Shown here one piece after another: positions 1 to 63,120 of a stretch of DNA of 63,120 nucleotides. Origin of the DNA: Jannaschia seosinensis. GTDB taxonomy: Bacteria > Pseudomonadota > Alphaproteobacteria > Rhodobacterales > Rhodobacteraceae. Made by a program: the position numbers and the translations under genes. The DNA lies in contig NZ_CYPR01000085.1 of assembly GCF_001408515.1 (NCBI RefSeq), forward strand, positions 1 to 63,120, given 5' to 3'. Every line of letters begins with the position of its first letter. The first letter of the stretch is position 1. The notes under the pieces were generated by a model, which worked only from the letters and a program-made list of their open reading frames with translations, ran no database searches and had not been told where the DNA came from.

Positions 1-333
1 TCCGCCCGCGGCCAGGCCGAGAACCACATCAAGGCGTGGAAGGCCCACCTCGCAGCAGACCGGACGTCGTGCTCGAAAGCCAACGCCAACCAGATGCGCC
101 TGATGCTGCACGGCTGCGCCTACTGGATTTGGTGGAAGCTTCGCGCGGCTTGCCTGAAACGTTCACCATGGCGCCGCGTCCAGTTCGACACGCTGCGGCT
201 GCATCTCGTCAAGCTGGCCGCCACCATCGTCGAAAAGAAGACCCGGATCATCGTGACCCTGCCGGCATCGTGTCCCCGAAAGGGACTTCTCCTCCTTCTC
301 TTCGACGCCCTCGCCCCACCGAAAACAGCCTGA
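1..333 (+). pseudogene. IS1380-family transposase, C-terminal fragment
   Basis: The reading frame is open from the first base and ends at TGA 331-333, giving about 110 residues. It opens with SARGQAENHIKAWKAHLAAD, the 'GQxENxIKxxK...L..DR.SC' region near the catalytic glutamate of IS1380 DDE transposases, followed by a basic C-terminal domain (LHGCAYWIWWKLR). The N-terminal half is off the window, so whether the gene is intact cannot be judged. It may be the same IS type as the truncated copy at 61027-61548, which ends well before this segment. Confidence 0.75.
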
Positions 334-480
334 CGCAAGCGCCCCGACAAATCCCGAAACATCAACCCGTATCGCCCAAGACCCAAGTCACCGGCCGGCA
401 TGCCAACCGGACGCAAACACCGGGTGCGCGCAAGAAAACCGAGACCGGGGAAACCATCCCACGGAGCACAAGTCCGCAGC

Positions 481-497
481 TTCATGAATTATGCGGG
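481..497. repeat. IS1380 terminal inverted repeat (right)
   Basis: ttcatgaattatgcggg; its reverse complement matches the IS1380 left end at 60920-60936 in 14 of 17 positions. It marks the outer border of the left-hand IS. Confidence 0.65.
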
Positions 498-507
498 TTA
501 GGCGCTC

Positions 508-1005
508 TTAGCCGCAGGGATCAGCAAGCACCTTCAGCAACGACCTAGCGGCGCCAGAGAGCGCGCCAATCAGCACACCGGTCAGAACGAGCGTCAGCAC
601 CCGGTCGCCCCCGCGCACCTCAGAGGTGACGTCCATAAGCACCGCAACGGCGGCAAGGCCACTCACGAAGGCCGGCAGCTGGTTCAACGCCACAGGAAAA
701 TACCCGCGAACGCGCCCAGACCGGCTCCCACGGAGACACCGAGGATGTCGGGCGACACGAGCGGGCTGCGAAAGAGCGCCTGATAGTTGGCGCCCGCCGC
801 CGCAAGGACCGCACAGACCAGACAGGCGCCGGCGATGCGCGGCAGGCGGATTTTCCAGACGACGATCCGGGCCTGTTCGACCGCGCCCGCCAAACGCTGC
901 GACGGTCTGGCCAAGCGTCAACCTGAACGATTCGATGAGAAGTGTGCCGAAGGCGAGCGCGGCCAGCGCGCAGGCAAGGGCCAAATTCAGTCTCGCGGTT
1001 GTTAC
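508..1005 (-). pseudogene. FecCD-type iron/siderophore ABC permease remnant
   Basis: Pieces of a FecCD/BtuC permease can be read only by switching frame. The N-terminus is hydrophobic (LALACALAALAFGTLLIES). A middle piece in another frame (914-684) contains GANYQALFRSPLVSPDILGV and then GAGLGAFAGIF, matching the conserved 'G...Q...RNPLVSPDILGVSSGAGLGA' stretch of the family. A third piece returns to the first frame and ends LTLVLTGVLIGALSGAARS...KVLADP. The total is too short for a permease (family about 330 residues), so there are frameshifts and internal or terminal deletions. The IS1380 end lies only 10 bases downstream, which suggests IS-mediated deletion of the 3' part. Confidence 0.7.
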
Positions 1006-1012
1006 GCAGATC

Positions 1013-1205
1013 TCATTCCGGCGGCTGGCCCTGGGCCCATTCCAGCAGATGGGCGATTTCCACATCGCCGGTGTTCGACCTGATACCAGGTCTCGTGGAA
1101 TTCCGCCGTCTCGTCGCACAGCTCCCCCCTCCCACCGTTCAGGGTAGAAGAGCCGCGCCATCCCCTTGAGACCCATCATACGGTTGAGCGACGGTAACCG
1201 ATTGA
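1013..1205 (-). pseudogene. Class I methyltransferase-like C-terminal remnant
   Basis: Reading the minus strand with two frame corrections gives RLPSLNRMMGLKGMARLFYP, then DETAEFHETWYQVEH, then DVEIAHLLEWAQGQPPE and a TGA at 1015-1013. I read this as the tail of a SAM-dependent methyltransferase of the kind that accompanies some siderophore/metal ABC operons in Rhodobacteraceae; the family call is from memory and is tentative. The stop sits directly in front of the decayed permease, as in an operon. The 5' part has been lost at the junction with the IS5-type element. Confidence 0.4.
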
Positions 1206-1343
1206 TCCGGCCGAACGACGCGGTGGCAGGAAGGTGCCCCCCCGACTGCGCCCGACCTCCCTACCACGCTGCGGAAAAACCCGCCGGTGGACGCCGGATC
1301 CGGGACATGGTTCGCTTTTTCTGGCGGTTGGCAGGAGGCGATC

Positions 1344-2455
1344 ATGCGCGGAATGGACGAGACGAGCGGGTCGCTGTTCGGCTATGTCGACTTTGAGGAT
1401 CGCATTCCGGCAAGTATCCGCTCCGCAAGATCCGGCAGATCGTCAACGACGCTTGGGTCAGCCTCGATCCCGAGTTCGACCAGCTCTGTTCGGTTGAGGG
1501 CCGGCCCTCGATTGCGCCTGAACGGCCGATCCGGGCCAGCCTGCTCCAGATCCTCTTCTCGATCCGCTCCGAGCGGCCGTTGATGGAGCAGATGCAGTAT
1601 AATCTCTTGTTTCGCTGGTTCGTGGGCCTCGGCATCGGCGACCCGGTCCGGGGGGAAGGGCGTCAGCCCTGAACGGGCGAAGCCCCGGGCCGAAGGCCGG
1701 CGGTGTTCACGAAGAACCGGGACCGTCTGCTGACGACGGCGATGTCGCGCAGGTTCATGGCCGCCATTCTTGCCCATTCGGAGGTGAAGCCGCTGTTGTC
1801 GGACGCGCACGTCTCGGTCGATGACACGCTGATCAGGGCATGGGCTTGCATGAAGGGTTTTCAGCCAAAAGCCGATAACCGCGCCGCCGGACCGGGCGGA
1901 TGGCCCAGACGATCCGCCGCCGTCCTCGCCCTCCGACACCGATGCCGCCGAGTCCAGCCCCACCGGGATCGAGCCGATGCCCCGCAAGACAAGCCGCAGT
2001 CGAAATGCCGAAGCCGACGTTCGCGGACGGAAACGGTCGAATGCGACGCATGCCTCCGTGACCGATCCCTAGGCGCGTCTCTACGAAAACTCGCCCGGCG
2101 CCGGGGCCATCCTTTGCTTCATGGGCCATGCGCCGATGGAAAACCGTGACGGACCGATCGTGCAGGCGGAGGTCACGCAAACTGACGGCCACGCCGAGCG
2201 AAAGGCCGCATTGAAGATGGTCGACCGCCACGCCCCAGGCCCGACCTGGGCCGCCTCACACGCGGTGCCGACAAGGGATACGACAGCGCGGACTTCATCT
2301 GCGACCTTCGTCAGATGTGCGTCACGCCGCACGTCGCCCGCAAATCGCGCCATTGCGCGACAGACGGCCGAACGACCCGTCATTCAGGCGACGCCATGTC
2401 GCAGAAACGGCGGCAGAAGATCGAAGAGCCCTTCGGGTGGGCCAGGACGGTGGGC
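1344..2455 (+). pseudogene. IS5-family transposase, multiply frameshifted
   Basis: The frame opens MRGMDETSGSLFGYVDFEDR at 1344. After a frameshift near 1411 it continues IRQIVNDAWVSLDPEFDQLC and GRPSIAPERPIRASLLQILF, then SIRSERPLMEQMQYNLLFRW. It resumes at 1702 with VFTKNRDRLLTTAMSRRFMA and the DDE aspartate region HVSVDDTLIRAWA. Further shifted pieces include FMGHAPMENRDG, DKGYDSADFICDLRQMCVTP and KKIEEPFGWA(R)TVG-like sequence up to about 2455. This order is typical of IS5-group transposases. At 1651-1701 about 50 bases with three small hairpins interrupt the frame. The element cannot make a functional transposase. Confidence 0.8.
1651..1701. repeat. Three-hairpin cassette inside the IS5 pseudogene
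   Basis: Three short stem-loops follow one another: agggc-gtca-gccct (1657-1670), gggc-gaa-gccc (1675-1685) and ggcc-gaa-ggcc (1688-1698). The flanking codons read IGDPV before and VFTKNRD after, which are contiguous (apart from a few residues) in intact relatives. The cassette therefore looks inserted. It resembles a REP/BIME-like intergenic repeat, which is inference. Confidence 0.5.
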
Positions 2456-2742
2456 ACCTCGACCGTGCGGCCGGCGCTGTCGGTCACGGCACGCGCGGCC
2501 ATGTTCTCCAAGGCGAAGGCATGCGCGGTTGCGCCGCCCTCGATTTCTTGGCGCATGAGGCCCCAGGGTCAGAGGGCGGTGTCGACGGTCCTCCCGCTGC
2601 TCCTCTCGAACTTGGCGGCGACGTCTCCCAGAGCGGTCTTGAAGCTTCCTGCTGCGACCAAAGCGATATCGTCCTGAGCCAGTGCCGGTGCCGTGGCCAT
2701 CAGCGTGACCAAACCGATGATGGACATGATGGCAATTCGCAT
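2455..2742 (-). pseudogene. Periplasmic (ModA-like) substrate-binding protein remnant
   Basis: ATG at 2742 is preceded by a good ribosome binding site (tggaggaaaag). The product starts MRIAIMSIIGLVTLMATAPA, an evident signal peptide, then LAQDDIALVAAGSFKTALGD and VAAKFERSSGRTVDTAL, the N-terminal region of ModA-like extracellular binding proteins. An in-frame TGA at about 2568 interrupts it, after which LMRQEIEGGATAHAFA and later VTDSAGRTVEVP can be read. The latter motif is typical of the mature N-terminus of iron-siderophore binding proteins, so the remnant may join two binding-protein genes. It is cut off by the IS5-type element. Order and strand suit a single operon with the methyltransferase and permease remnants. 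Confidence 0.6.
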
Positions 2743-3213
2743 CGCGACTTTTCCTCCACTCGCGCCCTGCGAATTTGCCGCCGGTCAAACACCGCTCAAG
2801 CGGCCAATGAAACGATGCCTTGGGTTGCGGAAACTCTGCATAGAAGTTGATGCACGAAAGGCTCGCCTGTGTGGTGGCATCTGGCTGGCCGTTATTTCCA
2901 TCGGCTTTTCGCCGGTCAATCGGCTTTGTTCAGGACGTCTGTGATGGATGAAATTTCGAATTCATTGCGCTTGCTCCAATCCTGAGCAGCCATCCTTGGC
3001 CTGCGGTGTCACCACTATGCGCTCCGGGACAGACGGGCATAAACTTCCTTCACCGCACTCCGAAACGGCGCCGCACCTCCTGAGAGGACATTGCTTCCCA
3101 AAGCACCGAGCGATGTGCGATCTGAGAGCGAAGACGACGACGCCGACATCGCCCCCTTTCGCGTGGGGCGCGCCGCCTCTAACCGTTGCTCGAGATCGAG
3201 CAGGGACGGGCGC
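2743..3213. other. Intergenic region, no gene seen
   Basis: The roughly 470 bases between the decayed binding-protein gene and the heme-oxygenase-like gene show no convincing reading frame. They must hold, or have held, the divergent promoters of both. An A/T-richer patch lies at 2840-2990. I see no clear -35/-10 pair or iron-regulator box. Confidence 0.4.
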
Positions 3214-3753
3214 ATGAACCTTCGGGACAGGCTGCGGACGGGAACGCGCAGGGCTCAGGATTCGGCGGCGCAGGCCTATGGCCGGCTTGATGTGAGCGGG
3301 GCGGACGGGCTTGCCGCCTTTCTGTCCGCGCATCTCGACACCGTCGCGGCGCTGCTCGGCGCAAAGGGTAAAGCGGCGCCGCCCCCTGCGATGGTGACGG
3401 CGCGTGCGGCGCTGGATGCGGATCTTGCGGCGCTCGGCCGGGCGGCGGATCCGGTGAAACGCCGCCTGCCCGACCCGGACGATGCGGTGGCGCGCGAATG
3501 GCTGTGGCACGCGATGCAGATGGGCTTGCGCCCGGCGGCGCGGGACCGGGCGATCGCGGCGGATACCGATCCGGCCCTTGGGGATGCGGGGCATTACCTG
3601 AGCCTGCCGCGCGACGTTGCAGGATTCCGCACGCTCTGTTCGATGCTGGAGGCCGAGCCGGGTTACGGCGCGCAGGCGGACCGGATCCTGGCCGCCGCGA
3701 ATGCCTGGTTCGTCCTGTTCGAGACCGCCGCCCACGACCGCGCCCGGCGCTGA
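3214..3753 (+). CDS. Divergent heme oxygenase-like protein
   Basis: The product is 179 residues, with ATG chosen at 3214 because MNLRDRLRTGTRRAQDSAAQ matches the start of short BphO/HemO-type heme oxygenases ('LRDRLR..T...H...D'). The fold assignment rests on this start, on GRLDVSGADGLAAFLSAHLD (helix 2 pattern) and on the C-terminal helix. The proximal heme-ligating histidine expected at residue 15 is Gln, and the usual distal 'EGSxLGG' helix reads WHAMQMGLRPAAR. It may therefore not bind or cleave heme as canonical enzymes do. It sits beside the remains of a metal-uptake operon and a heme-biosynthesis cluster. The frame stays open upstream to 3091, but that part does not look coding. Confidence 0.5.
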   Translation: MNLRDRLRTGTRRAQDSAAQAYGRLDVSGADGLAAFLSAHLDTVAALLGAKGKAAPPPAMVTARAALDADLAALGRAADPVKRRLPDPDDAVAREWLWHAMQMGLRPAARDRAIAADTDPALGDAGHYLSLPRDVAGFRTLCSMLEAEPGYGAQADRILAAANAWFVLFETAAHDRARR

Positions 3754-3819
3754 CGGCTTTTCCTGACGGAGCGGGCGGATTAGGTCCCTGCGGAACAATC
3801 ACGCAGGAAAGGCGGGACG

Positions 3820-5250
3820 ATGCAGGACGGACAGGCGCGAATCGGATTGATCGGGCTCGGGACGATGGGTGCGGCGTTGGCCTCGAACATCGCGGAGAAG
3901 GGCTTCGAAGTCGCCGTCTTCAACCGCACCACGCAGGTGACGCGCGAATTCGTCGCCGATGCCGGGGATCTGGCGGCGCGCATGGTGCCGACCGAGACGC
4001 TTGAGGCACTGGTCGCAGCCATCGCCCCGCCCCGCGCGATCATCCTGATGGTGCCGGCCGGGCAGCCGGTGGACGACCAGATCGCGGCGCTGCGCCCGCT
4101 TCTGGATGCGGACGACCTGATCATCGATTGCGGCAACGCCAATTTCCACGAGACCGACCGCCGCGTGGCGGAGGCGACCGGCCCCTTTCTCGGCGTCGGC
4201 GTCTCGGGCGGGGAGGAAGGCGCGCGTCACGGGCCGGCGATCATGGGCGGCGGCGATCCGGCGCATTGGGCCCGGGTCGAGGACATCATGCTGGCCATTG
4301 CGGCGCACCACGGGGACGAGCCCTGCGCTGCGCTGGTCGGGCCGGAAGGGGCCGGGCATTTCGTCAAGATGGTCCATAACGGCATCGAATATGCCGACAT
4401 GCAGATGATCGCGGAGGTCTACGGCATCCTGCGCGAGGGGCACGGCATGGGCTACGACGCCATTGCCGACGTATTCGCACGCTGGGACGAGGGGCCGCTC
4501 AAGAGCTACCTGATCGAGATTTCCAGCGCGGTCGCGCGGGCCCGCGACGTCGCGACGGGCGAGCCGCTGCTGAGCCAGATCATCGACGCGGCGGGCCAGA
4601 AGGGCACCGGCCGCTGGACCGCCATCGAGAGCCAGCACCTGATGACCCCGATCCCCGCGATCGAGGCCGCGGTGGTCGCGCGCAATGTGTCGTCACGGCG
4701 CGAGGAGCGGGCACGCGGCGAGGCCATGTTCGGCGCGGCACCGGAACGGTTCGACACGCTCGACCACGACACGCTGGAGCGCGCCCTGATCGCCGGCAAG
4801 ATCCTGTGTTATGCGCAGGGTTTCGTGATGATCGCCGCCACCTGCGAGGCGCATGGCTGGGACATCGATCTGCCGCAGGTCGCGCGCCTGTGGCGGGAGG
4901 GATGCATCATCCGCTCGACGATGCTCGACGACATGGCGGCCGCGCTGGAGGCGCATCCGGGCGAGAATCTGATGCGCACGCCGTTCTTCGCGAACCTGCT
5001 GAAGGAAAACCACGGGGCGCTGCGCCGTGTGGTGGCGGAGGCGGCGCTTCACGGCCATCCAACGCCGGCGCTGTCGTCCGGGCTGGCCTATTTCGATGCG
5101 ATGCGCACCGCGCGGGGCACGGCGGCTCTGATCCAAGGACAGCGGGATTTCTTCGGGCTGCACGGGTTCGAGCACGTCAACGGCCTGTTCCACCAGCACG
5201 GGCCCTGGGCGCGCCAGACCGCGACGCCGAAGCACGAACCGAAGACCTGA
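3820..5250 (+). CDS. gnd: 6-phosphogluconate dehydrogenase (decarboxylating)
   Basis: Oxidises 6-phosphogluconate to ribulose 5-phosphate and CO2 with NADP+ in the cytosolic pentose phosphate pathway. The 476 residues equal the usual length of the long (dimeric) form. A Rossmann motif GLGTMG lies at residues 12-17; GVGVSGGEEGARHGPAIMGG and the catalytic helix GPEGAGHFVKMVHNGIEY (Lys183, Asn187) are intact, as is the C-terminal ALIQGQRDFFGLHGFE. The gene ends 16 bases from the convergent hemC stop, and the two share a hairpin. Confidence 0.95.
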   Translation: MQDGQARIGLIGLGTMGAALASNIAEKGFEVAVFNRTTQVTREFVADAGDLAARMVPTETLEALVAAIAPPRAIILMVPAGQPVDDQIAALRPLLDADDLIIDCGNANFHETDRRVAEATGPFLGVGVSGGEEGARHGPAIMGGGDPAHWARVEDIMLAIAAHHGDEPCAALVGPEGAGHFVKMVHNGIEYADMQMIAEVYGILREGHGMGYDAIADVFARWDEGPLKSYLIEISSAVARARDVATGEPLLSQIIDAAGQKGTGRWTAIESQHLMTPIPAIEAAVVARNVSSRREERARGEAMFGAAPERFDTLDHDTLERALIAGKILCYAQGFVMIAATCEAHGWDIDLPQVARLWREGCIIRSTMLDDMAAALEAHPGENLMRTPFFANLLKENHGALRRVVAEAALHGHPTPALSSGLAYFDAMRTARGTAALIQGQRDFFGLHGFEHVNGLFHQHGPWARQTATPKHEPKT

Positions 5251-5271
5251 GGGGGGCAGAGGCCCTCAGGT
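5245..5271. terminator. Shared hairpin between gnd and hemC
   Basis: acctgaggg (5245-5253) pairs with ccctcaggt (5263-5271) across a 9-base loop. The stem covers the stop codons of both convergent genes, so it can act as a two-way transcript end. No long T-run follows on either strand, so Rho-independent termination would be weak. Confidence 0.5.
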
Positions 5272-6207
5272 TCGCCAGTCGAAGAAGCCGGCTGGCGCGC
5301 GGCTTAGAAGATCGCGCGCCATCGCCTCGCCCAAATCCGCGCCCTCGCCCGTCGGGGCCTCGCCCGACACGGTCAGCACGTCGGAGCCGTCGGGGCGCAG
5401 GATCTCGCCACGAAAGGCCAGACGGTCGCCATCCAGTTCCGCAAGACCCGCAATCGGTGTCTCGCAGGATCCGTCGAGCGTGAGCAGGAACGCCCGCTCG
5501 CACGCGAGTTGCAGCCCGGTGGGGTGATCGTGGATCGCCGCCAGCATCTCGGCCATCAGCGTGTCGTCCGCACGCCGTTCGATCCCGATCGCGCCCTGCG
5601 CCACGGCGGGCAGCATGTCGCCGGGATCCATCGGCATGCGCGGAATCTCTGCCGCGCCCAGCCGGTGAAGGCCCGCCATGGCGAGGAACGTCGCATCGGC
5701 CACGCCGTCGCGCAGCTTGGCCATGCGCGTCTGGACGTTGCCGCGAAACTCCACGATTCGCAGATCGGGGCGGCGCAGCGCGACCTGCGCACGCCGGCGC
5801 AGCGACGAGGTGCCGATCGTCGCGCCGTGTTTGAGATCGGCGAGCGTCCGCCCCTGCGGCGTGATGAAGGCGTCGCGCACGTCCTCGCGCGGCAGGAGCG
5901 CGTCGATCACGAGGCCATCGGGCTGCAGCGTCGGCATGTCCTTCATCGAGTGGACGGCGAGGTCGATGCCGCCTTCGAGAAGGGCCGCCTCGATCTCGCG
6001 GGTAAAGAGACCCTTCCCCCCGATCTGCGACAGCGGACGGTCGAGCACCCGGTCGCCGGTCGTCTTGATGACGGCAATCTCGAAGGCGTCCTCCTCCAGA
6101 TCGAACGCCGCCATCAGCCGATCGCGGGTTTCGTGCGCCTGCGCGAGCGCCAGCGGCGAGCCGCGCGTTCCGATGCGGCAGGGGCGGTCAGGGCGGGGCA
6201 GATCCAT
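5266..6207 (-). CDS. hemC: Hydroxymethylbilane synthase (porphobilinogen deaminase)
   Basis: Polymerises four porphobilinogens into hydroxymethylbilane, the third step of tetrapyrrole synthesis. The 313-residue product from MDLPRPDRPCRIGTRGSPLA contains the family start 'IGTRGSPLALAQA', the signature SMKDMPT, TSSLRRRAQ (substrate-binding arginines) and the cofactor-attachment Cys in DGSCETPIAG (about residue 248). A start ten codons upstream (6237) is possible but lacks conservation. It is divergent from hemE, with about 87 bases between the two starts, so the pair can share a control region. Confidence 0.95.
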   Translation of the reverse strand: MDLPRPDRPCRIGTRGSPLALAQAHETRDRLMAAFDLEEDAFEIAVIKTTGDRVLDRPLSQIGGKGLFTREIEAALLEGGIDLAVHSMKDMPTLQPDGLVIDALLPREDVRDAFITPQGRTLADLKHGATIGTSSLRRRAQVALRRPDLRIVEFRGNVQTRMAKLRDGVADATFLAMAGLHRLGAAEIPRMPMDPGDMLPAVAQGAIGIERRADDTLMAEMLAAIHDHPTGLQLACERAFLLTLDGSCETPIAGLAELDGDRLAFRGEILRPDGSDVLTVSGEAPTGEGADLGEAMARDLLSRAPAGFFDWRT

Positions 6208-6227
6208 CGCAGTCTCCGGCGGTCGAG

Positions 6228-6259
6228 TTGACACCACCTGCCTGCCACGACAGGTCGTG
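6228..6259. promoter_or_regulatory. hemC-hemE divergent control region: -35-like box and palindrome
   Basis: A ttgaca hexamer lies at 6228-6233 on the plus strand, and a perfect inverted repeat cacgac-ag-gtcgtg follows at 6246-6259, about 40 bases before the hemE start. The palindrome lies where the -10 region would be and so looks like an operator. The protein that might bind is unknown; the sequence does not fit the FnrL consensus TTGAT-N4-ATCAA. Confidence 0.4.
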
Positions 6260-6294
6260 TCCAGACCCGGCCCTGTTCCAGATCGAGAGCTTTC

Positions 6295-7326
6295 ATGACC
6301 AAGCCCCTGATGCGTGCCCTTGCGGGCGAAACGCTACCCGTGCCGCCGGTCTGGATGATGCGGCAGGCGGGGCGCTACCTGCCGGAATACCGCGCGACGC
6401 GGGCGAAGGCGGGCGACTTCCTTTCGCTGTGTTACAATCCCGACCTCGCCACCGAAGTAACGCTGCAGCCGCTTCGGCGTTTCGATTTCGACGCGGCGAT
6501 CCTGTTCGCCGACATCCTTCTGGTGCCGCAGGCGCTGGGTGCGGATCTGTGGTTCGTCACCGGCGAGGGTCCGCGGCTGTCGACGGTGACGGGCGCGGCG
6601 GATCTGGCGCGGCTGAAGCGGGCGGAGGACGTGCACGAGACGCTCGCCCCGATCTACCAGACGGTTCGCAACCTGTCGGGCACCCTGCCCCGCGACGTCG
6701 CGCTGATCGGGTTCGCCGGGGCGCCGTGGACGGTGGCGACCTACATGATCGCCGGGCGCGGCACGCCGGACCAGGCGCCCGCTCATGCGCTCAAGGACGA
6801 CGACCGGGCCACGTTCGAGGCGCTGATCGACCTGCTCACCGAAGCCACGGTGGAATATCTGTCGGCCCAGATCGACGCCGGCGCGGAGGTTGTGAAGTTG
6901 TTCGACAGCTGGGCCGGATCGCTGTCGGGCGAGGATTTCGCGCGATATGCGTTGGCCCCGGCCAAGCGGATCGTCACGGCGCTCAAGGCACGGCATCCCG
7001 GCGTGCCGGTCATCGTCTTCCCGCGCGAGGCGGGAGAGGGATATTTGGGCTTCCATGCCGCGACCGGAGCGGATTGCGTGGCGGTCGACAATTCGGTCGA
7101 TGCGGAATGGATCGCGCAGCACGTCCAGCCCGACGGCTGCGTGCAGGGCAACCTTGCCTCGTCCCACATGGTGACCGGGGGCGATGCGCTCGTCTCCGAG
7201 GTGCGGCGGATCCGTGACGCGCTGTCGAATGGGCCGCATATCTTCAATCTCGGCCACGGGATCACGCCCGACGCCGATCCCGACAATGTGGCACTGATGG
7301 TCGAGACCCTGCGCGAGAACGGTTGA
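6295..7326 (+). CDS. hemE: Uroporphyrinogen decarboxylase
   Basis: Decarboxylates the four acetate side chains of uroporphyrinogen III to give coproporphyrinogen III. The 343 residues match the family length. The N-terminal signature [17 protein letters not shown], the substrate-binding IGFAGAPWT, the FDSWAGSLS motif and the C-terminal [16 protein letters not shown] are all present. It is divergent from hemC and followed by a stem-loop at 7332-7351. With hemC and hemF close by, this is a tetrapyrrole cluster that supplies heme and possibly bacteriochlorophyll precursors. Confidence 0.96.
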
Positions 7327-7331
7327 CGGGA

Positions 7332-7351
7332 ACGAGAGGCCAGCCTCTCGT
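7332..7351 (+). terminator. Stem-loop after hemE
   Basis: acgagagg-ccag-cctctcgt forms an 8-bp perfect stem with a 4-base loop, just after the hemE stop. The following sequence (gctcttcg) is only weakly T-rich, so it may be a transcript-stabilising end rather than a strong terminator. Confidence 0.45.
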
Positions 7352-7386
7352 GCTCTTCGAGATATTTCTGAAGCAGAGACGACATC

Positions 7387-8592
7387 ATGGACAGCTTCGA
7401 CTTCATCGTCATCGGTGGCGGCATGATGGGTGCGCCCTGCGCGCGCCATCTGGCCGAGGGCGGGGCTTCGGTGGCCTTGGTCGCCGCGCCGGAGCCGGAG
7501 GTGAAGACCGAATGGCAGGGCCCCTTCGGCAGCCATTTCGACGCGGCGCGGATCACGCGGCGGGTGGGGGCGGATCGGGATTGGTCGCTCTTGTCGCGCC
7601 GCTCCATCGACCGATACCGCGATATCGAGACGCGGACGGGCAAGACGATTTTCCACGAGACCGGCGCGTTGATGGCAGGGCCCGAAGACGGCCCGATGAG
7701 CAAGTTCACGCAGGACTTCCTTGCGGTGGCGGCGGCGCTCGACAATCCGCCAGAGGTGCTGGAGGTTGCGTCGGCATGGGAACGGATGGGGCTGGCCCTG
7801 CCGGACGAGACGCTGGCGACATTCGAGGTCAGGCGGGGCGGATGGCTCGATCCTCGGGCGATGCGGGATGCGCAGACGGCGCTGGCCCATACGGCCGGGG
7901 CCAAGGTGTTCGCGCAGGCCGCCACGGCGCGGGACGGTGGCGTGGTGACGCTCGCCGACGGGGGGCGGATTGCGGGCGGGCATGTTGTCGTGGCCACGGG
8001 GCCTCATGCCGCGTCGGACGGGCTGCTGCCACGCAAACCGGCGATGAAGGTCTGGGCGCGCACCGTCGCCTTTGCCCGGCTGAGCGAGGCCGAAGGCGCG
8101 CGGCTGGCCAGCCTGCCCAGTGTCATCTGGGTGCCGGAGGGCTGGCAATACGACCTCTACATGCTGCCGCCGGTGCGCTACCCGGACGGACGGCTGTACC
8201 TCAAGATCGGGGGACAGGTGGACGGTCCGCGCATCCATTCCGCCGCCGAGATGCGCGCCTGGTTTCATGGGGCGGGCGATGCGGAGGTCGGCGCGCAACT
8301 TCTGGCCGAGATGCGGACGGTTCTGCCGGGGCTGGAGGCGGAGGCCACCCATACCGGTCCCTGCGCCGTCGTCTGGAGCGAAACGGGATATCCCTACATC
8401 GACGCGGCCGCGCCGGGCGTCACCGTCCTGTGCGGCGGCAACGGGGCGGCGGCGAAGTCCGGTGATGAAATCGGGCGCCTAGGGGCGATGACCGCGCGCG
8501 GGGAAAGCCTGACCGGCGAGGGTTACGCCACCGACTTCCACGCCGTCTGGCAGGAGGTCACGGCCAGCGCGCCTCCGGCGGCAGCGACATGA
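7387..8592 (+). CDS. FAD-dependent oxidoreductase (DAO / sarcosine-oxidase-like)
   Basis: The product is 401 residues. The N-terminus MDSFDFIVIGGGMMGAPCAR has the FAD-binding GxGxxG-type motif (GGGMMG), and a second flavin-contact region reads GGHVVVATGPHAASDGLLP. The C-terminus contains the DAO-family closing motif (TVLCGGNGAAAKSGDEIGR). The family oxidises N-methyl or D-amino acids; the substrate cannot be told from sequence. It lies between hemE and hemF, but nothing links it to heme synthesis. Its 3' end overlaps the convergent hemF gene by 35 bases, so the two cannot be transcribed to the end independently. Confidence 0.8.
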   Translation: MDSFDFIVIGGGMMGAPCARHLAEGGASVALVAAPEPEVKTEWQGPFGSHFDAARITRRVGADRDWSLLSRRSIDRYRDIETRTGKTIFHETGALMAGPEDGPMSKFTQDFLAVAAALDNPPEVLEVASAWERMGLALPDETLATFEVRRGGWLDPRAMRDAQTALAHTAGAKVFAQAATARDGGVVTLADGGRIAGGHVVVATGPHAASDGLLPRKPAMKVWARTVAFARLSEAEGARLASLPSVIWVPEGWQYDLYMLPPVRYPDGRLYLKIGGQVDGPRIHSAAEMRAWFHGAGDAEVGAQLLAEMRTVLPGLEAEATHTGPCAVVWSETGYPYIDAAAPGVTVLCGGNGAAAKSGDEIGRLGAMTARGESLTGEGYATDFHAVWQEVTASAPPAAAT

Positions 8593-9463
8593 GCACGGCG
8601 GTCGCATCGTGGCCCGATTCCAGCCCGAACTTCGTGCCCCGATCGTAGACGAGGTTGTATTCCGCGTAGAGGCCGCGATGCACGAGCTGCGTGTGCCTGT
8701 CGGCCTCGGTCCACGGGATCTCGCGGCGGCGCTCGACGATCGGCACGAAGGCCGGCAGGAAATGGCGGCCCACATCCTGCGTGAAAGCGAAATCCGCCTC
8801 CCAGTCTCCGGTCGCCAGATCGTCGTAGAAGATGCCGCCGACGCCCCGTGCCCGCTTCCGGTGCGGGATGTAGAAATACTCGTCGGCCCAATCTTTCAGC
8901 CGCGCATAGCGGTCCGCGCCGTCGAGGGGGCCGTGGCCGTCGCAAGCGGCCCGCATCTCGGCGTGGAAATGCGCGGTATCCTCTTCGTATTCGATGCAGG
9001 GATTGAGGTCGGCCCCGCCACCGAACCAGCAGGCATGCGGTGTCCAGAACATGCGCGTATTCATGTGCACGGCCGGGACGTGGGGGTTCTGCATATGCGC
9101 GACGAGGCTGATGCCCGAGGCCCAGAAGCGGGGATCCTCCGCCATGCCGGGCACGCCACGCGCCGCCATCGCCGCTTGCGCGCGCGCGCCGAGAGAGCCC
9201 TGCACCTCGGACCAGTTCACGCCGACCTTCTCGAAGACCCGGCCGCCGCGCATCACGCTCATCAAGCCGCCACCGGCATCGCCGCCATCCTCGGCGGTGC
9301 GCTTCGTCGGCGTCACCTCGAACCGGCCGGGGGCGAGGCCCGCGAAGGGGCCGACCGCCTCGACATCCTCGAGCGCCTCGAACCGGGCGACAATCTCGTC
9401 GCGCAGGTTGCGAAACCAGTCGGCCGCGCGCCGACGCCGATCCGTAACCGCTTTTTCGCTCAT
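8558..9463 (-). CDS. hemF: Oxygen-dependent coproporphyrinogen III oxidase
   Basis: Converts coproporphyrinogen III to protoporphyrinogen IX using O2. The 301-residue product from ATG 9463 (ggagg ribosome binding site just upstream) has family hallmarks: the metal/substrate-binding HMNTRMFWTPHACWFGGG, ADLNPCIEYEEDTAHFH and FYIPHRKRARGVGGIFYDDL. The C-terminus NLVYDRGTKFGLESG is also conserved. The frame remains open to 9673 but that part lacks family similarity. It overlaps the flavin oxidoreductase gene by 35 bases tail to tail. Confidence 0.95.
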   Translation of the reverse strand: MSEKAVTDRRRRAADWFRNLRDEIVARFEALEDVEAVGPFAGLAPGRFEVTPTKRTAEDGGDAGGGLMSVMRGGRVFEKVGVNWSEVQGSLGARAQAAMAARGVPGMAEDPRFWASGISLVAHMQNPHVPAVHMNTRMFWTPHACWFGGGADLNPCIEYEEDTAHFHAEMRAACDGHGPLDGADRYARLKDWADEYFYIPHRKRARGVGGIFYDDLATGDWEADFAFTQDVGRHFLPAFVPIVERRREIPWTEADRHTQLVHRGLYAEYNLVYDRGTKFGLESGHDATAVLMSLPPEARWP

Positions 9464-9712
9464 GAAACCTCCGTCCGGAAAATAGTCCGCGCGACGCCAC
9501 ATTTCCGCCGCAATCCGCCGCGCCCGTTGTAGGGCAGTCAGCCGGCGCCCACCAGATGTGGACCGGCGCGCCGGGCAATCGCGGTCATTTCGTGACGCCG
9601 CGAATCCTGCTGGATCCGAGGCGCCGGAATCGCTACACTTTTTCCACAGGAACGAGGGACAGCACCCGCACAAGACGGGGCGCCCAGAGGCAGTGAAAAC
9701 AGTCGAGTAGTC

Positions 9713-11011
9713 GTGAACATGACCAGATTACGCGCGGCCTTCAGGGGCCTGATGACAATCGTCCTGACCCTTGTCGCAACGGGGCTCTTTCTGGCCGCGC
9801 CGGGCTTTGCGGCGCCGCATGCCGAATTCGTCATGGATGCCCGCACGGGCGAGGTCTTGCGCGCCGACAATGCCGATAGCCGCCTTCACCCGGCCTCGAC
9901 CACGAAGATGATGACCCTCTACATCGCGTTCGAGGCGGTGCGGCTGGGCGAGATCACGCTGGATACCGAGGTTCGCATCTCGCACAATGCGGCGGCCACG
10001 CCCTATGCCATCGGCTTCCGCGCCGGAAGCCGGATCCCGCTGCGCTATCTGCTGCGTTCCGCGGCTGTCAGGTCGTCGAATGACGGTGCCACGGCGATCG
10101 CGGAAGCCATTTCCGGCTCCGTCGAGGCCTTCGCCGCCCGGATGAACCGCACGGCGGCGGCGCTTGGCATGACGAACAGCACATTCCGCAACCCGCACGG
10201 CCTGACCCAGTCCGGCCATTTGGCGAGCGCGCGGGACATGAGCATTCTGGGGCGCCGGCTGTTTTACGATTACCCGCAATATTACAACCTCTTCGGCCGC
10301 ACCTCGACCGATATCGGCATCAAGACCGTGCGCAGCACGAACCGCCGCGTCCTCAACGAATATCGCGGCGCGGACGGGATCAAGACGGGCTTCACCAATG
10401 CCGCCGGCTTCAACCTTGTCTCTTCGGCGGATCGGGGCGGCGTGCGGATCATCGCGACGGTCTTCGGCGGCCGATCTTCGCGGGATCGCGACAAGCGAAT
10501 CATGGAATTGCTGGATCTCGGCTTTGCCCGCGCACCTGCCCGCGTGACGGAGCGGCGCCCCGAACTGCCTCGCTACAACAACGCGACCATCGTCGGCGCC
10601 ACGGCCCCGGCGAGCTCCATGCGCCCGGTGATGCGCGGCCGCTTGGGGGGCGATCTCTACGCCTCCGCCTCGGCTCCAAGCGACGTGGCGCCGAGTTCGG
10701 CGGCCGTCGTGCCCACACCCCGCCCGGCCTTCGAGGAGCCTGCGCCGATCGTCGTCACCCGTGCCGCGAGCGGCACAGCGGTCTACGGGATCGCACTCGC
10801 CCGGCAGGGCACGCGTTCCGCAGCGGACAAGCTCTTGCTGCGCGCGGCACTTCAGGAACTCGACACGCTGGATCAAGCCTTGCGGCAGGTAAACCGCGTG
10901 AGCGGCGGCTTCGCCCCGGCATTTGTGGGATTGAGCGAGCGCGACGCTTTGCGCGCCTGCACTCGCCTGCGCGCACGCGACGTCGAATGCGACGTTGTGA
11001 TGGGGGGGTGA
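9713..11011 (+). CDS. D-alanyl-D-alanine carboxypeptidase (PBP5/DacF type) with SPOR-like tail
   Basis: Penicillin-binding enzyme that trims the terminal D-Ala of peptidoglycan side chains in the periplasm. An N-terminal signal segment (LMTIVLTLVATGLFLAAPGF) is followed by the three serine-peptidase S11 motifs: STTK (62-65), SSN (121-123) and KTG (224-226). A proline/alanine-rich linker leads to a tail ending GLSERDALRACTRLRARDVE, which resembles a SPOR peptidoglycan-binding domain. At 432 residues it is slightly longer than plain PBP5. Starts at GTG 9713 or ATG 9719 are both possible. Confidence 0.9.
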   Translation: MNMTRLRAAFRGLMTIVLTLVATGLFLAAPGFAAPHAEFVMDARTGEVLRADNADSRLHPASTTKMMTLYIAFEAVRLGEITLDTEVRISHNAAATPYAIGFRAGSRIPLRYLLRSAAVRSSNDGATAIAEAISGSVEAFAARMNRTAAALGMTNSTFRNPHGLTQSGHLASARDMSILGRRLFYDYPQYYNLFGRTSTDIGIKTVRSTNRRVLNEYRGADGIKTGFTNAAGFNLVSSADRGGVRIIATVFGGRSSRDRDKRIMELLDLGFARAPARVTERRPELPRYNNATIVGATAPASSMRPVMRGRLGGDLYASASAPSDVAPSSAAVVPTPRPAFEEPAPIVVTRAASGTAVYGIALARQGTRSAADKLLLRAALQELDTLDQALRQVNRVSGGFAPAFVGLSERDALRACTRLRARDVECDVVMGG

Positions 11012-11177
11012 AGCCCGGGGAACGTCCGGTGGGCGTTCCTCCAGTCGAACTCGATCATCTACTCCATTCCTTCCGAACCGACGCCGCCCTCGGGCCGGGT
11101 AAACGCCAACTTCTTGTCAGCAGTGGATGGCCTGTTCGATCCGGGCAATCGCCTCGTTCGGCGCGCCTTCGACCCTT

Positions 11178-12791
11178 CTATACCGCCACAGCCTCTCCCG
11201 CCTTGAGGTCGAAGGCTGCGGCCATGAGAGCGCGGGTATAGGCATCGCGCGGGGCATTGAAGATCTGCGCCGCATCGCCGGCCTCGACCACGTCGCCGCG
11301 TTTCATCACGATGACCTTGTGAGACAACGCCCGGACGACCTTCAGGTCGTGACTGATGAAAAGGTAGGCGAGCCCGTGCCGCCGTTGCAGATCGCGCAGA
11401 AGCTCCACGATCTGAACCTGCACCGTCTGATCGAGCGCCGATGTCGGCTCGTCCAGAACGACGAGCTTGGGGCGCAGGATCATCGCGCGGGCGATGGCGA
11501 TGCGCTGACGCTGTCCGCCGGAGAATTCGTGCGGATAGCGGTCCATCGCGGCCGGGTCGATGCCCACCTCGGTCAGGATGTCCGAAACCTGCTCCCGGCG
11601 CGGGCGGTCGTCGCCGGTATCGTGCAGGCGCAGCCCCTCGGCGACAATCTCGGCCACGGTCATGCGGGGGCTGAGCGAGCCGTAGGGGTCTTGAAACACG
11701 ACCTGCATGGCCTGCCGGAGCGGACGCATCGCCTTGGACTTCAACCCGTCGATGCGCCGCCCCTCCAGCGTGATCGGCCCTTCCGACGAGATCAGCCGCA
11801 TGATGGCGAGCGCGAGCGTGGTCTTGCCGGAGCCGCTCTCGCCGACGACGCCGACCGTCTCGCCCGCACGGACGGACAGGGTCGCGTCATTGACGGCCTT
11901 CACGTGGCCGACCGTGCGCTTGAGCAGGCCCTTCTGGATCGGGAACCAGACCTTGAGATGCTCCGTCGCGGCGATTTCGGGGGCGTCGTCGGCGACCGGA
12001 TCGGGAAGGCCCGTCGCCTCGGCGGCGAGGAGCTTCTGGGTATAGGGATGCTGCGGTCGGTCGAAAATCTCGGCCACGTGTCCCGTTTCCACGATCACGC
12101 CGCGCTCCATCACGCAGACGCGGTCGGCAAAGCGGCGTACGATGCCCAGATCATGCGTGATGAACAGCATCGACATGCCCTCGTGCTTCTGGAGATCGGC
12201 CAGAAGTTCGAGGATCTGCGCCTGGATCGTGACGTCGAGGGCGGTCGTCGGCTCGTCCGCGATCAGCAGGTTCGGGCCGTTGGCCAGCGCCATGGCGATC
12301 ATCACGCGCTGCCGCTGGCCGCCGGACAATTGGTGCGGATAGGCGGCAAGGCGGCTTTCGGCATCGGCGATCCCGACCTTGTCGAGCAGGTCGAGGATGC
12401 GCGCGCGGGCCGCCGCACCGCGCAGCCCCTGATGGAGCGCGAGGCTCTCGGCGAGCTGCTTTTCGATCGTGTGCAGCGGGTTGAGAGAGGTCATCGGCTC
12501 TTGGAAGATGAAGCTGACGTCGTTGCCGCGCACGCGGCGCAACTCCCGCTCATCGGCGCCGATCATCTCGGCCCCGTCATAGGTGACGGAGCCTGTCACC
12601 TCCGCCGAATCGGGAAGCAGGTCGACCGTCGACAGCGCAGTAATCGACTTGCCCGACCCGCTTTCGCCCACCAGCGCGACGGTTTCGCCCCGCGCGACGT
12701 CGAAGCTGACGCCCCGCACGGCCTCGCTGACCTGCCCGTCCTGGCGGAACGCAATCCGCAGGTCTTTCACGGAGAGGAGCGGCGCAGTCAT
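11178..12791 (-). CDS. yejF: Peptide ABC transporter, double ATP-binding protein YejF
   Basis: ATPase of the YejABEF importer, which in enteric bacteria takes up oligopeptides and microcin C. The 537-residue product carries two ABC cassettes: GESGSGKS near residue 46, LSGGQRQR and ADEPTTALD in the first, then [19 protein letters not shown] and DEPTSALD in the second. The start [20 protein letters not shown] at 12791 overlaps yejE by 4 bases (ATGA), a sign of coupled translation. It is the last gene of a yejA-yejB-yejE-yejF operon. Confidence 0.93.
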
Positions 12792-13897
12792 GCGAAGGTC
12801 TTTCGGGGATCGAATGCATCGCGGATGCCTTCGAAGACGAAGACCAGAAGCGACAACATTATTGCGAAGGTGGTGAAGGCGGTGAAGGCCAGCCACGGCG
12901 CCTGCAGGTTCTCCTTGGCCTGAAGTGTCAACTCGCCCAGCGAAGGCGCCGAGGAGGGCAGACCGAAGCCGAGAAAGTCGAGCGCGGCAAGGCTGCCGAT
13001 CGTGCCGGTCACAAGGAAGGGCAGGAAGGTCAGTGTGGCGACCATGGCATTGGGCAGGACGTGGCGGAACATGATGGTCGCGTTCGACACACCCAATGCG
13101 CGGGCGGCGCGGACATATTCGAAGTTGCGCGCGCGCAGGAACTCCGCCCGCACGACCGAGACGAGCGCCGTCCACCCGAACAGGACCATCAGCCCCACGA
13201 GAACCCAGAAGCCGAGCGGCACGATCGCCGAGACGATGATGATGACGTAGAGCGACGGCGTGGAGCCCCAGATCTCGATCACCCGTTGGAACAGAAGATC
13301 CGTCCAGCCGCCGAAGAAACCCTGCACCGCCCCCGCCGCGATGCCCAGAAGCGAGGTCAGGACCGTCACGATCAGCGCAAAGCCGACCGACAGGCGGAAA
13401 CCGTAGATGATTCGCGCGAGCACGTCGCGCGCCGTGTCGTCGGTGCCCAGAAGGTGCTGCGCGTCGGGCGGCGACGGGGCCGCGCCGCGGATGTCGCTGA
13501 CGGTATTGTAGCTGTAGGGGATCGGCGGCCAGAGGAGCCAGCCTTCCTCGACCTCCGCGCCGTTCCAGGTGCCGGTCGCCTCAACTTCCGCAATCACCTC
13601 TTCGGGCGCGTCGAAGCAATCCTCCAGCCCGCCCGAGACGATCAGGCACCTCACCTCGATCTCGCGGTATTCGGCTTCCGTGCGAAAGTCGCCGCCGAAC
13701 GCCGTCTCCGGGTAGAAGCGGAAGATCGGCATGTGGAGGTCGCCGCGGTAGCTGACGAGGATCGGTTTCTCGTTGGCGATAAACTCCGCGGCGAGCGACA
13801 GGCCGAACAGGACGCCAAAGATCCACAACGACACATACGCGCGACCGTTCTTGCGGAAGTTGCGCCAGCGCCGGGCGTTGAGCGGCGAAAGCTTCAT
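12788..13897 (-). CDS. yejE: Peptide ABC transporter permease YejE
   Basis: Second inner-membrane subunit of the Yej peptide importer (369 residues). The first membrane segment ([20 protein letters not shown]) is followed by a periplasmic region rich in the family's [14 protein letters not shown] motif, then the cluster of helices with the binding-protein-transport EAA loop ([20 protein letters not shown]). The ATG overlaps the end of yejB, and the stop overlaps the start of yejF, each by 4 bases. Confidence 0.93.
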
Positions 13898-14976
13898 GTC
13901 TCGCGGCTCTCGAAATCGATGCGGGGGTCGACCCAGACATAGGTCAGATCGGTGATCAGCGCCATGACGAGGCCCAGAAGCGAGAAGGCGAAGAGCGTGC
14001 CGAACATGACCGGATAATCCCGCGTCACGGCAGCCTCAAAGCCCAGCCGCCCAAGGCCGTCGAGTGAGAAGATCGTCTCGATGATCAGCGAGCCGCCGAA
14101 GAAGACGCTGACGAAGAGGGCGGGAAAGCCCGAGATCACGATCAGCATCGCATTGCGGAAGACATGACCGTAGAAAACCCGCCGCTCGGGGAGGCCCTTG
14201 GCCTTGGCGGTCACGACGTATTGCTTGCGGATTTCGTCGAGAAACGAGTTCTTCGTCAGCAGCGTCAGCCCGGCAAAGGCCGAGATCGTCAGGGCCAGGA
14301 CCGGCAGGGTGATGTGCCACACATAATCGATCGCTTGGCGAATTGGGCCGTAGCTCTCCCAATCCGGTGATGTCAGGCCGCGCAGCGGGAAGATCTGGTA
14401 GTAGGAGCCGCCCGCGAACAGAACGAGCAGCAGGATCGCGAAGAGGAAGCCTGGGATCGCATAGGCCACGATGACGACGCCCGAAGTCCAGGTGTCGAAG
14501 GTCGAGCCGTCACGCACCGCCTTGCGGATGCCCAGCGGGATCGAGATGAGATAGGCGATCAGCGTCGACCACAGGCCGAGCGTGATCGAGACGGGCATCT
14601 TCTCCAGCACGAGATCGATGACGGAGATGGAGCGGAAATAGCTTTCGCCGAAGTCGAAGCGGATATAGTCCCACATCATGTCGAGGAACCGTTCGAGCGG
14701 AGGTTTGTCGAAGCCGAACTGCCGTTCGAGTTCCTCGATGAATTCCTGCGGAAGGCCTTGGGCACCGGCATAGCCGCTCTGGTTGCCCGCCTGTTCCGTC
14801 ACCTCCGCGCCGCCCCCCGAGAAGCCGGCAAATGCATCGCCGCCCCCTTCGAGACGGGCGAGGATCTGCTCGATCGGGCCGCCGGGGATGAACTGGATCA
14901 GCACGAAATTGATCACCATGATCCCGAGCAGGGTCGGGATCATCAGCAACAAGCGGCGGACGATGTAGGCGAGCAT
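13894..14976 (-). CDS. yejB: Peptide ABC transporter permease YejB
   Basis: First permease subunit (360 residues), starting [20 protein letters not shown], the classic start of DppB/OppB-like permeases. The EAA-type loop [20 protein letters not shown] is present. Between the first helix and the conserved core is a periplasmic insert with glycine-rich sequence ([20 protein letters not shown]), typical for YejB rather than DppB. It lies 12 bases after yejA and overlaps yejE by 4 bases. Confidence 0.93.
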
Positions 14977-14988
14977 CGGGGGCCGGGA

Positions 14989-16851
14989 TCAGAGGGCGCC
15001 GGAGGCGCGAAGTTCGGCGTAGCCCTCCGCATCGAACCACCAGAAGTCGAGCACGCCAAGGTCCAGCGGCGGAATCGCCTCAGGATGGTCGTACATGTCC
15101 CAATAGGCGACCCAATGTTCGGAATTGGTCCATTGCGGAATCCAGAACCCCTGGGCGCGCAGCACCCGGTCGAGCGCGCGGACGCGTGGGCGCAACTCTT
15201 CCAGCGTCTCCGCCTCGATCACGGCGTCGATCAGGCGATCCACCGCAAGATCGGCCAGCGCCATGAGGTTGCGGCTGGAATCCTCCGCGGTCTCGCTGTG
15301 GAACCATTGCTTGAGGCCGAGCGAGGGCTCGAAATCCTGCCCGGGGGAATGATTCGTCAGGTCCCAATCGCCGGCGCGGCGGCGTTCGATGTACTGCGCG
15401 CGGTCCACCCGCTCCAGCCGGGCGTCGATGCCCAGATCGCGAAGGTTTTCGATGTACGGGTTGATGACGCGGTCGAAGGTCGGGCTGAACTGAAGGATGA
15501 CAAGTTCCAGCCTCTCACCCGCTTCGTTGCGCAGCATCCCGCCCGGCCCGGCCTCCCAGCCGGCCTCGTTGAGAAGCTGCTGTGCCGCGCGGCGCGTGCG
15601 CCGGTCGGGGCGGTTGCTGGCCGGATCGTTGACCGGGGGCGTCGCGGCCTCCTCGCTCAGCACGGACGGGTCGAGCAGACCTTCCTCGACCAACGGCTCC
15701 AGGAGCGTGATCTCCTCGTCCCCCGGCGCCCCCTCGGCGGCAAGTTCCGAGCCGCCCCAGAAGGATTCGGGGCGTTCGTAGAGGCCGTAGAACAACGTCT
15801 CGTTCGACCACTCGAAATTGAACATCGCGCGGATGGCGTCGCGCACGCGCGGATCCTGCCACTTGTCGCGCTTGAGGTTGAAGATGAAACCCTGCGCCGT
15901 GGTGATGTTCCCGTCGGGCAGCGTCTCGACCACGACATCGCCGCGTTTCACCGCCGGAAAGTCGTAGGAGGTGGCCCATTCCTTCGAGGAGTTCTCGATG
16001 CGGAAGGTGTATTCGCCGGCCTTGAAGCCTTCGAATGCGGCGGCGCTGTCGGCGAAATATTCGATGCGGATGCTGTCGAAATTGTACCGGCCTTGATTGA
16101 TCGGAAGATCCGCCCCCCACCAATCGTCCTTCTTCTCGTAGACCACCGAGCGGCCGACATCGAGATCGCCCAGCTTGTAAGGACCGGTCCCGAGGAATGG
16201 TTCAAGGGTGCTTTCATCGAGGCGGGCGTCCGTCTCCTCGAACCAGGACTTGGAGAAGGGCCGCCACAGCGCGATCAGGCCCATCCGGTCACGCACCGGC
16301 GTCTCGTTGCTGAACTCGAAACGAAGCTGATGCGGCGCCGTAACCTCGACGGAATCGTAGTAGCGCGTGAACACGTTGCGAAATTCGGCGATCCCCTGCG
16401 TCAGGTAGAGGTCGATCGTGAACTTCATGTCCTCGGCCGTCATCGGCGTGCCGTCGGTGAAGCGCACATCGTCGCGCAGGTTCACGACGACCCAGTCGAG
16501 GCTTTCGGGATACTCGACGGTCGTGCAGAGAAGGCAGTAGATCGCATAGGGATCGTCGGCGGCGGCGATCATCATCGTGTCGTAGAACACGTCGGACGCC
16601 GTCGGCTCGGGATTTCCCTTGCGGGTCGACATGTTGAAGCTGTCGAACGTGCCAAGCGCCGAGAGGCTGATCTCGCCACCCTTCGGCGCGTCGACATTGA
16701 CGTAGGAGAACGGCTCGTCGGGGCCGTATTTCAATTCGCCGAAATAGCTGTAGCCGTGGCTGACCACAATCGCGTCGTCCCCGGCCTCCTGCGCGAAAGC
16801 GGGCAGAGCGAGGGTTGCGGCAAGCGTGGCGGCTGCGATCCGGCGGAGCAT
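14989..16851 (-). CDS. yejA: Peptide ABC transporter substrate-binding protein YejA
   Basis: Periplasmic binding protein of the SBP_bac_5 family, 620 residues. A signal peptide MLRRIAAATLAATLALPAFA with an AQ cleavage site sets the start at 16851. The mature protein shows YFGELKYGPDEPFSYVNVDA, the 'NPDAPKGG'-type opening of YejA proteins, PLDWVV-type and EDMKFTIDLY motifs, and a C-terminal domain rich in Trp. It is the first gene of the operon, and nearly 190 bases separate it from the next gene on the same strand, enough for its own promoter. Confidence 0.93.
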   Translation of the reverse strand: MLRRIAAATLAATLALPAFAQEAGDDAIVVSHGYSYFGELKYGPDEPFSYVNVDAPKGGEISLSALGTFDSFNMSTRKGNPEPTASDVFYDTMMIAAADDPYAIYCLLCTTVEYPESLDWVVVNLRDDVRFTDGTPMTAEDMKFTIDLYLTQGIAEFRNVFTRYYDSVEVTAPHQLRFEFSNETPVRDRMGLIALWRPFSKSWFEETDARLDESTLEPFLGTGPYKLGDLDVGRSVVYEKKDDWWGADLPINQGRYNFDSIRIEYFADSAAAFEGFKAGEYTFRIENSSKEWATSYDFPAVKRGDVVVETLPDGNITTAQGFIFNLKRDKWQDPRVRDAIRAMFNFEWSNETLFYGLYERPESFWGGSELAAEGAPGDEEITLLEPLVEEGLLDPSVLSEEAATPPVNDPASNRPDRRTRRAAQQLLNEAGWEAGPGGMLRNEAGERLELVILQFSPTFDRVINPYIENLRDLGIDARLERVDRAQYIERRRAGDWDLTNHSPGQDFEPSLGLKQWFHSETAEDSSRNLMALADLAVDRLIDAVIEAETLEELRPRVRALDRVLRAQGFWIPQWTNSEHWVAYWDMYDHPEAIPPLDLGVLDFWWFDAEGYAELRASGAL

Positions 16852-16981
16852 GGGCGAACCCTCCCTAATCTCTGTTCGTTTCAGGTAACGAGGGCCGGTG
16901 CCGACATTCAAGGGCCACGCGACTCACGCCATCGTGAGGGGCGCGGGCCGACCGCGACTCCACCGTTCCGCCACCCCATAA

Positions 16982-17008
16982 GCAAAGGCCCGCCATGAGG
17001 ACGGGCCC
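16982..17008 (-). terminator. Rho-independent terminator of the cytochrome c gene
   Basis: On the minus strand, ggcccg (17007-17002) pairs with cgggcc (16992-16987) across a 9-base loop and is followed by tttgctt. It lies about 30 bases after the cytochrome stop and separates it from yejA. Confidence 0.6.
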
Positions 17009-17035
17009 GGAAACGCATCTGCGCGAATCCGCCGA

Positions 17036-17560
17036 TCAGCCACCGACGCTTGCGAGATAGGCGATCAGGTTCGCCCGATCCTCGATATCCGACATGCCGC
17101 GATAGGCCATCTTCGTCCCCGGCGCGTAGTCGTTCGGCGCATGCAGGAAGCTCGACAGGTTTTCCGGCGTCCAGTCCCCCTCCATCGTGGCGAGGGTGTC
17201 GGAATAGGAGTAGCCGTCGACCGCGCCCTTGTCGCGCCCGACGACGCCGTTGAGATACGGCCCCGTCGCATTCGACCCGTCGAGCTTGTGACAGGCCGCG
17301 CATTGCCGCCAGAGCCGCTCGCCCGCCTCGGCGGAGGCATTGACGAAGACCTCTTCGAAGGGAATTTCCGGCTCGTCGCTGACTTCGGCGGCTTCGCCGG
17401 CGTCGGCGACCTCGATCGCGTAGCCCTGAACGATCTCCTCGCCCTCATGCGCCTCGCCGCCGACGTGATACAGCCCTTCGGCCGCCCAACCGCCCAGCAG
17501 GAAGATCAAAAGTGCGCCGCAGCCCGCACCGACGGCCTTGGTGATCGTCATCGTGTCCAT
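17036..17560 (-). CDS. Membrane-anchored cytochrome c (c552/c_y-like)
   Basis: The 174-residue product starts MDTMTITKAVGAGCGALLIF; residues 9-30 form an uncleaved membrane anchor or signal segment. An acidic linker (GEAAEVSDEPEIPFEEVFVN) leads to a class I cytochrome domain with the heme motif CAACH at about residues 87-91 and the methionine ligand in PGTKMAYRGM. Such anchored cytochromes carry electrons from the bc1 complex to oxidases or reaction centres in Rhodobacteraceae. Which acceptor is served here cannot be told. It is divergent from pheA. Confidence 0.88.
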   Translation of the reverse strand: MDTMTITKAVGAGCGALLIFLLGGWAAEGLYHVGGEAHEGEEIVQGYAIEVADAGEAAEVSDEPEIPFEEVFVNASAEAGERLWRQCAACHKLDGSNATGPYLNGVVGRDKGAVDGYSYSDTLATMEGDWTPENLSSFLHAPNDYAPGTKMAYRGMSDIEDRANLIAYLASVGG

Positions 17561-17682
17561 CTGTCTCGGGCCCTCTCGTCGTCGTGGCTGCCCTTTCGGG
17601 TCGCGGACATGTATGTGGTTTCGGCACCCGCGCGCAAGAGATAGACGCTGCGACGATACGCGGCACGACGAGGAACCGGGAC

Positions 17683-18585
17683 ATGGGCAGCATCGCATTC
17701 CAGGGAGAGCTGGGCGCTTATTCTCATCAGGCCTGCCACGAGGCGCGGCCCGATCACGCCCCCCTGCCCTGCCCCACCTTCGAGGACGCCATCGAGGCGG
17801 TGCGCGAGGGCCGGGCCGATCTCGCCATGCTGCCGGTCGAGAATTCCACCTATGGACGCGTGGCGGACATCCATTCGCTTCTCCCGGAATCCGGGCTGCA
17901 TATCGTGGCCGAAGCGTTCGTGCGCGTGCATATCAACCTGCTCGCCCTGCCGGGGGCGACGCTTGAGGACGTCCGCGTCGCGCAGTCGCATACCGTCCTT
18001 CTGGGCCAGTGCCGGACCTTCCTGCAGCGCCACGGCATCCGCTCCCGCGTCGGCGCCGACACCGCCGGCTCCGCCCAGCAGATCGCCGCTGCGGGAGACC
18101 GTTCCGAAGCGGCGCTGGCCTCGGAGATGGCGGGGCAGATCTACGGACTCGAAATCCTCGCGCGCCATATCGAGGATCACGACCGGAACACGACGCGGTT
18201 CTTGTTGATGGCGCGCGACCCGGAACGGCCGGTGGTCGGGTCGAGCCCGATAAAGACGACCTTCGTGTTCCGCGTCCGCAACATTCCGGCCGCGCTCTAC
18301 AAGGCGATGGGCGGGTTCGCCACGAACGGCGTCAACATGACCAAGCTGGAAAGCTACATGGTCGATGGCAGCTTCTCGGCGACGCAATTCTACGCCGATA
18401 TCGAAGGCCACCCCGACGATCCGGCCGTCGCGCGCGCCCTGGAGGAGCTGGATTACTTCACCTCGAAGATCGACATCCTCGGCGTTTATCCCGCCGATCC
18501 CGAACATTTCCAGGGCGGCGCCTTGGCCGAGGATCAGGCCGCCCGCTCGATCCGGCCTGCAAAATCGGCGACGCGGCCCTTGTAA
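17683..18585 (+). CDS. pheA: Prephenate dehydratase
   Basis: Converts prephenate to phenylpyruvate in phenylalanine synthesis. The 300-residue protein starts MGSIAFQGELGAYSHQACHE (GxxGAYS motif); the catalytic loop LPVENSTYGRV and the HPQA-like TVLLGQCRTFL region follow. The C-terminal third is an ACT regulatory domain with the phenylalanine-binding pattern (GALY- and ESRP-equivalents read AALYKAMGGFATNGVNMTKL and ESYMVDG), so feedback inhibition by Phe is expected. There is no fused chorismate mutase. Its last 52 bases overlap the convergent gene at 18534. Confidence 0.94.
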   Translation: MGSIAFQGELGAYSHQACHEARPDHAPLPCPTFEDAIEAVREGRADLAMLPVENSTYGRVADIHSLLPESGLHIVAEAFVRVHINLLALPGATLEDVRVAQSHTVLLGQCRTFLQRHGIRSRVGADTAGSAQQIAAAGDRSEAALASEMAGQIYGLEILARHIEDHDRNTTRFLLMARDPERPVVGSSPIKTTFVFRVRNIPAALYKAMGGFATNGVNMTKLESYMVDGSFSATQFYADIEGHPDDPAVARALEELDYFTSKIDILGVYPADPEHFQGGALAEDQAARSIRPAKSATRPL

Positions 18586-18986
18586 CGCTGGGCCAGTTGC
18601 TTGTGGGCAAGCCCGATCGACTGCAGCATCACCCGTGATGCAAAGCTGCGTCCGCGGGCTTCGGTCGTCACCGTCAGCCGGGTCATCGTCGGCCCCAGCG
18701 GCTCGATCTCCGCCACCAGAACCACGTCCATGCCCTCCGCATCGGCCGTGGCACTCAGCAGGCGGGGGCTTTCGACCCGGTCGAGCTTGATGACAACGCT
18801 GCGCCGCTTGCCCATCACCTCGGCCACGCCGCGCCATGTCGTGCCCTCGCCCGCCGGGCCCGGGGGCACGCGGGTCAGGTCACTTACGCTGCTCTTGGCG
18901 CGGACCTCGAAACGGTCGAAGTCGGAGAGCTGCGCCCAGACCTTCTCGGCGGGGGCGACGATATCTTCGGTGGCGACGAACTTCAT
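18534..18986 (-). CDS. SRPBCC / START-like (polyketide cyclase) family protein
   Basis: A 150-residue protein, MKFVATEDIVAPAEKVWAQL, with the helix-grip pattern of the SRPBCC superfamily: the first strand, then 'PAEKVWAQLSDFDRFE', later 'GTTWRGVAEVMGKRRSVVIK' and 'MTRLTVTTEARGRSFASRV', ending with a long C-terminal helix. Members bind hydrophobic ligands in a cavity; no specific role can be assigned. It overlaps pheA by 52 bases, tail to tail. Confidence 0.8.
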   Translation of the reverse strand: MKFVATEDIVAPAEKVWAQLSDFDRFEVRAKSSVSDLTRVPPGPAGEGTTWRGVAEVMGKRRSVVIKLDRVESPRLLSATADAEGMDVVLVAEIEPLGPTMTRLTVTTEARGRSFASRVMLQSIGLAHKQLAQRYKGRVADFAGRIERAA

Positions 18987-19038
18987 GCGGGGTCTCCGGC
19001 TTGCGCGGCGGTCTTGATGGCGTGCCGCCCCCGCAAGG

Positions 19039-19980
19039 TCAATCCAGCCGGTCGGCGAGCCATGCCCGAAGAAGGAAATGCGCGATCGCCCCCTCGCGCG
19101 CAGGCACGATCCAGGGATGCGTGCCTGCGAAGACGTCCATCACCTCGCTCCGGTCGAGCCACACCGCCTCCTCGATCTCCTCGGGATCGATCTCAATGGC
19201 ATCCGTCGCCGCCTCGCCATGCGCCCCGAGCATCAGCGAGGCCGGGAACGGCCAAGGCTGGCTCGACAGGTAGCGGACCGGCCCGACCCGCACGCCCGTC
19301 TCCTCCCAGACCTCGCGCCGAACGGCTCCCTCCAGCGTCTCGCCCGGCTCCATGAAGCCCGCGAGGCAGGAAAAGAACCCCTCCGGCCAGCCGGGCGACC
19401 GGCCCAGAAGCACGCGCTCGCCCTTTGTGACCAGCATGATGACCACGGGATCGGTGCGCGGAAAATGCATCCGCCCGCAGCCTGCGCAGCCCCGCATCCA
19501 ACCCGCCTTGCCCGGCTCGGTCGGTGTGCCGCAATTGGCGCAGAAACCATGCGTCCGGTGCCATTCGAGAATGCCGCGCGCCGTGGCCGCGATCTCCGCG
19601 TCGCGCGGCGTGAGGTGGGTCATCAGCCGCTTGAGGTCTGTGAAGGCCGTGCCGGCGGGGAGGTCCGGATGCGTCTGCTCCGACCCGTCGCGGAACGCAT
19701 CCACGCTGTCGGCCTTGCCGTCCACATCGAGCGCGGAGACATCGCGCGCGAAGATCACGGCCTCCTCGTCGCGACCGATCAGGACAGGTTGACCCAGCGC
19801 GGCAAAGGCGTGGCCGTCGATCAGCGTCAGCCCGTCGCGCGCAGCATTCGCCAGCGGCTTGCCCCGCCAAAGCGGCAAGGTCCGCACCGGCAGCGCGGCG
19901 AGCGTCTCGGGGTGGCGGCGCAGATCCTCGGCCCGGTCCAGCCCCCCGCCTCCGAACGTGACGGTCTCGGCGATTTTCAT
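19039..19980 (-). CDS. nudC: NAD+ diphosphatase / RNA NAD-decapping Nudix hydrolase
   Basis: Hydrolyses NADH or NAD+ to NMN and AMP and, in E. coli, removes NAD caps from RNA. The 313 residues contain a four-cysteine zinc ribbon (CANCGTPTEPGK, then CAGC) at about residues 147-169, and the Nudix box GFMEPGETLEGAVRREVWEE with TGV. The downstream signature SQPWPFPASLMLG is specific for NudC. The start MKIAETVTFGGGGLDRAEDL is usual for alphaproteobacterial members. Confidence 0.94.
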   Translation of the reverse strand: MKIAETVTFGGGGLDRAEDLRRHPETLAALPVRTLPLWRGKPLANAARDGLTLIDGHAFAALGQPVLIGRDEEAVIFARDVSALDVDGKADSVDAFRDGSEQTHPDLPAGTAFTDLKRLMTHLTPRDAEIAATARGILEWHRTHGFCANCGTPTEPGKAGWMRGCAGCGRMHFPRTDPVVIMLVTKGERVLLGRSPGWPEGFFSCLAGFMEPGETLEGAVRREVWEETGVRVGPVRYLSSQPWPFPASLMLGAHGEAATDAIEIDPEEIEEAVWLDRSEVMDVFAGTHPWIVPAREGAIAHFLLRAWLADRLD

Positions 19981-20145
19981 GTCGGTGCTCCTTCGTTCGG
20001 ACGCATCTTTAGCCTGCGGCCGATCGCCGATGCCACCGGATCACTCACGCCCCGACTGCGCACCGAAATGCCACGCGCGCCACACCGATGCCGGCGGCGC
20101 AGCCATGCAACCGGCGGACGAGGATGTTTCTCCCGGCCCCCACCC

Positions 20146-20174
20146 TTGCACGGCATCGGCATTCATCCTATCTG
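20146..20174 (+). promoter_or_regulatory. Promoter of the SRP RNA gene
   Basis: A -35 box ttgcac (20146-20151) and a -10 box tatctg (20169-20174) are spaced by 17 bases. The -10 box ends about six bases before the first paired base of the RNA, a good housekeeping-sigma arrangement. Confidence 0.6.
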
Positions 20175-20180
20175 CCGCCT

Positions 20181-20277
20181 CGAGAGGTTGGCGCGGGCAG
20201 GCGTCTCGCCAACCTGGTCAGGTCCGGAAGGAAGCAGCCACAACGAGTCCCGTCTGGGTCGTCGTCCAGCCTCTCAC
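20181..20277 (+). ncRNA. ffs: Signal recognition particle RNA (4.5S, small type)
   Basis: RNA of the signal recognition particle, which binds Ffh and targets nascent membrane proteins. The diagnostic apical loop ggtcaggtccggaaggaagc followed by agcc is at about 20217-20239. The ends close as a helix: gagaggttgg (20182-20191) pairs with ccagcctctc (20266-20275), with one G-U pair. The length near 95 bases is usual for Gram-negative small SRP RNA. It lies upstream of dnaX, as in many alphaproteobacteria. Confidence 0.93.
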
Positions 20278-20635
20278 CCTCGGCGGGTTCGGGTCTTGCG
20301 AGGTCCGCCGCCGATTTCGCGTTACACTGACGGACTGGCCCGATGTCTTGCGAACCGTCTGCGCGTGCTCCTTCCTGACATGCCTTCTCAGGATGCAGCG
20401 GAAAGCGCCGTTTTCTCTGCCCGGTCCGCAATCGGGTCAGCCTTGGCCGGACCGCTCTCCGGTCTCGCCGGGTCGGACCCGTGCCGCTGGCTGGATCGAT
20501 CCCGCAAGTCATGGCAGACCGGCGCGATGAATGACCTTGTATTCCCGCTCCGTCCCCTCTCTGCTCGCCATATGTGCGGCGCGGTGCCGTTCCGGCGCGT
20601 CGCGAACCGCCGATCCGGGACTTGATTGACGCACC
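20278..20635. other. Intergenic region, nothing assignable
   Basis: About 360 bases between ffs and the DUF202 gene. Frames are open on both strands but show no recognisable protein and no ribosome binding site. It presumably contains the ffs transcript end and the promoter of the next gene. Confidence 0.4.
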
Positions 20636-21025
20636 ATGACCGACCGATCGAACGAAGACACCACACAGATCAAGACCGACTGGGCCGAATGGCGCACCGA
20701 TTGGGCCGAAGACCGCACGGTCCTCGCGAATGAGCGGACATTCGCGGGCTGGATGCGCACCGGGATGGCCGCCATCGCCATCTCGGTCGGCCTCCATGCG
20801 GTGTTTCCGGAGGCGGAGCCGGTCTGGATACTCAAGGCGGTCTCGACGCTGTTCATCGCCGCGTCCCTGGTGATTTTCTGGTCTGCATGGCGCAATTCGA
20901 AGAAGGGGCAGGTCCGGCTCAACACGCATGACACCGAGCGGCAGGACGGCAAGACCTTCGGCCTGCTCTCGTCGATGTTCTCGCTGGGTGCGGTGACGGT
21001 CTGCGCGGTTCTCTGGTCGCTCTAG
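20636..21025 (+). CDS. DUF202 (YidH-like) small membrane protein
   Basis: A 129-residue protein. The DUF202 signature reads DWAEDRTVLANERTFAGWMR (the family's 'LAxERTxLAWxRT' pattern), followed by three membrane helices: GMAAIAISVGLHAVF, AVSTLFIAASLVIFWSAW and LLSSMFSLGAVTVCAVLWSL. The N-terminal 20 residues are polar, with a repeated D-W-A-E motif (TDWAEWRTDWAEDRT). The family's function is unknown. Confidence 0.85.
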   Translation: MTDRSNEDTTQIKTDWAEWRTDWAEDRTVLANERTFAGWMRTGMAAIAISVGLHAVFPEAEPVWILKAVSTLFIAASLVIFWSAWRNSKKGQVRLNTHDTERQDGKTFGLLSSMFSLGAVTVCAVLWSL

Positions 21026-21139
21026 GGACCGATGACGGGCGGCGCCCCGCAGTCGCGATTTCCCCGATTTCAAGCCGCCGACTCCTAGCCACTCGCGCGC
21101 GCGCCCCATAGATTGCCCTCGGCGATGACGGGGGCCGGA

Positions 21140-22855
21140 ATGAGCGAGACGACGGAATACCAGGTGCTGGCGCGCAAATACCGCCCCGCGACCTTTGCCG
21201 ACCTGATCGGACAGGACGCGATGGTGCGGACGCTGCGCAATGCCTTCGCCGCCGATCGGATCGCGCAGGCCTTCATTCTCACCGGCATCCGCGGCACCGG
21301 AAAGACCACGACGGCGCGGATCGTGGCCAAGGGGCTCAACTGCGTCGGGCCGGACGGCACCGGCGGCCCGACGACCGATCCCTGCGGCGTCTGCGAGCCC
21401 TGCGTGGCGATTGCCCAAGGGCGGCATGTCGACGTGCTTGAGATGGATGCGGCCTCGAATACCGGCGTGAACGACATCCGCGAGATCATCGACGGCGTGG
21501 CCTATCGCGCGGCCTCGGCGCGCTACAAGATCTACATCATCGACGAGGTCCACATGCTCTCGAACAGCGCCTTCAACGCGCTGCTCAAGACGCTGGAGGA
21601 GCCGCCCGCGCATGTGAAGTTCATCTTCGCCACGACCGAGATCCGCAAGGTTCCGGTCACCGTTCTCAGCCGTTGCCAGCGGTTCGACCTGCGCCGGATC
21701 GAACCCGAGACGATGATCGCCCATCTGCGCGGCGTGGCCGAGAAGGAGCAGGCGGAGATCGCCGGCGACGCGCTGGCGCTCATCGCGCGCGCGGCCGAAG
21801 GGTCGGTGCGCGACGCTATGTCCCTGCTCGATCAGGCGATCAGCCACGGTGCGGGGGAAACCACGGCCGACGGGGTCCGTGCGATGCTGGGCCTCGCCGA
21901 CCGGGGCCGGGTGATGGACCTGTTCGACCTGATCATGCACGGCGACGCGGCCGGGGCGCTGCTGGAACTCGGTGCGCAATATTCCGACGGGGCGGACCCG
22001 CTCGCCGTCTTGCGGGATCTGGCGGAGATCACGCATTGGGTCAGCGTCATTCAGATCACGCCGGAGGCGGCCAACGATCCGACCGTCGCCCCGGACGAAC
22101 GGGCGCGCGGCCAGGCCTTTGCCCAAGGCCTTCCGATGCGGTCGCTCACCCGTATGTGGCAGATGCTTCTCAAGGCGCTGGAGGAGGTCGGCAACGCGCC
22201 CAACGCGATGATGGCGGCCGAAATGGCGGTGATTCGGCTGACGCATGTGGCTGACCTGCCCTCGCCCGACGATCTGGTGCGCAAGCTGCGCGATGCGCCG
22301 CCCTCGGGATCCGGCCCGGCGCCGCGCCCCGCCCCCTCGGGTGACGGGGGCGCGCCGGTCGCACGCGTGCGTCATGGCGGCGGCTCGGCCCAGCCCGCGC
22401 TGGCCGAGGATCCCGCGCTCGTGCGGTTTCAGACCTTCGACCAGATCGTGGAGTTGATCCGTGCCAATCGGGACGTGAAGCTGCTGGTCGAGGTGGAAAC
22501 GGGTGTGCGGCTGGCCCGCTATGCGCCCGGCCGGATCGAGTTCGAGCCCACGCCCGACGCCGCGCCGGATCTCGCAGCGCGCCTTGCCGGGCGGCTTCAG
22601 GGATGGACGGGCGTCCGCTGGGGCGTGTCGCTCGTCTCGGAGGGCGGTGCGCCAACGATCGCGGAGACCCGCGACAGCGAGTTGCGCGAGGCCGAGCGGG
22701 CCGCCCTCGCCCACCCGATGACGCAGGCGATCATGGACGCCTTTCCCGGTGCCGAACTCGTCGAAATCCGCACGCGAGCCGAGATCGCGCAGGAAGCGGC
22801 CGAAGGGGCGCTCGCCGAAGTCGAGGATGAATGGGATCCGTTTGACGAAGGGTGA
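21140..22855 (+). CDS. dnaX: DNA polymerase III subunit gamma/tau
   Basis: Clamp-loader ATPase of the replicase, 571 residues from MSETTEYQVLARKYRPATFA; an in-frame ATG at 21125 is less well placed. It has the Walker A motif (GIRGTGKTT), the four-cysteine zinc module between residues ~70 and 95 (LNC...CGVCEPC), Walker B IIDEVHML and the sensor FIFATTE. The C-terminal part is the alphaproteobacterial tau extension, ending with acidic EVEDEWDPFDEG. ybaB and recR, often direct neighbours of dnaX, here lie 5 kb downstream behind dps and an island. Confidence 0.95.
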   Translation: MSETTEYQVLARKYRPATFADLIGQDAMVRTLRNAFAADRIAQAFILTGIRGTGKTTTARIVAKGLNCVGPDGTGGPTTDPCGVCEPCVAIAQGRHVDVLEMDAASNTGVNDIREIIDGVAYRAASARYKIYIIDEVHMLSNSAFNALLKTLEEPPAHVKFIFATTEIRKVPVTVLSRCQRFDLRRIEPETMIAHLRGVAEKEQAEIAGDALALIARAAEGSVRDAMSLLDQAISHGAGETTADGVRAMLGLADRGRVMDLFDLIMHGDAAGALLELGAQYSDGADPLAVLRDLAEITHWVSVIQITPEAANDPTVAPDERARGQAFAQGLPMRSLTRMWQMLLKALEEVGNAPNAMMAAEMAVIRLTHVADLPSPDDLVRKLRDAPPSGSGPAPRPAPSGDGGAPVARVRHGGGSAQPALAEDPALVRFQTFDQIVELIRANRDVKLLVEVETGVRLARYAPGRIEFEPTPDAAPDLAARLAGRLQGWTGVRWGVSLVSEGGAPTIAETRDSELREAERAALAHPMTQAIMDAFPGAELVEIRTRAEIAQEAAEGALAEVEDEWDPFDEG

Positions 22856-23050
22856 TGGGTGGCGGAACGGCACCACGGAGCCCGAAGCCACGTTCGGCTT
22901 GGCAAAGACATCCCTCAACAGGAACCGACTGCAAGCAAGGCCACCCGGGGACGGCCTGAGGCTTTTCGAGCGACTCTGCGTTCTCGATGAAACCCAAATG
23001 CGCCCTGCTCCGTTTCACCTCCGAAAACCGCACTGAAAAAGGAGACCCCC
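22856..23050. other. dnaX-dps intergenic region
   Basis: 195 bases holding the dps ribosome binding site (aaaaaggag, about six bases before the ATG). A weak stem aggcc/ggcct at 22938-22957 followed by gaggctttt may end the dnaX transcript. I see no clear OxyR or iron box. Confidence 0.3.
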
Positions 23051-23533
23051 ATGCCCGAGAGCTTTGTTCAAGGCCTCAAGAGCCAGACCCAATCGCAGAT
23101 GATCGACCTCCTGAATGCCCGCGTGGCCGATAGCGTCGACCTGACGCTGGCCGTCAAGCAGGCGCATTGGAACCTGCGCGGTCGTGGCTATATCGGTGTG
23201 CACGAATTGCTCGACGATGTTGCCGAGCGTCTTCGTGAGCAGACCGACACGATGGCCGAGCGCGTGGCGATCATGGGCGGCTTCGCCCGCGGCACGACGC
23301 AGGAAGCGTCGAAGAACACGACGCTCGAGCCCTATCCGGTCGAGCTGACCGACATCAAGGAACACGTCCGCGAACTCGTGTCCCGCTTCAAGCAGCACGG
23401 CGCCAACCTCCGCGAGGCGATCGACGCCGCGGGCGAGGCAGGCGACGACGATGCCGAGGACCTGTTCACTGAGGTCAGCCGCCAAGTCGACAAGGATGCC
23501 TGGTTCATCGGGGCGAACGCGCCGCAGGACTGA
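23051..23533 (+). CDS. dps: Dps-family DNA-protecting ferroxidase
   Basis: A 160-residue mini-ferritin that oxidises Fe2+ with H2O2 and stores it in a dodecamer, shielding DNA. The inter-subunit ferroxidase ligands are present: AVKQAHWNLRG (first His), GVHELLDDVAERL (second His and the Asp/Glu pair on the next helix, with DTMAER). A strong ribosome binding site precedes the ATG. G+C matches the chromosome rather than the following island, so it probably belongs to the resident DNA. It is the last normal-composition gene before the island. Confidence 0.92.
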   Translation: MPESFVQGLKSQTQSQMIDLLNARVADSVDLTLAVKQAHWNLRGRGYIGVHELLDDVAERLREQTDTMAERVAIMGGFARGTTQEASKNTTLEPYPVELTDIKEHVRELVSRFKQHGANLREAIDAAGEAGDDDAEDLFTEVSRQVDKDAWFIGANAPQD

Positions 23534-23561
23534 ATGCCGAACACCCGATACGAGACGAAGG

Positions 23562-23603
23562 GGCCGCTCCCGCAGGGTGACGCATTCCGTGTGGTGGGAG
23601 CTT
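23562..23603 (+). repeat. Left inverted repeat of the dnaX-ybaB island
   Basis: The sequence beginning ggccgctcccgcagggtgac and ending ggtgggagct matches the reverse complement of 27675-27716 over about 42 bases. The core ggtgacgcattccg is identical and roughly 35 positions agree overall. It begins about 28 bases after the dps stop and faces outward with ggccgc. Confidence 0.65.
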
Positions 23604-23694
23604 TGAAAACACAGACTTGTCGCGCGACGCGCGGCAGGTCATTGCTATTGTTCAACAAGTTGCGGCAGTCATGACCGGAAAAAGCTGACGGAAA

Positions 23695-23714
23695 TCCGAG
23701 ACTTTTTTCTCGGA
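23695..23714. repeat. Perfect stem-loop upstream of the zinc-finger gene
   Basis: tccgaga-cttttt-tctcgga forms a 7-bp perfect stem with a 6-base loop, inside the roughly 400-base leader between dps and the large island gene. It could be an attenuator-like or operator structure; no function is shown. Confidence 0.4.
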
Positions 23715-23931
23715 AGCAAGCCCCGCCTGCTTGAGCGAAGAAACTTCCGGAATCTTGGACATTTCCTCTTCCGATCCCAGAAATACAGCCAATATCCTTC
23801 GACCACAAGCTTGACCTTCGCACGAGGCGGAGATCGCGGACGAATGTCCGCATCGACTTCAATCCAAGCAGATTCTCTGGTCTTTGGTCGGAAAACGACT
23901 CGAGGCAGAGCCGCGGATATCCGAGGTTCTG

Positions 23932-26328
23932 ATGACAAGCTTGGCAACACTCAACTTCAAGCTCTCCCAGCTCTATCCTGGCGCGGGGGAACATTGCATC
24001 AACACATGCGCGAACCCGGACTGCTCGAACTTCGGGCATCCGCTGACGGGTCGTGCCACCCGCAAGTCCATATGGGAGGAAAAGCGTCCTGACCTGACGC
24101 CAGAGCAACTGAAGTTCGTGGAGATGCATGGGCCGGGTGCCTACAAGCTCGCAGGCGCGAGCGAGAAGCACCGCCGAATCTCTCGCGTATTTGCCTACCA
24201 GAACAATCCGCACGTCTGGTCCGATCAACGCACTATCCGGTGCCTGGGCCAAACTCATGAGGGCAAAATCTGCGACTCCGGCTTCTCAATCCTGTCGCCG
24301 GACCACCTCGACGAGGAGATCGACAGACTCCGGAACTTCAATGGCGTTCTCGACGGACCCTCATGCGGAGCCTGCGGCAAGCGGTTTCTGGATGACCCTG
24401 ACGAGTTCGCCCTGGACGGCGTCCATGAGCGATCGAAGGATCGCAAGGGGCAACCTGTTCGCCAGAAGAGGACGCCCACGTCTCTTCGCGTGCTTCACAA
24501 GCCCTGCCGGGGGAAGAAGGGCGCGCGCTTCTCCGTCTCGCTGCCTCATGCCGGCCAGAAGACGACCGCCGACAATCTTAGGATTCTCGGAGCAGTGCTG
24601 AACAGCGCCGGGATCGTCGATGTCCAGCGCTCGATCGGGATCGCTGGCAAGAAGATCGGCATGTCGCGGATCTACGACCGCATCGAATGGCTCGAAGGAG
24701 TTTTTCTCGCATACGAGCGCGAGATGCTCCGCAGATGGAACGACAAGGTCGAACAAAGCGGTAAAGCAGTCGAACACCTTCTCAGCCACGACGACATGGT
24801 CCTGACGGTAAACTGGGAGACTTCGACTGACAGACGCAATACACAGCTCAACTGCGCAATCACAGCAGATGCACGCAGCGGCTATGTTTATCGCCTCGAT
24901 GTCGACTTCGACCCCCGCGCCACACCTCTGGATACGTTCAACGCGACATATCTCGACCAGGCCGGGATGCCGCAGAACCTCGAGCATCTCTATCCGAACA
25001 GCAAGGTGCAGTCGGCCCCGAAGTTCTCGTGGCAACGGCCGACAGGCCGATATCACGAGCCGCAGTTTTTCGCGGCCTGCGTCAACGAGATCAAGGCATT
25101 TCAGAGCCGAGCGAAGCGCCGAATGCCGAAGAAAGACAAGAGCCAGCAGGCCGCACGCTCTGCTTTGATCCAGCGAACGAAGGGCATGATTGCCAACATC
25201 CGGATGATCTCGGAGGGATGGTTCGGCTTCCCAATCGACGAATCCGAGGAGCGTGGTTCGTTCAAGGGCATGACGACCAGGGACATTTACACAAAGGGCG
25301 CCCATTTTGCGCTCCTGAAGGAGATACTTTCGCGAGGATCAATCGTCCTCACCACCGAGCAGGAAGCAACCTTGCCGCCTCTGCTTCCGCATATCTTCGA
25401 CGAGGAGATCCGGGAAGACCGGTTCGCCTGGATGGCCATGAGCTTCAACAAGAAGGCAACGAAGCCGGAGAAGCTCGACAAGGTGAAGGAATATCGAAAG
25501 GCGCGAAAGCAGTTCCATAATGACGGCATGTATGCTGGCCGCTTCGACCCGGGAACGGACGCGCAGACGGTAAGTGAGGCGTTCATCGCCGATCGTATGG
25601 CGACAGCCCTCCGGGGAACTGCCGCGCATTTTCAGATCTCGAACTATCAGTCCGAGGTATTTCCGGCGCTCTGGGTTCGGTCCGCCACACAGGCAAGCGG
25701 CGAAATCGACAAAACTGTCGGCTTTCCCATCTTGCCGCGCCACATGCGTAGGACGCTAAAGAAGCTGCCGTTCGACCAAGAAGAGCTGAGCCAAGACCTG
25801 CGCGAAGAGCTCGCGCCATGGGTTTACAAGGCGACGCTTCAACCGGTCAGCTCCTTCATGAACTCTCTTCGCGAGAGGATGAGCGTCGCCGCCCGGGCCG
25901 GCAGTGGAGGTGCTCGCGTGGGCGGCTCTTACGTTCAGGGCGCGATCTTCAATCCCAGAACACTGATCGCACTCCTGAACATCTATCGCGTTCACTATAA
26001 CTTCTTCGAACCCCGGCCCTACACATGCCCCTACGAGGAGATTGACGACCTCGTCGATCCTCCGAAGCTGACACCGCGCGCGCTGCGGATACCCGGAACG
26101 GATGAGTTCGTTGATCTTCCGCCGCGGGCGCGACGTTCTCGCGCGCGTATGACGCCGGCCATGCGCCATGGCATGGACGCCTTCACGCAGCGCAATGATG
26201 GCACACAGGACCCGCCCGACATCTACCGGATGCTGTATCGCCCGTGGCTCTACATGGGCACCAAGCTCGGAGCGCGGTTTGAGCGATCCCGGGGTCGACA
26301 AAAACACCAGGTGCCAGCCTCGTCATAG
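23932..26328 (+). CDS. Large multi-cysteine, transposase-like island protein
   Basis: I do not recognise a named gene. From ATG 23932 (gaggttctg before it; an in-frame start at 23884 is weaker) the product has 798 residues. Residues 22-31 read CINTCANPDC, then come C104, C114 and CGAC at 145-148 followed by GKRF, resembling the 'CxNPxC' and 'CxxCGKxF' zinc modules of IS1-like and related transposases. The middle (GYVYRLDVDFDP; GSFKGMTTRDIYTKGAHFAL) and the end (NPRTLIALLNIYRVHYNFFE) recall, from memory, a family of 'insertion element' proteins with an RNase-H-like core of about 500 residues. The catalytic triad cannot be placed. G+C is lower than in its neighbours. It is followed by an AlbA_2 gene, and both are enclosed by inverted repeats. 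Confidence 0.55.
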   Translation: MTSLATLNFKLSQLYPGAGEHCINTCANPDCSNFGHPLTGRATRKSIWEEKRPDLTPEQLKFVEMHGPGAYKLAGASEKHRRISRVFAYQNNPHVWSDQRTIRCLGQTHEGKICDSGFSILSPDHLDEEIDRLRNFNGVLDGPSCGACGKRFLDDPDEFALDGVHERSKDRKGQPVRQKRTPTSLRVLHKPCRGKKGARFSVSLPHAGQKTTADNLRILGAVLNSAGIVDVQRSIGIAGKKIGMSRIYDRIEWLEGVFLAYEREMLRRWNDKVEQSGKAVEHLLSHDDMVLTVNWETSTDRRNTQLNCAITADARSGYVYRLDVDFDPRATPLDTFNATYLDQAGMPQNLEHLYPNSKVQSAPKFSWQRPTGRYHEPQFFAACVNEIKAFQSRAKRRMPKKDKSQQAARSALIQRTKGMIANIRMISEGWFGFPIDESEERGSFKGMTTRDIYTKGAHFALLKEILSRGSIVLTTEQEATLPPLLPHIFDEEIREDRFAWMAMSFNKKATKPEKLDKVKEYRKARKQFHNDGMYAGRFDPGTDAQTVSEAFIADRMATALRGTAAHFQISNYQSEVFPALWVRSATQASGEIDKTVGFPILPRHMRRTLKKLPFDQEELSQDLREELAPWVYKATLQPVSSFMNSLRERMSVAARAGSGGARVGGSYVQGAIFNPRTLIALLNIYRVHYNFFEPRPYTCPYEEIDDLVDPPKLTPRALRIPGTDEFVDLPPRARRSRARMTPAMRHGMDAFTQRNDGTQDPPDIYRMLYRPWLYMGTKLGARFERSRGRQKHQVPASS

Positions 26329-26470
26329 GTCATGCGCCTGACGAAAAAAGCCTTTCGCTATGCGGCGACTGAACCAATATCTTGATCTCACAAGGTCCAT
26401 ACACGCGGCCGCGGTGGCAAGCACACGAGTATGCTCACGTGAGGCAAGTAGATGATTTCAGGAGCTTAGG
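26329..26470. other. Spacer between the two island genes
   Basis: 142 A/T-richer bases with a probable ribosome binding site (aggagcttagg) for the next gene. Enough room for a promoter, so the two island genes may or may not form an operon. cgctatgcggcg and ctcacgtgag (a 10-base palindrome at about 26434-26443) are the only repeats seen. Confidence 0.35.
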
Positions 26471-27559
26471 ATGAACGCTGACGAGTTGGAAGCCAGGCTT
26501 GGGCTGCTTCCTAAGGGAGAAAACGAATATCGTGTTACTGCCTGGGAGAGCACCGACTTGGAGTTCAAGCGAGATATGGCGGTCGCGACATTTCGGAAAG
26601 CACTGAAGACCATCGCGGCGTTTGCGAACAAGAATGGCGGGATCATTGTGTTCGGGGTCTCCGATAATCCTCGCATGCTCGTCGGGCTCAACGGTCAAGT
26701 CTTGGACGAAGGTCAACAATCAGAGCAAATCGCCTCGGTCATCTCGCCGATTCCCACCACGCACTTCGCTACGCTCGATATTCATGGTCGTGCCATAGGG
26801 GTGCTACTCGTCGAGCCGCTATCGAAGCCACCTGCCATCGCAATAAAAGATCTCTCGGGAGCTCAAGGCACCGACAATATTCTACGCAAGGGCACGGTCT
26901 ACACTCGTCGAAGAGGGCAGACTGCTCCCATCACCGGAGAAGAGTTCTCACAACTTTTGCTGTCGCGGGATGAGAGAATCCGAAGCGAAATATTCGCATA
27001 CCTGGGCCGAGGCCGTGAAATCGGATTTGACCAAGTTGTTGTTGCCGACCCGAGAAGCGATTCGGAAGATGGCAATGAAGAGATGACTTTCTATCTTCCC
27101 GCCACAGCTGCATCCAACATGAACGTCATCGACAGGGGAACTTTGGTGCAGGAAGGCGGTGCGCCGGCCTACAAGCTCGTAGGAAATGTTCAGCTATCGA
27201 CGCCTGCTGACAAAGATCCGCGAAATCCGAAGCGTCCTTCCGATGCAGTCGAGGAGATGCGCCCCACTATCGTGGAGGTTTTTGGAGCTGCGTTTCCTTG
27301 GTCGCATTTTCACTTGCGTAGAGCAGCGGAACATCTCGGGTTCTGGAACCAACCAGAAGGGGACAAGACCCATACCGGCGTAGAACCTATCACAGGGACG
27401 ACGCTTTATTACGCCAGGGCGCGCGATGCAGTATCCCAGTTTGCGAGGCAGACACCAGACGACTTTGTTGAAGTTGTCGGCTCACAGAAAACACAGCAGG
27501 CTTGGAAGCAAAGCCGCACCGAGGTCGTCGATGTGGATGAGCCAGGAGGTGAAGGGTGA
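26471..27559 (+). CDS. Schlafen-type AlbA_2 domain protein
   Basis: A 362-residue protein. Residues about 25-155 form an AlbA_2 (Schlafen core-like) domain: ESTDLEFKRDMAVATFRKAL, then TIAAFANKNGGIIVFGVSDN with PRMLVGL, and VYTRRRGQTAPITGEEF at its end. The usual ExK nuclease-like pair is present as E-F-K (LEFKRD). No helicase or ATPase domain follows. The C-terminal half, with a likely winged-helix segment (PWSHFHLRRAAEHLGFWNQP), is not familiar. AlbA_2 proteins are frequent in prokaryotic defence islands and phages; a role in immunity or in regulating the element is inference. Codon use is less GC-biased than in flanking genes. Confidence 0.7.
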   Translation: MNADELEARLGLLPKGENEYRVTAWESTDLEFKRDMAVATFRKALKTIAAFANKNGGIIVFGVSDNPRMLVGLNGQVLDEGQQSEQIASVISPIPTTHFATLDIHGRAIGVLLVEPLSKPPAIAIKDLSGAQGTDNILRKGTVYTRRRGQTAPITGEEFSQLLLSRDERIRSEIFAYLGRGREIGFDQVVVADPRSDSEDGNEEMTFYLPATAASNMNVIDRGTLVQEGGAPAYKLVGNVQLSTPADKDPRNPKRPSDAVEEMRPTIVEVFGAAFPWSHFHLRRAAEHLGFWNQPEGDKTHTGVEPITGTTLYYARARDAVSQFARQTPDDFVEVVGSQKTQQAWKQSRTEVVDVDEPGGEG

Positions 27560-27618
27560 GAGTTGGTCTAAAGCTAACTTGCCATAGAAGCGGACATCTC
27601 TCCGGAAGGTCATGAGTT

Positions 27619-27648
27619 GGGCCGCGACCGTTTCGATCGCGGCCCTTT
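27619..27648 (+). terminator. Terminator after the AlbA_2 gene
   Basis: gggccgcga (27619-27627) pairs with tcgcggccc (27637-27645) across a 9-base loop and is followed by tttgctt. It closes the island transcript and lies just inside the right inverted repeat. Confidence 0.65.
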
Positions 27649-27674
27649 GCTTCTTGAGGTATCGCTGAGCCGCC

Positions 27675-27716
27675 AGCCTCCCACCGTGCGGAATGCGTCA
27701 CCCGCAGGGGGCGGCC
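27675..27716 (-). repeat. Right inverted repeat of the dnaX-ybaB island
   Basis: The reverse complement begins ggccgccccctgcgggtgac and matches the left repeat at 23562-23603. On the plus strand its outer end ggcggcc is directly followed by ttttt, and gccgcc at 27670-27675 could pair with ggcggc, so it may also serve as a transcript end. Confidence 0.65.
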
Positions 27717-27799
27717 TTTTTGCATGGGCCGGCCGCGCTTGCGGCGCCGGTGCGGACGTCCTACCTCGGAGAGGACCTCTGAAGAGAAGGAACAGACGG

Positions 27800-28144
27800 A
27801 TGTTGAAGGGATTGGGCGGCCTCGGCGACATGGCCGGAATGATGAAGAAGGCGCAGGAGATGCAGGAGAAGATGGGCGAGGTGCAGGAAAATCTGTCGTC
27901 CATTACTGTAACCGGCGAAAGCGGCGCGGGTCTGGTCAAGGCCACCGCGACCGCCAAGGGCGAGTTGACGGCGCTCGACATCGATCCGTCGATCTTCGAC
28001 GCGTCCGAGAAGGAGATGGTCGAGGACCTGATCCTTGCCGCCATCAAGGACGCGCAGGCCCGCGCCACCGAGCGGTCGCAGCAGGAAATGTCGAAGATCG
28101 CCGAGAGCCTCGGCCTGCCGCCGGGCATGAAACTGCCGTTCTGA
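27800..28144 (+). CDS. ybaB: YbaB/EbfC nucleoid-associated protein
   Basis: A 114-residue DNA-binding protein of the YbaB/EbfC family, starting [20 protein letters not shown], with the usual amphipathic first helix and the central beta region [20 protein letters not shown]. The family forms dimers that coat DNA and is nearly always encoded between dnaX and recR. Here recR follows after 4 bases, but dnaX is separated by the inserted island and dps. Its promoter must lie within about 80 bases of the island border or inside the right repeat. Confidence 0.93.
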
Positions 28145-28148
28145 GTTC

Positions 28149-28745
28149 TTGGACGGCACGCGCGATATCGAGGCGTTGATCGACCTCATGGCCCGCCTGC
28201 CGGGCCTCGGCCCGCGCTCTGCGCGTCGGGCCGTCCTGCATCTGCTTAAGAAGCGGGAGACGCACCTTCTGCCGCTGGCGCAGTCGCTGGACCGGGTGGG
28301 CCGGTCGGTACGTGACTGCCTCAATTGCGGCAACCTGACCACCGGCGACATCTGCCGCATCTGCGAGGACCCGGAACGGCAGAACGGGCAGATCTGCGTG
28401 GTGGAGGACGTCGCCGACCTCTGGGCGATGGAACGCGCGCGCGTCTTTCCCGGCCGGTATCACGTTTTGGGCGGCACGCTGTCGCCGCTCGACGATATCG
28501 GACCCGAAGACCTCGCCATTCCGAAGCTGCGCGATCGGATCGCCGCCGAGGAAGTCACCGAGATCATCCTCGCCCTCAACGCCACGGTCGAGGGTCAGAC
28601 GACCGCGCATTACGTTGCGCGCGAAGTCGGTGTTGCAAATATAACGATTTCGGGGCTTGCGCAGGGGGTCCCGGTCGGAGGAGAGTTGGATTATCTGGAC
28701 GACGGCACATTGAAGGCCGCATTATCCTCGAGAAAACCGTTCTAG
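28149..28745 (+). CDS. recR: Recombination mediator protein RecR
   Basis: RecFOR pathway protein (198 residues) that helps load RecA at gaps. It starts at a TTG codon (28149), four bases after ybaB, as [20 protein letters not shown]; no ATG fits. The helix-hairpin-helix region [17 protein letters not shown], the zinc finger [16 protein letters not shown] and the Toprim domain ([39 protein letters not shown]) are complete, as is the Walker-B-like C-terminal part. Confidence 0.95.
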
Positions 28746-28806
28746 CCGTCAGGATTCGAACCACCGAACCGACGGCGTCGGTGTCGTTTGTCCCCGAAGC
28801 GGGAGA

Positions 28807-30138
28807 GTGACGCAAAGTGGGGTCCGCCAAATGCGCAACGCGATCAAGGCCGCTCTGTCTGCGCTGACACCCAAGGGTCGCATCGCCGGACATCGCAACC
28901 TTGCATCCGGAGCCGGACAGGAGGCCGAACTCCGCCGCTTTTCCCTCCCGATACCGGCGGCGGGCAGCGGAGCGCTCGCGCTTTTCGACATCGACGGCCT
29001 CAAGCAGGTGAACCATCAGCATGATTTCGACACGGGCGACCGGCTGCTCGATGCGGTGGGCGACACGTTGCGCCGGGCCCTGCCGACGGGTGGCGGGCTG
29101 GAACGGTCGGAAGGCGGGCGATTTCTCATCTGGCTGCCCGACAAATGCGTGGAGGAAGCCCGTCAACCGATCGAGAATCTTCGCCGCCTCGCCAGCCTGA
29201 CCGTCGTCGAGGGCTTCCGGCACAAGGTCACGTGCAGCCTGTCCACCGCACTTGTCACCGTGGCGCCCGAGGAGGGCCGCACCCGGGCGGTCCTGCGCGC
29301 GGATGCGCTTCTGGCGCGGGCCAAGGCTCTCGGCGGCGATCGGCTTGAAGTGCAGGCCCAGCTTAATATCCCCTCGCTGGCCCCGCCGCTGGCCGAGGTC
29401 GAGGCCGCAATCGCTTCCCACGCGCTGGAATATCACGTCCAGCCAATCTTCGACCTGCGCCCGGAGACGCCGCGCGCCGTGGGGGTCGAGGCGTTACTGC
29501 GATGGAACCGGGACGACGGCTCGATTCTCGGGCCGGCGGGATTCATGGACACGCTGAACCGAATTCCCGAGGCGGGGTCGGCCATCCTGCCCGAATGCGC
29601 AGCAAATGCCGCCCTGCCCTTCGCCACGGGCGAGGCGCCTCTGTTCGTGACCTTCAACATCACCGGCGCGGTGCTGGACGGCAAGGGCAGCGCGGGCTGC
29701 CGCTGGCTGAGCGCGGTGCTGGAACGCGTTCCGGCCAAACGACTCGTGCTCGAGATCGTGGAGACGGCGGTGATCGTCGCGCCGGAGCGCGCCGCCGATC
29801 TGATCGGACGGCTGCGCGCGCAGGGTGTTCGCATCGCACTGGATGATTTCGGCACCGGCTTGTCCAACCTCGAACGGCTGCGCCGGTTTCCCGCCGATTT
29901 CATCAAGATGGACCGGGCCTTCGTCGCGGGGCTCGGGGGCGACGGGCGCGAGGAGGCGATCCTCGAGAGCATGATATCCCTCGCGCGGGGCCTCGGCATC
30001 GATCTTGTCGCCGAGGGGATCGAGACGGAGGAACAGGCCGCCACGTTACGAACCCTAGGCATACATCTCGGGCAAGGCTACGGCCTCGGCCGGCCGGCCC
30101 CGGCCGCGGAATGGGCCGAAAGGTTCGGTCGCAGCTAG
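28807..30138 (+). CDS. Cyclic-di-GMP phosphodiesterase (EAL) with degenerate GGDEF domain
   Basis: A 443-residue cytosolic protein. The first half is a diguanylate-cyclase fold whose GGDEF loop reads SEGGRF (residues 101-106), so cyclase activity is not expected. The second half is an EAL domain with EALLRW (228-233), VTFNITGAV, LEIVETAV, ALDDFGTGLSNL, IKMDRAF and VAEGIETEEQ; the metal-binding and catalytic residues seem complete. It is probably an active phosphodiesterase, with the GGDEF part as a possible GTP sensor. The frame starts at GTG 28807; ATG 28831 is an alternative. No membrane segment is visible. It overlaps the RNase T2 gene by 4 bases, tail to tail. Confidence 0.88.
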   Translation: MTQSGVRQMRNAIKAALSALTPKGRIAGHRNLASGAGQEAELRRFSLPIPAAGSGALALFDIDGLKQVNHQHDFDTGDRLLDAVGDTLRRALPTGGGLERSEGGRFLIWLPDKCVEEARQPIENLRRLASLTVVEGFRHKVTCSLSTALVTVAPEEGRTRAVLRADALLARAKALGGDRLEVQAQLNIPSLAPPLAEVEAAIASHALEYHVQPIFDLRPETPRAVGVEALLRWNRDDGSILGPAGFMDTLNRIPEAGSAILPECAANAALPFATGEAPLFVTFNITGAVLDGKGSAGCRWLSAVLERVPAKRLVLEIVETAVIVAPERAADLIGRLRAQGVRIALDDFGTGLSNLERLRRFPADFIKMDRAFVAGLGGDGREEAILESMISLARGLGIDLVAEGIETEEQAATLRTLGIHLGQGYGLGRPAPAAEWAERFGRS

Positions 30139-30767
30139 CGCATCGGGGCGAGCAACGCATCGCCCTGCGTGCAGTCGCGAACCACATCCGCGCCGCAGGT
30201 GCGCGGCTCCAGATCGCGCGTGAGGCAAATGCGGACTTCCTGAATTCGCCCGGCGCGGCAGGTGACGGTCACGCCGTCCGCCTCCATCGTCGGGTTCGCC
30301 TCCAGGAACGCCGCCTCGACCACTTCGGCCGGCAAGGTTACGGCCCGCTCCAGCCCCCGCAGGACGTCCGGCCGAACGACGCTGTCATAAGCCGCGCGCG
30401 AGGTCGCGAAGTAGCCGTGCGCGTTCATCCCAGAGCAGGTGCCGTGCTTTCGCCATTGATGCAGGGCCAGACCGGAGGAGCCCATGATGCCGGCCATCCG
30501 CTCCGTCTGTGCGCGTGTCGCGGCACGCGCAGATGTCGGGCACCGGGACGGCCAGCCATTCTCGTATTGCGGCCACAGACCGTGCAACGTGAAGCCATGC
30601 CCCTGCCCGGCCTCGCATTGCGGCGAAGCCCGCGCATCGCCCTCCAGCGCACACCAGGTCGGCGTCCAGGACAGCGACAGGACGTAATAGTCGAACGCGC
30701 CCGCCCTCTCCCCCTCGGCGAGGACGGGGGCGGCGAAAAGCGAAAGCAGCGCGAGCAGGCGGATCAT
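30135..30767 (-). CDS. Ribonuclease T2 family protein (secreted)
   Basis: A 210-residue periplasmic RNase I-like enzyme. Signal peptide MIRLLALLSLFAAPVLAEGE, then the two active-site boxes FTLHGLWPQ (His62) and HQWRKHGTCSG (His103, Lys107, His108). The glutamate normally next to the first histidine of box 2 (HExxKHG) is Gln104 here. Several paired cysteines (39, 51, 76, 111) suit disulphides. The frame continues open upstream to 31376, but that region is the opposite strand of trcR. Confidence 0.9.
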   Translation of the reverse strand: MIRLLALLSLFAAPVLAEGERAGAFDYYVLSLSWTPTWCALEGDARASPQCEAGQGHGFTLHGLWPQYENGWPSRCPTSARAATRAQTERMAGIMGSSGLALHQWRKHGTCSGMNAHGYFATSRAAYDSVVRPDVLRGLERAVTLPAEVVEAAFLEANPTMEADGVTVTCRAGRIQEVRICLTRDLEPRTCGADVVRDCTQGDALLAPMR

Positions 30768-30896
30768 ATCAGGGGGTTCCACATTTCTTGGTCGCAGCCT
30801 ATATAGCCCGCCAAGTTCCCCGAAAGCGAGAACGCGCGGCCCAGCCGCAGCCCCTGATCCGGGCGACGCAAAAGTCATGTCTTGAAGGAGGCAGAA

Positions 30897-31658
30897 ATGA
30901 ACAAGCCGATTATGGCCAAGGCCACCGCCGTCTGGCTGGTCGACAATACCACGCTGAGCTTCCGGCAGATCGGCGATTTCTGCGACCTGCACGAATTGGA
31001 AGTGCAGGGCATCGCCGATGGTGACGTGGCCGTGGGCGTCAAAGGCTTCGACCCGATCGCCAACAAGCAGCTGACCGCCGAGGAGATCGAGCGTGCCGAG
31101 AAGGATCCGTCGCATCGGCTCCGCCTGCTGAACAACCCGGCCTCCGCGGGCGAGGAAAAGCGCCGCGGCCCCCGCTACACCCCGCTGTCCAAGCGGCAGG
31201 ACCGGCCCAACGCGATCCTCTGGCTGGTGAAGTTTCACCCCGAACTGGCCGATGCGCAGATCTCCAAGCTGATCGGTACGACGAAGCCGACGATCCAGTC
31301 CATCCGGGAGCGGACGCACTGGAACATCCAGCAGATGCAGCCGATCGACCCGGTCGCGCTCGGCCTGTGCAAGCAAACGGAACTCGATGCCGCCGTTCAG
31401 AAAGCCGCCCAGAAGCAGGCCGCATCAGGCCAAGTGATGGATGACGACGCACGCCGCAAGCTCGTCTCGACGGAACAGTCCTTGTCCGACGAATCCGGCG
31501 ATGCCCGGATGCCGACGGCGATTTCGGGGCTGGAAGGCTTCACCCTGTCGGGCAATTCCGAGGACGAGGAGCCGGAGGACAAGCGCGACGTGTCCGATGC
31601 CGACAGCTTCTTCAACTTGCCCGACGATGCGGACGAGGACGACGACGAAGACCGCTGA
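30897..31658 (+). CDS. trcR: Cell-cycle transcriptional regulator TrcR (DUF1013)
   Basis: A 253-residue alphaproteobacterial protein, chosen to start at ATG 30897 because of the strong site gaaggaggcaga before it. The DUF1013 domain runs from MAKATAVWLVDNTTLSFRQI through FCDLHELEVQGIADGDVAVG to AQISKLIGTTKPTIQSIRER, a helix-turn-helix-like part. The tail (from about residue 185) is acidic and low in complexity, ending in a run of D and E. TrcR family members bind promoters of cell-cycle genes in related bacteria. A good terminator follows. Confidence 0.9.
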   Translation: MNKPIMAKATAVWLVDNTTLSFRQIGDFCDLHELEVQGIADGDVAVGVKGFDPIANKQLTAEEIERAEKDPSHRLRLLNNPASAGEEKRRGPRYTPLSKRQDRPNAILWLVKFHPELADAQISKLIGTTKPTIQSIRERTHWNIQQMQPIDPVALGLCKQTELDAAVQKAAQKQAASGQVMDDDARRKLVSTEQSLSDESGDARMPTAISGLEGFTLSGNSEDEEPEDKRDVSDADSFFNLPDDADEDDDEDR

Positions 31659-31691
31659 CGACAGCGCAGAATTTTCCCAATGGACCGACCG

Positions 31692-31716
31692 AGGCCGCCC
31701 GGAAGGGCGGCCTTTT
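31692..31716. terminator. Rho-independent terminator after trcR
   Basis: ggccgccc-ggaa-gggcggcc with a following tttt (31693-31716). The 8-bp GC stem and 4-base loop are a textbook terminator for trcR and also close the convergent gene at 31736 from the other side. Confidence 0.75.
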
Positions 31717-31735
31717 CGCGTCTGCGCCGGCCCCT

Positions 31736-32059
31736 TCAGGCGTTGAGCGACTCGATGTAGCGGCGCAGTTCGGATGCTTCCTGCCGGGCCTCGCGCAGCC
31801 CCTCCATCGCCGCGCTGCGATCCGCCTCCGTCGCGCTCAGCTTCGTCGTCAGCTCCTGCTCGCGGAACCGCAGATAGGTAATCGCCTCGTCGCGCTGCTC
31901 CTCCGCATCGTGCAGCGCCTTGGCCATCTCCTCCAGCTCGGCCACGTCGGACACGGTCACGCGGCTGAACCGGTGGACGAGCCATGAGGCGAACCAGCCG
32001 AGGACGAAGGCGATGAACAGGATGACCGCGATCGCGATGACGAATTCGGTGCGGTTCAT
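31736..32059 (-). CDS. Small membrane-anchored coiled-coil protein
   Basis: A 107-residue protein with one N-terminal membrane helix (FVIAIAVILFIAFVLGWFAS) and then about 75 residues of charged heptad-like sequence (AELEEMAKALHDAEEQRDEA, QEASELRRYIESLNA), probably a coiled coil on the cytoplasmic side. It overlaps the upstream OmpA-like gene by 4 bases, so they are translationally coupled. I do not know a named family; similar proteins exist next to OmpA genes in Rhodobacteraceae. Confidence 0.75.
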   Translation of the reverse strand: MNRTEFVIAIAVILFIAFVLGWFASWLVHRFSRVTVSDVAELEEMAKALHDAEEQRDEAITYLRFREQELTTKLSATEADRSAAMEGLREARQEASELRRYIESLNA

Positions 32060-34002
32060 GATCCGTCCTCTTCCGATGGCACAGCATCTTCCGTCGCGGT
32101 CTCAAGCGTCGTGTCAACATCGCCGGAGGGTGCCTCTGTCGGGGCCTCGACCTCGGCTTCGGGCATCTCGTCGCGACGGCCCAGCAGAACGAAGGTGATG
32201 CGCCGGTTTTCCTCCCGTCCGGCTTCCGTCGCGTTGTCGGCGACCGGCTGCGCTTCGCCGTAGCCCTTCGCAACCATCTGCCCCGGCCGCGCCCCACGCG
32301 CGATCAGCGCGGCGCGCACCGCTTCGGCCCGGCGCAACGACAGGGCGAGATTGCCGCCCTCGCTGCCTTGGCTGTCGGTATGGCCTCCGATTTCGAAGAC
32401 CGCGCGGGCACATTCGTCGAGCTTCGCGCGCAGCTTGGCAAGCTGGCCGTCCCCCGCCGCCTCAATCACGTCCGCACCCGGCGCGAAGGTCAGCTTCTGC
32501 TCCGTCAGGATCGCGTTCAGCTGCTCCTCGCATTCCCGCGGCGTGGGGATGTTCAGAAGCGGATCCAGCTCCTCGTCATAGCTCACGTCGATGCGGAAGT
32601 TGGCCTCCGCGCCGAGCTTGTCGCCGAGCAGGCCGGAAATCCGGGCCCCCGCCCGCTGCTCTCCGGTGACGCCGCGCACGACCACGAGATCGGGCTGGAC
32701 GATCACGACACCGTTGTTCAGCCGCGACAACGCGTCGAGCGCGGCCAGCACCCGGCCGGGCCAGCCCCTCGGCAAGGTCGGATCCTCGCGCGTGGCGATA
32801 TAGGTTTTCGAGACGCCGAACCGCGCCCGCCCGTAAGACAGGACCGCCGCCGCCTGCGCCTCGTCGTAAAGCCGGCCGCGCAGTTGCACCTGACCCTCGG
32901 GCGACAGGGTGGCGACGAATTCGGGCGTCCCGGCCTCGTTCTCGCCGGTTCCATCGATCTTCGTCGGCTCGGGCAGGACGGCCGACAGGACGAACAGATC
33001 AGGCAGCGCGGTCTTCAGTTCGGCCATCTCGGTCTCGAACCGGTCCGGGTCCGCCCCTTCCTGCGCGACGAGCGAAACATCGGCATCCGAAAGCGTCAGC
33101 GAACCGCCGCCGACCCGGCCCAATGCGGCGATTCCCTCGGCCGCCGCCTCGCCCCATGAGGCCGAAGGCACGCCCAAGCCAAGGACGCAGTCGGCGCGCC
33201 CCTCGAAACCCGTCTCGCGCGCCGCCGCGACGATCCGCGCCTCGGCGGCGAGTGAATCCACCGCACAAGCCTCGAAGCGCGGCGTCCCGTCGGGCGGAAT
33301 GACATAGCGCAGCGTGAAGGGCGTAATGACCGGGCGCGGCGCGGCGATATCCAGCCGTAGCGCAACGCCGGACGGCGCGAGACGGCTCAGCTCGCGTTCG
33401 AGCCGGATTTTCTCCTCGTCGCTATCGGCGACGGCGGTGACGGCCACCCGCCCGGGCTCGACCGAGACCTTGGCGTGGTGCAGATCAGACAGCGTCGACA
33501 ATGCGAATCGCAGCGTCTCGTCCCAGCTATCGGCGACCGGATGGTCTGCCCGCTCGACCATGTTGACGATCTCGAGAAACTCCGCCCGCGCCGTCCGGTC
33601 GAGCAGCGTGTCGAGCAGGTCATCGTCGCGCGCGGGCACCAGGCCGATCAGCGAGACGTCATCCTTGTTGCGCAGGATCTCCAGCGAGAACCGTGGCGCC
33701 ACGGCCCCTTCGCGCGGCACCACCTGCATGGCGTCGACGATGCGGCCGGGATCGACCACGCTGCCCGCCGCCGTCACCGCGCGAAAGCGCGACGGCTCGT
33801 CCGGTGCAGTGCCGGTCAGAATCAGCTGCAGCCCGTCGGTCTGCGCGTCGGCCCATTCGATGCCGGTCTGCGAGAAGGTTGCGGTCACGGCGGCACGCGA
33901 CCGTTCCTCGACGAAGTCTGCGCCGAACCAGGCACCGCCGGCCGCTGCGGCGGCGGCGAGCGCGAAGGCGGCGATGGATGCGAATTTGAACTTGCGGCTC
34001 AT
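32056..34002 (-). CDS. OmpA-family envelope protein with BON-like repeats
   Basis: A 648-residue protein from ATG 34002. An N-terminal membrane or signal segment (FASIAAFALAAAAAAGGAWF) precedes several BON-like repeats (for example SQTGIEWADAQTDGLQLILT, and GVALRLDIAAPRPV). The C-terminal 130 residues are an OmpA peptidoglycan-binding domain: EIGGHTDSQGSEGGNLALSL with RRAEAVRAALI and KGYGEAQPVADNATEAGREE. The tail after it is acidic and threonine-rich. It likely tethers the inner membrane or periplasm to peptidoglycan. ubiA lies upstream on the same strand, 55 bases away. Confidence 0.85.
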   Translation of the reverse strand: MSRKFKFASIAAFALAAAAAAGGAWFGADFVEERSRAAVTATFSQTGIEWADAQTDGLQLILTGTAPDEPSRFRAVTAAGSVVDPGRIVDAMQVVPREGAVAPRFSLEILRNKDDVSLIGLVPARDDDLLDTLLDRTARAEFLEIVNMVERADHPVADSWDETLRFALSTLSDLHHAKVSVEPGRVAVTAVADSDEEKIRLERELSRLAPSGVALRLDIAAPRPVITPFTLRYVIPPDGTPRFEACAVDSLAAEARIVAAARETGFEGRADCVLGLGVPSASWGEAAAEGIAALGRVGGGSLTLSDADVSLVAQEGADPDRFETEMAELKTALPDLFVLSAVLPEPTKIDGTGENEAGTPEFVATLSPEGQVQLRGRLYDEAQAAAVLSYGRARFGVSKTYIATREDPTLPRGWPGRVLAALDALSRLNNGVVIVQPDLVVVRGVTGEQRAGARISGLLGDKLGAEANFRIDVSYDEELDPLLNIPTPRECEEQLNAILTEQKLTFAPGADVIEAAGDGQLAKLRAKLDECARAVFEIGGHTDSQGSEGGNLALSLRRAEAVRAALIARGARPGQMVAKGYGEAQPVADNATEAGREENRRITFVLLGRRDEMPEAEVEAPTEAPSGDVDTTLETATEDAVPSEEDGS

Positions 34003-34056
34003 CAGATGTCTTTCATCCTCCGCCGGGTGCTTATCCGCACCACCATCAGCCCGCAA

Positions 34057-34998
34057 TCAGAGGAGCGCGGCGGCGGCGAAAAACGGCAGAGGGATGAGCC
34101 CGGTCGTCCGGTTGGAGCGAAAGAGCGCGAGACAGCGGGCCGGGTCGTCGATGTCGAGCCGCGCCAATTGCCAGCCCATGTGCCAGCCCATCGCCCCGAG
34201 CCCCGCCAGCCCGACCAGCGCCGGCAGGAGCGGCAGCGCCACGAGGACGGCTGACCCCATCAGGATCGCCGTCGCCGCGGCGAAGCCCCGCAGCCAAGGT
34301 TGCGGCTCGCGCCCGAAACGCCGGGCAGTGGATCCCACCCCGATCAGCGCGTCGTCCTCGACATCCTGATAGGCGTAGATCGTGTCGTAAAAGAGCGTCC
34401 AGGCGATGCCGCCGAGATAAAGGAGCACCGGCGGCCAGCCGAGGGCCCCGGTCTGCGCCGCCCAAGCCAGCAGCGCACCCCAGTTGAACGCAAGGCCCAG
34501 GAAGATCTGCGGCCACCAAGTGAAACGCTTGGCGAAGGGGTAGATTGCCACGGGGACCAGTGCGAGGATCCCCAGCCCGATCGCGATCGGCGGGAAGGTG
34601 AACAGGATCAGCGCCGACATCCCCACCTGCACCCCCATCCAGCGCAGCGCCTGACGCACGCTGACCCGGCCCGACGGGATCGGTCGGGAGCGCGTCCGCG
34701 CCACGCTCGCGTCGATGTCGCGGTCGGTCACGTCGTTCCATGTGCAGCCGGCCCCGCGCATCAGGAAAGCGCCCGCCGCACAGGCAAGCGCAAGCCAGAT
34801 CGTCACCGGGCGGAACCCTGTGGCCGCGACAGCGAGCGAAAGCCCCCACCAGCACGGGATCAGCAGCAGCCAAGTCCCGATCGGCCGGTCCGCCCTGCTC
34901 AGGCGCAGATAGGGCCGCATCGGCGCGGGCGCGTGGGTATCGACCCAGTTGCCCTTGACGGCGTCGGCCACCTGTCCTTGATCGGACGTGTCGGTCAT
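34057..34998 (-). CDS. ubiA: 4-hydroxybenzoate octaprenyltransferase
   Basis: Membrane prenyltransferase that attaches the polyprenyl tail to 4-hydroxybenzoate, committing it to ubiquinone. The 313 residues have the two aspartate motifs NDVTDRDID and YQDVEDDALIG around multiple membrane helices, and the family start YLRLSRADRPIGTWLLLIPC. It is divergent from rsmE, with only 15 bases between the two start codons, so the promoters must overlap the opposite gene. Confidence 0.94.
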   Translation of the reverse strand: MTDTSDQGQVADAVKGNWVDTHAPAPMRPYLRLSRADRPIGTWLLLIPCWWGLSLAVAATGFRPVTIWLALACAAGAFLMRGAGCTWNDVTDRDIDASVARTRSRPIPSGRVSVRQALRWMGVQVGMSALILFTFPPIAIGLGILALVPVAIYPFAKRFTWWPQIFLGLAFNWGALLAWAAQTGALGWPPVLLYLGGIAWTLFYDTIYAYQDVEDDALIGVGSTARRFGREPQPWLRGFAAATAILMGSAVLVALPLLPALVGLAGLGAMGWHMGWQLARLDIDDPARCLALFRSNRTTGLIPLPFFAAAALL

Positions 34999-35013
34999 CG
35001 CGCGGGGTTCCCC

Positions 35014-35766
35014 ATGGACAGCAAAGTCAGGCTGCATGTAGCCGCACCGGTCGCATCGGGACAAGCGGTGGAGCTGAGCCGCGAGCAGGTCCATTATCTG
35101 TCGGGGGTCATGCGCCTGTCGGTCGGCGACACCCTCACCGTGTTCGACGGCCGCTCCGGCGCATGGCGCGCGCGAATTGCCACGCTGTCCAAGCGGAGTG
35201 GGGAGTTGACCTGCGAGGAACAGGTTGCGCCGCAGCGCGATCCGCCGGATCTGTGGCTTCTCTTCGCGCCGATCAAGAAGGCGCGCACGGACTTCATCGT
35301 CGAGAAGGCGACCGAGCTCGGCAGCGCCCGCATCCTGCCCGTGCGCACCGATCACACCAATTCCGAGCGTATCCGCCGCGACCGCCTGCAGGCCCACGCC
35401 ATCGAAGCCGCCGAGCAATGCGGCGGAACCTTCGTCCCCGAAGTCGACGAGATCGCGCCGCTGTCGGGCCTGCTGGATGATTGGCCCGAGGGCCGGGCGC
35501 TGATCTTCTGCGACGAGGCCCTGTCGGAGGACCCGACATGGAGAGAGGCGAATGGGTCCCGCACCAGCACGGCGCAGCGCCTGCCCCCTGCCCCTGCCGC
35601 CATCCTGATCGGGCCGGAGGGCGGCTTCTCCCCCGAGGAGCGCGAGCGCCTGCGCGCCCATCCGGCGACCGCCGCCATCGCGCTCGGCCCCCGCATCCTG
35701 CGCGCCGACACGGCGGCCGTCGCGGCCCTGACCCTGTGGCAGACCGCACAAGGCGACTGGGGTTGA
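35014..35766 (+). CDS. rsmE: 16S rRNA (uracil-1498-N3)-methyltransferase
   Basis: A SPOUT methyltransferase that modifies U1498 of 16S rRNA. The 250-residue product starts MDSKVRLHVAAPVASGQAVE, with HYLSGVMRLSVGD in the PUA-like domain. The SPOUT knot motifs are ERCRE-like SERIRRDRL, ILIGPEGGFSPEE and LGPRILRADTAAVAAL. A terminator follows directly. Confidence 0.94.
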   Translation: MDSKVRLHVAAPVASGQAVELSREQVHYLSGVMRLSVGDTLTVFDGRSGAWRARIATLSKRSGELTCEEQVAPQRDPPDLWLLFAPIKKARTDFIVEKATELGSARILPVRTDHTNSERIRRDRLQAHAIEAAEQCGGTFVPEVDEIAPLSGLLDDWPEGRALIFCDEALSEDPTWREANGSRTSTAQRLPPAPAAILIGPEGGFSPEERERLRAHPATAAIALGPRILRADTAAVAALTLWQTAQGDWG

Positions 35767-35800
35767 GCCGGGAACCGTCCGAGCCCGGCCCGCGTTTTTC
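35767..35800 (+). terminator. Rho-independent terminator after rsmE
   Basis: gccggg (35767-35772) pairs with cccggc (35784-35789) and is followed by a five-T run at 35795-35799. Confidence 0.6.
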
Positions 35801-35837
35801 CGATTCAGGAATCTCGTAATAATGGCAGGATATTGCA

Positions 35838-36281
35838 ATGGTCACGACAGTCGGAACAGGAAGCGATCCCAAAACGGTCGTCTCGGACCTCATCCAACTC
35901 GAACGCGACGCGATCGCGGCATACGACACCACGATCGACCGCCTCACGAATGCCGAGGCGAAGGGGAAGATCGACGAGTTCAAGCAGGACCACCTGCGCC
36001 ACCTCGAAGAGTTGGAGGGCTTCGCCCGCGATCTGGGGGCCGACATTCCAACCGACACCGATGCCAAGGCGATGCTGACCCAGGGAAAGGTAGCGATTGC
36101 GGCCTTGGGCAGCGACGAGGCGGTGCTCGGCGCGATGTCGACCAACGAGACCGACACGGTAACCGCCTATCGCAACGGCTGCGACAACGCGTCGCTGCCC
36201 GATACGATGCGCCCGATGCTGGAGCGTGCGCTCGAGGACGAGCAGCGGCACAAGACCTGGATGGACAGCGCCTCCGCCTGA
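35838..36281 (+). CDS. Ferritin-like four-helix protein (DUF2383-like)
   Basis: A 147-residue protein with the helix-bundle carboxylate pattern of ferritin-like proteins: LIQLERDAIAAYDTTIDRL, DHLRHLEELEGFARD, TNETDTVTAYRNGC and LEDEQRHKTWMD. These supply four E/H sets that could hold a di-iron site. Stress or iron roles are usual in the family but not shown here. The next gene starts 23 bases downstream. Confidence 0.75.
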   Translation: MVTTVGTGSDPKTVVSDLIQLERDAIAAYDTTIDRLTNAEAKGKIDEFKQDHLRHLEELEGFARDLGADIPTDTDAKAMLTQGKVAIAALGSDEAVLGAMSTNETDTVTAYRNGCDNASLPDTMRPMLERALEDEQRHKTWMDSASA

Positions 36282-36303
36282 TCTTGTCCACAGGGGCGCG
36301 GGC

Positions 36304-36828
36304 GTGATCCGCCCGGAACTCGCGGCGCGCCTGCGCCCTTGGCGCGAGGCCCTGATCGGGGTCGGAGCATTGACGCTCGGTCTGTGGCTCGCGGTGGCGA
36401 CGGGGGGCATTCCTGCGTTGCTCGGGTTGGCGGCGATGGCCGTCGGTTTGGTCCTCGCCGTCTCCGGCCTGCGGCGTGCCCGGCTCTCGGCCACCGGCGA
36501 TGCACCGGGTATGGTCGAGGTGATTGAGGGCCGTGTCACCTATATGGGCCCCACGAATGGCGGAACGGCCGAACTCGACGACATGACGGAGATCGTCTTC
36601 GTCCGTCCCGAACAGGGGCCGGCCGGTTGGGTCATCGCACAGGACGGGGGTGCGCCGCTGATGGTTCCGGACGGCGCGCTCGGGGCGGACAAGCTTCTCG
36701 ATGCCCTCTCCGCCCTGCCGGGGCTGAATTCCGGCGCCATGGTCCGCGCAACCCGCACGGGACGGGGGACATCACGCGTGATCTGGCGGCGGCATCCGTC
36801 CAACGACCATTCGCGCGCCTTGACTTGA
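36304..36828 (+). CDS. Conserved hypothetical membrane protein
   Basis: 174 residues from a GTG at 36304 (VIRPELAARLRPWREALIGV); other frames upstream have no ribosome binding site. Two membrane helices, GALTLGLWLAVATGGIPALL and GLAAMAVGLVLAVSGLRRAR, are followed by a beta-rich soluble part (VEVIEGRVTYMGPTNGGTAE; WVIAQDGGAPLMVPDGA). I know no named function; similar proteins appear in Rhodobacterales beside gshA. Confidence in coding is good from codon pattern. Confidence 0.7.
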   Translation: MIRPELAARLRPWREALIGVGALTLGLWLAVATGGIPALLGLAAMAVGLVLAVSGLRRARLSATGDAPGMVEVIEGRVTYMGPTNGGTAELDDMTEIVFVRPEQGPAGWVIAQDGGAPLMVPDGALGADKLLDALSALPGLNSGAMVRATRTGRGTSRVIWRRHPSNDHSRALT

Positions 36829-36877
36829 GCGGGGGGCGCGGTCACTCGTCCCCCCGACGACGACGCGAGAGGCCCCG

Positions 36878-38248
36878 ATGTCCATTCCACAATCCGGCGG
36901 CGGGCCGATCACCGACCACGCGCAGCTTGCCGAATATCTTGCATCCGGCTGCAAGCCCGAAGCCGAGTGGCGCATCGGGACCGAGCATGAGAAGTTCGGC
37001 TTCCGCACCGATACGCTGACCCCCCTCCCTTATGAGGGCGACCGCTCAATCCTCGCCGTCCTGTCCGGCCTGCGCGACCGCTTCGGCTGGTCTCCGGTCG
37101 AGGAGGGCGGCCGTCTGATCGGGCTGGAGAAGGACGGTGCCAACGTCTCGCTCGAACCCGGTGGCCAGCTCGAGCTGTCCGGCGCTCCGCTCGAGAACAT
37201 TCACCAGACCTGCGACGAGGTGAACGACCACCTGCGCGAGGTAAAGGCGGTGGCGGAGCCGCTGGGCGTCGGCTTCATCGGGCTGGGCGCCGCCCCGATC
37301 TGGCGGCACGAGGACATGCCCCTGATGCCCAAGGGCCGCTACAAGTTGATGGACGGCTATATGGGCCGAGTCGGCACGATGGGGCGCGTCATGATGCGGC
37401 GCACCACCACGGTGCAGGTCAATCTCGATTTCGCCTCCGAAGCCGACATGGTGAAGAAGCTGCGCGTGGCGATGGCACTGCAATCGGTGGCGACGGCGCT
37501 GTTCGCCTCCTCGCCCTTCTTCGAGGGGAAGGTGAACGGTCACAAATCCTGGCGCGCCCGCGTCTGGCGCGATCTGGACGAGGACCGCACCGGCATCCCC
37601 GCCTTTGTCTTCGAAGACGGCATGGGCTTCGAGCGGTGGGTGGACTACGCGCTCGACGTGCCGATGTACTTCATCTACCGCGACGGCCGCTACATCGATG
37701 CGCTGGGTCAGTCGTTCCGCGATTTCCTGCGCGGGGAACTGCCCGCCCTGCCGGGTGAAAAGCCGACGCTGAGCGATTGGGCCGACCACCTGACGACGCT
37801 GTTCCCCGAAGCGCGGATCAAGAAATACATGGAGATGCGCGGCGCCGATGGCGGCCCGTGGCGCCGGCTCTGCGCGCTCCCCGCCTTCTGGGTGGGCCTG
37901 ATGTATAATGCGACGTCGCTGGACGCGGCTTGGGACCTCGCAAAGGACTGGGATCAGGAGACGCGCCTCGCCCTGCGGGTCGCGGCAAGCGAGGATGGGC
38001 TGCAGGCCAAAACCAACGGCGTGCGGATGCACGATCTTGCGCGCGAATTGCTGGCAATCTCCGAAGCCGGCCTGAAGGCGCGAGCGCGGGAGGGCGCGGG
38101 CGGCCTGATCCCCGACGAGACGCACTTTCTCAACGCCCTGAAAGAGAGCGTCGAGACCGGACGCACCTATGCCGACGAACTCCTTGACGATTATCACGGA
38201 CCGTGGGGCGGCGACCTGACGCGCATCTTCGCGGAGCGCGCCTACTGA
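36878..38248 (+). CDS. gshA: Glutamate-cysteine ligase (plant/alphaproteobacterial type)
   Basis: First step of glutathione synthesis: ATP-dependent joining of Glu and Cys. The 456 residues begin MSIPQSGGGPITDHAQLAEY, with the active-site opening WRIGTEHEKFGF, then SLEPGGQLELSGAPLENIHQ and GRYKLMDGYMGRVGTMGRVM with MRRTTTVQVNLDF, all typical of the plant-like class rather than the enteric GshA. Glutathione-dependent yghU is encoded 5 kb away. Confidence 0.93.
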   Translation: MSIPQSGGGPITDHAQLAEYLASGCKPEAEWRIGTEHEKFGFRTDTLTPLPYEGDRSILAVLSGLRDRFGWSPVEEGGRLIGLEKDGANVSLEPGGQLELSGAPLENIHQTCDEVNDHLREVKAVAEPLGVGFIGLGAAPIWRHEDMPLMPKGRYKLMDGYMGRVGTMGRVMMRRTTTVQVNLDFASEADMVKKLRVAMALQSVATALFASSPFFEGKVNGHKSWRARVWRDLDEDRTGIPAFVFEDGMGFERWVDYALDVPMYFIYRDGRYIDALGQSFRDFLRGELPALPGEKPTLSDWADHLTTLFPEARIKKYMEMRGADGGPWRRLCALPAFWVGLMYNATSLDAAWDLAKDWDQETRLALRVAASEDGLQAKTNGVRMHDLARELLAISEAGLKARAREGAGGLIPDETHFLNALKESVETGRTYADELLDDYHGPWGGDLTRIFAERAY

Positions 38249-38362
38249 CCGAGGCCGTTGCGCTCGGGCAACATGCGTGAAGCTGCGGCAACCGGAGCTT
38301 GCGCCGGGCTGTCGGTCCGGTCTGATCTTTGCCTAGTGCAGCGCGACCGGAGGTCCCCGAAC

Positions 38363-38620
38363 ATGCGTGATTTCTTCATCAAGGCTCTCGACAATCTTGT
38401 CGGGATCATCGTGATCCTCGGCGCGGTCGGGATCGTGATTTCGGCGGGCGCCGCGCTGCTCGCGCCCAACGGCGGCGGCGTGCTCATGGCGCTGGCGATC
38501 CTCATTGGCGGATCGATCAACCTGATCCTGCTTGGCGGCTTCATGTATCTGGGCCTCGGCATCTACCACAACACCCGCCGCATGGCCGATGCGATGGATC
38601 GCGACGCGGCGCCTCGCTGA
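38363..38620 (+). CDS. Small membrane protein, hypothetical
   Basis: 85 residues from ATG 38363 (cggaggt ribosome binding site). Two hydrophobic helices: LVGIIVILGAVGIVISAGAA and GVLMALAILIGGSINLILLG, the second running into a Gly-rich FMYLGLGIYHNTRRM. No named family; the stop abuts the stop of the convergent gene at 38621. Confidence 0.65.
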   Translation: MRDFFIKALDNLVGIIVILGAVGIVISAGAALLAPNGGGVLMALAILIGGSINLILLGGFMYLGLGIYHNTRRMADAMDRDAAPR

Positions 38621-38887
38621 TCACCTTCGTTGCACGAGGTCGGCCATAAAGGCCACGACCTTGGCGCGCGGCATCTCGCACGGCTTCAGCAATGGGCCAC
38701 GGTCCAGGCGGTAGAGGTTGAAGCTGATGTAGTCCGATCCGTCAAGCGCGCGGGCCACCAGCTTCTCCGATGCGCCGCGTGAAAAGAGGGTCCGCGTGAC
38801 GATCCAATCCACGCCTGCCACTTCGGTGCGAAACGTGCCGAGCGGCAAGTCGTGCAACGCCGCCGAAACCGTTTCCGCGTCGGTCAC
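38621..38887 (-). CDS. Small conserved hypothetical protein after plsY
   Basis: 88 residues from a GTG at 38887 whose GTGA overlaps the plsY stop, indicating coupled translation. The sequence TFRTEVAGVDWIVTRTLFSR and SDYISFNLYRLDRGPLLKPC ends in the basic helix FMADLVQRR. It resembles a short uncharacterised family found after plsY in Rhodobacteraceae. Function unknown. Confidence 0.7.
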   Translation of the reverse strand: MTDAETVSAALHDLPLGTFRTEVAGVDWIVTRTLFSRGASEKLVARALDGSDYISFNLYRLDRGPLLKPCEMPRAKVVAFMADLVQRR

Positions 38888-39486
38888 TTGCGCCCGATCC
38901 GCGGCTCCTCGCCCCGGCGCAGGCGGGAGATGTTGCCGCGATGGAACCAGACGACCATTACAGCGAAGACGGTCGCCAGAAACGCCGCCTCGGGCCGCAG
39001 CATCAGTGCCCAGAACGGCACCGACGCCGCCGCGACGATTGCGCCCAGCGACGAGATCCGCGTCACCGCCGCCGCCGCAAGCCAGGTGCCGCAGGCCGCG
39101 AGACCCAGCGGCCAGGCCAGCGCCAGCATCGTGCCGAGGAACGTCGCCACGCCCTTGCCGCCACGAAAGCCAAGCCAGACGGGATAGGCATGGCCGAGAA
39201 ATGCCAAGAGCGCCGCAACCTGCGCCGCATCCTCGCCGAAGGTCGTGCGCGCCATCAATACCGCGAACCCGCCCTTTCCGGCATCCCCGATCAGCGTCAG
39301 GAACGCCGCGAGCTTGTTGCCCGTGCGCAGCACGTTGGTCGCGCCGATATTGCCCGATCCGATGGTTCGCAGATTGCCCAACCGGAACAGGCGCGCCATG
39401 ACGATCCCGAACGGCACCGCGCCGAGGAAATAGGACAAAACCGCGGTCACGGCGAGCCACTCGATCGGCGTGACGAAATCAGGCAT
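38884..39486 (-). CDS. plsY: Glycerol-3-phosphate acyltransferase (acyl-phosphate dependent)
   Basis: Inner-membrane enzyme that makes lysophosphatidic acid from acyl-phosphate and glycerol 3-phosphate. The 200-residue protein has the PlsY motifs SYFLGAVPFGIVMARLF, GSGNIGATNVLR (motif 1) and GFRGGKGVATFLG (motif 2) between five membrane helices. Its ATG overlaps the upstream dihydroorotase-like gene by 8 bases; the next gene overlaps by 4. It is part of a pyrB-hyp-pyrC-like-plsY minus-strand run. Confidence 0.93.
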   Translation of the reverse strand: MPDFVTPIEWLAVTAVLSYFLGAVPFGIVMARLFRLGNLRTIGSGNIGATNVLRTGNKLAAFLTLIGDAGKGGFAVLMARTTFGEDAAQVAALLAFLGHAYPVWLGFRGGKGVATFLGTMLALAWPLGLAACGTWLAAAAVTRISSLGAIVAAASVPFWALMLRPEAAFLATVFAVMVVWFHRGNISRLRRGEEPRIGRK

Positions 39487-40750
39487 GTGCGTTGTTCCGG
39501 TCGAAGATGCGGGTTCCGCCCACCCAAGTTCCGATCACCCGTCCCTCCATCCGCGCGCCGTCGAACGGCGTGTTCTTCGACTTCGACGCCATCGTCCAGC
39601 GGTCCAGCACGAAGGGCGCATCGGGGTCGAACAGAACCAGATCGGCCGGTGCGCCGACCTCCAGCGTCCCGCCTTCGAGCCCGAGCCGCCGCGCCGGATT
39701 GGTCGACAGCGCCCGCCACAGCGACGGCAGGTCCAGATGCCCCGCATGGACCAGCCGCATCGCCGCCGGCAGCAGCGTCTCCAGCCCCACGGCACCGGGC
39801 GCGGCCTCCTCGAAGGGCAGGCGCTTCGACTCCTCGTCCTGCGGCGTATGCATGGACGAGATCACGTCGATCGCCCCCTCGGCGAGCGCCGCGACCATGG
39901 CGACCCGGTCGTCCTCGTCCCGCAGAGGCGGCGTCACCTTGAAGAAGGTGCGGTAATCGGCAATGTCGAGCACGTTGAGCGTCAGGTGATGGATCGAAAT
40001 CCCCGCCGTCACATCGAGCCCCGCCGCCCGCGCCCGCACCAGCGCAGGCAGCGATGCGGCGCAGGTGATCTGATCGAGGTGATAGGCGACGCCGGTCGCC
40101 TCCACGAGCGCAAGATCGCGCTCCAATCCCATCCGCTCGGCCAGCGGCGCGACGCCGGGCAACCCGCGCAGCGACGCGAACTTGCCCGACGTGATGCAGG
40201 CCCCCCGGCTGAGCCCCGGATCCTGCGGATGCCCGACGACCAGCGCGCCGAGCGACCGCGCATAGGTCAGGCAACGGCTCAGGACCCTCGTATCCTCGAC
40301 CACATGCGTCCCGTCGGTGAAGGCCACGGCGCCGGCATCGCGCAGGAAGCCAATCTCCGTCATCTCGCGCCCCGCGCGCCCCTTGGTCAGCGCGGCCATG
40401 TGCCGGACACGGACGACCGATTCGGCGGCGCGTGCGCGCACATGTTCCAGCATCTCGGGTCCGTCGATCACGGGGATTGTATCGGGACGGCAGACAATCG
40501 TCGTCACGCCCCCCCGCGCGGCGGCCCGCCCGGCGGTGCGGAAACTCTCCTTGTGGCGCTCGCCCGGTTCCCCGACCTTGACGCCCACATCAACGATCCC
40601 GGGGGCAAGGCACCGGCCGCCGCAATCCACGACCTCCGACGCCGGGCCCGGCGCGGCGATCCGCCCGTCCTCGATGCGCAACTCGCCCGGCGCGTCAGTC
40701 CCGGAGACCGGGTCGATCAAGCGGACATTGGTGAAGAGGGTCGTGCTCAT
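39479..40750 (-). CDS. pyrC: Dihydroorotase-like protein (PyrC', probably non-catalytic)
   Basis: A 423-residue amidohydrolase-fold protein of the type I dihydroorotase family. The family's metal-binding opening 'D-x-H-x-H-x-R-E-P-G' reads VDVGVKVGEPGERHKE: both histidines are lost. The later ligand sites are also changed (GHPQDPGLS for the 'HCED' region; SSMHTPQDEESK for 'TDHAPH'). Catalysis is thus unlikely. In Pseudomonas and others an inactive PyrC' is encoded beside pyrB and is needed to assemble aspartate transcarbamoylase; pyrB lies about 0.7 kb upstream on the same strand, which suits that role. A true dihydroorotase should be encoded elsewhere. Confidence 0.88.
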   Translation of the reverse strand: MSTTLFTNVRLIDPVSGTDAPGELRIEDGRIAAPGPASEVVDCGGRCLAPGIVDVGVKVGEPGERHKESFRTAGRAAARGGVTTIVCRPDTIPVIDGPEMLEHVRARAAESVVRVRHMAALTKGRAGREMTEIGFLRDAGAVAFTDGTHVVEDTRVLSRCLTYARSLGALVVGHPQDPGLSRGACITSGKFASLRGLPGVAPLAERMGLERDLALVEATGVAYHLDQITCAASLPALVRARAAGLDVTAGISIHHLTLNVLDIADYRTFFKVTPPLRDEDDRVAMVAALAEGAIDVISSMHTPQDEESKRLPFEEAAPGAVGLETLLPAAMRLVHAGHLDLPSLWRALSTNPARRLGLEGGTLEVGAPADLVLFDPDAPFVLDRWTMASKSKNTPFDGARMEGRVIGTWVGGTRIFDRNNAHA

Positions 40751-40795
40751 GACGCTTGTGCTAGCCGGGCCCTGTCCCGCTGTCCATCGCGCGCG

Positions 40796-41338
40796 TCAGG
40801 CCAGAACCACGAGCAGCGCCGCCAGCACCAGCGCGGCGACCACGATCCAGACGATCGTGCCGGTGCCGAGACCACGCCGCGCAGGCTCCTCCGGGCTGTC
40901 CCTCGGCGTGGGCGGCACGTCGGTGCTGCGGGGAACGGCACGCTGACTCATGTCGGCCTCGGCGGGCGCATAGCTGCCGATATGCGTCAGTTCCGGCGTC
41001 AGTTCGAGCTTGTCCACGCCCTCCACCGCGCGCGGCGCCAACACCACCACATCCCCCGACAAGGCATCGAGCTTGGCCGCATCCGGCGCCAGAGCCACAT
41101 CTGGAATGTCGTGCGCCTGCGCCAGATAGGTTCGCAGCCCGATCGGATGCACATCGCGCACGGCAAAGACCTCGGCATAGGTTGCGTCGATCTCGGCCCC
41201 GAACGCCTCCGACAACGGCGTCTCGCCGGGTTCCTCGCGCATTTGCGACAGATACGTCTGGTGCGGCAGCTTCAGCGCCCCGTCGGAGACGGCGAAAACG
41301 TGGATGCGCGGGTCGCGGGGGAGAAGTTCGATGGGCAT
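40796..41338 (-). CDS. Conserved hypothetical protein with C-terminal membrane anchor
   Basis: 180 residues between pyrB and the pyrC-like gene. The soluble N-terminal part (MPIELLPRDPRIHVFAVSDG ... LELTPELTHIGSYAPAEADM) is followed by a proline-rich linker and one C-terminal helix, GTIVWIVVAALVLAALLVVL, so it is tail-anchored. No named family. Its place in the operon hints at a link with pyrimidine or membrane-lipid genes, but none is proven. Confidence 0.7.
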   Translation of the reverse strand: MPIELLPRDPRIHVFAVSDGALKLPHQTYLSQMREEPGETPLSEAFGAEIDATYAEVFAVRDVHPIGLRTYLAQAHDIPDVALAPDAAKLDALSGDVVVLAPRAVEGVDKLELTPELTHIGSYAPAEADMSQRAVPRSTDVPPTPRDSPEEPARRGLGTGTIVWIVVAALVLAALLVVLA

Positions 41339-41436
41339 GTGCGGTCCTTCGGGCTCGGGGTTCCATCGGTGAACGCGCAGAGCCCGGCGGCGGTTCGCCC
41401 CCTGTCCGCCCGGCGATCGCGCCGACGCCGCCTCCG

Positions 41437-42381
41437 TCAGACGCCGTTCACGCGTTCCCGGAGGTTCCGCGCCAGAAGATCCATCGCCGCCATACGGACG
41501 GCCACGCCCATTTCCACCTGCTTTTGGATGACGGACCGGTTTATGTCGTCGGCAAGCGTGCCGTCGATCTCCACCCCCCGGTTCATCGGACCGGGATGCA
41601 TGACGATCGCGTCGGGTTTGGCCGCCCTGAGCTTTTCCGCGTCCAATCCGAAGCGGTGATAATATTCCCGCTCCGACGGGATGAAGGCACCGTCCATCCG
41701 CTCCCGCTGAAGGCGCAGCATCATCACCACATCCGCGTCGCGCAGACCCTCGGCCATGTCGTCGGTAACCTCCACGCCCAGCTCCCCGACCTGCGCCGGC
41801 ATCAGCGTCGGCGGTCCCACGAGACGGACCCGGTTCTCCATCTTGCCCAGCAGGATCAGGTTCGACCGCGCCACCCGGCTATGGGCGATGTCCCCGCAGA
41901 TCGCGACGGTCAGCCGGTGCAACCGCCCCTTGGCCTGGCGGATCGTCAGCGCATCGAGCAGCGCCTGCGTCGGATGCTCGTGCCGCCCGTCGCCGGCGTT
42001 GAGAACCGCGCAGTTCACCTTTTCCGCCAGCAGATTGACCGCGCCGGAATGCGGATGCCGCACCACCAGCAGATCCGGCCGCATCGCGTTGAGCGTCAGC
42101 GCCGTGTCGATCAGCGTCTCGCCCTTTTTCAGGCTGGAGGCCTGCATTGCCATGTTCATGACATCCGCGCCGAGGCGCTTGCCCGCGATCTCGAAGGAGG
42201 CCTGCGTCCGGGTGGACGCCTCGAAGAACATGTTGACCTGCGTCAGTCCGGCCAGGGCATCGCCATGGCGATCGCCCCGGCGCTGGGCCTCGGCGTAGTG
42301 GTCCGCACGGTCGAGCAATGCGGTAATCTCGGCGGGATGCAGGGGCTCGATGCCGAGGAGGTGGCGCTGGGTGAAGGTCAT
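41437..42381 (-). CDS. pyrB: Aspartate carbamoyltransferase catalytic subunit
   Basis: Joins carbamoyl phosphate and aspartate in pyrimidine synthesis. 314 residues with [15 protein letters not shown] (the 'STRT' carbamoyl-phosphate loop), [26 protein letters not shown] and [11 protein letters not shown]. No regulatory pyrI is seen. The pyrC-like gene downstream lacks catalytic ligands and may be its structural partner. It is divergent from the uracil-DNA glycosylase gene. Confidence 0.95.
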
Positions 42382-42509
42382 GGACCGCTTGTCGCCGCGC
42401 TGCCCGGCCGGTTCAACCCTTCGCGCACGCAGGGCGGGCGATCCGGCGCAACAATCGGGCCGCCGGGGCGAGCCTTTCCCCCGGCGGCCGGCCGCGCTAC
42501 GTCCACGGC

Positions 42510-43313
42510 ATGGAACCCGATCTCGATCCCCACGCCGCGCGCGCCGCGCTCGAATGGCTCATCGAGATGGGCTGCGACGAGGCGATCGGCCCGTCTCCGG
42601 TGGACCGCTACGCTCTTCCGGCGCGGATGCCGGCGCCCGCGCGCGCCAAGACGCCTCCGCCCGATTCCGTCCCGCAATTCGCCCCCGCATCGGCGGCACC
42701 GGAGGATCCCGTCGCGGCGGCGGAACGTGCCGCCGCCGGCGCCGCCGATCTTGCGGGCCTCAAGGCGGCGATGATGGCCTATCCCCATTGCGACCTGCGG
42801 CTCGGGGCGAAATCGCTGGTCTTCTCCGACGGGGATCCGGCCGCGCGCGTGATGATCGTGGGCGAGGCGCCCGGACGCGAGGAGGACCGCCAGGGCAAAC
42901 CGTTCGTGGGCCAGGCAGGGCAGCTTCTCGACCGGATGCTGGGCGCGATCGGGCTGGCGCGGCAGGCCGAGGATCCCGCGCGTGCCATCTATATCACCAA
43001 TGTCCTGCCCTGGCGCCCTCCTTCGAACCGCGATCCCGCGGCCGACGAGGTGGCGATGATGCTGCCTTTCCTGCGCCGGCACGTTGAACTGGCGGCGCCC
43101 GAGATGCTTGTCGTGATGGGCAACCATGCGGCTTTCGCATTGTTGGGAAAGCGCGGCATCACGCGGCTGCGCGGAGCCTGGAGCGAGGCGCTCGGCCTGC
43201 CGGTCCTGCCGATGCTCCACCCTGCCTACCTCTTGCGCCAGCCCGCCGCGAAGCGTGACGCCTGGGCGGATCTGCTCTCCCTCGCCGCCCGGCTGGACGA
43301 ACCGCCGTCGTGA
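42510..43313 (+). CDS. Family-4-like uracil-DNA glycosylase lacking the Fe-S cysteines
   Basis: Removes uracil from DNA. A Pro/Ala-rich N-terminal stretch of about 90 residues precedes the glycosylase fold, with motif 1 [20 protein letters not shown] and motif 2 [10 protein letters not shown]. Family 4 enzymes hold a [4Fe-4S] cluster through four cysteines; here only one is left near the start (PHCDLRL), and the position in 'NVLKCRPP' reads NVLPWRPP. The protein has just two cysteines in all 267 residues. It is probably a functional, cluster-free variant, though activity is not shown. Confidence 0.85.
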
Positions 43314-43401
43314 CCATCCCGCTTCTTCGCTTGAGAAACACCTCAGGGAGCGCGAGGGACTTTCCCCTCGCTCCCGCACTACCAAGAAGGAACACCGCCC
43401 G

Positions 43402-44220
43402 ATGACCTACACGCCCCCCAAAATCTGGACGCCCTCCGAATCCGGCGGCCGGTTCGCCTCGATCAACCGCCCCGTGGCGGGCCCGACGCATGAAAAGCCA
43501 TTGCCCGAGGGAGAGCATCCCTACCAACTCTACTCTCTGGCCACGCCCAACGGGGTCAAGGTGACGATCCTGTTCGAGGAACTCATCGAGGCCGGGCACG
43601 ACATCGAATACGACGCCTGGCTCATCGACATCGGCGAGGGCGACCAGTTCGGCTCCGGCTTCGTCGCGGTGAACCCGAATTCGAAGATCCCCGCCCTGCT
43701 CGACCGGACCGGCCCCGAACCGGTGCGTGTGTTCGAAAGCGCGGCGATCATGCTTCACCTCGCCGAGCGCTACGACGCCTTCCTCGGCCAGCCCCGCAGC
43801 GAAATGCTCTCCTGGCTGTTCTGGCAGATGGGCTCCGCGCCGTTCCTCGGGGGCGGCTTCGGGCATTTCTACGCCTATGCGCCCGAGAAGCTGGAATATC
43901 CGATCAACCGCTATACGATGGAGGCGAAGCGGCAGCTCGACGTGCTCAATCGCCACCTCGCCGAGAACGAATGGATGGCGGGCGACTACTCCATCGCCGA
44001 CATGGCGATCTGGTCGTGGTATGGGCAGCTTTGCCTCGGGCGGCTCTACGACGCGGCGACCTTCCTGTCGGTTCACGAATACGAGCACGTCATGGAATGG
44101 GCGCGGCGCATCGATGACCGCCCCGCGATCCGGCGCGGCCGGATGGTGAACCGCAACTTCGGCGACGACGAGTCCCTGAAGCTGCCGGAACGCCATTCGC
44201 GCGCCGACTTCGACCGCTGA
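43402..44220 (+). CDS. yghU: Glutathione-dependent disulfide-bond oxidoreductase (YghU-like GST)
   Basis: A 272-residue glutathione S-transferase of the Nu class. The N-terminal extension IWTPSESGGRFASINRPVAG-THEK, the thioredoxin-like LYSLATPNGVKVTILFEELI, the NPNSKIPALLDR cis-proline loop and ESAAIMLHLAERYDAF are as in E. coli YghU, which reduces disulphides with two glutathiones. A ribosome binding site (gaaggaac) precedes ATG 43402. moaB follows after 34 bases. Confidence 0.9.
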   Translation: MTYTPPKIWTPSESGGRFASINRPVAGPTHEKPLPEGEHPYQLYSLATPNGVKVTILFEELIEAGHDIEYDAWLIDIGEGDQFGSGFVAVNPNSKIPALLDRTGPEPVRVFESAAIMLHLAERYDAFLGQPRSEMLSWLFWQMGSAPFLGGGFGHFYAYAPEKLEYPINRYTMEAKRQLDVLNRHLAENEWMAGDYSIADMAIWSWYGQLCLGRLYDAATFLSVHEYEHVMEWARRIDDRPAIRRGRMVNRNFGDDESLKLPERHSRADFDR

Positions 44221-44254
44221 GCGCCCCCCGCGACCCCCAACCAGAAAGAGGCGC

Positions 44255-44785
44255 ATGTCCGAGCGAGAGTTCCTCCCCTGCCGCATCGCTGTCCTGACGG
44301 TCAGCGATACGCGAACCGAGGCCGACGACCAGTCCGGCAACACGCTTGTCGAACGGCTGGGGGCGGCGGGGCATGTGCTTGCCGACCGCGCGATCCTTCC
44401 CGACGATCGCGCGGCGGTGGCGGCACGATTGCGGGAATGGTGTGCCGATACGGCCATCGATGTAGTGATCAGCACGGGCGGCACGGGACTGACGGGGCGC
44501 GATGTTTCGGTCGAGGCGCACCGGGATGTGTACGAGAAGGAGATCGACGCCTTCGCGACGATGTTCACGCTCGTCTCGATGCAGAAGATCGGCACCTCCG
44601 CCGTGCAATCGCGCGCCTGTGGGGGCGTGGCGGGGGGCACCTATCTCTTCGCGCTTCCGGGCTCGCCCTCGGCCTGTCGCGACGCCTGGGACGAGATTCT
44701 CGTGCATCAGCTCGATTACCGGCACCGGCCCTGCAACTTCGTAGAGATCATGCCCCGGCTGGACGAACATCTGCGGCGGAAGTGA
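44255..44785 (+). CDS. moaB: Molybdenum cofactor biosynthesis protein B
   Basis: A 176-residue MoaB/MogA-fold protein thought to adenylylate molybdopterin. Key motifs: TVSDTRTEADDQSGNTLVER, the signature VISTGGTGLTGRDVSVEAHR, and CGGVAGGTYLFALPGSPSAC near the C-terminus. ATG 44255 lies behind agaaagagg. It may be co-transcribed with yghU. Confidence 0.93.
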   Translation: MSEREFLPCRIAVLTVSDTRTEADDQSGNTLVERLGAAGHVLADRAILPDDRAAVAARLREWCADTAIDVVISTGGTGLTGRDVSVEAHRDVYEKEIDAFATMFTLVSMQKIGTSAVQSRACGGVAGGTYLFALPGSPSACRDAWDEILVHQLDYRHRPCNFVEIMPRLDEHLRRK

Positions 44786-44947
44786 TCGACTTCCCCTTGG
44801 GACCATGACCGCGCGGCAAATGACTTCCAAGGACTGCGCGCTCGGACGAGGCCCGCCTCTGCGACGGATCCTCCCGCCCTGCGGATGTGCTATGGGATAC
44901 GTGTCCGGAACCGCCTATCTACTGGTGGGTACATCGCCGGAGTTCCC
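44786..44947. other. Intergenic region before the RND operon
   Basis: 162 bases, expected to carry the promoter of the efflux pair. No clear operator palindrome or terminator was seen, and no adjacent TetR-type regulator gene exists. Confidence 0.3.
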
Positions 44948-46405
44948 ATGCGCTTTCTCGGTCGCAGCCTCACCGCCTTGTTCCTCGCCGCTCTGACGGC
45001 GGGGCTGCTGGCTTGGGCCGCGCAGATCACGTTTACCGCGATGGAGGCCCGTCAGAGCCGTGATGCCGGTGCGCCGCCGGCGCAGGAACGGGTGCTGGCG
45101 GTCAATGTGGTGCGCGCCACACCCGAGACGATCACTCCCGTCCTGACCACCTTCGGCGAGATCCGGGCCCGCCGGATCCTGGAATTGCGCGCGCCCGGCG
45201 GCGGACGCGTAGTGGAACTGGCCGAAGGGTTCGAGGAAGGCGCGGCGGTGCGGGAGGGCGAGGTGCTGATGCGCATCGATCCCGCCGCGGCCGAGGCCGA
45301 TCTGGCCGTCGCGCGGGCCGATCTGGCCGGGGCCGAGGCGGAACTGCGCGACGCCGAGCGCGGTCTGGACCTCGCGCGGGCCGAACTCGCCGGGGCGCAG
45401 GCGCAGCGCGATCTGCAGCAGCAGGCGCTTGACCGGCAGGAAGACCTCGCGGCACGCGGCGTGGGTGCGGCGGCGACGGTCGAGACGGCGAAACTCTCGC
45501 TCTCCTCGGCGGAGCAGACGGTCCTGACCCGGCGGGGCGCGCTGGTCCAGGCCGAGGCGCGGATCGACACTGCCCGCCTCGGCATCGACCGCGCCCGCAT
45601 CGCCTTGGCGCAGGCGGAACGGGATCTTGAGGACCGCATTCTCGTCGCCGCGTTCGACGGGCAATTGACCGACGTCGCCGTTCTCGCCGGGGGGCTCGTC
45701 TCGGCCAACGAACGGGTGGCGCGGCTGATCGATCCCGACGCGCTCGAGGTGGCGTTTCGGCTGTCGGCGGCACAGCATGCGCGACTGCTCGATGGAGCGG
45801 GGGACCTGATCGGGGCGGATTTGCGCGTCGTGCTCGATGTCGAGGGGCTGACACTCGCGGCAACCGGTCGGGTCATCCGTGAGGCCGCCGCCGTGGGGGA
45901 AGGGCAGACCGGCCGGCTGGTCTATGCACGCTTGGGCGACGCGCCCGGCTTTCGACCCGGCGATTTCGTTCGCGTCGAGGTGGAGGAGCCGCCGCTCGAC
46001 GATGCGATCCGTTTGCCGGCCACCGCGCTCTCGGCCACCTCCACGGTGCTCCTGCTCGGGGCGGATGAGCGGCTGGAGGAAGCCGAGGTCACGCTGCTGC
46101 GCCGTCAGGGTGACGAGGTGCTTGTCGGCGGCGACATCGCCGATCGGGTCGTTGTCGCGGAACGGGGTCCGGCCCTCGGCACCGGGATCCGCGTGCGGCC
46201 GCTTTCGCCCGGCACGGCGGATGAGGCGAAGACCGGAGCGGACCGCATCACCCTCGATCCCGAACGGCGCGCACGGCTCGTCGCGTTCCTGCAGTCCAAC
46301 ACCCGCATTCCCCCCGAACGGCGCAGCCGCCTGCTTGCGCAGCTCGAGGAGGAGACGGTTCCCGCCGCCATGGTCGCGCGCCTCGAAGCGCGGCTCGGCG
46401 GCTGA
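44948..46405 (+). CDS. RND efflux periplasmic adaptor (membrane fusion protein)
   Basis: 485 residues from ATG 44948. One N-terminal helix (SLTALFLAALTAGLLAWAAQ) anchors it; the lipoyl halves (GEIRARRILELRAPGGGRVV and LVAAFDGQLTDVAVLAGGLV-type) flank a long coiled-coil hairpin rich in A/R/E. The last about 55 residues (LDPERRARLVAFLQSNTRIP, ARLEARLGG) form a charged helical tail beyond the usual adaptor domains. Its stop overlaps the transporter ATG (TGATG), so the two are coupled. Confidence 0.9.
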   Translation: MRFLGRSLTALFLAALTAGLLAWAAQITFTAMEARQSRDAGAPPAQERVLAVNVVRATPETITPVLTTFGEIRARRILELRAPGGGRVVELAEGFEEGAAVREGEVLMRIDPAAAEADLAVARADLAGAEAELRDAERGLDLARAELAGAQAQRDLQQQALDRQEDLAARGVGAAATVETAKLSLSSAEQTVLTRRGALVQAEARIDTARLGIDRARIALAQAERDLEDRILVAAFDGQLTDVAVLAGGLVSANERVARLIDPDALEVAFRLSAAQHARLLDGAGDLIGADLRVVLDVEGLTLAATGRVIREAAAVGEGQTGRLVYARLGDAPGFRPGDFVRVEVEEPPLDDAIRLPATALSATSTVLLLGADERLEEAEVTLLRRQGDEVLVGGDIADRVVVAERGPALGTGIRVRPLSPGTADEAKTGADRITLDPERRARLVAFLQSNTRIPPERRSRLLAQLEEETVPAAMVARLEARLGG

Positions 46406-49400
46406 TGGGAATCCTCGGCTACTTCACCCGCCACCGGACGGCCGCGAACCTGCTTCTGGTGCTGATGCTCGCGGCGGGTCTTCTGTCGCTGCCGAACATG
46501 CGGGCGCAGTTCTTTCCCGACATCATCGTCGAGGACATCGATGTCTCCGTCGTCTGGCGTGGCGCGGGCGCGGAGGACGTGGACCGCGCCGTCGTTCAGG
46601 TGCTCGGGCCCGCGCTGATGGCCGTAGAGGGGGTGATCGACAGTTCCGCCGTCTCCCGCGAGGGATCGGCGCGCATCCGTCTGGAATTCGAGCCCGGCCG
46701 CAATGCGGCGGATGCGGCCAACGATGTGCAGGCAGCGGTCGATGGCGTCACCGGCCTGCCCGAAGGGATCGAGGAGCCGGAGGTCCGGCAGAACCGCTGG
46801 CGCGACCGTGTGACCGACGTGATCGTGACAGGCCCGATCGGGGTGGATCAGTTGGCCCGCATCGCCGATGCCTTCGTCGTCCGCCTCTTCGCCGCCGGGG
46901 TCACGCGCACAGACATCCGCGGCGTCGCCGCCCCCGAGATCGTCGTCGAGGTGCCCACGGCCGAACTCATCCGCCACGACCTGACCATGCGCGAGATCGC
47001 CACCGCCCTCGCCGCGCAGGCGCAGGCCAGTCCGGCGGGCGATGTGGCCGGGGCAGATGCGCGCGTCCGCACCGGCGAGGTCCGCCGCGGCGCCGCCGCG
47101 ATCGAGGCCATCGTCCTGCGCCGCGAGGCGGGAGGCGCCGCCCTGACCGTGGGGGATGTGGCAACCGTCATCTCCGAAGGCGTCGACCGGGAGCGGGCCT
47201 ATTTCGTCGGCGACGACCCGGCGATCAGCGTGCGCGTCGACCGGTCCGCCGAAGGCGACGCGATCGCCCTGCAGCGCCAGGTCGAGACCGTGGCCGACGA
47301 GATCCTGCGCGACGCGCCCGAGGGCACGAAGATCGAACTGATCCGTACCCGGACCGACGCGATCACGGGCCGGATCGACCTTTTGGTGGACAACGCGCTT
47401 CTGGGTCTCGCGCTGGTCGTTGGGCTTCTGTTCCTGTTTCTAAACGCACGCACGGCCTTCTGGGTGGCAGCGGGCATTCCGGTGGCGATGCTGTCGGCGA
47501 TCTCGCTGATGTGGCTGGCGGGGATCACGATCAACATGATCTCTCTCTTCGCGCTCATCATCACGCTGGGCATCGTGGTCGATGACGCCATCGTCGTGGG
47601 CGAACATGCAGATTTCCGTGCCCGCAATCTCGGTGAACCTCCGGCGACGGCGGCGGAAAACGCGGCACGGCGCATGTTCACCCCAGTCTTCTCGGCCACC
47701 CTGACGACAGTGATCGCGTTCTTCGCACTCGTGGCCATCGGCGGGCGGTTCGGAGAGTTGATCCTCGACATTCCGCTGACCGTGATCGCCGTTCTGATCG
47801 CGTCCCTGGTGGAGTGCTTTTTGATCCTGCCCCATCACATGGCGGGGGCGCTGCGGCATACGGCGCGGGGGCATTGGTACGACATGCCCTCGCGGCTGAC
47901 GAACCGAGCCTTGGGTTGGGTGCGCGAGCGTGTGTTCCGCCCGCTCATCCGCTTGGTTCTGATCGCGCGCTATCCCGTTGCGGCCGGGGCGGTCGTCCTG
48001 TTCGCGTCGCAGATCGCGCTGTTCCTGACGGGCGACGTCCAGTGGCGCTTCTTCAACTCGCCCGAGCAGGGATCGGTCACCGGCAATTTCGCGATGGTCA
48101 ACGGCGCAACGCGGGAGGACACGCTGGCGCAGATGCGCGAACTGCAACGCGCCGCGACCGAACTGGGTGAGGAATACGCGGGCGAATACGGCGCGAATCC
48201 GGTGGCTTACATGCTGGCCGAGATTGGCGGCAACACGGGCCGCCCCCTGCCCTCCGCCGATGACAAGGAGCCCGAGCAGCTTGGCGCCATATCCCTTGAA
48301 CTCATCGAAGCCGACCTGCGGCCATATTCGTCGTTCCAGTTCGTCGAAGCGCTTCAGGAGCGTGCCCGCCAACTGCCCCTGACCGAAGAGATCAGCTTTC
48401 GCGGCTGGCGCTCCGGTCCGGGCGGGGATTCCCTGTCGGTGGAGTTCTCCGGCGCCGACGCGGCGACGTTGAAGAGCGCGGCAGAGGCGCTCAAGAACGC
48501 GGCGGCGCGGTTTCCAGAGGTTTCGGGTCTCGAGGACAGCCTGCCCTACGACCGTGACGAGTTGATCCTCGACCTGACCCCGCAGGGCGAGGCATTGGGC
48601 TTCGACATCGACGCGCTGGGCCGGGTGCTGCGCGACAGGCTGGGCGGGATCGAGGCGGCCACCTTTCCGGCGGGGCCACGCACCGGGGCAATCCGTGTCG
48701 AGTTGCCCAAGGGCGAGGTGCGCGCCGATTTCCTCGACACGCTGCGGCTCTCCTCGCCCTCGGGCGGTGACGTGGCGCTGTCGGATATCGTGACGGTCCG
48801 GACGCAATCGGGTTTCGCCACCATCCAGCGCGAAAACGGCGTGCCCGTGGTCACCGTGTCCGGCGACATCAACCAAGATGACGCGGCGCGGGCCAACGAC
48901 ATCCGCCAGACCCTGTCGGAGGAGATCCTGCCCGAAATCGCGGCCGCGCATCAGGTCTCCTACCGCCTCGGCGGTCTGGCCGAGCAGGAGCGGGAGTTCC
49001 TGACCGACGCGACGCTGGGCCTCGTGTCGTGCCTTCTGGGCATCTACCTCGTGCTCGCCTGGATTTTCTCGTCGTGGACCCGGCCGGCGGTGATCATGGC
49101 GGTGATCCCCTTCGGCTTGATCGGCGCGATCTGGGGGCATTGGTTCTGGGACGTGCCGCTGAGCATGTTCTCCGTCGTCGGCCTGATTGGCATGACGGGC
49201 ATCATCATCAACGACTCCATCGTCCTGGTGACGAGCGTGGACGAATACGCGCAGACCCGCGCGCTGCGGCCCGCGATCGTGGACGCGGTCTGCGACCGGT
49301 TGCGACCGATCCTTCTGACGACGCTGACGACGGTGCTGGGTCTCACGCCGCTGCTTTACGAGACGTCGAGCGATGCGCAATTCCTGCGTCCCACGGTCAT

Positions 49401-49794
49401 CACGCTGAGCTACGGGCTGGGCTTCGGCATGTTTCTGGTGCTGATCCTGGTGCCGGCGATCCTGGCCATGGGCGCGGATGCCACGCGCTTGGCCGCCGCG
49501 TTCCGCCGCATGCTGCGCCTGCCTGTGCGGCGGCGCGGGCGCGGGCGCGGCGTGGGGCTGCTGGGCCTTGCGCTGGGCGCGGCGATCCTTGGCTGGGGCG
49601 GGCTGACGCTGGGCTGGACGCTTGCCACGGGCGCGCCATGGGGGCCGTTCGACACGCTGGTCCCAGGCATGGCTGGCGCCGTGGCGCTCTTCGTGGGCGG
49701 AACGGCTGTCCTGCTTCTCGTCGCGTGGATCGTCGCCGGGATCAGCTTGGCCCGCAGGCGGCGCCTCCGGTCAGACGGTCCTGAGGCGGTCTGA
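46405..49794 (+). CDS. RND-family efflux transporter, inner-membrane pump
   Basis: A 1129-residue AcrB/HAE1-like proton antiporter, starting MGILGYFTRHRTAANLLLVL. Two repeats of one plus five helices with large periplasmic loops are visible; helix 4 has the charged relay region (LGIVVDDAIVVGEHADFRAR, motif with the Asp pair) and the second half has IGMTGIIINDSIVLV. The C-terminal 110 residues carry extra helices (LLGLALGAAILGWGGLTLGW, VALFVGGTAVLLLVAWIVAG), longer than classical AcrB (about 1050). The substrate is unknown; no outer-membrane factor gene is adjacent. Confidence 0.92.
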   Translation: MGILGYFTRHRTAANLLLVLMLAAGLLSLPNMRAQFFPDIIVEDIDVSVVWRGAGAEDVDRAVVQVLGPALMAVEGVIDSSAVSREGSARIRLEFEPGRNAADAANDVQAAVDGVTGLPEGIEEPEVRQNRWRDRVTDVIVTGPIGVDQLARIADAFVVRLFAAGVTRTDIRGVAAPEIVVEVPTAELIRHDLTMREIATALAAQAQASPAGDVAGADARVRTGEVRRGAAAIEAIVLRREAGGAALTVGDVATVISEGVDRERAYFVGDDPAISVRVDRSAEGDAIALQRQVETVADEILRDAPEGTKIELIRTRTDAITGRIDLLVDNALLGLALVVGLLFLFLNARTAFWVAAGIPVAMLSAISLMWLAGITINMISLFALIITLGIVVDDAIVVGEHADFRARNLGEPPATAAENAARRMFTPVFSATLTTVIAFFALVAIGGRFGELILDIPLTVIAVLIASLVECFLILPHHMAGALRHTARGHWYDMPSRLTNRALGWVRERVFRPLIRLVLIARYPVAAGAVVLFASQIALFLTGDVQWRFFNSPEQGSVTGNFAMVNGATREDTLAQMRELQRAATELGEEYAGEYGANPVAYMLAEIGGNTGRPLPSADDKEPEQLGAISLELIEADLRPYSSFQFVEALQERARQLPLTEEISFRGWRSGPGGDSLSVEFSGADAATLKSAAEALKNAAARFPEVSGLEDSLPYDRDELILDLTPQGEALGFDIDALGRVLRDRLGGIEAATFPAGPRTGAIRVELPKGEVRADFLDTLRLSSPSGGDVALSDIVTVRTQSGFATIQRENGVPVVTVSGDINQDDAARANDIRQTLSEEILPEIAAAHQVSYRLGGLAEQEREFLTDATLGLVSCLLGIYLVLAWIFSSWTRPAVIMAVIPFGLIGAIWGHWFWDVPLSMFSVVGLIGMTGIIINDSIVLVTSVDEYAQTRALRPAIVDAVCDRLRPILLTTLTTVLGLTPLLYETSSDAQFLRPTVITLSYGLGFGMFLVLILVPAILAMGADATRLAAAFRRMLRLPVRRRGRGRGVGLLGLALGAAILGWGGLTLGWTLATGAPWGPFDTLVPGMAGAVALFVGGTAVLLLVAWIVAGISLARRRRLRSDGPEAV

Positions 49795-49843
49795 GCCCGG
49801 CATCGGGCGACCTCGGCACCCGTTCGCGCAGACGATCCGCCGC

Positions 49844-50326
49844 TCAGAACGCCTCGGGTCGGGCGGCCCGCGCCATGTGGTCGAGGACTGCGTTGACGAA
49901 GCCGGCCTCCTTGCCTTCGGGAAAGAAGGCGCGGGCGACCTCCACGAATTCGGTGATGACGACCTTCGGCGGCGTGTCTCGGTCGACCAACTCCGCCCCG
50001 GCCGCCCGGAACAGCGCGCGCAGCGTCGGATCGATCCGGTCGATCGGCCACTTCGCGACCAGCGCCCGGTCCGTCATCTTGTCGATCCGGGCCTGATGTT
50101 CGACCGCGCCTTCGAGGATCGCGCGGAACGTATCGACATCGCCCTCGGCGAACTCGCCCTCTTCGGTGACCATGCCGAAGCGATAGGTCTCGAACTCGAC
50201 ACGGACCTTGTCGACGGTCAGCCCGATCGCCTCCATCTGAAAGAGCGCCTGCACGGCGTAAAGGCGCGCTGCGGAGCGCATCCGGCGCTTGAGCGCGCGG
50301 CGGTCATCGGGTGTCATCTCGGCCAT
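49844..50326 (-). CDS. nusB: Transcription antitermination factor NusB
   Basis: A 160-residue RNA-binding protein of the rRNA antitermination complex. From MAEMTPDDRRALKRRMRSAA it contains ARLYAVQALFQMEA and, near the end, FVEVARAFFPEGKEAGFVNA with VLDHMAR, the conserved NusB face. An in-frame start exists at 50362. It follows ribH and ribB on the minus strand, the usual ribB-ribH-nusB order. Confidence 0.93.
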   Translation of the reverse strand: MAEMTPDDRRALKRRMRSAARLYAVQALFQMEAIGLTVDKVRVEFETYRFGMVTEEGEFAEGDVDTFRAILEGAVEHQARIDKMTDRALVAKWPIDRIDPTLRALFRAAGAELVDRDTPPKVVITEFVEVARAFFPEGKEAGFVNAVLDHMARAARPEAF

Positions 50327-50424
50327 GGCGGCGGACCTATGGGGGCGGCCGGGCGGGGTCAAGCGGCAGCGATGAGGGGAGCGTCAGGATCGGAGCGTCA
50401 GACGGCGCCCGACCTCGCCTTTTC

Positions 50425-50946
50425 CTACCCGTCACGCGGCGCGGAGCCTGGCTTGAACCCGATGCCCTGCGGAGCTTTCTTCATCGCACGCTGCAGCGCG
50501 ATCAGATGCAGTGCCGCCGCCGCAGCCCCGCCCGCAGTGTCGAGCCTGTCGGCATCGGCCCGCTCTTCGGCCTGCTCCATGTTCTCGACGGTGATGATAC
50601 CGTTGCCGATGCAGGCCCCGCCCAACCCCAGCGTCGCCAGCGCCCGCGCGCTTTCGCCCACGACGACGTCGTAATGCGATGTCCGCCCCCGGATCACGCA
50701 GCCGAGGGCGACGTAGCCGTCGAACTCCGCCTGTCTGTGGGCGATGCCGATGGCCGTCGGGATCTCGAGCGACCCGGGCAGTTCGACGGTTTCATGCGTG
50801 GCGCCTGCCTCTTCCAAGACGCGCCGCGCGGAGGCGAGCTGCTGCGTGGCGATGGCGCCGTAATAGGGCGCGATCACGATCAGGACGCTCGGGCGGTCGC
50901 CCTCGAAGGACGGCAGCGCCAGCACGTTGTCGGAATGTCCGGCCAT
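50425..50946 (-). CDS. ribH: 6,7-dimethyl-8-ribityllumazine synthase
   Basis: Condenses the ribB product (dihydroxybutanone phosphate) with the pyrimidine precursor in riboflavin synthesis. 173 residues with YYGAIATQQLASARRVLEEA, VELPGSLEIPTAIGIA and the catalytic histidine loop GCVIRGRTSHYDVVVGES. One base separates its start from the ribB stop. The tail RAMKKAPQGIGFKPG is a little longer than usual. Confidence 0.95.
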   Translation of the reverse strand: MAGHSDNVLALPSFEGDRPSVLIVIAPYYGAIATQQLASARRVLEEAGATHETVELPGSLEIPTAIGIAHRQAEFDGYVALGCVIRGRTSHYDVVVGESARALATLGLGGACIGNGIITVENMEQAEERADADRLDTAGGAAAAALHLIALQRAMKKAPQGIGFKPGSAPRDG

Positions 50947-50947
50947 C

Positions 50948-52081
50948 TCAGTTCTCTCCCTCGCCGTCCCGCGGAATTGCGTGCGTTCCCATGATCGTAA
51001 GCCCGTAGGCCTCGAGGCCGACGACGCGCGGCGTACCGGAATTTGTCAGCAGTTCCATCTCGTGCACACCGAGTGCGGCGAGGATCTGCGCACCCAGCCC
51101 GTATTGTCGCAGCTTGTTCGGGCTCACACCCTCGGCATCGAGCTTCATCTCGGTGTCGCGCAGCACGACCACCGCTCCGCGGCCCGCGTCGGCGATCACC
51201 TGCATGGCGCCGACAAGATCGCTGTCGCCGATCCCCAGAACGTCCTCGAGCGGGTTCATCGCGTGCATCCGCACCAGAAGCGGCTCGGGCGACGCGATGT
51301 CGCCCTTGGTCAGCACGATGTGTTCGGCACCCTGCGTCTCGTCGGTGAAGATGCGCATCAACCAGTCGCCTCCGACCCGTGACGCCACCTTCTGCGAGGA
51401 CGTCTGGTTCACGAGGTTGTCGTGCCGGCGCCGGTAGGAGATCAGGTCGCTGATCGTGCCGATCTTGAGCGCGTGGCGCTGTGCGAAGGCGATGAGATCG
51501 GGCAGGCGGGCCATCGTCCCGTCCTCGTTCATGACCTCGCAGATCACGCCCGACGGGTTCAGGCCGGCCAGCCGCGCGATGTCCGTCGCCGCCTCCGTGT
51601 GTCCCGCCCGAACCAGAACGCCGCCGTCGCGCGCGCGCAGCGGAAAGACATGGCCCGGCGTGGCGATGTCGGCCGCGCCTTTCGACGCGTCAATGGCGAC
51701 CGACACAGTGCGCGCACGGTCATGCGCGCTGATCCCGGTGCTGACCCCCTCGCGGGCCTCGATCGACACGGTGAAGGCGGTCTCGTGGCGCGACGAGTTA
51801 TGCGAGGACATCAGCGGCAGGCCGAGCGCGTCGATCCGCTCACCCGGCAGGGTCAGGCAGATCAGCCCGCGACCATGCGTCGCCATGAAATTGATCGCGT
51901 CCGGAGTCGCCATCTGCGCGGGGATGACCAGATCGCCCTCATTCTCGCGGTCCTCGTGATCGACGAGGATGAACATCTTGCCGTTTCGCGCGGCCTCGAT
52001 GATCTCCTCGATGGGCGAGATGACGTCGCTCAGGCCAGCTTCCACAGGTCCGGGCGTCTCGAAGGGAATGGGATCGGTCAT
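50948..52081 (-). CDS. ribB: 3,4-dihydroxy-2-butanone-4-phosphate synthase with degenerate GTP cyclohydrolase II domain
   Basis: 377 residues; ATG 52081 has aggaggtgcct in front. The N-terminal 210 residues are a complete RibB domain (FILVDHEDRENEGDLVIPAQ; SRHETAFTVSIEAREGVSTG; AGHTEAATDIARLAGL). The C-terminal part has the cyclohydrolase II fold, but the zinc-binding cysteines of the 'C-x(10)-C-D-C' motif are missing: MNPLEDVLGIGDSDLVGAMQ, and the 'RQEGRGIGL' region reads RDTEMKLDAEG. So only RibB activity is expected, and a separate RibA must exist. First gene of ribB-ribH-nusB. Confidence 0.93.
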   Translation of the reverse strand: MTDPIPFETPGPVEAGLSDVISPIEEIIEAARNGKMFILVDHEDRENEGDLVIPAQMATPDAINFMATHGRGLICLTLPGERIDALGLPLMSSHNSSRHETAFTVSIEAREGVSTGISAHDRARTVSVAIDASKGAADIATPGHVFPLRARDGGVLVRAGHTEAATDIARLAGLNPSGVICEVMNEDGTMARLPDLIAFAQRHALKIGTISDLISYRRRHDNLVNQTSSQKVASRVGGDWLMRIFTDETQGAEHIVLTKGDIASPEPLLVRMHAMNPLEDVLGIGDSDLVGAMQVIADAGRGAVVVLRDTEMKLDAEGVSPNKLRQYGLGAQILAALGVHEMELLTNSGTPRVVGLEAYGLTIMGTHAIPRDGEGEN

Positions 52082-52143
52082 AGGCACCTCCTGTCGTCTG
52101 GCGTCCTAGCGGGCCGACCGGCCGGAAGCCAGTGCGGCGGCGA

Positions 52144-52914
52144 TCACCGCGTCTGCATCTTTCGCACCATCCGCAGCACGGCACGCCGCGGCATCAGACC
52201 CATCAGCCGTGTGCCGACAGCCAACGCCGGCTCGTTCACCGCGACCAGCCGGCCGGCCATCATCGCATCGTAGCCATGGCGTGCGACCGAGGCCGCGTCC
52301 TTGCCGGATTTCGTCAGAGGGATACCCTCCATGTCGGCACGCGCGGCAAAGCCGGTTTCAACGTAGCCCGGCGCGAGAAGCGTCACGGTGACGCCGCGTT
52401 CGCGCAATTCCTCGTCGAGGGCCTGACTGAAGCTGTTCACGAAGGCCTTGCTGGCGAAATACGTGGCCTGAAGCGGGCCGGGCATCATGCCGGCGGTGCT
52501 GCCCACGTTCAGGATACGCCCGGAGCCACGCTCCGCCATCCGCTGCCCCAAGGCATGGCAAAGCGTCACCAGTGCGCCGATATTGAGGTCGATCATCGCG
52601 AGATCGTCGGCCAGCGGCCGCTCGAGGAATGTACCGCGCCCGCCGAAGCCTGCATTGTTGACGAGGATGCCCACCTCGCGCCCCTCGCAGGCGGCCAGCA
52701 CGGTGGACTGGCCGCCGGACGTGCCCAGATCGGCCGCGACCGGCGTGACCGAGACGTCATGCTCCGCTTCAAGCTCCACCTTCAGCGCATCGAGCTCGGC
52801 CTGCCGCCGCGCGGCCACGATCAGATCGCCGCCGCGCGCGGCGTGGATCCGCGCGATCTCGGCGCCAATGCCCGAGGATGCGCCGGTAACCAGCGCCAAG
52901 GGGGTGCGGCTCAT
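52144..52914 (-). CDS. Short-chain dehydrogenase/reductase (SDR)
   Basis: A 256-residue classical SDR from ATG 52914. Cofactor motif LALVTGASSGIGAEIARIHA (TGxxxGIG, NADP-type with ARRQAELD), NNAGFGGRG (NNAG) and the catalytic tetrad N...S...YFASK (AGMMPGPLQATYFASKAFVN). The substrate is unknown. The SDR lies 62 bases upstream of ribB on the same strand, so read-through into the rib genes is possible. Confidence 0.88.
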   Translation of the reverse strand: MSRTPLALVTGASSGIGAEIARIHAARGGDLIVAARRQAELDALKVELEAEHDVSVTPVAADLGTSGGQSTVLAACEGREVGILVNNAGFGGRGTFLERPLADDLAMIDLNIGALVTLCHALGQRMAERGSGRILNVGSTAGMMPGPLQATYFASKAFVNSFSQALDEELRERGVTVTLLAPGYVETGFAARADMEGIPLTKSGKDAASVARHGYDAMMAGRLVAVNEPALAVGTRLMGLMPRRAVLRMVRKMQTR

Positions 52915-53070
52915 GTCTGTGCTCCGAAACAGGTTCTCCGCGAGCGACATAGCCCGCGGCGCACGAAACGGCACCCCGACCTCGTCCGAAGGCGTTTCAG
53001 CCGGTGTTGCTGCACGCGCCTGCCGTGACCGATGCCTCGGAACATGCTTCCCTGCCCCGCGGAAACAAGG

Positions 53071-53103
53071 CGGCCGCGCCGGGTCCAGGTCCCGGCGCGG
53101 CCG
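53071..53103 (-). terminator. Very stable hairpin after the YdcH-like gene
   Basis: cggccgcgccggg (53071-53083) pairs with cccggcgcggccg (53091-53103): a 13-bp GC stem with a 7-base loop. On the minus strand it is followed by ccttgtttcc, only partly T-rich. It should end the 53129-53374 transcript before the SDR. Confidence 0.6.
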
Positions 53104-53128
53104 TCGAAGTCCCTTGGATCCGGTTTGT

Positions 53129-53374
53129 TCAGGCCGTCTCGGCGGCCAGCGCGGCGGCGATGGAATCCTTCAGGTGCAGCCGCTCCCGCCGCAAATCCAG
53201 CGCATGTTGGTCGGAGCAAGGTTCCACATTCGTCTCGACGCGGTGAATCTCCCGGTTCACCTCGTGATACCGATCCACCATCTTCGCGAAATGGGTGGAT
53301 CCGGACTTCAGCCGGGAGATCCGCTCGCCGGCATCGGGGAATTCTTCGGACAATTCGTGGGGCACATGGGACAT
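53129..53374 (-). CDS. YdcH-family (DUF465) small protein
   Basis: 81 residues, MSHVPHELSEEFPDAGERIS, with the DUF465 pattern 'HxFxxxxxxYHEVNREIHRVE' (HFAKMVDRYHEVNREIHRVE) and the C-terminal helix LDLRRERLHLKDSIAAALAA. The family makes a helical hairpin of unknown role. A usual ribosome binding site (gcggagatcgtc) is weak. Confidence 0.85.
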   Translation of the reverse strand: MSHVPHELSEEFPDAGERISRLKSGSTHFAKMVDRYHEVNREIHRVETNVEPCSDQHALDLRRERLHLKDSIAAALAAETA

Positions 53375-53511
53375 GACGATCTCCGCTTTTTGTCCCCTGC
53401 CCGATAACCTGCGCCGGACCGGCCGGCCTTGACGCAAATCAAGCTGCGAAGATGAAAGAGCGGGCGTCTCGTTACCAGCCGCGCGAAATAGATGGCCGCA
53501 GAATACCCATC

Positions 53512-54114
53512 TCAGATGCCGGTCTCGACCAGCCGGGCCACGTAACGGGCGAGCGTGTCGATCTCGAGGTTCACGCGATCATCCTCGGCCGCGCCGCCCC
53601 ATGTGGTGACCTCCTGCGTATGGGGGATCAGGTTCACGCCGAAGCGGGTCCCCTCCACCTCATTGACGGTGAGGGACGTCCCGTTCAACGCGACCGAGCC
53701 TTTCGGCGCGATGAAGCGGGCAAGCTCCGCCGGAACCTCGAACAGGTAACGGCGCGAGTCTCCCTCCGGCGTGATCGACACGATCCGCGCCACACCGTCG
53801 ACATGTCCCGACACGATGTGCCCTCCCATTTCGTCGCCGACCCGCAGGCTGCGCTCCAGGTTCACGCGTGATCCCTCGACCCAGTCGCCCAGCGCGGTCT
53901 TCGAGAGGCTTTCGGCGGAGACATCGACATCGAACCAGCCGCCATCGGCATCCGTCCCCCGGTCCACCACCGTCAGGCAGCAGCCGTCGCAGGCGATCGA
54001 CGCGCCGAGGTCGATCCCGGCGGGGTCGTAAGCGGTGCCGATGCGCACGCGCAGGTCGCCGCGCGGGTCGAGACGGCGAATGGTGCCGATATCGGTGACG
54101 ATGCCAGTGAACAT
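53512..54114 (-). CDS. ribE: Riboflavin synthase, alpha chain
   Basis: Dismutates two dimethylribityllumazines to riboflavin. 200 residues with two beta-barrel repeats. MFTGIVTDIGTIRRLD and GASIACDGCCLTVVD open the first, GHIVSGHVDGVARIV and GSVALNGTSLTVNEV the second. It is not in the ribB-ribH operon but 1.4 kb away on the same strand. It is divergent from kpsS. Confidence 0.95.
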   Translation of the reverse strand: MFTGIVTDIGTIRRLDPRGDLRVRIGTAYDPAGIDLGASIACDGCCLTVVDRGTDADGGWFDVDVSAESLSKTALGDWVEGSRVNLERSLRVGDEMGGHIVSGHVDGVARIVSITPEGDSRRYLFEVPAELARFIAPKGSVALNGTSLTVNEVEGTRFGVNLIPHTQEVTTWGGAAEDDRVNLEIDTLARYVARLVETGI

Positions 54115-54250
54115 GGAGGCACTCCCTCAGGTCGCATTTCGGGCTAGCGAAGGCCGCCTCCCGCCGCAAGTGACCCATTGGCGTCACGGTTGCGGCATTC
54201 GCGTCCCGGGTGCTGGCACTGCGACGGCCGGAATCGTATCGGGAGCGACC

Positions 54251-55531
54251 ATGGACACTCGCCGCTTTCTGTTCCTGCAAGGTCCGCATGGGCCCTTCTT
54301 CCACCGGCTCGCCGGCCTTCTGCGCGCGGCCGGGGCACATGTGCACCGGGTGGGTTTCAACCGCGGCGACGAGGCGTTCTGGCCCCGCCGAGACAGCTTC
54401 ACGGCCTATCAGGGAACGCCGGAGGACTGGCCCGCCGCCTGCGGCGCGCTGCTGGACGACACCGCCGTCACCGATCTGGTGCTCTACGGCGACACGCGGC
54501 CGATCCACGCCGCCGCCATCGCCGCCGCGCGCACCCGCGGCATCCGCATCCATGTCTTCGAAGAAGGGTACCTGCGCCCGTGGTGGGTTTCCTACGAACG
54601 CGGCGGCGCGAATGCGAATTCGCGGCTGATGGGTTTCACCGTGCCGCAGATGCAGGCTGCGCTGGCCGGAATGAATCGCGACCTGCCCGACGCGCCGGCC
54701 CATTGGGGCGACATGCGCCACCACGTCTTCTACGGCGCGCTCTACCACTTCTTCGTGCTGCTGCGACCCGCCCGCTACACCTGCTGGCGCCCGCATCGCG
54801 ACCTCACGGTCGGGCAGGAATTCCGCCTCCACCTGCGCCGATTGCTCACCATGCCTTTCACCGCGTTGGAGCGGCGGGTGCGCACGCGGCGCATCGTCCA
54901 TGGTGGCTTTCCCTACCACCTGTGCCTGATGCAGCTTGAGCACGATTCGAACTTCAGGGCTCATTCGCCCTACCCATCGACGATGGCCTTTCTCGAAGAC
55001 GTCATCGCGGGCTTTGCCGCCGGGGCACCGGCGCATCACCACCTCGTGCTCAAGGCCCACCCGCTCGATGCCGGACGCGGGCCGGATCAGGCGGCGATCC
55101 GCCGACTGACCCGGAAGCACGGGCTAGCGGGCCGCGTCCATGTCCTGCGCGGCGGCAAGCTGGCCCATCTGATGAACGGGGCGCGATCGGCGATCACGGT
55201 CAATTCCACCGCGGCGCAGCAGGCGCTCTGGCGCGGCCTGCCCGTCCTCGCTCTCGGCCGTTCCGTCTACGCCAAGCCCGAATTCGTGAGCGATCAGCCG
55301 ATTTCCGCCTTCTTCGCCGATCCGCAACGACCCGATTCCCGGGCCTACCGCAATTACCGGCACTACCTTCTGGAGACGTCGCAGGTCGCGGGGGGCTTCT
55401 ATTCGGCGCGTGGACGACGGCAATTGCTGCGCCAGGTCGTCGACATGATGCTGACCGATTCCGACCCGTACGACCGACTGGCCAGCGGGCGTTCGGCACC
55501 ACGCCAGAACCTGAAACCGGTCTCGGGGTGA
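54251..55531 (+). CDS. kpsS: Capsular polysaccharide beta-Kdo transferase KpsS
   Basis: A 426-residue cytoplasmic enzyme that, with KpsC, builds the poly-Kdo linker on a lipid anchor for group 2/ABC-type capsules. The product starts MDTRRFLFLQGPHGPFFHRL and has VFEEGYLRPWWVSYERGGAN, LKAHPLDAGR and the capsule-synth motif LMNGARSAITVNSTAAQQAL with WRGLPVLALG, as in KpsS/LipB proteins. First gene of kpsS - export lipoprotein - kpsC; the ABC transporter genes (kpsM/T/E) are not in the window. Confidence 0.9.
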   Translation: MDTRRFLFLQGPHGPFFHRLAGLLRAAGAHVHRVGFNRGDEAFWPRRDSFTAYQGTPEDWPAACGALLDDTAVTDLVLYGDTRPIHAAAIAAARTRGIRIHVFEEGYLRPWWVSYERGGANANSRLMGFTVPQMQAALAGMNRDLPDAPAHWGDMRHHVFYGALYHFFVLLRPARYTCWRPHRDLTVGQEFRLHLRRLLTMPFTALERRVRTRRIVHGGFPYHLCLMQLEHDSNFRAHSPYPSTMAFLEDVIAGFAAGAPAHHHLVLKAHPLDAGRGPDQAAIRRLTRKHGLAGRVHVLRGGKLAHLMNGARSAITVNSTAAQQALWRGLPVLALGRSVYAKPEFVSDQPISAFFADPQRPDSRAYRNYRHYLLETSQVAGGFYSARGRRQLLRQVVDMMLTDSDPYDRLASGRSAPRQNLKPVSG

Positions 55532-55608
55532 ACCCGGCCATGGACTGACGGGCCCGGATCGGTGAAAACGCGACCCAGAGGCCACTGACGCAGACGAGAG
55601 GCAGAGAT

Positions 55609-56748
55609 TTGAGCATCCAGGCAACCCGGACGGCGCGCTTCATCGCCGCATCCCTCGCCGTGGCGCTGGTCGCGTCCTGCGGCACGATTCCCCGGTCCGG
55701 CCCGACCAAGAACGAAATCTTCGCCGGCGCCATCGAGAACGAGGGCAACGCTTTCGTCATTCCCGTCGATGCGCGCGTGACGACGGCGACCGCCGTGGGC
55801 CCCACGCTCGGCTTCTCGGAATCCTTTCGCAACGCGGGCCTCATGGGAACCGACACGATCCGACCGGGCGACACGCTGAGCCTGATCGTCTACGAGAACG
55901 TCACCGACGGGCTTCTGACAAATGTCGGCGCGTCCGCATCCCAGATCAACCAGGTGCAGGTGGACGCGTCGGGCTTCATCTTCATTCCCTATGCCGGCCG
56001 CATCCAGGCCGCGGGCAACACCCCTGAGGCGCTGCGTCGCACGATAACCGCCCGTCTCGACGAGCAGACCCCCGATCCGCAGGTCGTGGTCCAACGCCTG
56101 GCGGGCGACGGGGCCACCGTCGCGGTCGTGGGCACCGCCGGCGCACAGGGCGTCTATCCGATCGAGCGCCCGACCCGCACGCTGACCGGGATGATCGCGC
56201 GCGCCGGCGGGGTTGCCGCCGAACCGGAGATCACGACCGTCACCGTTACCCGCAACGGCCGCAGCGAGGGGGCCTATCTGTCCGACCTCTACAAGCAGCC
56301 GGCTCTCGACATCGCCTTGCGCGATGGCGATACGGTCTTCCTGGAGGCCGATACGCGCACCTTCACCGTTCTCGGCGCAACCGGGGCGCAGAACCGTCTG
56401 TCCTTCGAAACCGAAACCATCTCAGCCATTGAGGCGCTGGCGCAGGTCGGGGGCCTGAACCCGAACTACGCCAACCCGACCGGCGTCTTTATCCTGCGCG
56501 ACGAACATGAGCGTATCGCGCGACAGGTCATCGGGCGGCCTGACCTCCAGGGCCCGCAGCGCATGATCTACGTCCTCGACCTGACCGAGCCCAACGGCAT
56601 GTTCGAGGCCCGCGACTTCGTGATCCGCGACGGCGACACCGTCTATGTAACCGAGGCGCCGATCGTCCGCTGGAACCGCACGATTGCCGCGCTCTTCGGC
56701 TCGCTGAACCCGATCGTATCCTCGGCGAGAACCGTCGGCGTGAACTGA
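55609..56748 (+). CDS. Capsule polysaccharide export lipoprotein (Wza/KpsD/BexD-like)
   Basis: 379 residues. No ATG fits; TTG 55609 is preceded by gagaggcag. A lipoprotein signal (FIAASLAVALVASCGT, lipobox V-A-S-C) is followed by a Poly_export domain (MGTDTIRPGDTLSLIVYENV ... GFIFIPYAGRIQAAGNTPEA) and two SLBB-like repeats (VAVVGTAGAQGVYPI; FTVLGATGAQNRL). It should form the outer-membrane channel with the C-terminal amphipathic helix (NRTIAALFGSLNPIVSSART). It lies between kpsS and kpsC, only one base before kpsC. Confidence 0.9.
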   Translation: MSIQATRTARFIAASLAVALVASCGTIPRSGPTKNEIFAGAIENEGNAFVIPVDARVTTATAVGPTLGFSESFRNAGLMGTDTIRPGDTLSLIVYENVTDGLLTNVGASASQINQVQVDASGFIFIPYAGRIQAAGNTPEALRRTITARLDEQTPDPQVVVQRLAGDGATVAVVGTAGAQGVYPIERPTRTLTGMIARAGGVAAEPEITTVTVTRNGRSEGAYLSDLYKQPALDIALRDGDTVFLEADTRTFTVLGATGAQNRLSFETETISAIEALAQVGGLNPNYANPTGVFILRDEHERIARQVIGRPDLQGPQRMIYVLDLTEPNGMFEARDFVIRDGDTVYVTEAPIVRWNRTIAALFGSLNPIVSSARTVGVN

Positions 56749-56749
56749 C

Positions 56750-58801
56750 GTGCCGGATGACGGGGCGCGGGTCGCCCGCTTCGTCTCCGGCGGGTTCCTG
56801 TCGAACCGCATCCGCCGCATCGCCTGGCTTGCCGGGGTGGATCTCCAGCCCGGCTGGCCACGCGACGGCGAATGGATCGCCGCCTGGGGCCATGACGGCG
56901 CGTCGGCGCGGCGGGCGGAGGCCATCTCAGGCCGGACCGGGGCCCCTATCCTGCGGATCGAGGATGCGTGGCTGCGCTCGCTCCATCCCGGGCGGACGTC
57001 CCGCCTGCGCGGGGGCGAGGCGCCGCTGGGTCTGACCATCGACCGGGACGGGGCGCATTACGATGCGCGGCAACCCTCATCGCTCGAACGCCTGCTTGCC
57101 ACCCATCCGTTCGACGACGGCGACCTAATCGCGCGCACACGTCAGGCGATGGAGGAATGGGCCCGGTCGGGCGTGACGAAATACGCCGCCACCCGAACCG
57201 ACCTCGTCGCGCCGGAGCCCGGCTATGTCCTCGTGGTGGATCAGACACGCGGCGATGCCTCCATCCGCCTCGGCGGCGCGTCCGAGGCCACGTTCCGCGA
57301 GATGCTGGCCGTCGCGCGGGAGGAAAATCCCGGCGCGCGCATCCTCATCAAAAGCCATCCCGAAACGGTCGCGGGTCATCGCCCCGGCCACTACACGCAG
57401 GCCGACGCTACCCATAACGCCACCTTGGAGACACGGTCGATCCCGCCCGCGACGCTCCTGTCGGGCGCGATCCGGGTCTATACGGTCAGCAGTCAGATCG
57501 GCTTCGAGGCAATTTTGCACGATCATCGCCCGGTCACCTTCGGACAGCCCTTCTATGCCGGCTGGGGCCTCGACGACGACCGCATGCCGCTGGACCGGCG
57601 GACGCGCAAATTGACGCGAACGCAGCTTTTTGCGGGAGCGCTGGTGCTTTATCCGCATTGGTACAACCCGCATCGCGACAGGCTTTGCGATCCCGTGGAC
57701 GTGATCCGCATCCTGCAAGCCCGCGCACGCGCCTGGCGCGAGGACACGCCCGGCTGGTCCGCGCCGGGCATGCGCCTGTGGAAGCGCGCGCCGCTGCGCC
57801 GTTTCCTGTCGGGCCGCGTCGTGTTCCGGGACGATCCGAAGCGGCAAAGGCTTGTCTGGGGCACCGGTGCGACGACAGCGGACGTTGGAAAAGATGCGGG
57901 ATCGGCGGCCCTGTTGCCTCGGCCGTCTTCCGGGTCGGCGCACGCCTCTGCCCCTGCCGGAAGTGTCCGGATCGAGGACGGGTTCCTGCGGTCGCGCGGG
58001 CTCGGCGCGGATCTGATCCCGCCCCTCTCCCTCGTGCTCGACCGGCAGGGTCTGTACCTCGATCCGACCCGGCGCAGCGATCTAGAGGACGCGATCATCC
58101 GCGCGGCGGGCCTGCCGCCCGAGGCGCTTGGGCGGGCGCGGGCGCTCCGCACCGCGATCGCCGCTGCGCGCCTGTCGAAATACAATCTGCCGGGCGCGGT
58201 TCCCGACCTTCCCGATGACCGCATCATCCTCGTGCCGGGTCAGGTCGCTGACGACGCGTCGGTTCGGCTCGGCACATCCGACGTGCGCGACAACGCCGGC
58301 CTCCTGCGCGCCGCACGCACTGCGCATCCCGAGGCTTTCCTTGTCTACAAGCCTCATCCCGACGTCGAAGCGGGACTGCGCGAGGGCGCCATCGACGCGG
58401 CCGATGCCGATCTCGTTGCGCATGAAGCAGACCCGATCGCGCTGATCGAGAAGGCGCACGAGGTCTGGACGATGACCTCGCTTCTCGGCTTCGAGGCGCT
58501 GTTGCGCGGGCGGCGCGTCGTCACGCTCGGGGCGCCCTTCTACGCGGGATGGGGCCTGAACGACGATCGTGGCGCGATCCCCGCGCGTCGCCGCGTGGTG
58601 CGACCGTCTCTGGACGCGCTCGTTCAAGCCGTAATGATCGACTATCCGCGCTACTTCGATCCCGTCATCGGCACGGCCTGCCCGCCCGAGGTGATCGTCC
58701 ACCGTCTTGCCCACGGCCCGTTCGTCGCGCCGGGCCGGATCAACCGGCTTCTTGCCAAGGCGCAAGGCGTGCTGGCGAGCCAAGCGCGCATCTGGCGGTG
58801 A
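56750..58801 (+). CDS. kpsC: Capsular polysaccharide beta-Kdo transferase KpsC (two-domain)
   Basis: 683 residues from GTG 56750, one base after the previous stop. The protein is an internal duplication: both halves have a D-G-FLRS-type motif (RIEDAWLRSLHPG; RIEDGFLRSRGLG), a 'K-S/P-HPE/D' motif (IKSHPETVAGH; YKPHPDVEAGL) and the closing FYAGWGLDDDR (about 269) or FYAGWGLNDDR (about 598). The two transferase modules add alternating Kdo linkages in the linker of ABC-dependent capsules. Works with KpsS. Confidence 0.93.
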   Translation: MPDDGARVARFVSGGFLSNRIRRIAWLAGVDLQPGWPRDGEWIAAWGHDGASARRAEAISGRTGAPILRIEDAWLRSLHPGRTSRLRGGEAPLGLTIDRDGAHYDARQPSSLERLLATHPFDDGDLIARTRQAMEEWARSGVTKYAATRTDLVAPEPGYVLVVDQTRGDASIRLGGASEATFREMLAVAREENPGARILIKSHPETVAGHRPGHYTQADATHNATLETRSIPPATLLSGAIRVYTVSSQIGFEAILHDHRPVTFGQPFYAGWGLDDDRMPLDRRTRKLTRTQLFAGALVLYPHWYNPHRDRLCDPVDVIRILQARARAWREDTPGWSAPGMRLWKRAPLRRFLSGRVVFRDDPKRQRLVWGTGATTADVGKDAGSAALLPRPSSGSAHASAPAGSVRIEDGFLRSRGLGADLIPPLSLVLDRQGLYLDPTRRSDLEDAIIRAAGLPPEALGRARALRTAIAAARLSKYNLPGAVPDLPDDRIILVPGQVADDASVRLGTSDVRDNAGLLRAARTAHPEAFLVYKPHPDVEAGLREGAIDAADADLVAHEADPIALIEKAHEVWTMTSLLGFEALLRGRRVVTLGAPFYAGWGLNDDRGAIPARRRVVRPSLDALVQAVMIDYPRYFDPVIGTACPPEVIVHRLAHGPFVAPGRINRLLAKAQGVLASQARIWR

Positions 58802-58825
58802 CGCGGCATTTCGGCAAGGCAGCGA

Positions 58826-59464
58826 TCAGCCGTCGATCCGGGCCAGCATCTCGTCCACCAGCGCCGTGATTTCGGCAGCGGCAATCTTGGCGCCGGGAAA
58901 CTCGCGCACCCCCTGACCGGAGCCCATCGCCTCGGCATAGGCGACCCGGTTGGCGATGACCGTCTCCGCCGCATCCGCCTCGATCTCCGACAGGGCACCG
59001 CGAATCTCGTTGGTCAGCCGCGTTCCGCTGCGCCCCCGGTTGAGCACGGCAAAGGGTCGCTTGCCCTCGCGCGCCGCCATCTCCAGAACGCCTTCCGTCG
59101 CCCAGAGATCGACCTGACTTGCGGTCACCGGAACCACGACGAGATCGGAGACCTTGAGGGCGGGGCGCAGATCCGCATCAATCTTGGGCGGCGTGTCGAT
59201 CAGCACGAAATCATGGGTCTTCTGATATTTCCCCGCCTCGTAGCTTACCCCCCAGGCGGATGCGGTCGAGAAGGTCAGATCGCCTTGCAGCCCGCTTTCC
59301 CGCTCGAAGCGGGTCATGAACCAGCGCCCGAGCGAGCCCTGCGGGTCGCTGTCGAGGATCGCCACTTCCCGCCCGCGCGCGGCCAGTTCGACCGCGATGT
59401 TCGCGCAAAGGGTCGTCTTGCCCGATCCGCCCTTCTGCTGTGCGAGCGTGATGACGGTCGCCAT
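58826..59464 (-). CDS. Orphan ParA-family ATPase
   Basis: A 212-residue Walker ATPase: MATVITLAQQKGGSGKTTLC holds the deviant Walker A (KGGSGKTT, 11-18), followed by ILDSDPQGSLGRW and VLIDTPPKIDADLR. No parB is adjacent, so it is not the chromosome partition gene; orphan ParAs position chemotaxis, carboxysome or cell-pole complexes, or regulate division (MipZ). Which applies is unclear. It is convergent with kpsC (25 bases between stops). Confidence 0.88.
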   Translation of the reverse strand: MATVITLAQQKGGSGKTTLCANIAVELAARGREVAILDSDPQGSLGRWFMTRFERESGLQGDLTFSTASAWGVSYEAGKYQKTHDFVLIDTPPKIDADLRPALKVSDLVVVPVTASQVDLWATEGVLEMAAREGKRPFAVLNRGRSGTRLTNEIRGALSEIEADAAETVIANRVAYAEAMGSGQGVREFPGAKIAAAEITALVDEMLARIDG

Positions 59465-59530
59465 GTTGGACCTCCGAATTGTCCCGGCGTCACCCAAGCA
59501 TGCCGCGCCGCGGCGCTCAATCCCGCATCG

Positions 59531-60337
59531 TTATTCCCGCCAATGCTCCCGCACCCACGAAGACGGCCGCACGAAATGCCGCAGGTACTTCATCCGGCCC
59601 TCGCGCGGTGCCGGACCGGTGAGCGCTCGCCTGACATGCTGGGACGGTGACAGGACCGGATAATCCTTTTGGTAGCGGCCGATCACGGCGTCGGCGGGAT
59701 TGAGTTGCCCGGCAAAGATCGCCACGCGGGCACCCTTTGGCAGGCGCGGCTCCATCACGAAATTCGCCGGGAAGAACGGCACGCAATGATGGCGGTAATG
59801 CACCACCCAGCCGCGCGGCCAAAAGGTCACGCCACCCGGTGCGCGATTGGTGACGAAACGCTGCTCGTAGGTCCAGCGCTCGCCCACCGCTTTCGGATCG
59901 GCGCGGAACTCCTCCCATAGCGGCGCAAGCGTCCCGACCTTGAACCGGTAAAGCGACGTCTGCCCCAGCCGTTCGAACGGTTTGACAGGATTGCGCGCGA
60001 GGATGACATCGTCATCGGCACCGTAGGTGAAGAACGGGTCAAGCGAGCCCGTGATCACCACGTCGAGGTCCACGAACAGCACGACCCCCTCGATACCGGA
60101 TAATTCCACCATCCACAGCCGCGACTTGTGCCAGATGCCGCGCCGAAGCTTAGGCATCTCGAACCCCAGATCGGCCATGGGACGACAATCGACCTCGGGG
60201 CGAACACCGCTCGCATCGTCGGTCAGGCAGAACAGCTTGAACGGCGGTGTGATGTTACGCGCGATCATGCCGTACAGGCGGTTCACGTATTCCGGCCCGT
60301 ATTTCTTGCCCCAGCGCATACAGACGATCTGCTTCAT
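59531..60337 (-). CDS. Glycosyltransferase-like protein (GT-A fold)
   Basis: 268 residues, MKQIVCMRWGKKYGPEYVNR, with an N-terminal Rossmann-like start, GVVLFVDLDVVITGSLDPFF (D-x-D metal motif, residues ~84-105) and a GT8/DUF-like middle (YEQRFVTNRAPGGVTFWPRG). Similar enzymes act in surface polysaccharide or protein glycosylation; donor and acceptor are unknown. Nearness to kps genes makes a capsule role plausible. On the minus strand upstream of parA. Confidence 0.8.
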   Translation of the reverse strand: MKQIVCMRWGKKYGPEYVNRLYGMIARNITPPFKLFCLTDDASGVRPEVDCRPMADLGFEMPKLRRGIWHKSRLWMVELSGIEGVVLFVDLDVVITGSLDPFFTYGADDDVILARNPVKPFERLGQTSLYRFKVGTLAPLWEEFRADPKAVGERWTYEQRFVTNRAPGGVTFWPRGWVVHYRHHCVPFFPANFVMEPRLPKGARVAIFAGQLNPADAVIGRYQKDYPVLSPSQHVRRALTGPAPREGRMKYLRHFVRPSSWVREHWRE

Positions 60338-60919
60338 GCCATCTCCCCAACTCCCGGCCAGCCGACTTGTGGCGGAGTGGGACCGCGTTCGGCCTGAGAA
60401 TGCAAGATGAAGCAGGATGGTGCAGCCGGACGTGAACCTTGCAGCGCCATCTCTTCGAGCAGACCGCGATCGTGCTGCCGGTCCTGCCGGCTTGCCCCCC
60501 CCTTCGGCAGCGGTAAGTCCGCGAACCGAGACGGCTTGTTACATGCGCAATTGCCACAATGCCATCGCGATTCGAGGTGCCCCCGCCGTCATCGTGTTAC
60601 GCAGAAATACTGCCCCCTAGGAGCCCGACACCGCCGGAGCTGTGCCGAGGCTAAGATGAATTACATGAAACTGCTGGAGCAACGCCTGATGTCGTAGGGT
60701 TTCCATCACCACGTTTCCGAGACCCAAGGCTTGCATCGCTGTCTCGAACTGAGACACCGCAATCCCTGTAGCCGGCAGTGAAGTTCTGATGTGTCCAAAT
60801 AGGAAAAGGATGGCTCCCACCTTTGGACCGGTCTGCGCACACATGGATGCCCCTGCCAGAGCGCCACTATTTCACGAGTTGTCTGATTCCCGAGGCTCCT
60901 GCTTTCGCGGACGGACTAG
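60338..60919. other. Intergenic stretch between glycosyltransferase and IS1380
   Basis: About 580 bases without a credible gene. A minus-strand frame of 75 codons at 60617-60844 (GIAVSQFETAMQALGLGNVV) has helical-looking sequence but no ribosome binding site or known family. A/T content is higher than in the neighbours. It may be a decayed fragment of accessory DNA. Confidence 0.35.
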
Positions 60920-61549
60920 CCCGGATAATTCACGAGAAGGCGGCGGAGGTGGCGTAACCGTCTGAAACTCTGTATTTTTTGGTTATCGACGCCAAAGATT
61001 CAGATTTCAGCAGGACGACCTCCGCCATGGCTCAATCTACGTGCTTCACGCCCCGCCTGTCACCCCTCAATGGCAAGCCGGTCCTGCTCGGGTTTGACGG
61101 CGCCGACATGAGCTCCGACGCCGGCCTGACCCTGCTGCGCGAGATCGAGCGCAGGGCGGGTCTGGCGCAGCGGCTCGCAGATTGCCTGCACGATCCGCGT
61201 GACCCGGCGAAAGTTCAGCATAGCCTGTGCGACATCATCCGGTTCCGGATCATGATGATCGCGGCGGGATATGAAGACGGCAATGACGCGACCGCCCTGC
61301 GGTACGATCCCAGCTTCAGGATCGCGCTGGAGCGTGGCCCGGAAACAGGGCCGGTCTTGTGTTCGCAGCCGACGATCTTGCGCATGGAAAACCTGCCAGA
61401 CGCCCGCGCCCTTATCCGCATGGGCCGCGAGATGGTCCGGTTCTACTGCCACTCGTTTGCGCGCCCCCCAAGCCGGATCGTGCTCGACATCGACGATACC
61501 TTTGACGCGGTGCATGGCCACCAGCAGCTGCGCCTGTTCAATGGATAGA
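60920..61549 (+). mobile_element. IS1380-family element, left part, truncated by IS256
   Basis: The left terminal repeat cccggataattcacgag is at about 60920-60936, preceded by ctag. The transposase start follows 100 bases later. A perfect 9-bp inverted repeat, ggcggaggt (60942-60950) and acctccgcc (61018-61026), brackets the leader and ends directly at the ATG. The element is cut at about 61549, where the IS256-type element begins. Its missing right half is not on the other side of that IS. Confidence 0.75.
61027..61548 (+). pseudogene. IS1380 transposase, N-terminal fragment
   Basis: About 173 codons from ATG 61027: MAQSTCFTPRLSPLNGKPVL, then LGFDGADMSSDAGLTLLREI (the family start) and LCDIIRFRIMMIAAGYEDGN with DATALRYDP. 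It reaches the first catalytic aspartate (RIVLDIDDTFDAVHGHQQLR) and stops after LFNG in the first bases of the IS256 end (TAG). A full IS1380 transposase has about 440-460 residues. A more upstream in-frame start at 60979 is not supported. Confidence 0.8.
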
Positions 61550-61584
61550 GCAACCTGCGGTCTGGAAATTCTGCTGAGAGCGGG

Positions 61585-62766
61585 TCATGCATCCTGGCAT
61601 TCCCATTTGATGTAGGCCTTGGTCTCGGAGGCCCATTTCTCGTCGATCTCTACGAGGACGGCGCTGACCAGTCGCAGCAGAGCGTCGTCGCTGGGAAAGA
61701 CCCTGACCTTTACGGTGCGCCGCTTGAGCTCGTGCTGGACGGATCGCTCCATCGGGTTTGAAGTGCGCAGCCGGCGGCGATGGTGCTCGGGCAGCGTGAA
61801 GACCGCGAGCCCCTCGGGCGCGTTTTCCTCCAGCCATGCGGCCAGCTTCGGCGCAGAGGTGCGATAGCTGGCGACGATCTCTGCCAAGGCCGTTTCTGCC
61901 TTGGCGAGCGTGCTGGCATTCCACACGGTGCGCAGCTCGGCTCCGATGCGCTTGCGGATCTCGACGTTCGGAGCGTGATGAATGGCGTTGCGCGCGAGAT
62001 GGAACTGGCAGCGCTGCCATGTGGCGCCGCCAAGAACAGCCCGCCGGGCAGCACGCAGCCCTGAGTGGTCATCCGAAACGATGAACTCGACGCCGCGCAG
62101 GCCGCGGGCGACCAGGCTCTCCAAGAAGCCCCGCCAGGGGACCTCGGCCTCGGACAGGGCCACGGAAACGCCCAGAACACGCCGCCGCTCGTCCGGGCCG
62201 ATGCCGATTGCCGAGAGCACGGCAGCATCGCGCACCACCCCGCCGTGGCGCATCTTCTCGTACCGGGCATCGAGGATGAGGTATTTTACCTGGCCCAGAG
62301 GGCGGTTGCGCCATGCCTCCAGTTCGTCGTCGAGCAGCTTGGCAGCCCGGCTGACCTGCGAGGACGACAGGCTCTCGATCCCGAACTCGCGCATGACAGC
62401 CTCGGCGTCACGCGTGGAGACGCCTTTGACGTACATCTCGGCCACCGCCAGCATGACGGACCGAAGCGACCGCCGCCCGCGCTCGAGGGATTGCGGATAG
62501 AACGGCTCTTCCCCATGCCCGGCAGTCTTGGGCACCTGCACGCTCACCGTGCCCGCAGGCGTGTCGATCCGCTTGGGTTTGTAGCCGTTGGCATAGCCGT
62601 GACGCTCGGGCGTGCGCTCATAATGGCTCGCGCCGAGAAACCGCTCCCGTTCGATCTGCATCGCCAGCTCGAAAGCCCGCGCGAACACCGAGGCCATCTC
62701 GCCGGGCCCGTGCTCGATCAACTGTTCCAAGACCGCCTCAAGCGCCGTATCCTTCCGCCTGTTCAT
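61585..62766 (-). CDS. IS256-family (Mutator) transposase, intact
   Basis: 393 residues from MNRRKDTALEAVLEQLIEHG (ATG 62766, after ggagaagaacg; an in-frame start at 62799 is possible). The IS256 fold is complete: KRIDTPAGTVSVQVPKTAGH, then DDE residues in YLILDARYEKMRHGG (first Asp), VEFIVSDDHSGLRAA (second Asp) and RTSNPMERSVQHELKRRT (Glu). The C-x2-H of the family reads CQFHLARNAIHHAP. Frame and motifs are intact, so it may be active. Confidence 0.93.
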   Translation of the reverse strand: MNRRKDTALEAVLEQLIEHGPGEMASVFARAFELAMQIERERFLGASHYERTPERHGYANGYKPKRIDTPAGTVSVQVPKTAGHGEEPFYPQSLERGRRSLRSVMLAVAEMYVKGVSTRDAEAVMREFGIESLSSSQVSRAAKLLDDELEAWRNRPLGQVKYLILDARYEKMRHGGVVRDAAVLSAIGIGPDERRRVLGVSVALSEAEVPWRGFLESLVARGLRGVEFIVSDDHSGLRAARRAVLGGATWQRCQFHLARNAIHHAPNVEIRKRIGAELRTVWNASTLAKAETALAEIVASYRTSAPKLAAWLEENAPEGLAVFTLPEHHRRRLRTSNPMERSVQHELKRRTVKVRVFPSDDALLRLVSAVLVEIDEKWASETKAYIKWECQDA

Positions 62767-62816
62767 TCGTTCTTCTCCATGGTTGTGTTGCAACTCCATG
62801 GAATATCAGAATGGGC

Positions 62817-62848
62817 AGCTCGTGCTGGGGGGCGCCCCAGCACGAGCT
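62817..62848. repeat. Long perfect palindrome upstream of the IS256 transposase
   Basis: agctcgtgctgggg-ggcg-ccccagcacgagct: 14-bp perfect arms and a 4-base loop, inside the IS between its right end and the transposase start. Located where read-in transcripts from outside would pass, it may end them, or act as an operator for the transposase promoter. Confidence 0.75.
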
Positions 62849-62883
62849 CACGCCCCGCGTCTCAAGCGAATTTCCAGACCTGA

Positions 62884-63120
62884 GGGTACAGTACCAAGGC
62901 CATGGGCGCTGGCGGCATGTCGAAGAGCCAGGTCAGCCGGCTCTGCGGTGAGATCGATGAGCGGGTGAACGCGTTCCTGTCGCGGCCGCTGGAGGGCGAG
63001 TGGCCCTACCTTTGGCTCGATGCCACGTACCTGAAGGTGCGTGACGGCGGGCGCATTGTCAGCCGCGCCGCGATAGTGGCCATTGCGGTGAACGAGGACG
63101 GCAAACGTGAGGTGCTGGGC
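62884..63120 (+). pseudogene. Second IS256-type transposase, internal fragment
   Basis: An open plus-strand frame, entering from the IS256 border and running off the window, reads STKAMGAGGMSKSQVSRLCG and then PYLWLDATYLKVRDGGRIVS with VAIAVNEDGKREVLG. This is the middle of a different IS256-family transposase ('KALG..GISKSQVSRLCEEID', first DDE Asp in WLDATYLK). The residues that usually precede (STRSVDDLV) are reduced to ST, so the fragment lost its 5' half at the junction. The 3' part is outside the window. Confidence 0.8.

Follow-up and report, generated by a model that had tools for sequence, protein, structure and literature searches.

According to passages of PMC4923244, the IS1182-family elements IS1272 and TnSha1 take hairpins, transcription terminators included, as targets with little conservation of sequence. 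As those passages describe, TnSha1 carries a passenger gene, and IS1272 cuts blunt, with part of the hairpin deleted and no target duplication made. Other insertion sequences, among them IS1397 and ISKpn1, choose extragenic palindromes of the REP/PU kind, per passages of PMC1525189.

Here we describe an island in a 63,120-nt stretch of Jannaschia seosinensis DNA (the whole stretch analysed is called the window below). Unlike IS1272, the window element has a 9-bp target duplication (TSD) centred on the hairpin loop and keeps both hairpin halves; hairpin deletion without duplication was not what we found, and the element was not placed with IS1272 in the IS1182 family. The targets of IS1397 and ISKpn1 are repeated REP sequences, whereas those of the window element's family appear to be terminators of differing sequence.

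IS1 makes target duplications of 8-9 bp, a range that includes the 9 bp of the window element, and we know of no terminator targeting or defence cargo in IS1. The window protein differs from IS1 in its length of about 800 aa and in ends that begin TGACGC; it has no match to the IS1 transposase family, and the match of its remote relative L093 is partial and sub-threshold. Tn7 and Tn7-like elements insert at safe sites near gene 3' ends and carry defence cargo, as this family appears to do. In contrast to Tn7, one transposition gene is recognised in the window element (ORFs judged by eye), and the family enters many different terminators and not one att site. The Tn3 family, with inverted repeats of about 38 bp, a 5-bp duplication and a Tn3 transposase, was rejected for an element with a 9-bp duplication, a 22-nt terminal inverted repeat (TIR) and no Pfam Tn3 match. 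The IS1595 family was also rejected, as profile A3 of the superfamily was aligned with hhalign to one IS1595 protein of locus L118 at a probability of 0.7%.

Extent and ends of the element

A sequence-only reading of this DNA had described a lower-GC, two-gene island edged by imperfect 42-base inverted repeats, lying among genes which we take, following that reading, to be dnaX, dps, ybaB and recR. Both long ORFs (814 aa from a TTG or 798 aa from an ATG, and a 362-aa AlbA_2 protein) are present, and G+C in 500-base windows is indeed 0.54-0.62 inside the island vs 0.61-0.74 around it. The repeat is also real, 23562-23600 and 27678-27716 being 82% complementary and the longest inverted repeat reported within 22500-28500; the part belonging to the element is shorter than claimed, at about 22 nt (TGACGCATTCCGnnnGGTGGGA), and the 16-17 nt outside it come from the host, namely the TSD and the arms of a split dps terminator. 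The features are placed as follows.

23051..23533, + strand: dps-like gene, whose 3' terminator is the apparent insertion target (ORF; homologue near ybaB in 17/19 same-genus loci)
23556..23571, + strand: 5' arm of the split rho-independent dps terminator, host sequence (joined flanks)
23569..23577, + strand: left copy of the 9-bp target duplication CCCGCAGGG (9/9 vs 27701-27709)
23578..27700, no strand: whole element, 4123 bp (TIR+TSD scan, joined flanks)
23578..23599, + strand: left terminal inverted repeat TGACGCATTCCGTGTGGTGGGA (shared ends; consensus of 26 ends)
23932..26328, + strand: transposase-like gene with a Cys-rich N-terminal part (798 aa from ATG 23932; homologues between the same ends elsewhere)
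26471..27559, + strand: cargo gene with an N-terminal Schlafen AlbA_2 domain (362 aa; Pfam PF04326, 5e-18)
27619..27645, + strand: predicted terminator hairpin of the element itself, followed by TTTGCTTCTT (computed fold; sequence)
27679..27700, - strand: right terminal inverted repeat TGACGCATTCCGCACGGTGGGA (ends shared with other copies)
27701..27709, + strand: right copy of the target duplication CCCGCAGGG (9/9 vs 23569-23577)
27710..27722, + strand: 3' arm of the split dps terminator with its T-run, host sequence (joined flanks; sequence)

The ends at 23578 and 27700 with their 9-bp duplication were the top-ranked pair in the TIR+TSD scan. The two 22-nt TIRs are identical at 19/22 positions and begin TGACGC, at 23578 on the + strand and at 27700 on the - strand. 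The duplication is perfect, contrary to the earlier statement that none was found. The element's own terminator had been placed inside the right repeat; its hairpin instead lies within the right end and outside the repeat, and the T-run inside the repeat belongs to the dps terminator, whose 3' half it forms. A consensus terminator scan listed neither of these terminators, and an Rfam search over 22500-28500 returned a single sub-threshold match of no relevance.

Allowing at most one mismatch, GGTGACGCATTCCG occurs in the whole window at the two repeat sites only (mean in shuffled sequence, 0.06), and an 81-base query containing the left repeat retrieved no third genomic match at E<=0.001. Across 394 genomes scanned, the exact TIR pattern has 11 occurrences in 7 genomes, all 7 of which have the transposase. 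A common intergenic repeat was rejected on the missing third match and on a TIR pattern that, in those 394 genomes, occurs only with the transposase.

The insertion site

When the flanks are joined without the element, they read CGAAGGGGCCGCTCCC(gca)GGGGGCGGCCTTTTTG, a textbook rho-independent terminator. The check proposed in the sequence-only reading, a search for empty sites in relatives, was borne out: the transposase has no match at any of 19 same-genus ybaB loci. A dps gene is present at 17 of these, 14 of which have a dps-ybaB gap of 89-208 bp. In the same-genus genome G005 (L020), an intact terminator, GAAGGGCCGCCCC(gtcc)GGGGCGGCCTTTTT, lies 3' of dps and is near-identical to the joined one of the window. 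The element thus looks to have inserted in the hairpin loop of the neighbouring gene's terminator. The sequence-only reading had named two patterns as speaking against a mobile island, the same two genes always at this locus in relatives and the repeat widespread without the genes; the 19 same-genus loci lack the element, and the TIR pattern was never seen without the transposase in the 394 genomes.

Other copies and their cargo

At other loci (L028, L030 and L072; L029 with the left end only), in the same and in other genera, the same ends enclose transposases 86-89% identical to that of the window. None of these copies has the AlbA_2 gene. L028, L030, L072 and L073 are free of cargo. In contrast, the cargo of L080, L084, L075 and L074 matches defence families, the Rhodobacteraceae copies having CBASS in two cases and a GmrSD/HEPN pair in two, one of them decayed. 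The remote copies L126 and L128 have restriction-modification genes, one endonuclease matching weakly. The transposase is broken in several cargo copies (two frames in L080, interrupted in L074, C-terminal part only in L084, fragments in L111), and a full-length frame is found in 3/7 (the window, L075 and L076).

Searching with the window's transposase-like protein (P0001) retrieved one plasmid record and nothing from phages. No relative was found in viral contigs with A1, P0001 or L075 as query, and A3 and L096 found one each. Query A1 matched 1/385 genomes of the class, the window's own, and 1/1, 1/2 and 1/5 in the genera of G222, G276 and G171; L093, its own genome included, matched 4/239 in its phylum and 1/230 in its class. 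Relatives of 600-820 aa occur in Bacillota as well as in Rhodobacteraceae and other Proteobacteria; most of those among the plasmid matches listed are annotated as 'hypothetical protein'.

With TIRs, a TSD, an empty site and copies at other loci, the best reading of the island is a DNA transposon. The sequence-only reading had suggested an unnamed small transposon or possible defence module, and the same ends at other loci, the empty site and the defence cargo elsewhere agree with it.

Hairpin targeting across copies

Hairpins were counted at 21 insertion sites, those of 13 two-ended Rhodobacteraceae copies and 8 remote copies (Proteobacteria, Bacillota). One-ended Rhodobacteraceae copies, such as L029, L031, L077, L079, L082 and L089, were left out, as were 10 of 18 remote loci in which ends had been searched for (L093, L095-L099, L113-L118, L125-L130), the ends of the other 8 being convincing. 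Remote ends were picked with a TSD requirement, thus their perfect TSDs prove nothing; hairpins played no part in the picking. Among the 13 Rhodobacteraceae copies, the TSD matches at 9/9 positions in 7 and at 8/9 in 3, L028 and L087 have no convincing TSD, and that of L075 matches only after a one-base shift.

With a hairpin score and distance limits that were fixed after earlier runs had been inspected, the hairpin centre of the empty site lies <=3.5 nt from the TSD centre in 17/21 copies; among 10,500 random host positions the share is 3.5%, and among 1,356 taken 25-160 bp away it is 2.7%. A stricter score gave 14/21 vs 0.39% and 0.15%, respectively. The four sites lacking such a hairpin (L073, L084, L097 and L113) have TSDs of 8/9 or 9/9. 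Judged by these predicted hairpins, the relatives are in terminators far more often than chance would place them, and we infer that hairpin shape or the palindrome is what the transposase reads.

Insertion could instead be random, with insertions into terminators surviving as gene-sparing ones and a transposase that does not recognise terminators. An insertion just downstream of a gene is expected to be nearly neutral, and the four sites without a hairpin fit this explanation. Selection would, however, favour any intergenic position, yet the TSD sits on the hairpin apex, and positions 25-160 bp off in the same flanks come nowhere near the 17/21. The apex precision of the TSDs therefore points to target choice, and we consider random insertion quite unlikely. 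Far less probable still is that chromosomal or terminator-like repeats recruited both genes by recombination with no transposon involved, as the sequence-only reading had allowed. The outer halves of the repeat are two arms of one terminator, as recruitment would have it, whereas the 9-bp TSD, the TIRs common to copies at other loci, the lack of a third genomic match and the restriction of the exact TIR pattern to transposase-bearing genomes (7 of 394) all speak for a transposon. Very probably the island is a transposon whose transposase belongs to an unnamed family, with the apex of palindromic terminators as its insertion site and with exchangeable cargo.

The transposase-like protein

The longest ORF of the transposase-like gene starts at TTG 23884 (814 aa), the ATG at 23932 being the likelier start. 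Pfam, NCBIfam and PADLOC hold no family for its product; none of the Pfam and NCBIfam transposase families matched, IS3 and IS110 included, nor did any Pfam DDE family. In the transposase alignment, no conserved acidic residue was found past position 478, where the last DDE residue is expected, and the acidic triad is incomplete. A sequence search of solved structures with P0001 returned NAD kinases at E 0.3, and the same search with profile A3 returned zinc-finger proteins only (best 1.6e-6, in the Cys-rich part) and no transposase. An AlphaFold model made with four close sequences had a mean pLDDT of 30.9. Residues 140-220, towards the N-terminus of the remote relative L093 (614 aa), weakly match NCBIfam transpos_IS1 (8e-6, 25.9 bits, cut-off 100). 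As side observations, Pfam DUF7079 matched P0001 below its cut-off, and PHROGs gave an HNH match at E 0.11. We regard this large Cys-rich protein as a predicted transposase that would catalyse transposition.

The AlbA_2 cargo gene

The AlbA_2 protein matches PF04326 (SLFN_AlbA_2) at 66.2 bits (cut-off 25.3), and its ESTxxEFK stretch aligns with SLFN14. No homologue was found among the ORFs of the other copies and sources compared; thus the AlbA_2 gene is taken as cargo and only the first gene as the mobile core. The gene lies between the ends, downstream of the transposase and on the same strand, as a regulator or target selector of transposition might. The absence of a homologue from the cargo-free L028, L030, L072 and L073 and from the other sources compared argues against such a role in the machinery, as do homologues that occur without ends found nearby, and we think it unlikely. 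In two chromosomal cases, the stretches surrounding an AlbA_2 homologue have no terminal repeat with <=5 mismatches allowed.

As to function, the chances are about even that this cargo, a Schlafen-like protein, is a single-gene, nuclease-type defence, a role that we infer. It has one defence-library match, a weak one (PDC-S50, 1e-4), and a homologue (40%) encoded by a Rhizobium plasmid has annotated genes for abortive infection, a DNA methyltransferase and RloB in its neighbourhood. In PHROGs, residues 17-81 of the protein (P0002) match a family annotated as DNA helicase (2.7e-9).

Discussion

Our best reading is of an unnamed transposon family that would target terminator loops and carry exchangeable genes, often defence genes. 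The Cys-rich transposase would bind the 22-nt ends and cut the terminator hairpin with a 9-bp stagger about the centre of its loop, so that the target duplication would consist of the loop and the top of the stem. Such an insertion would leave coding sequence intact. The stretch from the transposase stop to the right end would carry exchangeable cargo, as a rule on the transposase strand and in many cases consisting of defence genes; in the window it would be one AlbA_2 (Schlafen-like) protein. In the full-text literature searched, which did not extend to ISfinder or to most subscription journals, no comparable element came up.

An undescribed target choice may be common to the superfamily of 600-820 aa proteins, which would read a terminator palindrome or cruciform and cut the loop symmetrically. 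We lean towards the view that the superfamily is a general vehicle for anti-phage systems, because terminators are ubiquitous and harmless to enter, and, with similar reserve, that it moves CBASS, restriction-modification, GmrSD/HEPN and AlbA_2 genes between genomes. For defence genes such as those of CBASS and restriction-modification, transposition of this kind may be a simple means of moving. The target rule, a duplication of 9 bp with the terminator loop at its centre, is precise and testable, and it could uncover a new mode of target choice, in which a transposase picks DNA for its shape or palindrome and not for its sequence. The space between these ends is where candidate new defence genes may be sought.

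Ends of the element and its target site

The long inverted repeat described in the sequence-only reading does exist, but the outer 16-17 nt come from a single palindrome, whose two arms the element has separated. That reading also reported no target duplication; a perfect 9-bp target site duplication (TSD) flanks the corrected boundaries, appearing once the terminal inverted repeats (TIRs) are set as follows.

Ends of the window element
23578 (+) and 27700 (-): TIRs, TGACGCATTCCGnnnGGTGGGA, bounding the island
23569-23577 and 27701-27709: TSD, CCCGCAGGG, 9 bp, perfect

A scan for TIR and TSD pairs that reached 2.5 kb to the left of the transposase gene and 5 kb to its right ranked these ends top, with 19/22 TIR letters and 9/9 TSD letters; the runner-up pair had 15 and 7. 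Rebuilt from the window flanks and one TSD copy, the split host site reads CGAAGGGGCCGCTCCC(gca)GGGGGCGGCCTTTTTG, a rho-independent terminator directly 3' of dps. In 19 further genomes of the genus, the ybaB locus (3.0-3.3 kb fetched each) has no transposase match. The dps gene is present at 17 of these loci, with a dps-ybaB gap of 89-208 bp in 14 and of 827, 834 and 1428 bp in the remaining three; the window gap, rejoined without the element, is 136 bp. The hairpin search detected a terminator-like hairpin in 7/17 of these gaps; the remaining 10 had none within their first 260 bases. The hairpin of one same-genus locus (L020, genome G005) nearly matches the rejoined window site: GAAGGGCCGCCCC(gtcc)GGGGCGGCCTTTTT.

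Duplications and hairpins at other insertions

TIR pattern scans (at most 4 mismatches), together with the TIR and TSD scan for L076, yielded 13 two-ended Rhodobacteraceae copies. The TSD is 9/9 in seven (window, L030, L072, L073, L074, L076 and L080), 8/9 in three (L084, L085 and L111), and weaker in L087 (6/9), L075 (1/9, with 8 letters in common after a one-base shift) and L028 (1/9). Two of these copies, L087 3739-4995 and L085 4548-5899, are short derivatives that have lost internal sequence (1257 and 1352 bp long); their ends remain recognisable, and each sits in a hairpin.

To these we added eight remote copies (L093, L097, L113, L114, L126, L128, L129 and L130), counting a site when its hairpin scored at least 17 and no more than 3.5 nt separated the loop centre from the TSD centre. 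Seventeen of the 21 sites qualified (11/13 Rhodobacteraceae, 6/8 remote; L073, L084, L097 and L113 failed). The same limits were passed by 3.5% of 10,500 positions drawn at random from the hosts and by 2.7% of 1,356 nearby positions, at a distance of 25-160 bp. When a 4-nt run of A or T was required as well, 15/21 sites qualified versus 0.27% of random and 0.15% of nearby positions; with a score of at least 24, 14/21 versus 0.39% and 0.15%; and with the distance limit tightened to 2 nt at score 17, 10/13 Rhodobacteraceae copies versus a 2.3% background. The contrast is large under every limit tried, and P-values for it should not be read literally, because the limits were fixed after earlier results had been seen. 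In L114, on a plasmid of Pontibacillus (Bacillota), the insertion site is a perfect 13-bp palindrome flanked on either side by A and T runs; the protein, annotated as an "insertion element protein", is 24% identical to that of L093.

Published accounts describe IS1272, which targets hairpins and terminators and is reported to insert bluntly, with deletion and without duplication (PMC4923244), and insertion sequences that target REP (PMC1525189). Our literature search found no terminator-loop element combining a 9-bp duplication with defence cargo, which does not itself prove absence from print.

Distribution and the transposase

Transposase homologues at 86-89% identity occur in a Rhodobacteraceae MAG (L028), Loktanella atrilutea (L029), L030, and G171 (L072), a genome of another genus than the window's. 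L030 is an uncultured Jannaschia record, apparently the same contig as L004 in the same-genus genome G016. Its 2873-bp element, without the AlbA_2 gene, aligns with the window along 2743 bp (83.5% DNA identity), with a second alignment at the right end. Within the genus, 3/20 genomes have a transposase match (E<=0.001). In a family sample of 394 genomes, nearly always one per genus, the transposase was found at E<=1e-10 in 18, the window's own genome counted. Exact matches to the TIR pattern number 11, spread over seven of the 394 genomes, all seven among those 18, and the reversed control pattern had no occurrence among the matches listed; in the other 11 transposase-bearing genomes the TIRs have diverged or no ends were found. 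A perfect solo TIR at L109 6866 (G085:C13), possibly a relic, lies where a ParA-like open frame begins (judged by eye), on a contig without a transposase match. At L079 5607-6739, a family member is interrupted by an IS3-type element (two open frames, by eye).

Searches of NCBIfam and PADLOC gave no match for the window transposase, and no Pfam family exceeded its cut-off. Pairwise and profile comparison recovered remote relatives, mostly "hypothetical protein" among the matches listed; residues 140-220 of the L093 protein gave a sub-threshold match to IS1 transposases. Across the 12 proteins compared, E129, D287 and D327 are invariant, positions 476 and 478 always hold D or E, and no acidic residue is conserved beyond 478. 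As the element has TIRs and a TSD, DDE chemistry is likely for the window protein.

Further superfamily members were observed. The window's genome holds a second, remote one (G000:C214:10934-12631; L122, L125), a 605-aa open frame with 32% identity to L093, whose element ends were sought and not found. A 650-aa protein of the L096 type recurs on plasmids (90 Enterococcus and 9 Staphylococcus among 131 matching records) and adjoins resistance genes in the one region read. In L130 (G808), an open frame at 4149-5795 (-) starts with a DnaQ-like exonuclease-type N-terminus (by eye) and continues into the Cys-rich N-terminal part of a transposase of the superfamily.

Cargo

Among the 13 Rhodobacteraceae copies, four are cargo-free (L028, L030, L072 and L073), two are the short derivatives, and seven carry cargo.

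Cargo of Rhodobacteraceae and remote copies
L080: patatin phospholipase, cyclase and E2 (CBASS)
L084: cyclase, E2 and HNH-SAVED nuclease (CBASS); transposase a C-terminal piece only
L075: GmrSD_N protein resembling NsnA and PD-T4-2_A, with RiboL-PSP-HEPN
L074: decayed form of the L075-type GmrSD_N/HEPN pair; HEPN slightly below Pfam cut-off
Window: AlbA_2 protein
L076: 493-aa protein, opposite strand; no Pfam or PADLOC match
L111: 328-aa protein; no Pfam or PADLOC match; IS3-type frames also inside the copy (by eye)
L126 (remote): D12 methylase and NotI-type endonuclease
L128 (remote): methylase and restriction enzyme, weak match (2.5e-5)

The remote copies L129 and L130 carry other genes, and the single-ended L082 an HsdM N-terminal fragment. 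Known defence families are therefore matched in 4/7 cargo-bearing Rhodobacteraceae copies.

The window's cargo protein, P0002, has an AlbA_2 domain (E 5e-18) and can be aligned with mammalian Schlafens across the ESTxxEFK and GG...FGVSD stretches, which hold active-site carboxylates in Schlafens. Its PADLOC match is weak, and homologues occur in 2 further genomes among 295 (67% and 48%), with no TIR (at most 5 mismatches) in the stretches fetched around them, one of which has masked bases. Another homologue, carried by a Rhizobium plasmid, has genes annotated as abortive-infection, methyltransferase and RloB in its vicinity. We therefore infer a role in defence, at about even odds. The window copy is thus a candidate fifth defence-cargo copy among the seven, the other two being without assignment.
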